From the NCBI GenBank assembly GCA_026168455.1, contig CM047426.1:78085986-78149985 (forward strand): 64,000 nt of DNA. Direction: 5' to 3'. This DNA comes from Theocolax elegans. Its lineage: Eukaryota; Arthropoda; Insecta; Hymenoptera; Cerocephalidae. Positions 1 through 64,000 of the stretch are shown one piece after another. Numbering within the stretch: the stretch's first letter is position 1; every line of letters starts with the position of its first letter. The notes under the pieces were generated by a model. That model saw only the letters and a program-made list of their open reading frames with translations. It did not search any database and was not told the DNA's origin. The position numbers were made by a program, and so were the translations under genes.

Positions 1-292
1 CGAAAGCTTTGTCTTTTTGTAAATAAATATAGTACTCGATTCTTTACTTACATACAATTATGTAAAAAATCTACTGTGATTGTTCAACCAATGTATATAA
101 CATGTACATATTATATGTATCATATAAATCCATTAATATATATTTATATAAAATGAATAAATGTATAGAAATCATCGACTTCCAAATAATTCTATAAAAA
201 ATAAAACAATAACAATAAAAAATTGCGTTGAAGTTATCCCGTTAGGACGTAAAGAGATCATCTTCGTCGTAACAAGAACCCCAACGGTGATG

Positions 293-455
293 CTATGGTG
301 GCGTTATCAATGGTGGTTGTTCTTCAGTCTCACCAACGTAAACTGGATCACCTAACCGAACAATACCATTCGAACTACGTAGACCCAAATGTATTCCCAT
401 TACAGGACTGTCTTGCACATATTTCCTTAATTCTGGATCTGTCACTTTCCGATAC
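293..455 (-). CDS. mARC: mARC coding exon 5 (C-terminus)
   Basis: The acceptor is CATTTTACAG|GTATCG, with AA+G completing Lys287. The exon encodes YRKVTDPELRKY, then GIHLGLRSSNGIVRLGDPVYVGETEE and a proline-rich tail, with TAG at 295-293. The GDPVY motif near the end is typical of mARC proteins. Confidence 0.92.
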
Positions 456-3400
456 CTGTAAAATGTTTATGTGAATTTTATCTATCAAAATGAAAATAGT
501 AAATTATGAAAAAACACAATTTTCATAAATATTTTAAATTATTTTTAACCTCATAGCGTGCGATACTTTAATGATACACATCATCAGTAACTTATTAAAA
601 ATTATACTGCGCAATAGCATTTAATATTCGTTTTAGAAACTGTACTCACTTCCTCAAAGTCTTGAGAGGCTCGATCTTCGGATTTTTCGTACCCGTCTCT
701 GGATTGACAGTCGTGAAAATGCAACGAGTGCATGGCTTTACATTACGAAAAACAATGTCACCGATTTTAATCCAATCCCAATTATCTTCGTCCAAAGGTT
801 CAGGTCCCTTCACAACGAAATTCGGCCTAAAATGTAAAGGTGTTACTGATTCTTCGAGTCGCGTATTTAAATCCGAGATCGACGCTTCGTTTTCCAACGT
901 GTAACTCGTGGCGTCCGGGTAAGCACCCTAATAATAAAACATTTAAAATATTTAATTTGTGATGCAATTTATACTTCAAGACATTATAAAATTAATATAT
1001 ATCTTAATTTGCGTTATCACATTCATATAAATAATGTGTATCATTGTAAATAATATACGAAAGGTGTATACGCTGTTTACGTAACATATTTTAACAACGG
1101 TACAAAATAATCTAACAATTGAGGTTGGCAATATTATTCAACTAAATTCAAAGATCCTTCGAACATACGGTACGTGTCAACTTGTTTTTATTATCATCCA
1201 TCGCATAGACACAGAAAAAAAACTGACATTTGCCAATTATCCTCGTCTAGTACTGAAAAGAACAATATCACGATCAGTCTACCATTGAGACAATGGAAAA
1301 TATTTATAGTCGTATATTATTGACTCAACTAATAAGTAATGTTAAGAAACAATTAAAGAAATTCTAAAGAAAAAAAGGATCTTGAATATACAAAACATTA
1401 TATACTAATATTACGAGGAAGGCTTGTTCAATGTAATCCTATAACTCGATGGTTGGAAGTGCGTGTACTGTGAGAAAAAATATACCCGACGTGCGAGTCT
1501 CACGATTCTACTGTTGCATGAACACTTTTACTGCCTTAATTCATCCATTGTAAAGAAATTAGTACCTTAGTGAGAAAAACTGAAATTAACAAACTTTCCT
1601 ACGCGTTACATGAAGCTTTACGTACATTTTAATTTCATATCTGTATCAAATAGCATTATCGTTACATTTTCTCGAAGAAAAACTATAGTAAAAAGTAGTA
1701 GTAATTATTTGGTCAACTTATTTACATTACTAATAAATTTATGAGAAGAACCAATTTTTTTTAATTTTTAAATACGTTTCTAACCGTGATGCTTCAGTCT
1801 ATTATAAAAAAATATATCGTTCTTTTCGAATATAATTAAATTGTTAACTTATAGTCATTAATTATTATTTTTAAAGATGTATTTAAAAAGGGTATAGAGC
1901 AATAACAGCAAGTTATTCTTATTTTTATATACAAGTAATTATAAATGTAAAAGTAATTTATAAAATGTATAGCGAAAAAAAAATTGTCACCGTTATGATT
2001 AAAAATTAATTTTCTACAATTATTTAAAAAGTACCGCTGTTTCTCTGAGAAGAACCAGAATAATAATCTCGAATGCTTGAGAAAGTTATTTTCATTTATG
2101 AGAGTATACAGTAAAAAAATGAATGTTACCGTATCCGCGGTCTCGGCCAACGGGAAGGGCTTGTTTTTTACCGCGAACATCGCGCGTCGGCTTGTCCAAT
2201 GGATAGTAAACGAGCCGTAGTCCGGTATCCTCTTGTAGAAGGAAGCGCGAAAGCCATCGTGCAACTTCCTCGCCGCAGTCGCAAGCAGGTACCGCCTGAC
2301 CCCAAACGGCTGCTCGAAATCGTCCTCGAAGTCTTGATAAGTCCACCGATACTGACATCATACCTGGTGCTTTCAGTGTCAATATCGAGCCTGCCATGCT
2401 TGGCGATACCTGTGTCGTTTATACAAATAGCAAACGTTTATAAGACAATTTCTATTTAATTTAAATTTTTTGTTATTATTTACGATATTAAATTGATTAC
2501 TTAAATAAATTAATAAAACCATATTTCTTTTAAAATAATTAATTGCTTTTACTTTTGTAGAAATGTGGTTAGTAGAAAAATCTTACTACTTATTTCTACT
2601 TTTAACTGATCAACGTATTAGAGGAATGCATCCGCGTAGAATAAATATTGTAATAGTAAAAAAAAATTTGTAAGTTTAGCAATGTTTTGAAACTCGGGGA
2701 CTCAAAATACGTAATATTTAAAGACTGTTTATACGGATATGTGTGTGAGGTAATTTTAAATCTTAGGGTTAATCAAACTGATTGGACTCTATACGGTTCA
2801 ATCGACGTATTTTGAAGCTGTTTCAAGCTGTACTACTTCACAGAAAAAAAAATTTGTTTGAATCAAAAAAATATATTTGTTTGAATTCAGTTTATTTGAT
2901 TCAAATAAATATTTTTTTGATATAAATAAAATTTAATTGAAATAATAAAACTAATTATTTGTTTTCATGCACACAATTTTATTGATTTATTATTACTTAA
3001 ATCAAATAAATTTTACTTGAATCATTAAAATATTTTTCAATTTTATTTTATTCGTTTATTTGAAATGAAAAAACCCATTTTTTTCCCATGTTTTAAAAAT
3101 ACCCAATAAAATGGTAAACATAAATCAAGCAATTAATTTATTTAGTCAATGAAAAAATTGCATTAATTTAAAAATGGATTTAACTGAAAATATTTCTTCA
3201 TATAAGTACATATTTCTTCAAAATGCTAGAATATTTGGTTAAATTTATTAAATAATTTTTTAATTTAACGAAATGAACTACATAAATTAATGTTTCTTTC
3301 ACTTATTAAATTAATGCAAATAATAAATTAATTCAAGTAAATGTTTGTTCAAAAAATTATATGGGTTGATAAAAATTTTTGATTATACTAAATAATTATT

Positions 3401-6400
3401 TTGTTAAATTAAATAAATAATTTTTTTTTTTCATAATATTATTTTTATTTCAATTGAGAAGTTTGATTTTATAAAAGCAAAAAGTAAATTATTTTAAAAG
3501 ATGAGTTTAGTATGATATAACTTTACTTGAACAATTAAGTAACATTAAAAAAATAATGTTTCTCAATTAAATAAATATTTTTTAAAGTGGATTTGCTAAA
3601 GTTAAAATTATATTTATTGTTTCAATAAAATGTATATTATTTTAACTAAATAGGAATCTTTGTTTTAAAATAATAATTTACTTAATTCAACTATATTTTT
3701 TTTTAATTCAACACTCCATTTGAGTGAAATAAATAATTAAATATTTTAATTGTAAGAAAATTTGTGTTTTTAATTTGGTATGTACTTATTACTTTAATTT
3801 TTGTAACTAAATGAATTGAAAATTATAAAACGCGTTCAGTTTTACGTTGCATTAAATAATATGTTATATTATAAAACTTATAATAATTCAGGGACCTACC
3901 TACACCGACCTCTCTAAACAGTACCCGTTATAATTGGTAATTAAAAAAAAAGTTTTGATAAAATAAATTAATTTTAAAGAAATATTTTATTAAAACAAAG
4001 AAACATACGCTTATTGAAAGAAATAAATACTTTTTTGAAGCGATGTAATAATTTATTTGTATTAAATGCATTTTTATTAGAAAAAATAAAATTCATATGA
4101 AATAAAGTAATTCTAAAGAAATGTTTTATTGAAACAAAGAAATATTAGTTTATTGAAGGAAATAAATACTTTTTTAAAGCGATGTAATAATTTATTTGTA
4201 TTAACTGCATTTTTATTAGAAAAAATAAAATCCATATGAAATAAAGTAATTTTAAAGAAATATTTTATTAAAACAAAGAAACATACGCTTATTGAAAGAA
4301 ATAAATACTTTTTTGAAGCGATGTAATAATTTATTTGTATTAAATGCATTTTTATTAGAAAAAATAAAATTCATACGAAATAAAGTAATTTTAAAGAAAT
4401 GTTTTATTGAAACAAAGAAATATTAGTTTATTGAAGGAAATAAATACTTTTTTGAAGCGATGTAATAATTTATTTGTATTAACTGCATTTTTATTAGAAA
4501 AAATAAAATTCATACGAAATAAAGTAATTTTAAAGAAATATTTTATTAAAACAAAGAAACATACGCTTATTGAAAGAAATAAATACTTTTTTGAAGCGAT
4601 GTAATAATTTATTTGTATTAACTGCATTTTTATTAGAAAAAATAAAATCCATATGAAATAAAGTAATTTTAAAGAAATGTTTTATTGAAACAAAGAAATA
4701 TTAGTTTATTGAAGGAAATAAATACTTTTTTGAAGCGATGTAATAATTTATTTGTATTAACTGCATTTTTATTAGAAAAAATAAAATTCATACGAAATAA
4801 AGTAATTTTAAAGAAATATTTTATTAAAACAAAGAAACATACGCTTATTGAAAGAAATAAATACTTTTTTGAAGCGATGTAATAATTTATTTGTATTAAC
4901 TGCATTTTTATTAGAAAAAATAAAATCCATATGAAATAAAGTAATTTTAAAGAAATATTTTATTAAAACAAAGAAACATACGCTTATTGAAAGAAATAAA
5001 TACTTTTTTGAAGCGATGTAATAATTTATTTGTATTAAATGCATTTTTATTAGAAAAAATAAAATTCATACGAAATAAAGTAATTTTAAAGAAATATTTT
5101 ATTAAAACAAAGAAACATACGCTTATTGAAAGAAATAAATACTTTTTTGAAGCGATGTAATAATTTATTTGTATTAAATGCATTTTTATTAGAAAAAATA
5201 AAATTCATACGAAATAAAGTAATTTTAAAGAAATGTTTTATTGAAACAAAGAAATATTAGTTTATTGAAGGAAATAAATACTTTTTTAAAGCGATGTAAT
5301 AATTTATTTGTATTAAATGCATTTTTATTAGAAAAAATAAAATTCATACGAAATAAAGTAATTTTAAAGAAATATTTTATTAAAACAAAGAAACATACGC
5401 TTATTGAAAGAAATAAATACTTTTTTAAAGCGATGTAATAATTTATTTGTATTAAATGCATTTTTATTAGAAAAAATAAAATCCATATGAAATAAAGTAA
5501 TTTTAAAGAAATATTTTATTAAAACAAAGAAACATACGCTTATTGAAAGAAATAAATACTTTTTTAAAGCGATGTAATAATTTATTTGTATTAACTGCAT
5601 TTTTATTAGAAAAAATAAAATTCATACGAAATAAAGTAATTTTAAAGAAATGTTTTATTGAAACAAAGAAATATTAGTTTATTGAAGGAAATAAATACTT
5701 TTTTAAAGCGATGTAATAATTTATTTGTATTAAATGCATTTTTATTAGAAAAAATAAAATTCATATGAAATAAAGTAATTTTAAAGAAATGTTTTATTGA
5801 AACAAAGAAATATTAGTTTATTGAAGGAAATAAATACTTTTTTAAAGCGATGTAATAATTTATTTGTATTAAATGCATTTTTATTAGAAAAAATAAAATT
5901 CATACGAAATAAAGTAATTTTAAAGAAATGTTTTATTGAAACAAAGAAATATTAGTTTATTGAAGGAAATAAATACTTTTTTGAAGCGATGTAATAATTT
6001 ATTTGTATTAACTGCATTTTTATTAGAAAAAATAAAATTCATACGAAATAAAGTAATTTTAAAGAAATATTTTATTAAAACAAAGAAACATACGCTTATT
6101 GAAAGAAATAAATACTTTTTTAAAGCGATGTAATAATTTATTTGTATTAAATGCATTTTTATTAGAAAAAATAAAATCCATATGAAATAAAGTAATTTTA
6201 AAGAAATATTTTATTAAAACAAAGAAACATACGCTTATTGAAAGAAATAAATACTTTTTTAAAGCGATGTAATAATTTATTTGTATTAACTGCATTTTTA
6301 TTAGAAAAAATAAAATTCATACGAAATAAAGTAATTTTAAAGAAATATTTTATTAAAACAAAGAAACATACGCTTATTGAAAGAAATAAATACTTTTTTG

Positions 6401-9400
6401 AAGCGATGTAATAATTTATTTGTATTAAATGCATTTTTATTAGAAAAAATAAAATTCATACGAAATAAAGTAATTTTAAAGAAATGTTTTATTGAAACAA
6501 AGAAATATTAGTTTATTGAAGGAAATAAATACTTTTTTAAAGCGATGTAATAATTTATTTGTATTAAATGCATTTTTATTAGAAAAAATAAAATCCATAT
6601 GAAATAAAGTAATTTTAAAGAAATATTTTATTAAAACAAAGAAACATACGCTTATTGAAAGAAATAAATACTTTTTTAAAGCGATGTAATAATTTATTTG
6701 TATTAAATGCATTTTTATTAGAAAAAATAAAATTCATATGAAATAAAGTAATTTTAAAGAAATGTTTTATTGAAACAAAGAAATATTAGTTTATTGAAGG
6801 AAATAAATACTTTTTTGAAGCGATGTAATAATTTATTTGTATTAAATGCATTTTTATTAGAAAAAATAAAATTCATACGAAATAAAGTAATTTTAAAGAA
6901 ATATTTTATTAAAACAAAAAACGTTGCGCTTGATCGCTTATAATTCCGAACAATTAAAGATGTAAATTTAAACTAAATTATAAAAGAAAGCTAAGATTAA
7001 GTAGATACGTTTAAAAAAAACAGAAGCTTAAATATCTTACTGATCAAAAGTATGGGAAAATAACAATTAGCCACAATATCGAAAATAGTTACAATTAATG
7101 TGTTTAGGCCAAAAGTTCGTCTAATTCTATTTCCCCATAATTTTGACCATGTCTCAATATCGTAAGCTTCTTGTTTCAAAGGTATCTATTATACTTAGCT
7201 CTTTTATATTAATGATATGACCACTTTAATTGTTTTCCGAGTAAGCGTTAGAAACTCAAGCTTTTTTTCGCCGAAATTTTTCATTATTTGCTTATATCTA
7301 TCGTAAGAAAGATCATTGGACACAAAAACTCCGGCATTCTTCATACTTTTATAGCAGAAACCATATACTGTTTGGTGAGGATCCGTTTCCCAGAAGGTGT
7401 GACCTCTCCTTGTTAGTTTTTGAAATGGATTTTTTGAATATTTTATTGTTCTCGTTAAAATAACTATGTTTATGAAATAGCGATTTGTAATGCACAAATT
7501 TGTTATAGAAAAGTTGTCAATGATTTAAAGAATCCCGTGGGTTTAAAATTTAATGTTGTTTTTTTTTTATATTAAATTTTTAACGGTCTGTACGAGCCAG
7601 AATATATAAATATTCCTAATCATTAGTCCATGGTGTGCTACAAATTTGCACAAAAAAAACAACAAAACAAAGCTACAAATTTTCAACTTTATCCACTAGG
7701 GGTTTTTTCTTGGTTTTGAATACATGTAAGTGATAAAGTCTTCTAAATGTATATATATACCCCATTCAATAGTATTGTTCTTGGTCTATTTCGATATAAA
7801 TTCTATATTCAATGTCTAAGGTAGATTGCCAGTCCTTACTGATGAGACCAACTGGCAATTGTGGTCGAAACATTTATTACAATTTTATCATACACTTTCT
7901 CTATATTTATATTTAAAATTATCTTAATAATAATTTTTATTTCCACATCAATTTTTAGTCTCCAGAATTAAAATATCTATACTCATCGAACTTGGTGTAG
8001 AGGCTGCAAATTTGTAGCACACCATGGACTAATGATTAGGAATATTTATATATTCTGGCTCGTACAGACCGTTAAAAATTTAATATAACATAAAATTCAC
8101 GAGCGTATTACTCTTTAAAATTAATGTTGTTTTGTTTGAAAAAATTGTAAACACTAACAAGATCAAGTACTTTTCATTGTAAAAAAAATCAAGGGTTTGT
8201 TTTCGAGTAAAAATATAAAATGTAAAAAAATAGATTTTCTTTTCATGCACGTTTTATATTATAATATTTGATTCTCTTTATCCATATTATTCTAAAAGTT
8301 AGATTTCAAAATTATCTTGAATGAGTTCTTTGGTTGGTTACATAGGTCAAATAGTTTCAAACTTAATATGAGTTTGAAATATTTTGAATCGTTTTGTCAT
8401 GTGCTCATATCTTTATTGGTTCAGAAATCCGATTTCAAGCTCATTTTGTTAATATGTTTGCGTAGCTTTCAGAGGAATATTAAAATCTTGGGTTGATATA
8501 GGTTTACTTTATTAATTTGCTATAGTTTTCGATATATATGATCATCATTTCGTACACATTTCAAATGAATTTTTTAATGTTGCGAATGTTGTGATTTGAA
8601 TTTTTTTTTATCTTATCGCACACTCTAATCACACTATAAAAAGCAGTGAGTAAACACGCATTTTACATACTAGTAGCATACAAGGAAGCTACGTGCTAAT
8701 ATCAATTAGCAACGGTTTTTACTGCGTAAAGAGAAGTGATCATTAAACACCTATAGTACTCTGCATACGCACATTATGAAAGAGACAAAGATTTTGCAAC
8801 GTATAAATTTTAATGTTTTGTTTTCTTTTTTTTATTTTTTGACGCGAATGCAACTTAAAAGTTGGCTACGAATTTAACTTTCGATTATTACTAGTAGTAT
8901 TTCGAACTTTTATTGTAATATATGAAATTGTTAAAATAAAAATTTCTATACCTAATGTAGCTTTGCTTTGCTATATACTTTCCTATTCTTATTACCATCA
9001 AAAATAGAATATTAATTTTGTTAATCGAAACAATGCAGATGTATTGTCGGAAAATACAAAGTAAAATCCGAACGTTACTTCTCATATAATCTCATAATTC
9101 AACAATCCGTAAAAACGTCCGTAGTATGTATATAAACAAAAGGAAAAGAATGACCGGATGACTGTGATTACAATGCACATCGGTCAGTTCTCTAGAGCTG
9201 TGCTAGTCGCTTACACTCTTATTTTTATTCCGATTCGTTTGAAATTCTAATCGCTCTAATTGCTAAGCCGACAAAATCTAAAATCTCGCTTGTACCGCGC
9301 TAACAACGTCTCTGCATAAATATACTAAGTCTGCATCAACGAGAGATGCCGCTTTCCTTATTTTTTAACAGTTCTGTCAAACGTTGATAATTTTAACAAT

Positions 9401-12400
9401 TATATATATAAATAATAAAATTGAGTTTTTGACGTATAAGTAATTATTGTAACAATACGTTCTCTATACATACAAGTATAATTGAGAAATTAATTATTAA
9501 TTATTACATATAAATTGTATAAAAATATATTTGTAATTGTATACTAAATAATTTTTTTAAACAAAAATATTGTATGATAGTCAGCAAATCTCAAAATTTT
9601 AGCTCATACTTATCAGATAAAACTGTTTCGAAGTCGTTTACAATTCTAATAAACGGGAATTTTAATTGTCAGATTGATAAGATCTGAGATTTAGCAGAAG
9701 ATAGGTATTGTTTCGGAAACTGTTTCACGTACTCAAGATTCTGGCTGTTCGTCTATATGAAAAGGTCATTACCTTTTTATTAGTAAATTATACATGTTTC
9801 ATGGATCTTAACTCTTGTTGAATATACATTTTACATCTTGTAGAACGAGAGAGACACTAATTAAGTGTTTTGGTGGAAATTTAAACTCGAACGGGATATT
9901 CATATATTATATAACTGTGTTTTGAGTAAGAAAATTAAACAGCTTACTATCATCATATCTGACTCCGATACAAATTTATATTACTATTAAACTTGGTTAC
10001 TTAGTATTTGCTTTTGTTTCATACATTTAATAATTTTTAGTACTGTAAATTATTTCGATGTAGTATTTTATAATCGAGTATATATATTTATGTAAAACAT
10101 GACACATTTTTGTGAAATTAAATATAACTGAATAAAAATATTGCAAATCAATAGTAAACAAACTCATAATTACCAAATAAAATTGATTCTATCAATTGAA
10201 GTACTCGCTTGAATTAAAAAAACTCTAGTGACCCTATTTATTGAATAGTAATTCGAATAGCTTTCAAACATTAAAGTATTTGTGCAATCGTAATTATTAT
10301 ATTCTGTTTTTCTTTGTAGTAAAGCAAAAATTTTCTGCTAAATTTAATTAATATGCGATTGTTTAAATGAAAGTTAGAAAGTAAAATGTACGATTATAAA
10401 TTAGGATATATCAATAAAATGCACTTTTATTAAAACTAAAAAAAGATTATTTTCTTATTATATTATTTGTAAGGGATTATCCATGTCTCCTTACAAATTA
10501 AAAAAATATTTCATTTTATATTTTTTTATACAGTACAGACAATAATCGACCAAGCAATTATCAAGGTAGACATTTTTCTTGCCAGTCATTGCACCCAAAA
10601 GATCATCGCAATATTTGACGGCTACAGTAAACATTTAAATGATAACTGAATAAATAAGACGTATATGGTATATTTGTGCCCAGGTAAACTGTTTTAGTAC
10701 AATACACTATCCCTGGTAGAAATGAGAACATTTAAAATAGATGGGATTCTAGTTACTGGGTACAAAATATGTATAGAGTTTTAATAGGTGAGAAATGGTA
10801 ATTAGTTGGATTAAAGAAATCAATGTGGAATTAGATTTGAATTAAGTCAATCCAAAATACTCAAGAAGTTTGTTTTCATTTATTTTTATTATTGATATAA
10901 GTAAGGTTGATATTGATTTTACCTCGTTATCAATACATCTCAATTAAATTTAGAAGCTTGTAAAAATAGAATTAAATCTTAGTTAATTATATTCACTCTT
11001 TCGTAATTATCAATCCAATACATATTTTTATATTCTCATAGGAAACAGACAACATAAAATTTAGAACTAATAAATTCCTTCTACTTTTAATCAAACATAA
11101 TATTCAAAAATTATAAATTCTAATTTCTTAATATGATTGGATTTAAACGTGATTTTAATACTCTCAATTTTTATAATAACTGTAAGGTTATTCACCCACC
11201 ACACAACATTTATATTTTTACTAAACATATAACAATTTTAATAATCTAAATCATCAAAATAATGTGCGTATTAATTGATTACTTCTTAGACTGTTTTTAT
11301 TGCAATAGTATATACAGTTATAAAAAATTTTTTGTATATAAAATTTGATAGTGCAGAATTTTAATTACGTATAGAATTTATACTATTAAAACAATTATTT
11401 ATAGAGAATGTAAATATATAAATAACTTGTACTTCATTGGAACATAAAAAATTTAATTAATGTATAGAGAATGATTCTTGAAAATATGGAACAGTCCTCT
11501 CTTCTAATCGTTAAATATTTCAATACTATATACTATGACCTTTCTGATAAATTGATATATGTGTATATATATAACGATAAGTATCAATTCTTGGTTAAAA
11601 TGTCGTTATACAAGTTTTCCTGTATTACGAAAAAATGATTAGATTTAAATTCAAGCTTACGTATTGTGAAATTGAATTATAAATCGGTGCATATTTCGTT
11701 GTTATGTAAGATTAAAAAAAGAATTATTATCAAAATGAAAGAATAATATTACCTGAACCATTCTAGGCAACTGCCGACCGGTAACGAATTGCCCATCCAA
11801 GTCGATAACCATTAGCGTCCGATCCCTAAGCCATCCGCATTTTAGGCCAAGTTGCGTACACTCCATTTCATTGAGCCTAATGGGTCCAAGCGACTTGACC
11901 GGGAAACAGATAAGGTCGCTTAATTCTCCAACTTTGCGCCATTTTGAAGGTGGCCGATGACGTTGACGTCTGGTCCACCACCACCAGACAAAAAATACCG
12001 CGGTACCGGTACCAACCACTGCCGCGCTTACGTACGCCAATCTCGTTCGATCTACAATACAAAAATGAATAGTTTTTTTTACATTATACAATAAATATTT
12101 TAATATAAACAACAGCTTATCAGTCAAATATCTGTTTATATTTCAATATACTAAGAAATATATTATATTAAAAATTAATATAGTATTCGTACATCGCGAG
12201 AAAAGAAAGTTGTAATTTTCTATATATTCTTCTCTGGGTAGCAAAATTGACGAATAGTTGCATAAAAATTAATACATGTCTATTATTAAACTGTACTACA
12301 TAAACAAGTACCTTTTTGTAATGTAACAGTATATACCTCCATTACTAAACACTTCACTAATTTTTTAAACATTTTCCTCGGCGTAATTTTTGTTTAGTGT

Positions 12401-14951
12401 AGTTTCTGTATAAATGATGTATATATCATTTTTTTACATTTTCGTGTACTATAATAACCAAGTAGTAAGAAATTGATAGTCAATAAGTTATTTGAAGAAA
12501 AAATTTTACTGCAATAATTTTTTTAGATACACTGTAACTTTATGATATTGTCATTATACACTTACAAAATTAGACCAAACTTGCACTCAATTTGCATTAT
12601 TTTTTAAACGTGTAATACTTTCACATTATTTTATGAATGAAAAAACTACATTAATAACGAAAAAAGTTAACAGCAAAAATATTGCAGGAATCTGTAAAAA
12701 ATGACTGATAAGTAATCTCGTGGATCATTAAAGTCTAATGAAAGGAAAGCGGTACATCCTGCGTATTTTACCTATTTATCAAAGAAATTAATTTACGAGT
12801 ACTCAAATTAGTGAAGGATTTCCTTTACACGATGCAGTGATAGAACTTTTATATGGATAATGCGCTAATTTAATTTTTAATAATCTTATGTTTTTTACGA
12901 GAAATTCTTTTTTTCACTATTTTTTGTGCGACTAGAGTATTTATTACCTTTGAGAAAAAAAACATATTATTGAGCGCCTGACAAAAAATTGTGTTAACGT
13001 CAAATTATAAAAAGAGTCAAATAAAGAAACGCTTGCGTCATTAATTGCTTCGAGTAATTCATAAATTAATACTAATGAAAAATTCATCAAAGGTTTAAAC
13101 GAATATAGTTTCGACAAAAGCGCAGCTTTGAGTTAGTTAAAATTGAACATTTAATTGTAAAATTTATTAAATAAAGATGTAATGTACGCACGTAATATTA
13201 TTTAGATTAGATTTTAGGTAGAATTTAGATAATACTATGAAATAAAACTCAATATTGAATCATAAATTATGATTTTAGTTTATTTTTACTTTTCCTAATA
13301 TTTTTCTTGCATCTTCTTTACATATACAGAACCTTGTATGAATGTACGTTTTGTTAATTACTTAAATAAATAAATAAAATTTAATAATAAACAGGATCAC
13401 CTGTAAAAACAAAATTTACATATACTTTCAGTGAGAAATTTAGTAACGGCTTGTATATAAGTATACTCAAATGAAACGCTTGTATGGAGGGAGACATCAT
13501 AATAAAAGGCGCGTAAGACCAGGAGAAATCGATCCATTGATGTATAGGTACATCATGAATATAATCAAGCCACTTTTCATGGTTTATGGAGCGCAGAAGA
13601 ATGCCGATGAGATGTTCATTTTCTTTAACCATTTACCTGCATGTGAATTTTTTAGCATGTTCATTATAATTCGTGTAGGTTGATCACTAATTTTATTTTC
13701 TATTCATTGAATTTTACCCTGATTATTATATTTATGGTAAGTAGACTGCCCGCATTTTAATACTATATATTTATAAAGAATAAATTATACTCAAAATATT
13801 TTTTTTTACAATTCTAATTTTAGTGTTTGCTTGCAATTAATATATTCATATTATATAATATTTACGGTTGTCCTCAATTCGACCAAGCTCTTAACTTATT
13901 AATTGCTTACAGTGACTGCGTAATCATCGAGGGTAAAATATTAATACATAAAAATGAAGCAATTATTAAATGACATCTTATAAAAACTATTAATTTTTAG
14001 TATGTTTACGTGTTATAAAAATTGTCGAATTTACAACTTCTTAATTAATGATTTTATGTAAAAAAAACATTAATAAAAGTTTTATTTTCATTTCTGCACA
14101 AGAACATAATTAACTTTTATTATTTAATTTTTTACTTATTAAAAAAATTATATTTAAAAATACATCACTTGCTCTTATTATTTATATTACAAGTTTAACT
14201 GTTTTCATAACATTAACATTAACACATTGTATTAATAATATTTATTAAAGTCTCACATTATGTTATTATTTATATTAATGTAAACAATACACATAGATTA
14301 ACTAATTAAATATTTATTAAAAAACAGCATTAATCGATATAAAATTAATTATTAAAAAATTAACTATTTGTTTGAAAAAATAAATTTAAAAAGTATATTC
14401 TCGAAATGAAGATTGATGAAAGTTTTTTTTGTTTTTTAGCCGGTACTTGAAATAAAGCTTAGTATGTATTAACTCATTGGTAGATAAAAACTTCTAGAGG
14501 AAAATGATCGTACAATAATATTGGAATAAACAATCATAGAATATTAACAACGGCAATTTGTATATTAATATACCTAACATTAGTACATAAGCTCGATACC
14601 TTGCGATATTGAAAATTTCAAAATTTACGCAACTCGCACTTAAAAAATACTGTGTCTTGATGTTTCTACGCGTATATTCTAATTCATCATTTTGTATATT
14701 AAAACATTATAGTGAACATGCTTTGGACCTCAAGACTAACAAAAATAAAACTAAAAAATATAAAGTGTAAAAGTAAACATTACAAAATTTAATACATCGC
14801 ATTAATATAATTACCATTTGTTTACCTCTAAGCGCAATAAATGTTAAGAAAAAAAAATACGTACTTTCGACTATAAACTAATAAAAAGGTGTTAAACAAT
14901 GTAAGCATTCCAGATAAGGAAATAAAGATAAATAAACGTTTACTTACCCAT
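293..14951 (-). CDS. mARC: Mitochondrial amidoxime-reducing component (mARC), MOSC-domain protein, five coding exons
   Basis: Coding segments on the minus strand are 14951-14948, 12051-11753, 2409-2130, 927-650 and 455-293, about 340 aa after allowing for one surplus base in the third. The family is a molybdenum-cofactor enzyme of the outer mitochondrial membrane that reduces N-hydroxylated compounds with cytochrome b5 and its reductase. Seen here: an N-terminal hydrophobic anchor rich in tryptophan (WWWW, about residues 7-28), a MOSC N-terminal beta-barrel segment (ELSDLICFPVKSLGPI), the HFRPN motif of the MOSC core, and a CTRC motif at about residues 260-263 in the region that holds the Mo-ligand cysteine of the family. 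The C-terminal segment ends GDPVYVG plus a short tail, as in animal homologues. Length matches the usual 335-340 aa. All introns are GT-AG. The only oddity is the single-base surplus in exon 3. Confidence 0.93.
456..649 (-). other. mARC intron 4
   Basis: A 194-nt GT-AG intron, AT-rich, with no other feature seen. Confidence 0.85.
650..927 (-). CDS. mARC: mARC coding exon 4 (catalytic MOSC core)
   Basis: The acceptor is TTATTATTAG|GGTGCT and the donor AGGAA|GTGAGT. The exon encodes residues 195-286 plus two bases of codon 287. It contains EASISDLNTRLEESV, the MOSC HFRPN motif, and PCTRCIFTTVNPETG, which corresponds to the Mo-ligand cysteine region of human mARC1 and mARC2. Confidence 0.93.
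928..2129 (-). other. mARC intron 3
   Basis: About 1.2 kb, AT-rich. I see no coding sequence or RNA gene. The open frame across 2264-1836 is exon 3 read in its shifted frame running on into this intron. Confidence 0.8.
2130..2409 (-). CDS. mARC: mARC coding exon 3, contains a one-base surplus
   Basis: The acceptor is ACGACACAG|GTATCG and the donor GATACG|GTAACA. The exon begins VSPSMAGSILTLKAPGM and continues through the GEEVARWLSRFL and LRLVYYPLDKPTRDVR segments. It is 280 nt, but phase-0 ends on both sides require 279. The frame breaks at a run of six A on the coding strand (2164-2169). With five A the reading continues as KNKPFPLAETADT and joins GAYPDAT of the next exon, as in mARC homologues. 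As it stands, the frame would run on as KKQALPVGRDRGYG and miss the next exon's phase. Confidence 0.88.
2410..3959 (-). other. mARC intron 2, left part: AT-rich degenerate repeats
   Basis: No gene is visible. Between about 2830 and 3830 the sequence is extremely AT-rich and repeatedly uses variants of TTGAATCAAATAAAT and AATTAAATAAAT on both strands, suggesting a decayed short-period satellite. It precedes the regular 139-bp array but does not share its period. Confidence 0.5.
3960..6918. repeat. 139-bp tandem satellite array, about 21 copies, two subtypes
   Basis: A 139-bp unit repeats head to tail with few changes. Two versions differ in a block near the unit start: A reads ATATTTTATTAAAAC then ACATACGCTTATTGAAAG, and B reads ATGTTTTATTGAAAC then ATATTAGTTTATTGAAGG. 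The order left to right is A B A B A B A A A B A A B B B A A A B A B and a partial A. Other variable sites are TTTTTGAAGCG/TTTTTAAAGCG, AACTGC/AATGC and TCATACG/CCATATG. The unit length is 3n+1, so open frames of 65-78 aa recur on both strands across neighbouring units; these are artefacts of periodicity. The array sits inside mARC intron 2. Confidence 0.95.
6939..7415. mobile_element. Decayed inverted-repeat DNA element, left end lost at the satellite
   Basis: The stretch 6939-7113 aligns base by base, with substitutions and small indels, to 45071-45268 of the intact element at 44893-45327 (shared: AAAAGAAAGCT, AAGTAGATAC, CAAATATCT-like, TTCGTCTAA). The segment 7366-7413 resembles the right terminal repeat of that element (TTTGGT, GATC, AGGTGTGAC, CTCTCCT). 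Between them about 250 bp have no counterpart in the 45-kb copy. The left terminal repeat is missing: the element begins about 20 bp after the last satellite unit. The open frame 7497-7204 on the minus strand partly overlaps it; I do not recognise the product. Confidence 0.55.
7569..8086. mobile_element. Approximately 0.5-kb element with perfect 82-bp inverted arms, carrying a hammerhead ribozyme
   Basis: The left arm (7569-7650) and right arm (8005-8086) are exact reverse complements over 82 bp, then identity stops abruptly (CACAAAAAAA after the left arm, GCCTCTACACC after the right arm read inward). The interior (7651-8004) is non-coding and carries the ribozyme. Outside the arms, TTTAAAATTTAATGTTGTTT at 7542-7561 and the near-identical TTTAAAATTAATGTTGTTTT at 8114-8133 could be a target-site duplication, leaving an extra 27-bp tail at 8087-8113. 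Perfect arms suggest a young insertion or an inverted partial duplication. Penelope-like retroelements often carry inverted partial copies and hammerheads, so a non-autonomous Penelope relative is the leading guess; no ORF confirms it. Confidence 0.7.
7811..7874 (+). ncRNA. Hammerhead self-cleaving ribozyme, type III topology
   Basis: All invariant parts occur in order on the plus strand. Stem III 5' strand AATGT is 7811-7815, and the cleavage triplet GTC is 7814-7816, with the predicted cut after 7816. Stem I is TAAGG/CCTTA (7817-7821 with 7834-7838). The core CTGATGA is 7839-7845. Stem II is GACC/GGTC (7846-7849 with 7863-7866). The core GAAA is 7867-7870, and the stem III 3' strand ACATT is 7870-7874. 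Loop 1 contains ATTGCCAGT (7825-7833) and loop 2 contains ACTGGCAAT (7851-7859), which are fully complementary over 9 nt and could form a loop-loop contact. The same bases could instead pair as a competing hairpin. The open ends lie in the short stem III. The ribozyme is antisense to the mARC transcript, so it would not appear in mARC pre-mRNA. Confidence 0.85.
8087..11752 (-). other. mARC intron 2, right part
   Basis: About 3.7 kb of AT-rich intron with no coding sequence recognised. A short hairpin with arms ATTTGTAAGG and CCTTACAAAT lies around 10466-10500. The rest looks unstructured. Confidence 0.6.
11753..12051 (-). CDS. mARC: mARC coding exon 2 (anchor and MOSC N-terminal domain)
   Basis: The acceptor is TTTTTGTATTGTAG and the donor CAG|GTAATA. 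The exon encodes residues 2-101: a hydrophobic anchor ending in four tryptophans, a basic RRQRHR stretch that would stay on the cytosolic side, and then the start of the MOSC N-terminal domain (ELSDLICFPVKSL, GLKCGWLRDR, DGQFVTGRQLPRMVQ). The frame is open upstream through the intron to 12127, but the acceptor and the strong ATGG|GTAAGT exon at 14948-14951 make a spliced start more likely. Confidence 0.9.
12052..14947 (-). other. mARC intron 1
   Basis: A 2.9-kb GT-AG intron. It is AT-rich apart from a less biased patch at 13470-13640 that is open on both strands (70 aa plus, 83 aa minus). Neither product is recognisable. Confidence 0.7.
14948..14951 (-). CDS. mARC: mARC coding exon 1 (ATG plus one base)
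   Basis: On the minus strand CCAATGG is followed directly by GTAAGT, a near-perfect donor. The ATG plus one G supplies the single base needed by the next exon, whose first complete codon is preceded by AT, making codon 2 GAT (Asp). The protein therefore begins M-D-R-T-R-L. The 5' UTR of this exon extends upstream to roughly 15.2 kb. The open frame across 15112-14828 on this strand is UTR plus intron rather than a separate protein. Confidence 0.8.
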
Positions 14952-15240
14952 TGGAAGCACGAAAAGAATTGACAAATGTATGTATAGACGGTAGAGAAGT
15001 CAATGGAAGCCCATAACCTCCAAAAAGGGCGTCTGCAAGTGGTTTGCACAAGGGACTGGTTTGACAAGCTACTACTAGTGAAATCGGAGCCGGCGTCCAG
15101 GATACTGATCACGAGGAGGCAGAAATTTCCCCTCTACCATGCTCTTCTCACCACGTTTCCCCACCCTTTCGTTCCTTCTTGAAGAAGAGGCACCGTTACC
15201 CGTCACGTGTTAGAAGCATCTTCGTTCTCCGTTGTCGGAT
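14952..15240 (-). promoter_or_regulatory. mARC 5' UTR and promoter region with a CACGTG E-box
   Basis: GC content rises above the surroundings between about 14.95 and 15.36 kb, just upstream of the mARC start codon. A palindromic E-box CACGTG lies at 15204-15209. I see no clear TATA box and no exact transcription start. Confidence 0.45.
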
Positions 15241-18200
15241 CGACGCGTATTACGTATATATATAGCACATGTGACGAAGGCATTGTTTGCGTGTGCGTCT
15301 GTATACGCGCATACTTAATATATGCGCGCACAACCGCGAAACACGCGCTCTCCTCTCGGCTATATGAGAATTTTACGGTGCTTCGGTTGATGTTTGTTTT
15401 GAAATTTAATTTTTAGTTGATTGGTGTACCTCATTTATATATATATATATGCAGGTATTTTAGTTTTGACGAGATAATTGGATAAAAATCTAGGTTTCCA
15501 ATGTAATTGTTCATTGAAAAAAGGATCCTGCATCAGGAAGGAAATATCTTATTTCTACGTGTGTCTGATTTATGAAGATGACAGGGTTTAGACATTTTAA
15601 TAAAAGTATACTTTTTTCTTCTATCTAACGTGTGTGAACTCATTGTAGATTATGTTTAGAAATTTATACTTAACTTTTTTTCTGTTATTTTATTATTATA
15701 TTGATAAGATACACTTCAATAACTTGAAATATGTTATCAAGTAATACAATATCGATTAAAAATAATTATATTAATAAAAATCGATTGAATTTAATTTAAT
15801 AATATTTACCAAATCAATAAATTAAATAAGCAAATTTATTATAATTATAATTATCTATAAAATTTGAATAAAAAACGTAATTTACCACAATACATCTAAT
15901 ACATGCATATCATAGTAATCAATTTACATCATTGACGGATTCCACTTGGTATCCAAATATATTTTCTAAATGTAATCTATACATGAAAAAAGTGTGAATT
16001 TCCCTGTAAAGTCTAAAAAGAACAAAATGAAATAATTGAAATTTCATATGGACATACATGTAAAGCGTAAAACTGAATGTCCTATTATAACAACCTCTGA
16101 CTCTAGAAACGATAGAGAAAATTCATTTCCCATATGAAGATTAAATGTTTAGCTAGAATATAATTACACCGTGAATTTGTTAATGCAGTATTAATTTATA
16201 ACACCGAAACTTTGATTTTAGTTGTGATAATCGATTTTCTCCTCGTTTTTCTCACTTGCGTGATTTTCTACTTCACTGATTAAGCATAAGAATTGGAAAA
16301 TCATTAAACTGTGTAAAGCTGTTGTACAATGGAGTACACAAGAATATTATTACCGTCCATGAAATTACCTTTTTTAATAAAAAGCAAGTGAAATCGAATC
16401 CATTTTAAAGGTTTTCATTAGAAATACTGTTTTAGCAAAATCAATGTACCAAAAAGGTTAGGAGAAACGCTATTATAAAAATAAAATCGTACTTTAATTA
16501 TACATATTCGATAGAAAAATTTGATGCGAGTAGATTCCAATTACAATAATTAATGCATTTTTTATTCGATTAAAGAAAGTATCTGTTTCAGGACCTGACG
16601 CGTGATCTTTGTATAATTTCTGTTACGTGTACAATATATATTAAAAATATACTATTTCGTTCGTTCTATACGTATCACCACGATCTCAAAGACAGTGTAT
16701 AATGTAATTTTTTACTTGCGAATTTAATGAAATTTTGCGATCTGCGATGATATAATCGTGATAACGTTAATCTGCGGCAAGCGAATACATATATGGGAAT
16801 TGCATGCGATGGTATGGTAATATTTAGTATAACTATATATTATTATAGTTGTGTATAAAATGATGTGCGTACGTACAGGTGCGTTACGAACGCGATATAA
16901 TTATTCCAAATGAGAAAGTGTACGAGATTGAATCTGATTGTCTCTAAAGTACAATTAATCATACAAAACAATGCAAAAACCATTATCGCAAATGGTCAAA
17001 AAGCTTGATTATTATACCTCGAAATATATGCATATATACATTTTAGTTAGAAGTAAATATAAATGATCGTGAAATAACGATCGTGCGTTTTCCTTGCTTT
17101 CAATTTATAATCATCAAAGCTACTGCATTCTTTAATTTATATTTTATAACGCAATCGTTTATCTCCGTAGCGTCACTGTTATTTTATAAATCTATCTATA
17201 TTGACGTATTATCTCAACAATTAGTCTTAATACATTTGTGTAACAATTTTATAACACCCCTTACTAGATATGATTTTTTACTGCATTTTTTAAATACATT
17301 TATTGCCCATATTATGCTTGAAAAATATATTTTTAAAATATATTCTTGGAATAAAGGTAGATTATATATCTTTCATTTTTTTACAACCGCTAATACCAGT
17401 TATATTACGATAATAGTGCAATACAATAAACGCAGTACATCGAAAACGGCAATTTTTTTCATTAATTACAGGCATTAGTATGTTAATTTCGTATCCTGAA
17501 GTATTATTGAAAATTAAAAACGATCTGATGTACCAAAGCGTAAAAAAATGATTGTCTATTTTATCATTTATTAACTGGATATTTCCAATGCAAAGCCATC
17601 ATTCATTGAAGAAGTTGAATCCTTTAAAGGTATACCATAAAGAATAATTATATTCGTAATGAACAATTTTAATGGCCGCAACAGGCGAGCGACGCGAGTA
17701 AATTGAGAATACTTTTCGTCTTTGTAGCGAGACGAAAGGCAAATTGACGCCTTGTGTCGCGATAAGACGTTTATACGTGTGCAATTTACCGTTAACGCTT
17801 TTTTTCTCGAACTTGATTTCGACTTAACGGGAAGTCGTACCGTTATCAATCATCATCGTGTGTTTTATCGGGGGAAAAAAACGTTTGAGATCATTGTTGC
17901 AAGGTAGTTTTGTTGAGTATTACTTATATGCGATGGCATACACAAAATGATGTGTAGTCCATGGAACAATTTATCCTCCAAGTCAAAAGAGCAATTAAAA
18001 CTGATACGTTGAATTTCAATTCGTATATATTAATGTGTATATACTAATTGTATATACTATACAATCGAATTGAGTTTTATTCTGTCATTAATTAAACTCT
18101 TTTTAAAAGTGCTTTATTCAATGGATGCAGAAAAATTTTGACGAATTATTCTGTACTTTACTCAGACAGTTACTTTAATTAATATTATCAATATGTTACA

Positions 18201-19739
18201 TGTCCAATCCAAGTATTGCATAGAATATTTGAAGGATTAGAGTATAAGATAATGTAACTTCATTGTACGAAAAAGCGCCAAAAATACTTCGTTAAAAAAG
18301 AAGCACTTTATTCGTTTGAAGCAAATCAGTAGTATAAAGAATTCATTTATTTACTTGGAAAATGTGAAAATAAGTCGTCAAAGGTAATTTCGTAGTGACT
18401 TTAAACCGTGGAGTATTAAATAAATGTAATATATCCTGGCTACGGGAACCTATCGTTAAACCCAAGAATTATACTCTAAACGCTAAAATAAAAATTTACA
18501 ACTACTGTTCTAATAATATAAAAGAATCTTCCAAAGTTATTTAAAAAAATATTTAAACACAGAAATTATTATTTTTGATAAGTAAATTTTAGTCATTGGA
18601 TCAAGGCTTGCAACAACATTAAATTATTTTGTATTTATCGATACAAAATATTTTTAAAAAATGGGAACTGATATAACATTTACAAAGTTATAAAAAAATA
18701 TTGTTTGTGATTTTTAATTTTAATTATTTATGATAATTTACTTACATTAATAATACGTCAATACAATTTCTGAAATAAGTACATGAAAAAAGATAAAGTG
18801 GCTGCTTCCCAAGTTGCATAGTCAATTGAGTGAACGTACAAAATATTTGTAAAAATATTAATTATGCACAGTATTATGTTTTGAGAAAATTTAATTATAA
18901 TTTTTTATTACCGCATGTAACATTATTTAATAAAAATTAATATATTTTGTTATATATTTTAAAGCATGCGTATGATTTGAGTTAGTACAAAAAGCAAAAC
19001 CGGCAACGTTTCTTATGTTAGATGATTCAAACGCTGTATAAGTATATATGCAAGGGAGCTAAAATTTTTTTTCGTCTATTAATATATTTAATTCTTTGTT
19101 CGATACTGTGTACTTTATTGATATGTTTAAAAAGCTTATAATTTATATTTTCTATTACTAGTTTTTGAGTTTTGTATCCAGTGTATAAGTTAGTCAATTT
19201 GTGCAATATCTAGAATGAATAATATAACACCCATAAGGGTATGTAGAAAAATGGGCATTTCTTATATTTTTTATAAACCAAGAAATTAATTTTTGGAAAA
19301 GTCCTTTACGTCAGACCGACACGCACGCTTTAAACAATACACCCAATTATTTTCAGATTTTTAAATTGCTAATTAGAGTATAAGGTCTGTGGAGTTAAAG
19401 TTTATATACATACTCAAAATTACCAACCAAAATTTTGTTTATTCAATTATTACTATGAAAATAATTTTTTTTCGAAAAAGTTATTCATCACGACCTTCCC
19501 TATATTTTAAACTATCTGTATGAATTTTTTCAGATTTTTATTTCAACATTTTAATCATGAATCTAGGTTGATAGGTGTTACCTTTTCCAAATGGGTTCTT
19601 TGCATTATTATTAGTCCCATTCATGATTAAAAAGTGTTTTTATTTTATTTTTCTTCAAATTTTGACACAATTTTATTTACTTATGTTAATCCGAATATGA
19701 CACAAAAAAATTTCATAAAACTATCAGAATTTGAATCTC
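15241..19739. other. Intergenic region between the divergent mARC and VAMP7 genes
   Basis: About 4.5 kb. There is a short TA run near 15440-15453 and a slightly GC-richer patch at 17670-17850. No gene or RNA is recognised. The open frame 17083-17478 has an AT-driven composition and no family resemblance. Confidence 0.55.
19299..19600 (+). repeat. Dispersed repeat, copy 1 (relative at 48.0 kb)
   Basis: It aligns over roughly 270-300 bp, in the same orientation, with 47987-48280. Shared anchors in order include ATACACCCAA, GATTTTTAAATT, TTATATTTTAA and TATGAATG/TATGAATT. No terminal repeats or ORF are seen, so the family is unclassified. Confidence 0.6.
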
Positions 19740-20103
19740 CCGCCTAAATAGACGTTGGTACGTCAGCGCCACAGTCGACGTCAGCCTGAACTAGCCACTA
19801 GCAAGGATATTTTACTCATTCTGACGTCAGAATGCGCTGCGCCGTTGCAAAATCTTGAGTGAGAGAATAATACGAATGCATATATATCATATATCGTGTA
19901 CGTTGTTCGCGAGCAAAAGTGGGTGTTTTGGATAAAATCAACCAAGTGATTTCAAGTTTTCGTAGCTTATTAATACATATTCTATATATTCAATGTAATT
20001 TTAAAGTAACAATACTTACGACTCTGTCGTTTGTTAACGTTTAACTGTACTCGCTGCTTTGACACTTGATTGTTGTGATTTTATAATCGTAGTTGCATTC
20101 AAG
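19740..20103 (+). promoter_or_regulatory. VAMP7 promoter and 5' UTR exon
   Basis: A CpG-richer segment (19740-19860) precedes a probable non-coding first exon ending CATTCAAG|GTGAGT at 20103. It contains an 18-bp perfect palindrome, CATTCTGACGTCAGAATG (19817-19834), built around the full CRE TGACGTCA. More CGTCAG/GACGTC motifs lie at 19757-19784. The transcription start is probably between about 19850 and 19930; I cannot place it exactly. Confidence 0.55.
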
Positions 20104-20716
20104 GTGAGTCACTTATTTTATTTCAAACGTACTTACATTTAAGTGGCTTTGTGTCCAACAGTATATTTCACCTGATGCATGGAACATTTGCAGAACTATT
20201 TAAAAATTCAGTGGCTTTGTATGATATATAATATCTTCTCGTAATAGTTCGAGGTTAGAAAATTAATAATTTTTTTCTTCTTGGTAATAATTTACATTGG
20301 GATGTCACGATAAAAATACTCTTTTTGTTCTTAAGTTTTTGCTGATAATGAAGTTATTCTGGTATTAAAAGTAAATCCTATGATTATTTTATTTATAACA
20401 AAATAATGGAATCTAAATAGAAGCAATGAAAAGTTAATACTAATTTTGGACTGAGTAAATTTAAAAAATATGTACTTTTTAAAAAACTATACATTAACTT
20501 AAATATCTTTACACGTTAGTTTGCATCTTAACGAAATGTTTTTTTTGTATAAAGAACCTGAATAAGATATTCTCTGACAATATATCAGTGGATAAGAATG
20601 TGCAATATTTTTGCAGTAAACATTTTTATCGCTATAAATGAATTGATGAATTTGGTAATCATTTTTTTTATGTTCAACACAATGTCTAAAAATAACTTTA
20701 TATTTTAGAAGCAATC

Positions 20717-20920
20717 ATGCCGCTGCTGTATAGTGTTGTAGCAAGGGGACCAACAATTCTTGCAAGATATGCTGCGTGCGCTGGAAATTTTGAAGAGGTC
20801 ACGGAACAAATCCTATCAAAAATACCACCACGAAATGATAAATTGACATATTCTCAAGGACCATATTTATTTCACTATAGTTGCGAAGATCAAATTGTTT
20901 ACATGTGTATTACAGATGAT
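20717..20920 (+). CDS. Vamp7: VAMP7 coding exon 1 (longin, residues 1-68)
   Basis: The acceptor TATATTTTAG ends at 20708, with 8 nt of 5' UTR before ATG; the donor is GATGAT|GTGAGT. The exon holds the first part of the longin domain. The upstream UTR intron is 20104-20708. Confidence 0.94.
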
Positions 20921-22133
20921 GTGAGTAAATAAATATGAAATAAACTGTAGTTTGGATCTTTCTAAAAGAAATTTTAATATAATTTTACTATGTATTAGAT
21001 ATATTCTCTATATTCTAATATTAAATGATCAATTATTTAGACTAATTTAGCTAAATTAATTAAAGTTTTTAAATTTTTAAAATATATTTGCTTAGAGTAA
21101 AATTTGTTATTGTTAAAGCATGTTCATTATTATCAAGTAGCTGGAGGTAACTTTAAATAGAAAATACCATGTATTCACTTTACATAATTTTAGTTGTATA
21201 ACATTGAATGTAGTAATAATATTTTTCAAAGGCAATATTACTATTTATTAGTGCATTAACTATTATACACAAGCTGCTTAAATGTTAATATATTTAACTT
21301 TTTTAGGATTTTCAAAGATCCAGAGCTTTTCTATTTCTAAATGAAATCAAGAGGAGATTCAAAACAATGTACGGTGAAGGTGCATCAACTGCTTTACCAT
21401 ATGCTATGAATACGGAATTTGGTCGAGTTCTTGCAAATGAAATGGTATTAAAAAATTTTATTAAATAATATAAGATGCATTACATTTTTATTTATTAACA
21501 TGAATTAATAAAATTTGCAGAAGCATTACAGTGAATCGAAGGACTTGGATACTATATCAAGAGTTCATGGAGAGTTAGATGAATTAAAAGATATTATGGT
21601 AAAAAATATCGACAACTTGGCAATGAGAGGAGAACGTTTGGAGCTACTTGTCAATAAAACAGAGCATCTTTCAAATAATGTAAGTTAGATTATATAAATT
21701 CAGATAGAAAGTTTATATTTTAATTATCTTAATATTAGATATATATTTATTAGATATTAAGATTAGATATATAAATTATAATTTCATTAAGCTCAAATAT
21801 AAGTATACGAAGTAAATATCAATTTCAATTTCTTTACTTAATGAATACAATAATCACTTTTAATTTATGAACATTTCTTTCAGTCAGTCACATTTAGAAA
21901 GTCTAGTCGCAATTTGGCACGCTCATTATTTTGGAAGAATGTTAAGATGTATGTTATACTAGCTTTAATTTTAATTGTAAGTATCTTAATACGTAATATA
22001 AATGTAATAAAATCTTTTCATTATACAGAGTATTACATTTACACTATTTTAATCCTTCCAGGTCGTTGTTTACGTAATTCTCGCATTATCTTGCGGTGGA
22101 TTAGGATTACCAAAGTGTGTTTCAAGCAATTAA
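20717..22133 (+). CDS. Vamp7: VAMP7, longin-domain R-SNARE, five coding exons
   Basis: Coding segments are 20717-20920, 21307-21444, 21521-21679, 21884-21976 and 22062-22133; every intron is phase 0 and GT-AG. The 221-aa product matches the 220-aa size of animal VAMP7. Domains: longin domain about 1-115 (MPLLYSVVARG, then YLFHYSCEDQIVYMCITDD, RSRAFLFLNEIKRRF), SNARE motif about 123-182 (HGELDELKDIMVKNID) with the ionic-layer arginine at R150 in AMRGERLELL, linker SSRNLARSLFWKN, and a C-terminal membrane anchor 189-208 followed by CGGLGLPKC. VAMP7 drives fusion of late endosomes, lysosomes and exocytic vesicles, and its longin domain folds back on the SNARE motif to inhibit it. The start is the only ATG in context, eight bases after an acceptor. 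No defects seen. Confidence 0.96.
21307..21444 (+). CDS. Vamp7: VAMP7 coding exon 2 (longin end, residues 69-114)
   Basis: The acceptor is CTTTTTTAG|GATTTT and the donor GAAATG|GTATTA, which has a non-consensus +4 to +6. It encodes DFQRSRAFLFLNEIKRRF and the segment ending in FGRVLANEM. Confidence 0.94.
21521..21679 (+). CDS. Vamp7: VAMP7 coding exon 3 (SNARE motif, residues 115-167)
   Basis: The acceptor is AAATTTGCAG|AAGCAT and the donor AATAAT|GTAAGT. It carries most of the SNARE heptads and the ionic-layer R150. Confidence 0.95.
21884..21976 (+). CDS. Vamp7: VAMP7 coding exon 4 (SNARE end and anchor start, residues 168-198)
   Basis: The acceptor is TTTCTTTCAG|TCAGTC and the donor TTAATT|GTAAGT. 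A second AG four bases downstream (CAGTCAG) is not used because it would break the frame. Confidence 0.94.
22062..22133 (+). CDS. Vamp7: VAMP7 coding exon 5 (membrane anchor and C-terminus)
   Basis: The acceptor is AATCCTTCCAG|GTCGTT. It encodes VVVYVILALSCGGLGLPKC and a four-residue tail before TAA (22131-22133). Confidence 0.94.
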   Translation, partial: VVVYVILALSCGGLGLPKCVSSN

Positions 22134-22550
22134 GTTTTTCATATGTATAACAAAGTCACGTTATGATTCCAAGACTATAAATAGTCATATATACTTTTTT
22201 TAATAATTTCGTGAAATTATTATTCCGAATATTTTACGAAATATAAAATCGATTAAAGCACATATGCAATTTTATAAAGAGGTGAAGAATGGACTGTATT
22301 ATTATTTCGAGGAAACGAAAAGAAGTTTGTAAATATGTTATTTTGTGTGTAGAAATAAGGTGAATATTTTAGAGGCCAAGTTTATCTTTATAAAATTTAC
22401 AAATTTAATATAAGTCGAATATTTAGTTACAGATTGTTATGAGTATAATATAATATTTGTTGTTAATGTTTTAATTAAAATTGCATAGATTTTATTTGTA
22501 TTTTGATTTAGATATTTTGTAATTAAATTTTCTATTATAATTATTTCTTT

Positions 22551-22556
22551 AATAAA
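22551..22556 (+). terminator. Candidate VAMP7 polyadenylation signal
   Basis: An AATAAA lies about 420 nt after the VAMP7 stop codon in AT-rich 3' sequence, followed by T-rich DNA. Other weaker candidates exist nearby. Confidence 0.4.
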
Positions 22557-22599
22557 AGCATGTTTATTTACTCATGTAGATTTAATGTTTATTATCTTA

Positions 22600-25500
22600 T
22601 TAAATAAATTGTATTAAAACTGCTTTATTTTTATTACATGTATTCTATTAAGAATAATAAGATTAATTAGATCACTAAACGTTATGTAAATAACATAAAT
22701 TGTTTGTTTACAATCAGTAATTTTTGTAAGATTTATTATTGTAGACTGTGAAGTCGATTATATTTTGAATAAAATAAAATAGAATTCCGTATCATATTCA
22801 AAAATTTTTTTTGTATAATTTGTTTAATCTTCTCTACTACTTTATACTCATACAATAAAATAATAACGATAAAACATGTTTTAATTCATTGATCAAAAGT
22901 ATGTAACTGAAAACATTAAATATCTAATAACATTTTTTACTAATATGAAATAAATGATTTAATTTATACATAATTTGTTGGCTTTTTATTAAATCAGCTT
23001 TTAATTTATATTAATAAACTAATTGCAAATGTAATTTAAAAACTGTACAACCAGTAAGTGGCTAATTTAGGTATTTACAATTATCAAATTTATTAAATAA
23101 TATATAAAACTTGAAACTCAAAAAATCACAACGTAAACATATTTTTGATAGAGAAGCTGCTTGCTATTTTTTACGATATTAGACATTGGCAAAGCTGAGA
23201 CGAGACGAAAGTTTCTTTTTCTAAGGTCGGCGCATGCCCCGGCGGAGTTTACGATCCAGGGATGTGCATGTGACACGACGATCCACGACCTTTTCAATAT
23301 TTCTTCTGTCGTTTGGAAGCGTAAAGTTTCCTATTGCTACTGTACCTATCAAATAACTTTGGAAAGTTTCGGAAGTTTTGATCTGCATTGCTTATTGGAA
23401 AGTCTGGGAAGTTTTTGAATTTTTCATTACCTAATGCGACGTCTCTGACTATATACGATGAAAAATGTAATTCTGCTTCTATGTTTAGATGCAATGGCTT
23501 TTGTAATTATTTTTTGCATTATTTTTTAAGTTAAAGAAATATTGTTTTTGTTATTATTATTCTAACGTATTTTTTAAAGGAAAATTGTTAAATTTTTCTT
23601 TAAAGAATACATAGAAAAGAAAATATATTCCATAAATTGAATATTTGCGCATAATAATAATCAGTATTTTAATATATTCAATGTAAAGTAATAAAGTAAG
23701 GCAAGGGTAAGATATGAGAATTATTTTTTAAAGTAAAATCAGTGTACTTTTAATTAATTGTTAAGTGAAAAAATCCATGATATAGTCAGACGTCGAATAT
23801 AATTTAAAATTCAGTAATATGTTTATTGGAACGTAGACCTTAGTTTAGACAAACTTAATATTCTAAGATTATAGGGATGCGTATGCTTTTGCAAATATGA
23901 AAGTTTACTTCATGCATTTAGTATCAGAGTTACACTAATAATGATGTAAAGTATGATTAATTTCAATATTTACAGTAGCTTTGAAACAAAATAATAGATT
24001 ATTCTACTTTATATTTCATTGTAAAATTTATTAAAAAAATATAAAAAAAAAAGTTTAATAAATATTATGAAATAAAAATTTAAAAATAACGGTAAATTCG
24101 AAACTCTCCATCTGATGTAACACCAATCTATTCTTCCTTCAAATCAATAAAGAACCCCGAATTCCCTCTTCGCAAAAAGACACAATTTTCCAGGTACACA
24201 TGGCAGAAAAACGAGAACGGCGGAAAACTGAGGATCGTTGTGTGAACCTCCGCCTCTTCGTTATTTATGCGAGCACGCACGTTTCTGTCTGCTAGCTTGA
24301 ATTGCAAATCCTAGCCGATTTTTTTTTCGTCTCATTCTATCTCTCCTGCTCATATACCCCTTTTTTGCTTCGTGAGATCGGGACGTCGTTGTTTCGAAAG
24401 GAATTAACTCGAGGATATATTTAGTGCTTATATACGATCCCTTTTTTTTTCCTTCAGAGCGGTTCCTCGTCTTTTATTGGCTCATTTTGCATGGAAAGTT
24501 ACGATATAAGAAGAATCGTAAGACTTTAGTTAAGAAGAACGTTTCTCCTTTTTTTAGTTTAATCGAGAGGAGGGCTGTCCCGCTTTAAACTTTCATTAAA
24601 ATACAGCATTGATTAAAGTTTAATGCCATCTTTATTCACCTAAAGCGAAATGTTTCAAATTATTTTTTATTACAATAGTTGTATATAAAATACTTGCGTC
24701 GGGCGTTATTGTGCGCCCTTTAATTTTTTTGACGGTCCGATACACATGTGGAATATTTTTTCAACTTATACATAGGTATATACATTCCTCTACTTTTTTT
24801 TTATTAATTATTATTATGAGTACTATATAAAATAAGGTAAGAGTATTTTTTGAAAAGATCTTTTTTTCGTTAGATTTTATATCTATCGTACGATTTTATA
24901 TCGATGTATTGTATTCAATGTTAATAATTAATAAGGCAATTATTTGATACGAAAGATTTCCTTAAAGAGCACGCGTATAATTGGTTATATAAAACTATCA
25001 AGTTAAAATTCCTGTATATAATTATATCTCAACGAGTATTTAGGTGTAGAGCTTCTGTTGAGAGGAAGCGCTATACAAGATGAGTAAAAGCGTCCGTAGG
25101 TTTACGATCCTCGAAATTGCCATTTATCGTCTAACTGCCACCCTAAATGCCCTTACCTCGCTCGTATAACTGCTATACACCTTGCAACTCTTTTTTTTAC
25201 TTCTTATCGCGATGTCCCTTATTTATTTCTATTATTATACGCGTGTCGTAATTGAATTTTCTGTAAAAAAAATGTCGTGATTCTTACTGTAGTTGAGGCG
25301 TAGAGTTTTAAAAGCTCATTCATCTTATTTTAAAGTCTGTCTTGAATTCATTGATAACCATTAAATAAATTCCGTATGAATCAAAGGCATTGACACTTTA
25401 AATACCATTTCAGTTTTTGACAATACTATAAATCCGTGCTCAAATAGTCGGTACCAAGTTAAACCCTATTGAATCTTGAGAATCTGACTCTGACGAACAT

Positions 25501-26740
25501 AAAAGCTCTAGTCGTTAAAGAAAAGAAGAAGACGGAAGTACTAAGAGCTTAACATTTTCAATACTCTTTAGAAGCACGAAGATGTTAATTTACACACGTA
25601 CACACACACACACACACACATATGCACATATATAACAGTGAATATAGTTATAAAATAAAATGTATCTCGATGGTTCTTGAGTAAGTATCTCGAGCAGAAG
25701 TGAAAGTACTTAAATTAATAATTATAAAATAAATGTGTTGTATTATAATAATTGATTTATCACAGCATTAACATTTTTTTGGAAATATTTAAAGCATTCA
25801 TGAATCGAATGAAATGAAAAACTTGTTATGTTTTTAACTCGTAATCATTTAACAACCTCACGATAAATAAAGATATTTCAAAATAATTGGAATATATGTA
25901 TATATGATACTAGTATATGATGTATTACGACTAAACTTGGCACTTTAAATAAAAGAGCAAGTATTGTAACTAAGAGTTACTTAATACGTCGAGCAATAAT
26001 TAACTCGACCCATCAAGGAAAACTTTCACTATCACCAAAGACTCGACTCACTCCCTCCAATTTATCAAGATAGAGTAATCGATCCGGTAGACTATCGTCT
26101 TGGCTCAATCACAACGAAACTTTAACGCTTATTACACCGAGAACATCGGTTTCCACAATGAAGGACAATGCTCACGAAAATTGCCGTGCAACCTATACTT
26201 ACGGTAGGTGTACCGATAAAAAGAATTTTGTGAAAAGTATAACAGCTTTAGTTTACAGATAAACGTTAAAAAAAACTTGTTAACAATTATACTTCTGCGA
26301 GAGGTAATATTTTCATTAGATTATTTTTCTTAAAGTTTAAAAAAGGGAAATATTATTATTAATAAATGAATATTCAAACGTATCTCATAAAATGTCATAA
26401 TATTTAAGGATCTTTGAACGCTGTAGTGCATTACAATAATTCAAAACTCCTCGAAAGAGTGTCACCGGGAAATGAAAAATTGTTTACATCAGTCTGCAAA
26501 GCTGAAGAAACCATAATGTTAAAGGTGTATAAACCAACAATTTCTAGGACCCTACAATTTATCAAGACTTCTTAGAGGGAGAGAGAGAAAGAGATACGCA
26601 TTACTCTCTTGTACAAGTGTATAAATAACCTTTCTCTAATGTTTGTATCCGTTAAAAAATAACCGTATAAGGAAAGAGGTAAAAAAGTGATGAAGGAAGG
26701 AAGGAAAGAAGGCAGGAAGGAAGATAGGAATAAAGGAGTC
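22600..26740. other. Intergenic DNA downstream of VAMP7
   Basis: About 4 kb. It holds a (CA)n run near 25602-25620, and GC-richer patches at 23190-23300 and 24190-24300 that are not coding as far as I can tell. A local imperfect duplication (TTGGAAAGTTTCGGAAGTTT and TTGGAAAGTCTGGGAAGTTT) lies at 23350-23420. No gene is recognised. Confidence 0.5.
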
Positions 26741-26779
26741 AGGTGTATACCTCGATTTTTGCTCCAGCAGCACGGCCCT

Positions 26780-27354
26780 GCATCCCACCGCGGCCGTAAC
26801 TCTCTCCCCTTTAGTGTAGGGGAAAGGCTACCCCATAGGAGGGGGATGAAAATACGGGCGCTCGCGCGGGGGTGCGCTGACGTCGTGTCGCGACGCCCGG
26901 GCCATTTCGGGCTCGAACGTCAAGCCGCCGGCATGTCGCCGCGCCGGCCGCCGAAAAATCGAGCCCGACGTTTATACCCTAACTGATCAACAAGTCCCGG
27001 GTCTTCCTACAACTTTTATTCTCAGTTTCACCGCGTACTTGGACTCTGCATTCGATCGCGAATTGTGTGCCCTGATCGCTTTTCTCGCAGCCAGACTCCT
27101 CGATATTGCAAAGGTCGATGCACGTGCGCGCACGGTTGTGAGTTGTACCGGAATTACTACGACGCTTCTTCGAGCTCATTGAGGCGCCGCCTTTTCGCGG
27201 TCCTGGCGTACACTACTTCATCACCCTCTCTCTCACTCTCTCTCTCGCTCGCTCACTCGCACGATTCCTCTCTGTCACTCTCTCCCTTTCTCTCTCTTTC
27301 GGTCTGTATTTTTATTTCTGCTCTACGTGGATTTTGTTGATGGATGAATTTGAG
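26780..27354 (+). promoter_or_regulatory. CpG-rich island followed by a pyrimidine tract; possible alternative promoter
   Basis: Between 26780 and 27200 CpG density is far above the surroundings. A CT-rich tract (27225-27310) follows, and then a short frame ATG GAT GAA TTT GAG at 27340-27354 that ends exactly at a donor-like GTACGT. Its phase 0 would fit otopetrin exon 2, so this may be an alternative otopetrin first exon, or the start of an unrelated transcript. There is no direct evidence for either. Confidence 0.3.
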
Positions 27355-30300
27355 GTACGTTGCTTTCTTTTTCGCTTTCGTTGCACGATTATATGCGTAT
27401 ATGTTGCGGGCTTGAATTTCAGACAATTCACGCTCTCGGAATCGATAGGTTTATTTCTCCTATGCTCTGCACCCTTTGTCACTTGCATTAAACGGAGTTT
27501 TTATTTATCTTAAACATTTAAGCATTTACTAGTCTTTCTCAACTATTTAATAATGTGACGTCCAATATTTACCTGTGTCATTTTGTTCACTCGGGTGATC
27601 GATAAATGTAAATTATCCGATTACCCTGTATAAGATTATTCAAGTTCAATCATTTTACGCCACCTTGTATTTTATTCGGTACGTCACTATTACAATCGTT
27701 TACGATATTAAATTAAAGTATGCAAACATAATTTTACTAACTATATTAATCATGTACGATTCGATTTTTGTGTTGACTTAATTAGTTTACTATTAAATAC
27801 AATTTAACATTAATTGTAGTAGAAAAATATTTATTAAAAATTGGCTTACTACTGTAGAGAATAATAATGCAACATGCATCGTTCAGTTCATTAAACTAAA
27901 GAGAATTAATGGAACATTCGATTATTTTGATTGGCATTTCTCAACTCGGAAGCTTCCCTTATGACATTTATTGATAGTTGAAATCAAACCGAGACTAGTG
28001 GCACACATTACTGAATGATTGAAAAAGTTCTTTGTTCATTCAGATATTTGCTCCATATTTCCGTCTATTGTTTACCAAGCATTGGCATTACTTTCGAAGA
28101 AATTTTCGAACAACGCCGTACAAAGTACCAATGCACCATTATGTTTTGCTTGTATAAGTACATGTTTTTTTATAGTCGCTTGCCTTGCTTAACTTAAAGC
28201 ATTTCCCTATACTTTGATTATTATTTCCAAGCATGACACTTTATCTATTTACTTATGTATATTTGAGAAAATGCATGTAAATGTTCATTGTAATAAACAA
28301 ATTTCATTTCGATATTCATTTTAAGCTTGTGTTATTCAACAAGTATTAACGAGACATTGATTGCTCGTTACAAACAGTCACACTATATCTATACCAATCG
28401 AAATTATAGATAAATTTTAGATATACTTTCGATACTAAATGTAAAATTGAAAGTTAACCTTGGTTTTTCGAAACACAGTTTGCAGACATTTGCAGTCGTT
28501 TTCATACTCATGTGCTTTGTTCTTTCGAATGAAATCGTTCCGTAACGAGTACAAACTAAATATTTGTTTTCCCAGTTTCATACATGATTGAATAAATTAT
28601 ATCCCTTCTATATAATTACAAAGAAAAAAAGTTAGTCACAATGAATTTATTATATTTTATCGATTTAATTGTATTGTACAAGTTTTTAAATCTACACAAA
28701 GGTACTGTGCATTTATAAAGCCGTTTATATAATAAATACGTATAAAAAATATAAAATATAACTTTACAAAATAAAATTGATTTATAAAGTATAAAATGTA
28801 TGTGTACGAACTAAAAATAGAGCCACGTCTTTGTCGCTGTTTAATTAAATTGACGGATAAAAAAAGTTCAAACGCCTTCAAGTCATTCACTCCGTTAAAC
28901 GAAATCCAATAATTAATTGATTTTACACACGACAACGCACTAAAAGCATGCACTTTCCTCCGCCAGTGTGTGTAACCTAATGATGGACTTGCGAGAAAAG
29001 CGGGACTGCCATTGTTTTCATCGAAAATCCAATTATTTAATGGTAAACAAACTGTTTATAAAACGTTAAATTTACAAAATTAATATTGTGTATTATAACA
29101 ATCGGTTGCTATTACGATAAAACTAAAGCTGTTTGATCAGGAAAGCAGTTTAATAATTTTAATATTACTTATACGTAAAAAATTTAGAATGAAGTAGGTA
29201 TAGGTGTATAAATGGCTAATTTTGTTGATTAAATTAATAATTTTACAATTTTATAATGAGGAACTTGGGTCGTACAGTTGTCTATATTTCTATTTGACAT
29301 TAGCTAAATTCATACCTGCATCGTGGATTACCTTTGAAATGGAATTGATATTGAATAATACAAAAAAATATATATAGTCGAAACAGCGTAGTATTTGTAT
29401 ATAAATCGTAAAAAGGGGTGTGCTTATTAGTAAATTCCTTATCCAGCATTTGGAACTAACGAAAAATGCAGTTTGATTCAACCTGAGTAATTGGTTAACC
29501 AGAAATATCTAGAAATTAAAGTTGCGGAAGCTCCGGTTAAACAATAGAATCCACCAATGTGTTTTATCAATCTAAAGTAGGCCATATATACAAGATGGAA
29601 AACGATATAGTCGATTGCACAAGGAGAAGAAGCCAAAATCAATGAGCGTCAGCATGGCAAACACCGCAAAGACACTACCTTTAGGAAATTGCTTTGGTTC
29701 GTTAAAAGGCCGCCAATCGAGTTGGCTAGGCTGCATAATGCCACCGTATAATTTAATTTCCCCGAGGCTCTTACACCGAGATTCTCCTCGTCGGTACGAC
29801 GGATACGCTCGTTAGCCACGCCCACGTGTGCAATTATCGGTCGAGTAGCTACTTCATTTTTTCTCAATTGTTTTATTTCACATTTGCAACGATTGTTTAT
29901 TTAAAAACAGAAATATTTCATTATTTTGTAAATCGAATTTACAATGAGAAGTATTACTAGGAAGATGAAACTATAATCTTTATAACAGTCGGTGATCAAA
30001 CGACGCGCAGCGCAATAATCCGAAATGTATAATGGAATTTCAGTTCCCCGTGCATACGCGTACTGTTTCCATCCCCAATAACCTCGATTCTCCGGTGAAA
30101 GATGCCCGTGGTTGGTGAAGGCCTGTGGGCAGCGTCAGATGCCGCTGACAAAGGCGTGCGACGTGGTCTAGGGTGGATCTCCGATATGCGTGAAGAATCG
30201 CCTCTTACTTTCTTGAGTGTATTTTTATGTATAACACGTGGGTTTGATCTGCCCCATCATACATTCTTTTATTGGGATTTTTGTAAATTGTTGTGTTTAC

Positions 30301-33300
30301 TATAACCTCTTACAGTAATCTTCGAATAAAGTAGCTTCTTTATATGCTTACTATTGTATCCTTCGATGGATTATTTAAGAACCAAGGTTTTTAATGGCAA
30401 TAGTTAACATTTTACTATCCACTAATTTTAGAATTATGTACCTTAAAATTCCCTAAAGACAAAAAGTGTACTAATCTTATCAAATCTACACATTTTGTAT
30501 GAGCATGTAAAGAAAAGTCTTGTAAATAATTTGCATCATAAGTATAAATCGCAATAAATATAATATAATAATAAATTTTGATCATAATTTCAAAATGTTG
30601 TGCAATTATAGTACTGTTAAACACTTTACTGTAACATATACAAAGATGAATTGCAAGTCAGTTATCTAAATTTTATTTCTTTTAAATTAAATTAAATTAT
30701 GTTTACGCTTTATTAGACATGCTGCCTTTAGTTACAATAACAATAATAACACAATGTAATCGTACAGCCGAGCAGCAATTTTTTGTTGACATGTGATTCA
30801 TTAGAACTTAAAATATATAACTAAAAATAATGTTTTATAGTACAAGTAGAACAACTTTACGATGTAGTCAGACAAAAATCATTTCAGTACTTTACAGAGA
30901 AATACACATTCAACTTTTATCTTTAACTCGTTTCCATATTTTATGACCATTAAAACATAATTAGCCTTGTGACTTTCTGTATGTTAATAATTTTATGATA
31001 AAAAGGTAAAACAACCACGCTAGGTAATTGTATCAACAAAATACATTTCTCATCCTCATTTCTACATTTCTACCATTGATAAACCTATTTTTGTATAGTG
31101 CAATACACCTCCTAATACAAGCAATTCGAGATTAAAGTGTTACAATAACCAACGAACCACAGTACAATAAATTATAAATTCCTATAAATTCCTTCTATAA
31201 ATCCAGTTTGAGTGCAGCGATGTCGAATCAACATGTCAGAAAAACGTAGCATCAAATCTGTAAAGTATCTAGCGATTTATATCGGCAAAGAAAGGCTCCG
31301 TAGAATGCTTCCGGAAGGTATCTATATTCGATACACCCATAACATCTTATAACTCGTTTATTTTTCGTCTATCAACAGAGGAAAGGATGACATAAAACCG
31401 AGTAGATCACCAACGGTGCCACAGTAGAATCGGTAAATTGTGTCGTATTACTTCTGCTCGGTTTGGCTCAAACGTTGCACAAAGTTAAGTAATTCAATCG
31501 GAGGTTTATACACCGCGGAGTACTTTTATTGTTGTCGAGTTCTACTACCGCTATTTGAAAAGTTTATCTTTGAAAAAAAGCGAGTTTTGTTTCCAATGAA
31601 AACTAGCGAACGTTATTTTAATTAAATAAAGTAATTGTAGAGTGCAACTGTTGGAGAAAAACCAATCAAACTTTATAGAACTTTACAAGCTGCACTTACA
31701 TGAAATATAGATTTTCAGAAAGGTTATAAAAATTGATGCAAAGAATAATCGTCGTGATTAAACTTTAAATCAGTTAGATTTAACTTCATTTGAAAAATAG
31801 AGTATATCCACTACGTTGAAGGGGAAGTTTGAATATATAGATTTTTCCCGAAGAATCGGAACTCGCGAGTAGCGCATAATATTGACAGTCGCTTGGTCCA
31901 CTTGGAAAATTAAATCGACTTATCCGAAAACTCCGCCAATTTCAAAAACGATCAAACTCGTGAAAAATAGTAATCGTACTATCTCACGAAGTAAATCAGG
32001 CGTCGATTTAAACTCATCTCGCGAGTCGACGTTTCGCGAGGACTTGTGAGTCCTCGCGTTTCCGGCATCGCGTCCTAGATTCCACGACATTCGCAGCCTC
32101 CGGCGACGGTTCATTAAGCCTGGTTCATCTTTACAAAAGCAAACCGCCCCTAGAATATGCTTCTTGGACGGGAAAACCCGACGTGGATTTCGCTTAGTTA
32201 GAAATTATAATGGGGCTTTCGTGGCAGGTATAATCAAAATTAATCTGATACCTTCATTATGAACCTATAAGGTTTTTCTTTCTAGTAAAATTTCTTTCTA
32301 GCTTTTTAAAATTTTATACTTAATAAATATTTATTTCATATTTAATATAATATACTAAAGCAGAGTATTAAAGAGAGTATCATATTTTACGCGCATATGA
32401 CAAAGCAAATCTATAATTTAAATTTCCTTCTCTTAAAATTATCATCTGAGTGCTGAACTTGCAACATTAATGCTTTGTGTTAAAATTTAAGTAAAACTCA
32501 AGAGAACATTGCCTTTTTACAATGCATTATGCAGTCGTCCAAAATTTGAAATACAGTAGGTAATAACGTATAGATAAAAATGAATTTATTAATCTTTACG
32601 AATAAAATCATTCCCAAAACTGATTAATTGCTTTCATAATTTTAGTTGTTCGTTATTAATATAATATTTTCAGAAATTAATTGATGGTTAAAACGGAGTT
32701 TGACATTTCTTTACGATTCCGTTTTCTTATTTTTGCATCAAGTATAATAAGAGAAAGTACTGGAACATATTAAAAAATAATTATTCTGGTCACGATATTC
32801 GAATATGTATATATTTAAAATTTTGTATTTTAAATTTGCTGTAAAGGCTACTTAATAATTAATATAACAAATTGTATAAATAAAAAAGAATAATTTTACT
32901 GTCAATAACAATAAATGATTATTAAATATTTTATAAATTCTGATGTATTTCACTTTTATTCACCCTCTATCTGTCCACAATTCATTCGAAAGGTATTCAT
33001 GCTAGAAACTTGCTCGAAATAAAATATGAGCGCACGCGTCTATTACAAGACGCAGTAACAATGCAACTATTAAAAATTAAATAGGTTTGTCGTATATATT
33101 CAACAATACAAAATGTCAGATACACATTTAAAACTAGGTATAATCTTTGATCAAGGCAAATAATAATCGTGCCGCATGTGAGTAAACGAACAAAAAATAA
33201 CTTTGAACATGGAACATTTATTAGAGCCTACAAATTTAACCAACAGGGGCGTTTGTGCGTATAAGGACGTGTATTCCTCGAGCGAACCTGGAAATTTCAT

Positions 33301-35930
33301 TGTTCGCCCCTCCCGACCACTAATTATTCTCTCGCCTCGATGCTCGACGGATGCGCACGAACAAACGAACGCCGCGAATGTTATCTATCTCTCACAGAGA
33401 AATGCCCGGACGCTATTCACCAACTCTACCTTTTCCTCTTTGATTGACTGCAGCCTTTTTTTTACCGCCTCCTTTTTAACACCTTTCTTTCACATTAACG
33501 CTCTTGAAATTTAATTACTCGAATCACTTCAAATGATTGTCTTAGCGTAATAAACGTTTTCTCCATTTTTTTTAATAACGCGCTTATATGATGCTAATTA
33601 CTAATAAATTATAAATTTCTTGAAGAAACAAACATTAAGTTTCACAATATTTAGTTAAACAATTACTAGCAGATTATGGATTTTTTATTATTATGTAACG
33701 AAGCTATAAGTAGAATATCAGTTAAAACAAATATTGTTTGTATCGTTTATTAATTAACCATATCGTTTAATTTAATATAGATAAACGATGTGCGAGTTAA
33801 CACTTATACAATATTTAAATAGTGATAAAAATAATTTTTCTAAACTGTAAATATTTATTTTGTATCCATTTCTCCTTTTCTTTATTTCGTATTATTACAT
33901 CCTTATATACTGATCCAATTTTCAGTATTATATCTTCTCTGAGCTAATCTCATATTTTATTTATTCCTTTCGTTCCTTTTTCAATTAAACCAATCTAATT
34001 CGACTTCAACTCAATTTTATGTCATAACCATTGTAATATCAAAGATCATTAAATTCCCACCTTTTTTACCACTCGAATATCCGTTTCTCATTTACCTCCC
34101 ACTTTCCATAACGCATTCCTTGATTTTTTCATCCATCTTCCGATGGCTCGTCTTTTTCCCATTTTCTCATCGAACCGACGGTTCTTTTTAGTCGCTCGTG
34201 AATTTTACAGTTTCGTTGGGCTGCCAACCATCGGTACGCCATTTTCTTCTCCATTGCCGTAATTAGAACGAAGGAGAAGAGACAAGGGGACAATGAAAAT
34301 TGCGGGAATCGACGTGGCAAAAGAAAAAAAGAAGAAACTCGTGGGAGATTCCGCTTTTTTCTTTTATGTCTCACTCCCTGGTTTTTGTTTTAAGGGTGAC
34401 AGGTGTGAATCTACTTATTTTTTAGTTATTTTGATCAATGATAAATTATGTAGACGCGGTTTATCTATCTACGTTATTTACTGCTTGCTTACAGCGACTC
34501 GAATTCAAACATAACATTTCTCTTAAAACTAATATTACGGTTACACGAGATTTAGTTGAAATGCAATAAATAATACTTAATGCACTTTTTGTGCACCAAA
34601 TTTCGATTATTCCGAATCTAACACATTTCAAATTGAATGAAAATAATGAACGTGATATGTAGACTGAAAAAATGCTTTTAATTTTATATATATAAAATTA
34701 AAATTTAATCAATCACTCAAAACCAGGAGTATAATAAAGCAACACGTAGATTAACCTGCACCCAAATTACTCATTGGAATATTCTGGTAACGAGCAAAAA
34801 GCTAGGTCCCGCAGACCAATAATCGTACCGAATCATGGTCACATCACAAAACCGCAATCCCGCGCGTAGCCTCGTAAATATCCATCATCGAAATGCGTAG
34901 AAAGCCACGTACACGCGCTAATGAGCCTTTTAAATCGGCTCGCGTAGGATGCGCGCGCAACCAACATTTTACGTAGTAGACGAATGCATCCCCTGGCTGA
35001 CCGAGCGTAGACGCAGCTACTTGCCATTTAAGAGGGAGAGAAACGAGCTTTTGAGTCACCCTACCCTCGTGTATGTAGGACATTCTAGGGAGACGATGAC
35101 GACGTATCTCGTTTACCAATATAAGAAATATCACTTTTTTCTTTTATATTTCTTACATTTATTTAACAATGTCACGTTTACTTGGAAAATAATAAAAAAC
35201 GTTTTTTATGATAAATAAAGTTTGTTTTAAAACAAACTCAAATACTATTTAAATTTTTAATTTGATTAATACATATATACTTAAATCGATATTTATCTTA
35301 ATCATACTTATATACCGGTGTAAAATATAATGTTTAGACAATCGATGCAAAAGTGACAAGAAAATAACAGAGAATAACCGATGCACGTGTGCAAAACCAA
35401 GTTTTCTTTATTTTTTAATATAATCTCAAATTCAAAACAAAGCTGCAATATATGAAGTTTAGAGTTTCTCTTAGAAAGTGCAATTTATTACAACACGAGC
35501 GAATCTATTCTGTATTTTTATTAAATTTTTCTCATATACCCAAATGCTATATACTCTATACTGTATACTCAAAGTTTCATAAAACTCAAACATTTTTTCT
35601 ATAGTGTTCTTCCGTAAGTATAGAAAATACGAATCTTGTAGAAAAAATGCGTACAATATAAAAACCATGTAAACAGTATCACAACATTAAAAGAAATTAT
35701 GATGGAAATAAATAATAACACCTTCAAATGAAAAGGGTGTGAAATACTTAATATAAGGAAAGAAAGAACAAAGCGTATGTATATATATGTATGATTCCAG
35801 TCCATGAACTCTGAAGCGTGTGGAAATTCAAAAAAACAATCATACAAAAAAAAGAAATCCTCGAATAACACCTTTGAACTAAACGTATCTATCCTTGTTG
35901 GACTTGCAGGTTGGAGTTGTTTAAAATTCG
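27355..35930. other. Intergenic DNA upstream of otopetrin
   Basis: About 8.6 kb. CpG-richer patches occur at 29640-29840, 30050-30190, 31980-32110, 33240-33420 and 34840-35100. All are short and not convincingly coding; regulatory roles are possible. A 20-bp perfect palindrome lies at 35219-35238. No gene is recognised. Confidence 0.5.
35219..35238. repeat. 20-bp perfect palindrome
   Basis: AGTTTGTTTTAAAACAAACT reads identically on both strands. It is AT-rich, so chance is possible. Confidence 0.8.
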
Positions 35931-36057
35931 CGGCGCGTCGCGGCAGACGCTTCTGAGAGCCAGACAAAGAGCCGTAGAAACGAAGGCAAAAGGAGAACTG
36001 TAATAGGGCAGAAGGGAAGAAGATACGTTGGAAGGGAGAGAAAGGAGATAAAGGAAA
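35931..36057 (+). promoter_or_regulatory. Otopetrin 5' UTR and proximal promoter
   Basis: A purine-rich leader (GAAGGGAAGAAG, GGGAGAGAAAGGAGATAAAGG) runs into the start codon at 36058, with a short GC-rich patch at 35930-35980 before it. No TATA box is seen. Confidence 0.45.
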
Positions 36058-36144
36058 ATGGGCGAGAGCTCACCGGACTTGAGCCTCCGGCTGCGCCGGG
36101 GTAGCTCGGACTCCAGGGACTCCTTCTACATGGATTTTGCCCAG
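36058..36144 (+). CDS. Otop: Otopetrin coding exon 1 (residues 1-29)
   Basis: ATG in AAAATGGGC context, then MGESSPDLSLRLRRG and a Ser/Arg stretch ending FYMDFAQ. The donor is CAG|GTAAGT. A (GA)n microsatellite starts 6 nt into the intron. Confidence 0.88.
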
Positions 36145-36149
36145 GTAAG

Positions 36150-36195
<46 letters not shown>

Positions 36196-39100
36196 TAGAG
36201 AGTCCAAGCCAAAAATGTACGGAGCAACCGAGACACGTTTACCACGGCTAGAATTTCAATTACTCTGATGAACTCGAGCGACGGTTTATGATTCGTCCCG
36301 TTTCTTTTGAGCTTGACATTTTCTTCTTTCTGCGAACCTATGTTTTAGGGTAAATAGGGCCTTCCAGGACGACAGCTTTAAGATTAGAGTGTGTATATTT
36401 GTAATCTTCCACAATAATAGATACTAAATTTTGGGCATGTCTAGAGTATTATTCTAACTCACGTTGTGTAATACATTTTTTTCTTGAAATAGAAAATCAT
36501 ATAAAATAATACATATCTACGTACATTGCTTCGAATTGTAACATTCCATCCTGGTGGATTTTCTAATGCACGATTTCAATGATAATTCTCAAATTATTTT
36601 CCTTCGAAATAATATACTCATATATTTCACATTTTGATTTCGACAGTAAAAAAAAAGATTTAGAGAATGTGGCACGACCAGTGTATCCCATGATAGCTAC
36701 GATGCTTATCTTCTCTCTCAATAATTCATTTTTTATATTACCCATTATATACCTTAAACACTTTTTTATAACAAAACATTACCTACTTTGCTGGAAAATT
36801 TAATGTTAGAATATCCTTCCTCAATTGCTGATCTATCGCATAGATATCAAATCTGATGAAATTTATTCACAAATGTGTAATCATAATAAAACCCCATATT
36901 GAACGAGTGATCCAATAAACCTAAATCACTGCACAGTAAACAAAGAGAAGTTAATCTCAAATTCAGGGAGCTACACTTATCTTATCTCCAATAAGAAACT
37001 ACCCTCGGAAAAAATAATCTTGATGATTTCTATTTTCTTGGGAGTTGTATACCCCTCGCCTCGCAAAGATTCTATTTCCTTTGGGCTGATCGATCCGCGA
37101 TAAGACGGAAAAATCATCCATGTCCGGCGTCGCGTGAAATTACTATAAAGGGAGGGGAAAACGCGTGAAATGTCCGATCTCGTATTCTCACGTGTCGAAA
37201 AACTTTCGTCCACCAAGTCGATATCCACAGATGTAAAAAGTTGATTCCTTTTCTGCTAATAGGATAAAATACTTTTTCTCTTCTGGAATACGTTTTACTT
37301 TTTATATATACTCGCTATACTCAAATGGAAAAGACGATAAGATTTTTAACAACCTATATAAATTTTATTGATATTAAAAAAAGTAGTTACGTTTTATTCC
37401 GTTTAAAATGTCATTGTCTTGGATAAAAAGAGCATCCTAATATTTAATTAAATTGTATTTTGCATCGTATTTCCGTACTTTGCCGGAACATTTTTTATGC
37501 ATGAGAAATTATTTTTTAACATAAATTAATTATATTACCGCATATACATTATTTTAATTGTATCAGTAAAGTGAATTATGATAAGCGCTAGTAATCCTGG
37601 TAGAAATCGTATTCCATGTAATAAGTAATAAGGTGATTATTTTAATGTAATGGGTTAAAATTACATCCGTCCTCATCTTCAATTAAATGTCCATTTTTTA
37701 TATTTTAAAGCTATTTATTAAACAAAAGTTCAAATTTTGTTCTGTTTTATTTTGCATAACTTTTATACATAAATTAAGTATAAAATGTAACTCTGTCCAA
37801 CAAAAATCTATTGGAAAATGTGATGATAAAATTAGCAAAATCAAGTTTATTTTTGTGAATATTACAATAAGTATATAATATATGATATGATATAATATAA
37901 TATGATAAAAATCAATTACAGATGCAACATAAAATTTAAAATTTAGAAAGCTTAATGAATATACATATAAGAATGAATACATTTAAGTTTACTGCGCACA
38001 GAAAAGGGCAAATATTATATTAATACTTCGTTACATCAAATCTTAAAAGATATATAAAAAATCGCAATTAATTATACCTAACTCTGGAATTGAAATTTCT
38101 ATAAAAAATCGTTGATATTTAATTAAAAGTAATATTAAATATTCTTTTTTTGATACATCGAATTCAATAACAATATATTTCAATTTAAGTTAAATAAAGA
38201 ATAAATGTTTCAAAAGTTTCAATAATTTTATACTATCGATATACATATAGATTGGTGGAATAAAAAGAAAATAAATCTATTTACAGGGTATAGACTCGGA
38301 TATCGAAGAAATGGCGAGGCCAACGGACAATCTGGACTCGTTGATGGCAGAATCGCTCGAAGAAAATGGAAACGACATGCTGCCGATGGTTGCCGAGGAC
38401 ATACCAACGATACCCGAGGAAGCGTCGGAGGAATTGAGACTCGAAGAAGAGGCCGATGCCCTCGAAGCTGCCCTCGCAAGCGCAAACGAGGCCTCTGGTC
38501 AAAAGAGAGAAAAAGACAAGATTACCACTGAGTGAGTTGTATTTTTTATTCCACACTTATATCGAATTTATACAATTTTGTTACATTTTGTTCACTTCAA
38601 AAATACAGTTCTAGTTTTTTATAAAATAAGCTGCGTTTATTCTTAATTGGCATTGGCACCGTTGATGAAATTCGATTAATTCATTCCTAATTTTATTTGT
38701 TTATTAATCAATATTTTCAATATAACATTCGAGTAAATGGATAACAGTATTTAAAAAGAGTCAATTTGTACTATGCAAAGGATGATTAACTTAAACTAAA
38801 TTTGTTGAAACACGTGCAATATTTTTTTTTACAGTAAATTATTATAGTTAATAATAAAAATAGCTGGGGAGTAAGTAAACGTAGTTGTACAATTCATTCG
38901 AGTTGCGATAAAAAGGATCGCAAAAGCTTTTCCTTAATAATTGCCTTTTCTCCTTGCAGAAAAACATAACGAGGCTCCTTTACGGCGCCAGTTACCCTTT
39001 AATACTAATATTCTTCGAGCCATTAGGAACTTTTCGCACCGACTTAAATATACGAAAGTGCATTTGCAAACACAAAGAATATACACCAAAAGGAAGTTTT

Positions 39101-42100
39101 CCACTCGAGCGACTCGCAATTAATTTTCCCAGTCGGTGTTAAATTGTGATTTAAACGAAAAGTTTAACGTTTATTCGTTGTATCCTGACAGGTTGATTCA
39201 GTTACTCTCTAGGCAAACCTCGTTTCTTTTTTTTTTGTATTTTAAAAATGAATGATACTGATCCAGAGTATAAAGGGTTGTAAAAAAGTTTCCTGCCAGA
39301 AAGAGTTATAAAAAAACCGAGATGTGTATCAAACCTGGGAAACTATTTCGAAGAACTCGATTACTTCCGATCGGATATCAAACGGGAATTTGCCAGTTCC
39401 TGTGCTAATATTGAGTCCGTCACACGATGGCTTTCGGCTTCTACCTTCTGCTTTCTGACCCCCTCGATACTCCTTTTTTTCGGACTCATCCATCTAGCTT
39501 TCATGAAACTTTTTGAGCGAATGTACTCTAAGTTTCAATTAAATCTTGAGTTTCGGTATACCTATGTTATTGAAAGTATTTTTTGTCATCAAATATTATA
39601 TTGCTAAAATTTTCAATTATTTTGCGTTATTGCGTTCTGTTGTTAAACGTATCAATAAATCTATTTGCTTAATAAATCTTAATAGTACAACAAATGTTCA
39701 CACTAAAGGTAAAAATATGTGAAATCGTTTGTTAACCGATATTAAAAAGCGCACATCATTTGTCATTTGAATTATATGATGCAAATTTTAATCATAAATG
39801 TTCCACGCGTTTTAATCGAAAATATAATTAATATTAGCATAATTTACTCACAAAAAGGAAATAACTTATTCGAGTTCAATCATGAAACTTTTGACAACCG
39901 TATAAATTTTCCGTCGATTTTACGCACAATTTTCCCAATACCCCGTTTCATATATATTTTTGGTCTTCGAAACCTTCTACCTCTGCTCTTTCGCACCGAC
40001 AAAACTCGGAGCTTATTTGGTCGATTTACATGTAGATTCGATCAGCGAGCTTCGCCACATTATGCACGAAATCGACGAACCGGGCAAGCCGGTGAATTTT
40101 CGGGAATCCCAAAACAGAGGAAGAAACGACCTTTTGATGTGTGGAGGGTGAAACGCTTTTTTGTCTCTTCCGATCCCGTGAAAGAGCAGTGTGAAATTTG
40201 TATGCAAGAGAAAACAACATTCTTGTAACTGGACCTTTTGTTTTTACGAAAGTTAACGTTTCATTTTTATATTTTTTTGAAAATCGTTGATTTCATGGGT
40301 TTGCGAAAGGCGATTCGGAATGGAAGTTATATGATAGGCAACGAATTCAAGGTTATAACGATTGAAAATTGAAAATATAAAAAAATTTGTAATATCAATC
40401 ATTCAAGTTTTATCGAAAACAATCTACGACAATAGATATTCTACATTTTAAATGTATTTTACATAAAAATAATATAAATTATATATAATATTATAAAAAA
40501 GTAAAATAATTTAAAATATTGAATATTACGTATTTAAACTTTTAAAATTAATTAGCAAATAAATGACTTTTTTATACTTATAATAATAGGATTTAAAATT
40601 AGATGAAGAACTTTGAACTTTTTTAATTTCCTAATCGAATTACTTCTGATGATTGAATTCATAAGTCCATCGCTTCTAATAAGAAAATGTATTATTGCAG
40701 TATTCACAAAGTTTTACTTATCTTTTTACTGCCAATTTAGCAGCTGAATAATAACCGATTCGATACGGCTGCGAACTCCTAAAAGAAAGTAATTCTACAG
40801 CTTTTAATTTCTTCTATAACTCTCTGGCGTATGAATTTATTTACCTTAAATAATTGAAAAAGGGAATTGTAGATAAATGACTTCATAAATAATCTGAAAA
40901 TAATAGGTTTGCACACACACACACACACACACACAAATACACACGCACACACACACACTCACACACGCAGATGTGTAGGAAGGAAAGGCAAAGTAAACGA
41001 AGAAAATATTGCCACATACATGCCACTCGTCTAGATAATTTCGGTAGTCAGTAAGCTTAATAAGCTCACCGAAAAATGTCGGATTACTCCCAGCAGGCGA
41101 TACAGTCGCACTTACATCTCATTAGGTTGTAAACGAGAGGCGCGCGACTCGCGTCGGGGGGTCCGTCGCTTACGAGGCCCGAGAATCGTATAGTGTTCGG
41201 GCCGCTCTCCGCGGGAAATCACCGCGACGACATGCTAACGACTGAAAGCTAGTCGAGTAGTCACATTGAGTTCGCGCACTTTTCGCGAATATGCTCATCA
41301 AGGAGACTTCTTTGAGGTAATTCATTCCATTATACCTAATAACCTCTACACTGATGCATCGTAACGACTGCGTAGAGTTCACTTGCTTGCCGGGTCATGG
41401 ACTTTCTGATTTAATAAACTTAACATTTATACTTCATTTCGATAAATTCATCTCCTGTAATTATTTATTATATCGTATATATTTCATTCAAGAAACTCTT
41501 TGATAAGCTTGATTATTACAAGTACATTCTTAACAACAGTTTTATATACCAACCGATTAAATTAAATATGTATATACTAACAGAATTTAACGCGTTAAAA
41601 GCTCGTTTACTGTATACGAATTTATTACTTCGAAATAAACGTTTTAAATACGTTTTATGGGTCAAAATGTTAGTATCCACTATTACGAATATTATAACTT
41701 AAAGGGTTAATTGTCACTGCTGCCGTTACTGACCCCTACTCACAATACTGGAAATTGACCTTGTCCGATATTGCAGACCGTCCAATATTGTCTCTCCCCA
41801 ATGAGGAAATGTAAATCCTTTATACGTAGGTGACTACAGACTCAAGTAGTGATTCTTCCTTTCATTCTTACAGTCATCAACACCTTTTATTACACAGAAT
41901 AGAATCTAAACGATATATACTATAGAAGTACAAATCATTATATTTCTAAATTTTCAATGCAATTAAAAAACTACTATTATTTTGATGATAAGCTTGTAAA
42001 TTTCAAAATTGTGTATATATTTTTATTTATTTAGAAAAAACACTAAACAAATATTGGTATAGTTACTGGTTATTGTAATGAAAAGTTATGTACTATATGT

Positions 42101-44184
42101 ATAACGTAATCTATATAAATTTGAAATTTTAAACAAAATTGTAGATCAAATTTTCTTGCTTGTTATGTCATCAAATTAATTACGCGCATAAAATTTAAAA
42201 ATTAATTTAATAATTAATTTATATAATATTATTCGTAATAAGTCGTCGTTCTCGATAGATTCTTCGGAAATTTACAAATCCTCTTATCATGTGTAACCTC
42301 TAAAACTTCTCCCATGAAGTGAGCCTTTTTGAATCAGAACCACTCAATCAATTACATTTCGAGAGTACCAATTGAATAACGCAACCGGTTTATTTTAATT
42401 TATTGCAACCGCACTTTCTTTTGAATCGCATCCTATCATTATAAGATTAGTTCAATCGATGTTACATGCGTCGGAAGAGTAGTGTAATGTAATATTAACT
42501 CATTTTGATCGGTCAGCTAAATCCGGTTTTAATTTAGAAATTTTTTTTTCCATTATGCCCGTCCAGTGCATAATATTTAACCAGGTATTTAAGCTCTTCC
42601 GCGATTAAAATTTCAATTTATAACCATTTAAATTCAATTGTATCGGTTAAACATTAGTATCAAACAGTAATACATTTGAAGCTGCATAAATTTAAGAATT
42701 AGTGTTATCATTGTGCCCGACTTTTCAATTAGAAATTTAATATCCGATATATTTCAAACCTCGTAATAAAATGCGTAACTGCAAGCTCGTAAAGTTGTTA
42801 AATACCACCACTAAAACGAAATAATCCAAAACAATAATCTACCGTATAGTATAGGACATTGGTATGTATGTGTGTATGTGTGTGCGTGTGTGTACAGTGA
42901 ATCGTAGTTATAAACAATTTATTTTAAACACAAAGAAACAATGACTGAGAATAACAGACGTTCCATGCATTATATATCTGCCATAAAATGCGTTTCTGTG
43001 ACACACATTCTTAGGACAGTGTGTACACCGATTCACCAACACACGTAGAGAGGAAAATCCACCCTCTGGTGTTGTATACATCAGGGGTTCCGAATACGGT
43101 TGGATGAAGCGGTGATAATTTCGATCCATGTGTATATGTATATATATGGATATACGCACACAAAGACATCGGGCGTGTACGTGAGGCTTTGGTAGCCCCC
43201 AAGAGGCATTTCGCGTTTCTCTGAATGCACACATATATATACGCATCTGTGAGTTACGCGAGCTCGACCTAAGAGTAATAACGCAAGTTGCGCGGGGACT
43301 CGGCAACCTCTCATTTAGTAGGCATTTCGAACTGAGAGCGAAGGATCATGGACGTAGACAAGGGAAGAAAAATATGTCGGGTATAAATTGGTCCTTGGGA
43401 TCCGTTGTATTTCACGTCGAGTTTGATCAGACTTGAAATTCCCGGCTTTATTCTATTTGTCAGAGGCAAATTTTTTTAAACGACGTTACTTTTATTCATT
43501 ATATGATATTCAAAATTTCGATGAAGTAATATAATTGAACATTATAATTCGCTTGGTTTTTAAACTATTTTTATTCACAATTAAAATAGTGATAACTAAA
43601 CGTAAAAAATTTATTGATAAATGAATCTGCCTGTTCATGTTAAGGATTGTAAAGGTATCATGTTTGTATTGTAGGCAATGAATGCTATAGTAAATAAATA
43701 TAAGACTTTTATTAATCTTAGACTGACATAATAGTTATTTATGTACCTTGGGTGAGCCTCGCGTCATTACTGTTCGAGGCGGAAAATTTCGTGGATGGTT
43801 AGTACGTCCGCGGTCGCGAGCGCAGCGAGCGGCCAAGGATGTTACTACCATCCACGAAATTTGAGCCGAGAACTGTAATGACGCGATGCTTACCCATGGT
43901 ACGTAAACAATTTTTCAGCCTTATAATTCGTACATACGACTCTTTCGTTGCTCACAAAGTAATTTATTATACATTTAAAAGTAATGTAATAAACACTTTT
44001 TTAAACAATATAAATAATTATATATTATGTCAATAATTTTTAAACATTTGTATACTGACGCTTATAAAACATTTTAACTTTTTAAATTCTGCATTTAGTA
44101 TCAGAGAATATTAAATATTTAGTAATTACTTATTATATTAATCGTAACATTGCAGTTATTAAAGATATAGGACTCATTTTGCGT

Positions 44185-44242
<58 letters not shown>

Positions 44243-47200
44243 AGATAGACTGACACAATCCAAAAATTTACTATAGTGTATAATAAATTTAACTGAAGTT
44301 GTAGTAAATATTACCAGAATTGTAGTAAAAATTAATAACTTTCTAGTAAATTTTATTACACACTATATAGTACATTTTTGGATTGCGTCAGTCTGTCTCC
44401 GCATTACTAGACAACATTGTAATTTTTACTTCACATTTTTCTCCGTGTATATATATATACACACTATATTATTTCTAAAATATAATATTCTAATATATAT
44501 GTATGTATAATATATAGTACTTTCGTATCTGAGCAATATTAAGATAACTATGATTAAAGTAACGCAAACGTTACGTTTAAACTAGTTGTGTTTACGTTTG
44601 AAAAGCCATAGATATATCTCCGATACATGTACTACGCGTTTCAAACACGTTGACTCTATACCGTTCGCGCGGCAAAGGTTATATTGCTCGCCGCATATAT
44701 CCTACGGAGCGCTTTGCATACAGCCTCCTAGGATGTATAGACACCTTATACGTCCTAGGAGGATGTATAGAGGGCTCTCATACAAGCGAGGAGCCACTTG
44801 TATGTACGCAACGTATTTACAAGCGGAGCGCGCTCTGCACGTAAGAGTCGTTGTACGAATTAGTAGGCTGAAAAATAATAATAATATAGTAACTAGGAGA
44901 GTGTCACATCCTCTATGAAACGGATCTTTACCAAACTGTAGGATATGTTTTCTACTACAAACATATGAAGAAAATCGGATCTATAGATTCTAACGCTCTA
45001 TTTTTCGATAGGTTGCAAACAAAATACGTAAAATATCGCCAAAAATACTTCTGAGTTAGATTGTTTACAACTCGGAATCTGCTAAAGATATACATTCAAA
45101 CTTAAGTTTAAAAGAAAGCTGACATCAAGTAGATACATTTTAAAAAAAGAAGCTCAAATATCTAATTTTGGTCTAAAGTTATGGAAGAAATAAGAATAAG
45201 ATGAATTTTAACGAAAATTTATCTTTACAATTTGATGATTTTTTTAAGCCAAAACTTCGTCTAACTCAACTAACATATCCTACAGTTTGGTAAAGATCTA
45301 TTTCTCGCAGGTGTGACACTCTCCTAGTAAGAGAAAGAAATATTCGAGACAAATGACGATTCTTAACTGTTAATATCTGATGACTTAAATACAGGCAAAT
45401 TAATATTTCTTTACAGTTATAAGTATTATTTGAATCAGTTCTTAACAATTAAAATTTCAATTATTTCTATTAACCTAAAATCTTAATAGTTTAAACACTA
45501 AGCATTAATATTGTAGGGATATAATTTTATTACAAATTATTTCTATTTATAGTGACAAATACACGATATTTCTTTATAGATTCTCACAAATATTTCTTTC
45601 TCTCAGTGTAGTATTAATGATAGTAGTAATAATAATATATTTATGACGAATAGTAAATGCACACTATACTGTGATATAGATTCCCCATAAAACGAAAAAA
45701 ATATAAAAGATGTTGAATAAAACTTTAATGAAGTAAAATATACAAGTAAAATGTAAATATGGATTATAAACACTCACTCCTTTTCCATCTTTTTAGAAAG
45801 AATATGGGAAAACAAAATTTTAATGCAATTCATCCACATATAAGTTTGGCATAACAAATCTAAAAGATCGTGAAACAAAAGAAAGCGAAGCCCAGCTCTC
45901 CGTATACGGAAATAAAAAATTCACATCACCCCATTCGTTGTCGAAGTTCGCGCGCACGTACGGCTCCAAGTTCACCCTCGAACGAAAGAAAAGTACGCGA
46001 GTAAGTATATACCTTGGGCCGATAGACGCGCCCGCGTAGATAAAGAGAGAACCGAGGGTGGATGCTATGGACCTTTAGGGGGTCAGGACTTAAGATCGCT
46101 CGAGGAGAGAGGCGAACTGTACTCCTGCGAACGGCACAATGGCGGCACTTGAACCGCTGAGTCAACTTCCCCCTTCCTTACCCCCTATCGTGTCCTGTGC
46201 CTTTCTCTCCTCTCTCTCTCTCTTTCTTTCTCTCTCTCCTCCGGTTGTCTCGTCGCTTCTTTTTACATCTATATGTTCCACGTAAAAGTCGGGAATAGAA
46301 AGAAAAATGTAGGAAAAGAGGATTTTAACGGGATTATTTTTGTTTTTCTTTGGATTCCTTTGGTTTTCCGCGAATTCGATTTCATGCTTTTTGGTGAAAT
46401 TGTAGCTGCTCGTCGAGCTTGCTAAGGAGTTTTAAAGTTCAGTCAATGGAAATTCTTTGGCTCTATCCAATGGAATCTTTACACTCATATATATCTATGT
46501 ATTTATGTGTGTCCATGTTTCCCAGGAGAAGAAAGTTTTGATTTAGAAAAAGTTGATAAAACAGCACGATAAATAAAACGAGTGTATATGGACACAAATG
46601 TATTATACATTGTAGTTTCTGAAGTAACTTGGTGATATATTTAAGCAAGGGTTGATAAATTTATATTTATAAATCATCGACTCGAAGTTATAACATCTAA
46701 ATGTATAATTGTTTACGCACGATTCAGAAACAAAACGCAATATTTCTTTGCAGTATTTCTTATAAACCGCTATACTGAATTCATAACCGAATTCATCGAG
46801 TTGAAAGTATCAACGATCGAAAAATAATATTTCATCGAAATTTTATAACACGTTGCGATACAGACATCGATGTGTATACGCGGACAATTCTGTCGGTGTC
46901 ATTTTTTGTTCTTCACTCGTCTCCTCTGTTTTTGTTTTTATTACGCGACTGACTCGCCGGTACACACAGTCGTATACCTATGTATAATCCTTTTGGCGAA
47001 CTCTCGTTTGCACATCTCTCTCGCCAGCCCGCGTTCGGTTATACGTGATTATTCGAAAAACGACGCGGGTCTCCCCGCGAATGAAAATAATACAAAAGAA
47101 AGGAAGAATTAGGAGAGAGAAAGAAACAGGAAGGATAATGGGAGGACAACATCGAGTCGCGTGCTCACGAGTGCGTGATTACACGTGGACGGGCAACCGA

Positions 47201-50200
47201 ACGTTGCGTTACCCCACGACCGGTGGTATGAAAATCAAACGTTGCTTGCAATACCAAAAAAAAATTGGTTGATTTTTAAAAATAAATCCTGTGTACGCGA
47301 TTTGTTTACTATAAGCTGATACATCCATTGGTTATGCATGTACATTGTTTATATACCTTGCACTATTAGAACTTTTTTTACTAATTTACTAAAATGCGCC
47401 TATCTGTTTTTCATTATTTTCTAGAAATCTAAACAATATATTAAATACTACATAAAAATGCACATCAATAAAAATCAATGATAGTTTATAGAGATTTGCG
47501 ACAAATTACAGATATTTCTCTTCTCACCGGGGTTTACGCAGTGTTTATGCGACGTGCATCGCACTCACTAAACACCCGTCGCGTTTGACCTTAAATTAGA
47601 GAATCACCGCGTTGGTCTAACCAAGCATCGAGTGACCCGAGGTATAAGTCGTTACGATTCGCGTGTCATCGCTCCGCGAGCCAATTACTTTTTCCACTGC
47701 GGACTCGAGAGCCCCTTGTCTTGTAATTTTTTTAATCTATGCGTATACACTGCGGATGCGCGTGACGCTTGTTTATCTCCCTTGGTAATCAGGTTGAATG
47801 CTGTAATTTCTCTTCTACGATTCCCGCAACTACGTGCCGATATTAAACACGTGACAGAACCTTGTTTTCTTGTGAATGATTTTTTTATTTTTAACAATAA
47901 TTGGAAAGGGCATCTCGAACTCGGATAATAGCCATTTATTACTTTTTTTATAAATGAATAAATAAATTTAAAAATATCGTGAATTTCAGGTCCTTAGGCA
48001 TGTTTCAAATAATACACCCAAATTTTTTGAGATTTTTAAATTCATAATTTGATTATGTTTGAGTTGAAAGTTTATAAGTTTTTTGACCAATAATTACCGA
48101 CCAAAAATTGTTTACTCAATTATTATTTATAAATGATTTTACTTTTAAAAAAATCTAAACATCAAGCTCTTCCTTATATTTTAAGCTCTCCGTATGAATG
48201 TTGTTCTAATTTCTAATTCAAAATTTTAGATAGAATTTTTGGGTTGAAAAGTGCAGATTTCTACAATTTGGATGCGACATCCCGCTAAAGAAACCTTTAT
48301 AATTCTCTGGTGACGTTAATATCGTGTATCCATTGTATAAAATTAAACATAGATGTATCTAATTGTTTTTTCTAAATCTCGTATTAATTATAACGTGTTG
48401 AAAAGTCTCATAAAATAAAAGTTTAATAAAACAAAAATTGTATTCAAATCCAGACCGAGGCTGTTTTTCTCTCATTCAAATTACGAATTGTCTTTATTTT
48501 CTGTTTTCTGAAAGTTACTGCGTTTTCGTAAATAACTATTAAACAGTTCTGTACATTAAAAAAATTTGTTGTTTGAGAATAAGTATAATATAATCTGAAA
48601 ATGTGATGTTATAATCAATTACAAATATAGCATACTGGAACCCAATAAAAAGTTCTTTCAATTGTAATAAAAAGGTTGAAGAAACATTAGTGTTCTAATC
48701 GAATCCGCGACTATAAAATTTCCTATCATCATGAAAATCCGCTCAATTACTAAGACTATTAACTTGATAAAGTTCGTTCTTCGGAAACCCATCGAGGCGG
48801 GGTTCAGTCTGAACTTGCTCATTCTCCAAAAAGGTAGAAAGTTCTCCGAGTTAGTTTCCAGTGCAACTCATCCGAGTGCATTGTATGCATAAAAGTAAGA
48901 AAGTTTAGAAGAGAAGTAATACGGGTGGTTTGATTCCATTGCAGCTGGCCAGGACTGCCGGCGGCTCTGCCGTCGCCCGCATCGCCCTCGGCCGTGATCG
49001 TCTCACCGGAAACTTTGTCGCGGCACAGCAGCAGCTCGCCCTCGAGGAACAATCGGCATCCACAGTATGTCTTGGCGCTGCCTTGTCCGACTCAACCGAT
49101 ACCCGCTGTTTGCTACCCGACACCCAACTACCTCGACCTCGAGGTTACCACTGACAGGAACTGGAAGTATCTCAGCTGGTGAGTCGAACAATTGTCTATA
49201 ATTTACCATTTTATACAATTTTTACTTTTATTTAACTGCGAATGACATTTTAATAATGCAGATATTTACGAATTTTTAAAAATATTGTATAACTCGTATA
49301 CGCGATTAAGAGAATACGTGCCCTCAAGCTGTTCCATTATTGAAATCGACTTTTCCATTTTAGTCGCTCTTTTTTTCTTCTTTTCCCTTAGACGGTATTT
49401 TCGGATGAAAAGTATAAAATAAACGGCAGAATTCGATTTAAAGATAATTTTCGCCCATCAGTGCATTGCGGTATAACGATATTCTATATGAATTTTATTT
49501 TATTTATTTTCTAATGTTTGATATTTTAACTGATAGTGAATAAACATTTTTCTCGCATATATAATTGTATTCGAAGATATACTACTTAACCGAATGCGAA
49601 TGTAAATTCATATAATTGAAACAAGTAAAAAAGAGCATCGTCATTAACGAAAGAAACACGATGTGAAAGAACTATTTGATAACCAAAGAGGAGAATTCAA
49701 TATTCTCCCCTTCAGGTATGGATGAAGATCCGGAAACACGTGGTTATTTGCTCACAACTCGGTCGCGTCATCAAGTTTTCACGTGATCCTACATGTCGAT
49801 CCTGGACCCAGTCTCGTTCATCACAATCACTGGCACTTTACCGCAATAGAAGAGGACAGATAGAAAGAGTCGATTACACTTAATCGAGCCAATTCTTATA
49901 GGTATATACATTGACTGCTCGAGTGCGCGAGTACCCATACCCGTATAGGTGAACTAAACGTATGGGGTAGATATCCGCGAATGTATTCGCCAGCATCGTG
50001 CCAATTACATCTTTATCAACACCCATACACCGCACATATACATTCACTATTTTTAGGTACAGTTGTTACCTCGGTTACTAATGGGATAATCGGAGTCGCG
50101 AACATTTTTATTGCTACTTTCTTAGAGTCTATTGTCCGATAATTTAAATTTAGATTTGAAAAGCTGCTCCGAGGTTATAGCCAAAATTTTTAATTTACGT

Positions 50201-53200
50201 AACGGGAATCGCAATTGTTATAATTTCTCCGTTTGATCTATTCAACCAAAATAATACTGTAATATGGTATAATTTATTGCAGTAACAATATTTGTTAAGT
50301 GTACAAACAAATCGCAAACGAATTTCTACTGTAAAAAATGTTTATATCTATTTTCACGATAGAACTATACTATTATTTTATTTATCGAAAATTTATCTTC
50401 TATTTATAGATCTTAGAATTATTAGTTTATTTAAATCGACAAAAGTATACACGCTTTCTTTATGTCTAGTTCTTTCTTAACAATTGAATGCAAATATATA
50501 AATAAATCATTATCTCCATAAATTGTGTAGAGTATTGTTAGAAAATTATACCGCTGTGTGTTACAAGCGTAATATAGTAATCAGATACAAAGGGGGAATG
50601 GTTGAAACAAACCGGTAAATATGCGTAAAACAAGAATTATTACTAAATTGCAATATATTAATGCCAATTGAATAATAGCGATAGATACGTATACACCTAT
50701 TTTTATCGTATACATGTATATTGATTTTATATATAATAAATTTATATTATATTATGTTTGATTGTGTGTTTATTCCGTTATCATGTCTTTATGGGTTGAC
50801 GGGAGGGGGGTATTGCTAATAATAGTGCGTGTAATCATGTAATGTTAATCAGTCTATATTAGTTACTGTAATGGTTATTCGTATTTCGTTATTTTTAGTT
50901 TCTTTATTTGATACGTGTTTAATGTTAAATATACTTAACCGAGTAGTTGCTACACAGTGAATAGCGAAGAAAATATATGTTATTTAGTTTCACAACATTA
51001 TTAGTCACAGTAACATTGATATATAATTATAAATAATTTTAATTTAGCACCTTAATAATACGACTAGGAAAACTTTATTTAATTTCATTAATTACATGTT
51101 TATCACAATAACCGTAAGTCGAACGTAGCTTTGATAAAACTATTTTCAATTTACATTGTAAACGTATAGTGACGGCGGTGCTCTTTTTTACATCGTTTAA
51201 AACAAATAGTAAAACATCAAAGAATAAGCAACCATAAAGTCAGTTGAATCGAAACTATATAGAAAAAATAGTCTCTCGGTGATGATAAAATCCTTGAAAA
51301 AAGAGTTTTAAAACCCGATAAAATGAAAAGACGCGCGTCGGGTAAGTTACCAAGAGAAAATCGAGCAAGTATCTCTGGTTCTCTCGAAGTAACGCTTACA
51401 TCGTGCGAAAAAAAAGTGTATAGAGACGTTGGAGAGTGAGAAAGTTGAGCCTTCATTAAAGGTTAATTTCCGTAAAATCTGCCGCAGCGATGCGTTCGCC
51501 ACGACGCTCAGCGCCCTTTACGGAAAGCTGCTGGTCGTCATGGGCATCGCCTTCCCCATGGCGGAAGTCATTTCCACGTACATCCCACCCTCGTTCTACG
51601 AAGCCTTCTACCTCTACCTCTACATTGGCAGCATGGTCTTCCTTCTCGTCATGTACGCCACCATGTGCGGAGATAGTAAACCTAAGCAAAGTAAGTTATA
51701 TCAATTCTTTCTAACGACTTGGTTTACTTTTTTATCCTCCAACTTACCAAACATTGTAAAGATGCTCCTTAGCATGATGTTATACTTACCCTTCTGTATA
51801 TATCATTTTATGAATATTTAAAACACTATACCGAGTTTATTATTCATTTTAGTCTTGTAATAAACAAGCCACTATAGTTTATCTGTTTCGCTACTGGATT
51901 AACTCTAATTATTAAATTTTTTATTATCTTCTTTTAAGTTTCCTTTTTCATAAACGACTTGACTATGAAATTTAAGACTCTTGGTTGGCTAAACCGTTAA
52001 CGATGCATTTTATCGCTTTCATAATTTTTTCTTACAATATTTAGTGAACGTTTAATTATGTATAAACTTTACAATATTAACGAAAAAAAACACTTAAATA
52101 AAATATACCAAAATGCAATATCTAAAAACCGTTAAGTAAATATTACTATTCACTTCGGTAGAGATTTTAAGAAATTTTACTTCATTTATTAAGTAAGGTA
52201 CATTTTACTAAAACTCTTCAGCAATTATTATTGTTCAGTTTACTAAATCTTAAAAATTTATATTTTATTATAAATTATTTTTAAAATGGATTAATTAATT
52301 ATATGCGAAAGAATTATTATTTTAAGAAGTTGAGAACAAATAAAATATTAATAATTTGTATATTGTAATATTCTATTTAAATTACATAATTAAAAAAATA
52401 TTTCTATTTGTAAGGTACTCTTTGTTTCTTGTAACGTTGTTATTGTCTATATAGAAATATTATAGGTTAAAAAGTGTTTGCACACTACGTCAAACATACT
52501 ATATTTACAATTCGCAATTTACGTATAGAAAATTCAAATTAATTAAACTTTAATTAGCAATAAAAAAATTTATTGAAGGGGTTCATGAAAATTATACTTA
52601 ACTTTTTTCTGTGCATGTCTACTATTTATAGTTATTTAGATAGTTACGTGGAAAAATGTTTAAGCCCAAAATAATACTGAATCTTAATAACCTTTAAAAG
52701 AAATTATAAAGTATAATCTTAATGTATTAAAACAAACTAATTAAAAAAACAAGTAACTTGTGGTGTACAAAAGCCACGTCGCTTTAGTCTTAAAAGATGA
52801 ATATTCAAGCAGCTTGCGATATATAACTTGAAATCTAGTAGTAAAGTCCTGAAAATCCCTTCCTGCAATAAGGCAGTCGCGCCGAGCATTAATAACCGTC
52901 ATTAACTTTCGGTACGTTTGCTGCAACCCACAGAAAAGCAGAAAGACGTGAGCGACTTGGACTCGTCACAATCGTCAAGCGGCGTAGGTGCTGATAGCGA
53001 TGCTGCTGATACCGGATGCACTCATCTCACGCCTTCCCGACCAGCCCAGCATTACGGAAGTTTTTACCTTAGAATGGGAGCGGTCGCCTTTGGCATTGGT
53101 TCGATGATTTATTCCGGGCTTGAATTTGGCCAGTATTTCGAGCTCGAAAGGAATACAAAGTGTCACAATATCATGCTGGCCCTTACGCCTGCTACTCGCA

Positions 53201-56200
53201 TGGCCTTCATCTTCATCCAGATGTATTTCATCTTTCTCAACGATAAGGTGAGGTGATTTGTAGTGAGATTATAGGATTTTATTTATGTCTCTCATAAATT
53301 TCTTGCGACTCCACGTAGGCGTGCGAAGAGACAGTATTATAACAGTCACATTTATTAGTTTTATTAATAGAAATAATGTATTTGTTTTCGTACGTATATA
53401 GAACAGATTAATATAAATATTCCGTGATTTATTCTTAATAACCAGTCAAAATTTATTCGTACGGCAGAGTCGCGTTTATTTCGCAAGACAGGCTTTAATA
53501 TTCGAACAGTTGTTGTGGAAGTTTGATAATTGTGAAACGTCGTAAAGTTAATATTCTTCCTCATTTTTGTTTATTAAAAATAGTTTAATTACTCTCTAGC
53601 TACAATGAGTAATTACAACCTTCTTCAAATCTTCGGAAGAAGGGGAATGACACCTTAAGTTTGAACAAAACTCACTGATCTAGGACAATCTTCTCGAATC
53701 TGATTAACAAAAGTCAGGGGAGCGTGAAAACCGGCCTCCAAAAATACGTCGAGAAGTACATCCCGGGTGATGTGTTCGAGTAGAGAAAAAAAGCCACGTA
53801 GCCATCTCGAGGACGACGTCACGCGTCGTTGCAACGGCGCAGTGTCGCTACGGTTTAATGAAACAGAAGGGAGAAACGTATAGAGAGAACCCGGGGAAGT
53901 TTACGGGCAAGAGCCTCGTCCTGATCGCTTCAGTGCTCTCTCTTTCTTTCCCCGTCCGTTATTCTCGTTAACGCACCCCCGCGTTGGAGCTCTTTTGCGT
54001 CGGGTATCGAGGGGAGGAGAAAAAAAATACGCAGAAAAATGAAAAAATTAACTATTAATTGACGCGCGGTAGAGAGAAAATTAGGTACACCCGTATAATG
54101 CCCACGAAAATTGACAATTGCGTCGATACTAATTTATTTACGTTAATTTCCTTTCGAATTTTCATGGAAAGCCTATGAATAACGTTCTGTGACGCGAATT
54201 TATAAATGATGTCTGGTAATAATATCGATTTATCGGGTATTACCTCGTACATGTGCGCGCTTATATTTATTGCTAAATAACCGTTCTTGTAGTTATTTAT
54301 TTACTGTTATTAAAAATTATCTCACACGTGCAATATTTGTATCATATATTATAGAGAATGAAGTGATCGTGACTTTATGAAATTTATATTTTTCAACATT
54401 CCTTACCTTACACTACAAATGAAATATGATATTTTACAGTGCACAACAAATACAAATTTATCAAATAATAAATTATTAGAGGTCGTAAGGCAATAATTCC
54501 GGGTTCGATTCGAATCTTGAACTTTAGTTACAACGCGAATCACATACTTCCATCGTTGATTGGGTGCATAAATGGAATGGCGATAGAGAAAAATAAAATA
54601 AAATAGCACAAAAGCGTAGTGATATTATAGAGGAATAGGAGAGAAGGAAATATTGTTCAATAAATACGGAAAAAAGTACTTAATAAAAGATGAAAGAAAC
54701 CGGGTGTTACTAAAAGATAAGTGAAAAACGTGACGCACAGAGGTACAAAAGCATTGGAACGAAGAGGAAGCACATAAGTGAGACAAAGGGGAATGAGAAC
54801 TTACATGAATTCCCCGAATGTTCGTAGGGTGAATTGCTGGCTCCTTCCGCACCGAAAAACCATGATTTCACAAATGCGAGTTCAAGCCAAGTGATTCGGA
54901 TGAATAGCCAGGCGAGAGAAAGATAGAAGGAACTGATTTAATGACGGGCTCCTTTACTTTAATTAGAAGCGATGAGGGGGCTCGAACGGTTCTTTTTATT
55001 TCATCCACGTTTGGACGAGTTCCAGTATATCCTCCATCTGAAAATTATGTGAGAGTGGGAGAGTGAATTTCTACCGCGATACACCCAAGAAAATATACGC
55101 TTACGTTTGATATAAGACATTTTTCCTTTATTTTATGCCGACATAAATTATTCATACTGTTCTCTCGATAATGACGGCAGGTGCAGTTTATAAGGTGTCG
55201 TAGTCCATAAGAGATGTTTATTCAACCGTAAAATGAGGTAGAAAGTCGGTGATGAACGTAATTTTTATTTTGAATGCTAATAACGTCACAATTTTCGTTT
55301 CTTTGTTATTTTCAGCAAATGAAAGTGTACAGTCACAGGGTCATCGCGCGATTCGGACTAATGCACATGATTGGCACAAATCTTTCCGTTTGGCTGAATG
55401 TTCTGGTGCAGGAGACCAAACACGAAATCCTTACGTTTTATAATCCGGAAAATAACTCGCTAAGGATTTCGCACAGATTAGGTAAAGTATCATATACATA
55501 TGTTTTACATTATTTTATTATTAAACCTCTCAACATGTTCTTCTAATTACAATAGCTAATAAAATCTCATATGTAGTTGATATTCTTAAAAATATGATTA
55601 TGAAATTACTTATACTAATTATCATGTTAAAAAAAATGGCTACTTATATTTCTATGTATAACAATTTTCTCTGATTACAAAAAATTTTTTCGCCAGTGTG
55701 TAGAAAATGCAATAACATAATACGAAATGTAAACAAATAGTATCGTACACGTCTAATTGTATCAAAACAACGAAGAAGTAAAGTAAAATTAATAGGATAA
55801 GCTTAAACGCGTCAATCTAAAGGTTACATAGAAAATCCAATTATATCCGGAAAACATTGGTGCGTGTTAATCTGCTTACACTAAAACATAACTCGTGTAA
55901 TTCATCCAGGCACGAAAGGTGGACACCTACACCTAGGTGGTCATGGGCATATTCACCACAGTGACCACCAAGCTCAGCAGCACACGAGAATACCGCGAGG
56001 CTTGAAAGGTCCCCATCACATATTCGAGTGTCGACGTACCAACATTATGGGTTCGTTGGTTCAAGACGCTAGCCCTTTCCTCTTCCCCTGCACCATCGAG
56101 TACAGTCTCATATGCGCGGCCATACTTTACGTCATGTGGAAGAATATTTCCAAGGCATCGCCCAAAAAGCCAGCATTGCCACCTGCGCGACATCACACTC

Positions 56201-57929
56201 ATGCTTACAGGTATATTATATATTCGTATAGGAAAATAAAATATTGCGACGTAAATGAAGTTGTGTGTACTTCAATCGTTATCTTGATGATATTGTTTAA
56301 CTTGTTGAAAATTGTTTTAAAAATTAAGCTTATACACTTGCATCGGAAAGTATTAAAAAATTTATTAAACGATTTCCATTCGATGTAAATGAACCCTGTA
56401 TTACTGAAAAGAATCTATGAATATAAAAAGCGTAGCATTTACATGTTATGAAATATATCATTATTACTCAAACAGTAATACTATTGCGAGTTGGAAAATC
56501 TCTACAATTCAATATTTGACTGTAAGAAATTTTAATTTACAAACCTTTGAAATAATAGACCATGAGATTGATATACCGAGTTTAAACTGCAACATAGTTA
56601 CAAATCGGTTTATTCCAAAAGTTTTATTCAACTATTTGAAACAGTGAAACTAAACTTACAACGGCAATGACTGAAGTTATTGTCAAAATTTCAAACTATT
56701 CCACAAAGAGTTTCCTGTTTCGCACAATATCAAATTCTCCGGATATTACCACAAGTATAGTAAATAAAATGTTTTATTTCAAAAACGTAATACCGTCTTG
56801 CAGTTAATAATTAGTGATTCTTTTATTTGTAAGATATGTCTTTCTTATTTATGAATCTTACGATGAAAATTATGTATTTCAGAAGATCACCGCACCATTA
56901 CAGCGTCGACTGTGCGCGAGCACACAAAGGCCTCTTCCTGGGTATTCTAATCCTCGTACTGACCATCATTTCGCTCATTCTATTCTTCGTGTTGACCTCG
57001 CGGCCCGAACTTGTACATCTTGCCGTAACCGAGGTCAACATTTGTGAATTGACTCTCTACGGTATGTCAACTCTGGCCACTCTCATAGGAATGTGTCAGA
57101 TGCGAAAGCTCCGGTACGACGGAAATCGGAATCTCGAAGCTCGACAACATCCTTCTAGTTGCCGCACAGACTGGCATGTTCATTTACTCGACGTTCACTA
57201 TAATCGGGAGCCACTTCACCTTAGAGAAACATACGATTCTAGTGTTGATAACAGCTCTAGCGAGTGTTATACAAACAACCTTTCAAACCATCTTCATTTT
57301 GGACGCTTCGAGACGATCGGTCGCTACCGCTGAGCAGATAAGACATAAGCCAGGACGCGAGATTGTCACTTTCCTCTTAGTTACGAATCTGGCGATGTGG
57401 GCGATCAATACCTTGGAAAAGTCGAGAGCTGAATCCCATCCGGTGCAGCTTCACTTTTATGGACTCTGGGCGTGGACCATCATCACACACGTCTCGATGC
57501 CTCTTGCTATTTTCTACAGGTACCTCGCCCCACTATAATAATACATTTTTACTTTTTCTAAATATTCCTTTTATCTTAAAACTCGAGGAAAATTTACTCA
57601 CAGTTTTAGAGACTAACTAAACCGTATATTATTAATAGATACACAAAATTATTTTTTATGAAAATTACATAAATAATCGTTATATTTCCAAATATGTCCA
57701 CTATATATTTTTATTCCTTCTGGTAGTTCAAACACACGTACTATAATTTTACTTTATTTTTGTAAACGGACACTTTGCATATATAGATAAACAATTACAT
57801 CACCTTTTAAACGATTACTTTTAAAAATAATTGCACTTATTTTATTGAATAATTTCCAGGTTTCACAGCACAGTCTGTTTGTGCGAAGTGTGGAAAAAGG
57901 CTTATAAAGTGAAACCAACTTACATGTGA
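36058..57929 (+). CDS. Otop: Otopetrin-family proton channel, nine coding exons
   Basis: Coding segments are 36058-36144, 38287-38531, 48945-49178, 51488-51690, 52934-53247, 55316-55481, 55910-56210, 56883-57519 and 57860-57929, about 751 aa once a surplus base in exon 8 is discounted. Residues 1-188 are an acidic, then Ser/Pro-rich cytosolic tail. Twelve hydrophobic helices follow, among them FATTLSALYGKLLVVMGIAF (first), FYLRMGAVAFGIGSMIY (third), ATRMAFIFIQMYFIFL (fourth), ARFGLMHMIGTNLSVWL (fifth), FPCTIEYSLICAAILYVMW (sixth) and WTIITHVSMPLAIFYRFHS (twelfth). These match otopetrins, plasma-membrane channels that admit protons at low external pH and serve acid taste in insects. Insects have several paralogues and I cannot tell which this is. 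All nine exons join in phase by GT-AG introns apart from the exon 8 surplus. Confidence 0.94.
36145..38286 (+). other. Otopetrin intron 1
   Basis: 2.1 kb. It starts with a (GA)n tract; the rest is AT-rich with no other feature recognised. Confidence 0.8.
36151..36193. repeat. (GA)n microsatellite in the 5' end of otopetrin intron 1
   Basis: More than 20 consecutive GA dinucleotides directly after the exon 1 donor. GAGA tracts can bind GAGA-factor-like proteins in insects; any such role here is inference. Confidence 0.9.
38287..38531 (+). CDS. Otop: Otopetrin coding exon 2 (acidic tail, residues 30-110)
   Basis: The acceptor is TATTTACAG|GGTATA and the donor ACTGA|GTGAGT. The exon is strongly acidic (EDIPTIPEEASEEL, LEEEADALEAAL) and ends KREKDKITT; it is phase 0 on entry and phase 2 on exit. 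Confidence 0.88.
38532..43734 (+). other. Otopetrin intron 2, left part
   Basis: About 5.2 kb of non-coding sequence. It contains a (CA)n microsatellite (40913-40960), a CpG-rich patch (41090-41240), and a GT-rich tract (42860-42895). Open frames at 39767-40228 and 43306-42908 are not recognisable proteins. Confidence 0.6.
40913..40960. repeat. (CA)n microsatellite
   Basis: A run of CA dinucleotides interrupted by AAAT, CG and CT variants. Confidence 0.9.
43736..43909. mobile_element. Foldback/MITE-like element with about 62-bp imperfect inverted arms
   Basis: The left arm from 43743 (GTACCTTGGGTGAGCCTCGC, then GTCATTAC, TTTCGTGGATGG) matches the reverse complement of the right arm ending at 43902 (GTACCATGGGTAAGCATCGC, GTCATTAC, TTTCGTGGATGG) with a few mismatches. 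Weaker pairing extends a few bases outward on both sides. The centre (43800-43840) is CpG-rich. No ORF is present, and no clear target duplication is seen. Confidence 0.75.
44187..44238. repeat. (AT)n microsatellite
   Basis: About 25 perfect AT repeats directly abutting the inverted-repeat element at 44239. Confidence 0.95.
44239..44402. mobile_element. 164-bp MITE-like element with about 55-bp inverted arms
   Basis: The left end GCGGAGATAGACTGACACAA and the reverse complement of the right end GCGGAGACAGACTGACGCAA match with two differences. Pairing continues through TCCAAAAAT, GTACTATA-like and TAATAAA segments. The short centre has no coding sequence. The left side merges into the AT microsatellite, so AT or TA target duplications cannot be told apart from flanking repeats. 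Confidence 0.8.
44725..44763. repeat. Strong 16-bp hairpin
   Basis: Arms CCTCCTAGGATGTATA and TATACGTCCTAGGAGG pair over 16 positions with one mismatch (a G-U pair in RNA) around a 7-nt loop. A second smaller hairpin (CATACAAG/CTTGTATG) follows at about 44780-44806. The function is unknown. Confidence 0.7.
44893..45327. mobile_element. 435-bp MITE with about 57-bp terminal inverted repeats and TAA target duplication
   Basis: The ends CTAGGAGAGTGTCACA and TGTGACACTCTCCTAG are exact reverse complements, and the arms continue with ATCTTTACCAAACTGTAGGA. TAA flanks both sides (44890-44892 and 45328-45330), as expected for a 3-bp target duplication of PIF/Harbinger type. There is no transposase ORF. 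The interior is homologous to the decayed element at 6939-7415. Confidence 0.85.
45331..48944 (+). other. Otopetrin intron 2, right part
   Basis: About 3.6 kb of non-coding sequence. GC-richer patches lie at 45890-46150, 46900-47230 and 47520-47720, a CT-rich tract at 46200-46245, and the dispersed repeat at about 48.0-48.3 kb. No protein is recognised. Confidence 0.55.
47987..48280 (+). repeat. Dispersed repeat, copy 2 (relative at 19.3 kb)
   Basis: Same orientation as 19299-19600, with shared anchors AATACACCCAA, GATTTTTAAATT, CTTATATTTTAA and TATGAATG. Divergence is substantial, suggesting an old family. There is no ORF. Confidence 0.6.
48945..49178 (+). CDS. Otop: Otopetrin coding exon 3 (Ser/Pro-rich linker, residues 111-189), possible cassette
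   Basis: The acceptor is GATTCCATTGCAG and the donor AGCTG|GTGAGT. It encodes WPGLPAALPSPASPSAVIVS, then SRHSSSSPSRNNRHPQ and CYPTPNYLDLEV, ending WKYLSC with the next exon. It is 234 nt and phase 2 on both sides, so skipping it keeps the frame. Open frames in the other two frames here are longer but do not fit the neighbouring phases. Confidence 0.75.
49179..51487 (+). other. Otopetrin intron 3
   Basis: 2.3 kb, AT-rich, with no recognised gene or repeat. Confidence 0.75.
51488..51690 (+). CDS. Otop: Otopetrin coding exon 4 (membrane helices 1-2)
   Basis: The acceptor is AATCTGCCGCAG and the donor GCAAA|GTAAGT. It encodes DAFATTLSALYGKLLVVMG, then PMAEVISTYIPP and a second helix ending LLVMYATMCG. 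An alternative in-phase AG at 51436 has no pyrimidine tract and is less likely. Confidence 0.92.
51691..52933 (+). other. Otopetrin intron 4
   Basis: 1.2 kb, AT-rich, nothing recognised. Confidence 0.8.
52934..53247 (+). CDS. Otop: Otopetrin coding exon 5 (loop and helices 3-4)
   Basis: The acceptor is GCAACCCACAG and the donor GATAAG|GTGAGG. It opens with a Ser/Asp-rich linker (DLDSSQSSSGVGADSDAADT), then YGSFYLRMGAVAFGIGSMIY and the helix ending FIQMYFIFLNDK. Confidence 0.94.
53248..55315 (+). other. Otopetrin intron 5
   Basis: 2.1 kb. A GC-richer patch lies at 53700-54010; otherwise there is no feature. A tRNA-like B box at 54501-54511 lacks the rest of a tRNA. Confidence 0.75.
55316..55481 (+). 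CDS. Otop: Otopetrin coding exon 6 (helix 5)
   Basis: The acceptor is TTATTTTCAG|CAAATG and the donor ATTAG|GTAAAG. It encodes RFGLMHMIGTNLSVWLNVLV followed by QETKHEI, a highly conserved otopetrin segment. Confidence 0.95.
55482..55909 (+). other. Otopetrin intron 6
   Basis: 428 nt, AT-rich, nothing recognised. Confidence 0.85.
55910..56210 (+). CDS. Otop: Otopetrin coding exon 7 (His-rich linker and helix 6)
   Basis: The acceptor is TTCATCCAG|GCACGA and the donor TTACAG|GTATAT. It starts with a histidine-rich stretch (HLHLGGHGHIHHSDHQAQQH), then CRRTNIMGSLVQDASPFLFP and helix 6, ending in a Pro/His-rich loop (PPARHHTHAYR). Confidence 0.94.
56211..56882 (+). other. Otopetrin intron 7
   Basis: 672 nt. 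The long open frames here (56002-56388, 56417-56647) are exon read-through and AT-rich chance frames. Confidence 0.85.
56883..57519 (+). CDS. Otop: Otopetrin coding exon 8 (helices 7-12), contains a one-base surplus
   Basis: The acceptor is ATGTATTTCAG|AAGATC and the donor TACAG|GTACCT. The frame that encodes RAHKGLFLGILILVLTIISL through QMRKLRYDGNRNLE shifts by one near 57137-57138; the other frame continues LDNILLVAAQTGMFIYSTF to the end. CTCGAAGCTCGAC would read LELD with one A fewer. The exon is 637 nt where 636 satisfies the phases on both sides. Both halves are well conserved. Confidence 0.92.
57520..57859 (+). other. Otopetrin intron 8
   Basis: 340 nt, AT-rich, nothing recognised. Confidence 0.85.
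57860..57929 (+). CDS. Otop: Otopetrin coding exon 9 (C-terminus)
   Basis: The acceptor is AATTTCCAG|GTTTCA. It completes FYRFHSTVCLCEVWKKAYK and a seven-residue end before TGA (57927-57929). FRFHS followed by a Cys-rich WK motif is the normal otopetrin C-terminus. Confidence 0.94.
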
Positions 57930-60506
57930 CGCAAGGGGTCATCCGAGGCGTCGAGGAAACTGAAGCGTTCGCTAGTGGCGAAGTCCTGTACGGTACAGCG
58001 TCCCAGCAACCTTCCAGCTCGACTCGACCGCATCGCCGAAAACGATCCCACGTACTTCATCTGATCGCTTACCCTCGCAAAATTCCAGCAGATCGCTGCT
58101 CAACGGGTACCTTCACGTAGATCTATTTTGATTCCTAAGAGATGAACTTTAAACGAATCAACCAAATTATTTCGTTACAATATTGTTTAATATTTCTCAA
58201 ATATACGTTTATAACAGTATTTCAAATCAATTGAACAGACTAAATTGCATATGTACGATTTGAATTAAGTTGTTAGTAAATGCGTTTTGTCAGGATTCAA
58301 AAGCACGAAAGGATTCAATGGAAAACCCAAAGAGCGATCAACTGGAACTTTGCGAGAATCGATGTGACCGTATGCTGTGATTGCGATAGTCCGCGTGACC
58401 TCTCCCGAACTGACGAATGCTGCTCGGGTACAAGTTCAAATTGACCGATAACTCGCTATTCATTTTAACTGCATTTGAATATCCTAGAAAGGATATGAAA
58501 GCGTAATATTTAGCTTATTTTTCATAAGTAATGTATGCTTCCAACCAGAGCCTGGAAAGTATCCGGACGCATGAGACGATCGGATATTTTTTTCGAAAAT
58601 TATAGTTACTGCAGAATACAATTTTTTTCACGCACATATAAGATTAACACTGTTCAGTAAGTTAATAATAATAATACAGTTAGCAAAAAGTATTCGGAAA
58701 AAGTATCCGACGGATACTCTGCTTCTAACAATATAGAACAATAAAATAACAACTATTAAATGAACCTAATCACTTCAAATGAATAACTATACAAAATCAT
58801 AAAAACTGACTTTAGATGATAACTTTTTGTAAAACAGTGAAGATATTGGTCGCAATATGTACCCGAAAGCAATTTGCTCGACAATGCATTCCACAATCAA
58901 TGTCAACGAGTCCCACATAATTCGAGGATCGACGCGAAAAAATCCCAGCTGTGATCGTCGAAATTCAAAATGATCGACTCAAGAATAGTAGATAAAATCA
59001 AAATCTTCGAGGCGATTATCTTGAAACTTGTGTAGGTTAGTTTTTACCCATATTACACAAATCCAAAGCCCGCGTCGGTTTCGTTACCAAACCTGCACAC
59101 GAAAATCGTTTTCCTGTAACCGACCCTGAAATCGTATGCTTATGGATATTCCAAGAAAAAAAAAACTATGTTTCGACTTCGAAAGTAGTGCGACATTGTA
59201 GTAATTAAGAAAGATATATGAGAATAAAAAAAGTTGAAAACGCGTAAACGCCTCATATAAGTATTGCTTTTTAAGCTTTTGTCCATTAGTCTTAAATGAA
59301 AGACGATAGCGTATAACGTTAATGTATATCGTTCTTTTCTCGTCGATGATAAACACGGCCATAATCAAATTTTTGGATTTTTCAAGGCTTCTAACGCACG
59401 TAGTCGATCTAATTCAAGCTTTAGAGTGAATTAGATAAATGAAAAACGGACCACTTCGATACTGTAGAATTATTCGATCTAACGTAATATTTTATACCTT
59501 TTTATATGGAAAATTTTTCCTAACGAGTATTTTTCCAATAACTGACGATCGGTTATAACTTTTTTAATGAAACGTAGTTAAGCCTAGAATTTTTCAAGGA
59601 CCATGACTAAAAAATTTAAAGACGATCTAGGTAGTTTTTCGTCGTTAATCGTACAGTACAATCTGATAATAATTTTTTAATCTGACCGACCACTCGTCTT
59701 CCATAGAGTACAAAGTATCGGGATCCAATTTTAACACATAATACGAAAAATAATTATTTCCTTCGGTCATTCCACGTAATTAACGGACAATTCTTCACAA
59801 TCGAAAGGTACCTGTTGAATTGAAAAAAAAAACACTTGTACGATCCAAACACAATCGATCAAAGTTGAAAATAAAGTCTATAACAAAACGAATTTTGTTT
59901 ATAAGAAAAAAAAATTCGAGACTGAATAATATAACATTTTTATAAAACTATTAAACGGTTTTATATACATATAGAATTAGATAAGAACTTTTTAGCCCGC
60001 ACACATTCAAAATTATACGATCAAATTAACGTTTAAGGAAATATGGGACTATAACGTTAGATTTAACTCGCCAGGGTTCTATAAGACTAACATTTTGAAA
60101 ATTTCAAAACCAACACGTGACGTAATACAGACAAATAAATGCTCAAGATAGAAAAAAGTAAAAGAAAGAGAAAAGAAGTTGAGAACAACAATGGCCAGTC
60201 ATATCAGTGAGAATCGTAAATCGCTGGCGATAGGTAAATATAATGCGCTTGGCAAAGCTGAGCATACGAATATTTACTCGAGTATATACATCGTAAAGTA
60301 TACTCAAATTTTGTTTAATATATATCCAATGAAATATCGAATGAATGCCAGTGAGTATGTGATAACATTTTCATTTCCGTGAACGCGATTTTCCGTGAGT
60401 ACAGTATGTAAGAAAATGAGTAGTATATATATGTATGTATAAGTAAAATTCTTAAAGAAGAAAACAGAATAAATTTTTCTCATTTCTCGAAGAAAGAGAT
60501 GCGATT

Positions 60507-60572
60507 ATATTATTATTATTATTATTATTATCATTATTATTACCATTATTATTACTATTATAATTATTATAA
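60507..60572. repeat. (ATT)n microsatellite
   Basis: ATT trinucleotides with occasional C substitutions over about 65 bp. Confidence 0.9.
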
Positions 60573-61129
60573 CTCGATTAGTAATTGTGTATCGATAATT
60601 TAGTCCTACGTACTATTAGAGTTAAACTGTTAACTTTTTATTATAGTGAGGATATCATGAAAATTTGACGACTGTTCAAAAGTATTTAATAATGTTGCTC
60701 GAAAGCAATGGTAAGGTTTCTTTTAGATGTACAGCAATAAAAATGTGATACTTTTTAATTGTTTAAGTTGTTTACTACGTTTAGCGCGCGTAATACACGA
60801 GCCAAATAAGTTGACATTACGAGTGAGCGTACGTAAGAAATGTGAAAAAAAGTATTCTGACACCGATGACTATATACAGTCGAGCCCTCGATGAAAAAGG
60901 GACAAACATGTATGGACGAAAAGATAAGAATAAAATGTAAAACAATCGTTCGAACCGATTAATCTTGCCGATCGGTCGTTAAATATTTCGATGATTGAGC
61001 AATTCTAGCTGTAAGATAATAGTTGACTAGTATAAGGACGATCATTCTGTAAATACGAAGGAAAAATATTCTTGAGTGTTTTTAGACTAGTCGTGTCGAC
61101 ATGTTTCTTCCAATTATATTGAATTGTAT

Positions 61130-61217
61130 TATATATGTATACATATATATATACATGTATATATACATATATATATACATATACGTATATACATACATAT
61201 AAAGCTATATATATATT
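61130..61217. repeat. Alternating TA/CA purine-pyrimidine tract
   Basis: TATATACATATATATACA-type repeats over nearly 90 bp. Confidence 0.85.
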
Positions 61218-63249
61218 TATTATTGCGTTGTTCTATTATAATATTTATTGTCAACGTCGCATCTGCCGACACGTTTTATAGATGCTAATCTCCAAAAAAA
61301 AGGAACAACATAGACATATTTAAATCCATTGCGTTTGTGCTGAGATCAATATTCGTTATACGTAGACACGTAAAGGTTGTGAATTCATTCCGATTGGAAA
61401 AATATAAATTGAAATTTGTTGGTGCACGTATTGAGAAAGTTTACAAAATTTCAACGGTATATTAAAAAGACATTACGATCAATTTGAAAATTTTCGTTTG
61501 TATTATATTACACAACATAGTAAAACTATCGTGGATGTTGAAATAACATAATGAATGATATTTTTAATTAAGTTTATAAATAGTAATTTTTAAATAAACT
61601 AGGGGAAAAATTATCAATAAAAGAGACCGTGACCGTACAGCTAACGTAGGATGTAGTGTCACATTCTAGACATTTATAGTTACATCGACAAATTTAATAG
61701 AACATTTTCTTTTATAAATTTATTTTTGTTTAAATATAAAATATAAAAATAAGCTAAAGTATTTCCATTTTTTATATTATACTATTAATCAACACAGTTT
61801 ATGTGGATTTTTGTAAGTTCCTCTCACTAATGCATCTTAAAAAATCAAATAAGCGAATACTTATTGAAAAGAAGTTATCGCAGCACAAACGTACAATATA
61901 AGGTCGCATTTTTCTATGTCCGCATACTCTAGTTCCTACGCAATGTTTGTACTCTTGTACCCTTTATACTATTTGTACCTTACGAATCGCAATACACAGT
62001 CGTCCGGAATAATCGTCGAGTTAAAAAAGAAAAACACGAAATAAGAGTAAAAACGATATAAAAAGTAAACAAATAGTCTAGTCTAATTTTTAATATTTCT
62101 TTTTCCCTTCCAAATATTTATGGTGAAATCATAAAATATTGTGTTAAGTATACATTTATGCATTACTATTATAATATATTTATTATTTGCAAACAAAAAC
62201 CAGTTTAAGTACATTTCATTTATTATACGATGGATTAATTTTACATAAAAGCATTATCATTAATGGTTTCCTAAATAGTACTAAATAATCAGTTTGAATA
62301 ATTCTGAATTTGTCAATTTAAATTTTAATATAATTATTACAATCAAATTCAGCATAGTTAAGTACTTTTTATAATAATTTTAATACGATTTAAACAAATT
62401 TTTTAATTTTTGCAATTTCAATATGTTTATTAAGTTTAGGTAATTATTATTTTGAAATATTACAATTAAATTATTTTAAGTAAGTATTTCATAATTGTTA
62501 TACAAAAAGTTTTATACCTATATAGATTTCATCAGTCTAAAGTAATAAAATTGAATAATCAAAAATATCAATAAAAGCAAATATTTATAAATCGATACAT
62601 TTATAAAGATACATTGAAAATAGTAATGAAATTATTGTTTTTCAGGAAATGCTTTTCTAAATTATCTTTTCGCCTTTATACCCTCATACAAAAGTTATCG
62701 AGTTTCCAGTTAACAAACTTTCGAAAGCGCTTCTTGTTGAAGCATTGCACTGAATTTCGATAGTGCATGCCAGTCGATACGCTATACATATTGTACACCT
62801 AGATATATATAGAAGTGTAAAGTATTAGTTGTTTGCAAGTTATTACTTTACATCTAAAAATAACTTGAAAGGTAACTGAAACGTATTTAAATCATTTGCA
62901 GTGCGTAAACTCTGTATTACAGAACTTGCGTATACGCATTGCTTAAACGCTTGCGTAATTATTCATCATTTTTATTTTTCAATGCTGGTAATAACTACAT
63001 TTTCAATAAAGAATCTTGAATCGTAAAGATTAAGAACAAGTTTCGCGCAAATACAAGGTAAAACAAGATTTTGAATAATTTTTTAAGTACGAGAAAATTT
63101 GCTCTCTGAAAAGTTGAATTCTCAGGCTGCAACCGAGTTTATTAATACTTTAAATAAATCGATCGATTTTGTAAGGTAAAATAAAGTTTAACAAAATGCT
63201 GACTCGTTTAAACGAGTGTAATTAAAAAAATGTAGCGTTATCTTGGAGC

Positions 63250-63580
63250 AGCAAAGTACTATTGGTCGATGGGTATCCAGGCAATAATAGGAAAACGCAT
63301 AGAACCCATCAATCGTAACAAACGTTTCGCAGGTAACCCCACTGCGTTAGAAGAGATAACGCGAGACGCCCCTCGATCGGCCGGTGGACACTGCACTGTA
63401 GTATGTATAATACGCCGCGTCAGTGCCAGCACTGCCAGTCGATCGAAGAGTAGTCGACCGCCCCCGTGTGGGTCAACGGCCTCGGGTATAAACGAAGAGA
63501 CTGCGTGCCCCTGGCCTCGCGTAATCTTGTTCGGCGACCTCGCGGACGCCAAGGTCGACTATAACCAACTCCCCCCTTCC

Positions 63581-63610
<30 letters not shown>
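63250..63610. promoter_or_regulatory. CpG-rich island followed by a (CT)n tract
   Basis: The segment 63340-63550 is strongly CpG-rich relative to its neighbours and includes a TATAAA at 63488-63493. A (CT)n run occupies about 63577-63612. This resembles the 26.8-27.3 kb island and may be the promoter of a gene beyond the window edge. The 141-aa frame across it has no recognisable domain. Confidence 0.3.
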
Positions 63611-63612
<2 letters not shown>

Positions 63613-64000
63613 GAATTTTCTCATGTTATGTCACTGGATATTACTTATAACATTGCGCATGAATAAGTTCCATAAATTGTTGCGTCAAAGGTAAGCCGAG
63701 GAATAGTCAAAAACAATGCAAATTCGCACGATTGTCAATAGACGGTAATAGAGACACATTGCCTATTGCCATATTCACACGATTATTCAAAACGAAATCA
63801 GAGTTACGATTTATGGGAAAGATTAAAGATGAATTAGTTGGATTCTTCTTAAAGCGGCTGATGATGATGCACGATAACTTAACCATGCGAGTAGGCTATC
63901 GATAAATGTTGTATACACTGTGTAATTTGTTTAGACCCATTATATTCACTTCGCTCGACTTTCATTATGAAAGTAAGTATATATACGAATATATACATGC
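63613..64000. other. Right window end, nothing recognised
   Basis: AT-rich sequence with no coding or RNA feature that I can support. Confidence 0.5.

What the first reader, a model, noticed from the sequence alone, without database searches (positions are those of the whole stretch)
7811..7874. Complete hammerhead ribozyme inside an inverted-repeat element in a mARC intron
The plus strand shows GTC cleavage triplet, stem I TAAGG/CCTTA, core CTGATGA, stem II GACC/GGTC, core GAAA and a 5-bp stem III, with no core mismatch. The open end is in stem III (type III). From general knowledge, type III is typical of plant satellite RNAs and retrozymes, whereas animal retroelement hammerheads are mostly type I, so a type III copy in an insect would be unusual. 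It points to self-cleaving transcripts, possibly circular or multimeric, from a small non-autonomous element.
Basis: partly seen in the sequence, partly recalled or inferred. Interest (0 to 1): 0.92.

Follow-up and report, generated by a model that had tools for sequence, protein, structure and literature searches.

The report
Self-cutting circular-RNA parasite in a wasp
A wasp intron holds one of many near-identical copies of a small genetic parasite that carries a self-cutting hammerhead ribozyme, and the copies look as if circular RNA was copied into DNA from both ends of a cut in the genome, in the way Penelope-type jumping genes insert.

Summary
The hammerhead is real. All core bases are present at 7811-7874 (+), and loops I and II hold 9-nt complements. 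Rfam RF00008 gives 38.3 bits, E 4.5e-7 on 281 nt, below the curated 48.5. The host is most likely a chalcid wasp near Nasonia; the ribozyme lies antisense in a mARC intron. The "inverted repeat" is not a DNA-transposon end: the 658-Mb genome holds many copies of a ~495-nt unit, and 24 fetched loci show tandem, 5'-truncated or head-to-head insertions, the head-to-head ones with direct flank duplications. 43 of 48 full-length ribozyme copies keep the core. Opposite arms of one insertion share private variants (0 of 2000 permutations), so one RNA templated both. Outer ends use two sites 32 nt apart, one per arm in 12 of 13 head-to-head insertions with both ends assigned (one end assigned by hand). 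That is the published "tail" signature of Penelope-like elements, and a Penelope family of this genome shows it too. Best reading: a type III hammerhead retrozyme mobilised as circular RNA by Penelope machinery. Cleavage, circles and the partner element are not shown.

The parts
7811..7874 (+). type III hammerhead ribozyme, predicted cut after 7816
   Evidence: sequence; RF00008 38.3 bits, E 4.5e-7 on 281 nt; descriptor
7825..7833 (+). loop I half of the loop-loop helix, ATTGCCAGT
   Evidence: perfect complement of 7851-7859
7851..7859 (+). loop II half of the loop-loop helix, ACTGGCAAT
   Evidence: 17 of 200000 shuffles reach 9 nt
7680..8120 (+). sense arm: unit position 358, through the cut site 494/1, to 303 (site B)
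   Evidence: 99.3% to a tandem unit of another locus
7567..7650 (-). inverted arm: unit 271 (site A, outer end) to 188 (inner end)
7651..7679 (.). junction filler between the arms; 7652-7664 is the exact reverse complement of 7554-7566 at the target junction
   Evidence: (I13)
8089..8120 (+). 32-nt 'tail' between sites A and B, present on the sense arm only
7550..7566 (+). left target-site duplication TTAATGTTGTTTTTTTT
8121..8137 (+). right target-site duplication TTAATGTTGTTTTGTTT (1 mismatch)
11702..12142 (-). open frame with an upstream mARC exon (MOSC_N)
   Evidence: PF03476; host assignment
2095..2418 (-). open frame with the next mARC exon found; the element lies in the intron between
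   Evidence: PF03476

Best explanation
The feature is one genomic copy of a non-autonomous retroelement (a retrozyme) of about 495 nt with a type III hammerhead, in what is most likely a chalcid wasp. Transcripts self-cleave at the hammerhead (inferred) and are closed into circles (inferred). A Penelope-like reverse transcriptase/endonuclease (inferred) cuts both strands of an AT-rich target about 11-17 nt apart. The two DNA 3' ends prime DNA synthesis on the same RNA, one at site A (unit 271) and the other at site B (unit 303), and the enzyme may run round the circle several times. The two cDNAs are then joined head to head by microhomology or short filler. The duplications, the two start sites, the two arms and their common template are what the copies show; the enzyme identity, cleavage and circularity are inferred.
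For: Genome: 47 matches at 97-100% identity with 40 scored of 455 candidates, several at ~494-bp spacing. In 24 fetched loci: 43 arms, 35 crossing the cut site, 18 longer than one unit (to 2468 nt), no 5' end at the cut (nearest unit 10). Flank duplications: 13 of 13 head-to-head insertions exceed the 95th percentile of 156 mismatched flank pairs, 8 of 13 exceed their maximum. Opposite arms share minority bases at 5.76/kb against 0.09/kb between loci; 0 of 2000 permutations; in L057 six units, three per orientation, share four near-private variants. Outer ends: 16 of 43 at 270-280 and 23 of 43 at 303-311; 12 of 13 head-to-head insertions with both ends assigned have one A and one B end (L047's left end taken from the alignment, the script had called it A). 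Penelope: RT starts at two adjacent internal RNA sites, the 30-40 bp between them being the optional tail, and both strands are cut and extended (PMC11167929, main text read); typical Penelope inserts carry an inverted pLTR and a 31-bp tail optionally on one of the inverted pLTRs (PMC3846280, passages). In this genome a Penelope family with an 828-aa RT + GIY-YIG frame stops at ruler positions 716, 718, 746 and 747 in the 4 outer ends seen, and one head-to-head array has a flank duplication. A diverged relative of the hammerhead keeps loop complementarity with two double changes, plus one in stem II.
Against: No cleavage, circRNA or expression data. No convincing sequence similarity between the unit and the Penelope sequences fetched, so the partner is not identified. 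L054 is a B/B exception (with inverted flanks); by the script alone L047 too would be homotypic, giving 11 of 13. L040 and L045 lack an A or B end on one side, and no duplication was found for them. Of 9 one-armed insertions, 3 of the 7 scored pass, and the other 2 (L041, L051) score under 1. Five of the 13 head-to-head duplication scores lie below the largest mismatched score of 8.6. Units of L045 and L048 are mixed; L037 shares no variant between arms and L052 only one of nine. A linear multimeric RNA, or gene conversion between arms, could mimic parts of this. PMC11167929 reports that HHR mutants of its Penelope still insert in vitro, and that start sites did not differ between strands. The 24 loci are the best-scoring ones, not a random sample. 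The second hammerhead has a weak stem III (2 pairs next to the core, then a mismatch).
Confidence: 0.74

Rival explanations
1. The element is a retrozyme but is mobilised by a LINE (L1-like twin priming), not by a Penelope-like element.
For: Twin priming gives 5'-inverted insertions with 10-20 nt duplications and AT-rich targets (recalled, general knowledge); the duplications here are 11-17 nt apart from L054, while the Penelope examples in the passages of PMC3846280 are 8-10 bp and the wasp Penelope array has 9-13 nt.
Against: Internal priming sites in twin priming vary (recalled), whereas here both outer ends use two sites 32 nt apart, one per arm in 12 of 13. [quoted passage not shown] I did not look for LINEs in this genome.
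Confidence: 0.14
2. Satellite or segmental duplication and inversion of DNA, without an RNA stage; the ribozyme is a passenger.
For: Tandem and inverted arrangements can arise by DNA rearrangement; L043 carries a ~1.28-kb tandem duplication that includes one arm end, L051 repeats one arm with its flank, and L054 has inverted flanks.
Against: Dispersed loci with their own flank duplications, fixed outer ends with variable inner ends, 5' truncation, and persistence of the core.
Confidence: 0.04
3. A MITE-like DNA transposon with terminal inverted repeats that happens to contain a hammerhead.
For: 91-nt arms at 98% identity.
Against: Other copies have no such inverted repeats, or arms of other lengths and phases of a tandem unit; the duplications lie outside unequal ends A and B.
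Confidence: 0.01
4. The sequence derives from an infectious viroid-like or HDV-like RNA captured by Penelope enzymes rather than from a resident genomic parasite.
For: Type III hammerheads with GCCR/YGGC loop pairing occur in termite and toad HDV-like RNAs (PMC7936874); this one has GCCA/TGGC.
Against: No open frame of 100 aa or more in the window copy; no opposite-strand hammerhead with at least 4 complementary loop bases in the 24 loci (weaker ones would be missed); high copy number points to a genomic parasite.
Confidence: 0.06
5. An intronic regulatory ribozyme acting on mARC mRNA.
For: It lies in a mARC intron.
Against: It is antisense to mARC, so the pre-mRNA does not contain it, and the copy is one of many.
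Confidence: 0.01

Closest known systems
Metazoan non-LTR retrozymes (Cervera and de la Pena 2020, PMC7229834; passages read)
   Same: Short low-GC repeats with a hammerhead, tandem multimers, no coding capacity, duplications longer than 4 bp, proposed circRNA template; PLEs proposed there as a strong candidate machinery.
   Different: Those carry type I hammerheads and give ~170-400 nt RNAs. Here type III, ~495 nt, head-to-head insertions with two fixed start sites. The words 'inverted' and 'priming' do not occur in that paper's main text.
Penelope-like elements (PMC11167929 main text; PMC3846280 passages)
   Same: Head-to-head insertions, tandem copies, two adjacent RT start sites giving a ~30-nt tail on one end, AT-rich targets, hammerhead present.
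   Different: The unit has no RT/endonuclease frame; its hammerhead is type III with both loops, not the minimal type I of PLEs.
Type III hammerheads of termite/toad HDV-like RNAs and of termite and dipteran genomes (PMC7936874; passages and discussion)
   Same: 5-bp stem I and a GCCR/YGGC loop-loop helix.
   Different: Here loop I has no extra hairpin, stem II is 4-5 bp instead of 6, the loop complement is 9 nt, and the host is a hymenopteran.
Hammerheads with loop I-stem II pseudoknots (PMC3088659; passages)
   Same: Watson-Crick loop-loop helix; that paper infers one in about 40% of its hammerheads, so the helix as such is not new.
   Different: The examples in the passages I saw have 5-6 pairs; here up to 9 can be drawn.
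Plant LTR retrozymes (PMC4918200; passages)
   Same: Type III hammerhead, non-autonomous, proposed circRNA intermediate.
   Different: Those have LTRs, PBS, PPT and 4-bp duplications (as described in PMC7229834); I saw no LTR arrangement here and did not search for PBS or PPT.
Twin priming of LINE-1 (recalled, no paper read)
   Same: Two target 3' ends primed on one RNA, giving inverted structures.
   Different: Start sites are fixed here, and the template was apparently read more than once round.

Membership tests
Hammerhead ribozyme type III (RF00008) | Core CUGANGA...GAAA, RUH cleavage triplet, three stems, open stem III | tested here: met
Hammerhead ribozyme type III (RF00008) | Score above the Rfam curated cut-off | tested here: not met
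   38.3 against 48.5 bits, E 4.5e-7 on 281 nt; not listed. This is a score threshold, not an anatomical feature.
Hammerhead ribozyme type III (RF00008) | Loop I-loop II tertiary contact | tested here: met
   9-nt complement; a diverged relative keeps 8 nt with two double changes. Sequence evidence only.
Hammerhead ribozyme type III (RF00008) | Self-cleavage | not testable with these tools
   needs transcription in Mg2+
Retrozyme | Non-autonomous repeat with a hammerhead in each unit | tested here: met
Retrozyme | Tandem copies longer than one unit | tested here: met
   18 of 43 arms exceed one unit
Retrozyme | Circular RNA made by ribozyme cleavage and ligation | not testable with these tools
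   indirect support only
Metazoan retrozyme as described so far | Type I hammerhead | tested here: not met
   open end is in stem III
Penelope-like element | Frame with reverse transcriptase and GIY-YIG endonuclease | tested here: not met
   no frame of 100 aa or more overlaps 7567-8120; the element may work like a PLE but is not one
Penelope-like element | Two RT start sites ~30 nt apart, tail on one end | tested here: met
   A 271 / B 303, one of each in 12 of 13 head-to-head insertions with both ends assigned
Deltavirus-like agent | Ribozymes on both polarities and a delta antigen frame | tested here: not met
   no frame of 100 aa in the window copy; no opposite-strand hammerhead with 4 or more complementary loop bases
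MITE (TIR DNA transposon) | Same terminal inverted repeats in every copy | tested here: not met

The most novel reading that the evidence does not exclude
Animal retrozymes with type III hammerheads exist in Hymenoptera and insert when a Penelope-type enzyme, possibly a dimer on one RNA circle, cuts both target strands and uses the two DNA ends as primers at two fixed, different sites of the same circle, each strand being copied by rolling-circle reverse transcription. The genome scars would then show how the Penelope tail arises: one start site per strand.
Probability: 0.55. Interest if true: 0.87.

Novelty: new variant of a known kind. Interest (0 to 1): 0.8.

Why it matters
How animal retrozymes reach the genome is an open question: a 2020 review states that their repeats show no motif that would reveal the autonomous partner (PMC7761336, passage), and PLEs were proposed because they share type I hammerheads, tandem copies and co-occurrence (PMC7229834; a derivation from PLEs is proposed in PMC11722881). 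The insertions here carry the two-site tail of PLEs, and private variants indicate that one RNA templated both arms. That makes the partner question directly testable, offers in vivo footprints for the two-start-site behaviour seen in vitro, and extends type III hammerheads to a many-copy family in a wasp. I found no report of a type III hammerhead in Hymenoptera or of PLE-tail ends on a retrozyme in the 10 searches made. The library holds open-licence papers only; of the 14 papers that hold both 'retrozyme' and 'Penelope' I read passages of 6 and saw 8 as a listing.

Tried and rejected
MITE/TIR reading: rejected, because copies differ in arm length and unit phase. mARC regulation: rejected by orientation. 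Relatives in viral contigs: the two arm patterns gave 0 and 1 hits, the latter a 19-mer in a contig with no further similarity; the hammerhead pattern gave 5 contigs, 3 of which look to me like type I phage hammerheads, unrelated. Partner search: 6 stretches downstream of GIY-YIG hits (not each checked for a Penelope frame, and L068 is the family already seen) gave no convincing similarity to the unit (longest 45 nt, 73%, E 0.002). Hairpin competition: the same pairs occur in the active fold, so it is not counted as evidence against. Folding of the whole unit is little better than shuffles (z -0.97, 18 of 100 as good). A genome-wide RF00008 census and a census of the second hammerhead did not complete. 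My script assigned the L047 left end to A; I counted it as B from the alignment end, where the B motif carries changes; without that the count is 11 of 13, and one search used the hand-set end.

Dropped before counts: 2 partial hammerheads (and its pattern checks the core, not stem pairing: two L051 copies have a stem I mismatch, two L045 copies a wobble in stem II), one 36-nt hit of L055 at 77%, 3 of 91 pieces under 60 nt after trimming; one search leaves out L040 and L045, and L041 and L051 among the one-armed. The 43 arms include repeated arms of L043 and L051 that are parts of local duplications. The 13 loci permuted are not the 13 of the end count: L045 is in, L055 out. The 5 core-changed copies are 3 with ATC for GTC, 1 GAAAT, 1 deletion in CTGATGA; tandem copies of one locus are not independent.
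Full report
WHAT IS THERE. The window (GC about 30%) carries a mARC gene on the minus strand: frames with MOSC_N at 11702-12142 and 2095-2418 and with MOSC at 649-927. The host is therefore most likely a chalcid wasp close to, but not, Nasonia. The hammerhead at 7811-7874 lies in the intron between the first two exon frames, on the plus strand, antisense to mARC.

THE RIBOZYME. All core positions are present: GTC, CTGATGA, GAAA, stem I 5 bp, stem II 4-5 bp, stem III 5 bp, open at stem III. A strict descriptor finds it alone on both strands of the window; 300 Markov-1 sequences of 64 kb gave one full match. Rfam RF00008 scores it 38.3 bits (E 4.5e-7 over 281 nt), under the curated 48.5; the two 64-kb scans did not list it. 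Such loop pseudoknots are known from about 40% of hammerheads (PMC3088659, passage). Energy folding of the isolated segment prefers a hairpin of those same pairs (the nested hammerhead alone scores -6.7 to -7.8 against -15.2 kcal/mol); the software cannot form loop-loop helices. A diverged relative in locus L043 (positions 3146 and 4421, two copies of one duplicated stretch; RF00008 26.1 bits, E 0.0012 on 251 nt) pairs its loops as ATCTCCAG/CTGGAGAT (307 of 200000 shuffles reach 8). Relative to the window copy this is two double changes in the loop helix (T-A to C-G, G-C to T-A) and one in stem II (GACC/GGTC to GTCC/GGAC). That is covariation between two sequences, not a statistical survey, and the relative's stem III is weak.

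THE ELEMENT. A 261-nt query found 47 matches of 97-100% identity in the 658-Mb genome, with 40 scored of 455 first-look candidates. I fetched 24 loci covering the 23 groups of matches (L007; one group was cut into two loci). Using one tandem unit of locus L022 as a ruler (494 nt; that copy has a one-base deletion in its core, so intact units are ~495), with position 1 just after the predicted cut, the insertions resolve as follows. Most are either one arm or two arms placed head to head; L045 is more broken up. Inner ends are scattered over the unit; outer ends are not. Of 43 arms, 35 run across the cut site and 18 are longer than a unit, up to 2468 nt. No arm begins at the cut site, the nearest at unit 10. 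So the template was a multimer or a circle, not a cut linear monomer. In the window: minus arm 7567-7650 (unit 271 to 188), filler 7651-7679, plus arm 7680-8120 (unit 358, through 494/1, to 303), flanked by TTAATGTTGTTTT(T/G)TTT at 7550-7566 and 8121-8137. Part of the filler is an inverted copy of the left target junction (I13). Of 48 full-length hammerhead copies in these loci 43 keep the core pattern.

TARGET DUPLICATIONS. For 13 head-to-head insertions with both ends assigned, the score of the best direct repeat at the two flanks (ends allowed to shift by 4) averages 10.35, against 1.54 in 156 mismatched pairs of left and right flanks; all 13 exceed the 95th percentile (5.8) and 8 exceed the maximum (8.6) of the mismatched pairs. 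Apart from L054 (8 nt) they are 11-17 nt. Of 7 one-armed insertions scored there, 3 exceed their own threshold; two more, L041 and L051, score under 1. Flanks are 81% A+T.

ONE RNA PER INSERTION. Pieces of different loci differ at 13.07 per kb and share minority bases at 0.09 per kb. Pieces in opposite arms of one insertion differ at 4.56 per kb and share minority bases at 5.76 per kb; when minus and plus arms of the 13 loci that enter this test are shuffled among loci, 0 of 2000 permutations reach the observed sharing and 2 of 2000 reach the observed low difference. In L057 six units, three in each orientation, share four variants that are found in at most one piece elsewhere (58T>C, 84C>T, 89T>A, 101A>G). 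L039, L047, L050 and L053 share variants between arms. Not all loci fit: L037 shares none, L052 one of nine, and L045 and L048 are mixed (in L048 four minus units share variants that the fifth and the plus unit lack), so more than one template, copying errors or later change is needed there. Gene conversion between arms after insertion could raise sharing too, but would not by itself explain multi-lap arms with flank duplications.

TWO FIXED OUTER ENDS. I read the outer ends as sitting after ...AAATTTAATATAA (A, unit 271) or after ...ATTACTCTTTAAAA (B, unit 303), and alignment ends a few bases beyond as target bases that match by chance. Of 43 arms, 16 stop at 270-280 and 23 at 303-311; the other 4 belong to L040 and L045. 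In 12 of 13 head-to-head insertions with both ends assigned, one arm ends at A and the other at B (L037, L038, L039, L043, L047, L048, L050, L052, L053, L055, L057, L058); L047's left end is taken from the alignment, as the motif script called it A. The exception, L054, is B/B and has inverted flanks, so it may be a rearranged locus. With equal odds, 12 or more of 13 has a probability of about 0.002 (own arithmetic). Predicted folding places A inside the region closed by a GCUCGU/ACGAGC stem and B 16 nt beyond that stem (z -1.96); this is a prediction only.

COMPARISON WITH PENELOPE. PMC11167929 (abstract and main text read) reports that the purified Anolis PLE cuts and extends both strands, starts at two adjacent internal RNA sites, and that the 30-40 bp between them is the optional tail of genomic copies; start sites did not differ between strands in vitro, and hammerhead mutants still inserted. 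PMC3846280 (passages) describes the typical insert with an inverted pLTR, 8-10 bp duplications and a 31-bp tail optionally at one of the inverted pLTRs, and reads the inverted structures as self-priming on an antisense template. In this wasp genome GIY-YIG hits are numerous (98 matches, 150 scored of 1713 candidates). One family has an 828-aa open frame with RVT_1 and GIY-YIG, a hammerhead-like core between the end of one frame and the start of the next copy's frame and a 2888-bp tandem spacing (coordinates). Of a head-to-head array at C2:55.23 Mb I fetched three stretches, not the whole: it ends at ruler positions 718 on the left and 746 on the right with CGGATTTCA(AATT) repeated at both flanks; in two further copies the match to the ruler stops at 716 and 747. 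So a Penelope family of the same genome shows the same anatomy with a tail of about 28 nt. Its sequence is not similar to the unit (69 of 300 shuffles score as high), and 6 further stretches downstream of GIY-YIG hits gave no convincing similarity. The partner family is thus not identified.

MECHANISM AND ITS STATUS. Shown by the copies: multi-lap arms, mostly one template per insertion, two-ended insertions with flank duplications, two start sites. Inferred: self-cleavage, ligation into circles, a Penelope-type enzyme, one start site per target strand, head-to-head joining by microhomology or filler. The A/B pairing within insertions is, as far as I saw in the papers read, not stated for PLEs; the 'one of the inverted pLTRs' wording in PMC3846280 is consistent with it.

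NOVELTY. Retrozymes, type III hammerheads in insects (termites, dipterans) and the PLE-retrozyme proposal are known (PMC7936874, PMC7229834, PMC7761336, PMC11722881; passages). Not found in print in ten searches: a type III hammerhead in Hymenoptera, an animal retrozyme with a type III hammerhead, or retrozyme ends bearing the PLE tail. I class it as a new variant of a known kind.

Noticed in passing
window 3961-6922: A 139-bp satellite, 21.3 copies at 95% matches, lies in the same mARC intron about 640 bp from the element; whether it is linked is unknown.
   Followed up: no
L043 3146-3205 and 4421-4480: A second, diverged type III hammerhead with its own complementary loops, downstream of a TATA-like stretch; the ~1.28-kb region is tandemly duplicated together with one retrozyme arm end.
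   Followed up: partly
L054 2614-3477 and flanks: The only B/B insertion; its flanks are inverted copies of each other for at least 30 nt, as if the locus were part of a larger palindrome.
   Followed up: no
window 7651-7664: Junction filler contains a 13-nt inverted copy of the target junction (7554-7566), suggesting that a growing cDNA end switched to copy the target DNA.
   Followed up: partly
L060-L063, L068: A Penelope family in the wasp genome (828-aa open frame in L060) with a head-to-head array, ends at two sites 28-31 nt apart and a hammerhead-like core.
   Followed up: partly
L002, L003, L005 (viral contigs): Conserved sequence with CTGATGAG...CGAAACC...GGCGGTCTAGG that looks like a type I hammerhead in uncultivated viral contigs.
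   Followed up: no
window 7204-7524 (-): An open frame of 106 aa next to the element, no Pfam match.
   Followed up: no
L045 4074-7102: A multi-unit array in which units with GTC and ATC cleavage triplets are mixed, pointing to mixed templates or recombination.
   Followed up: no
L051 2290-3579: Two arms with identical left flanks, 194 bp apart, as if one arm and its flank had been duplicated locally.
   Followed up: no
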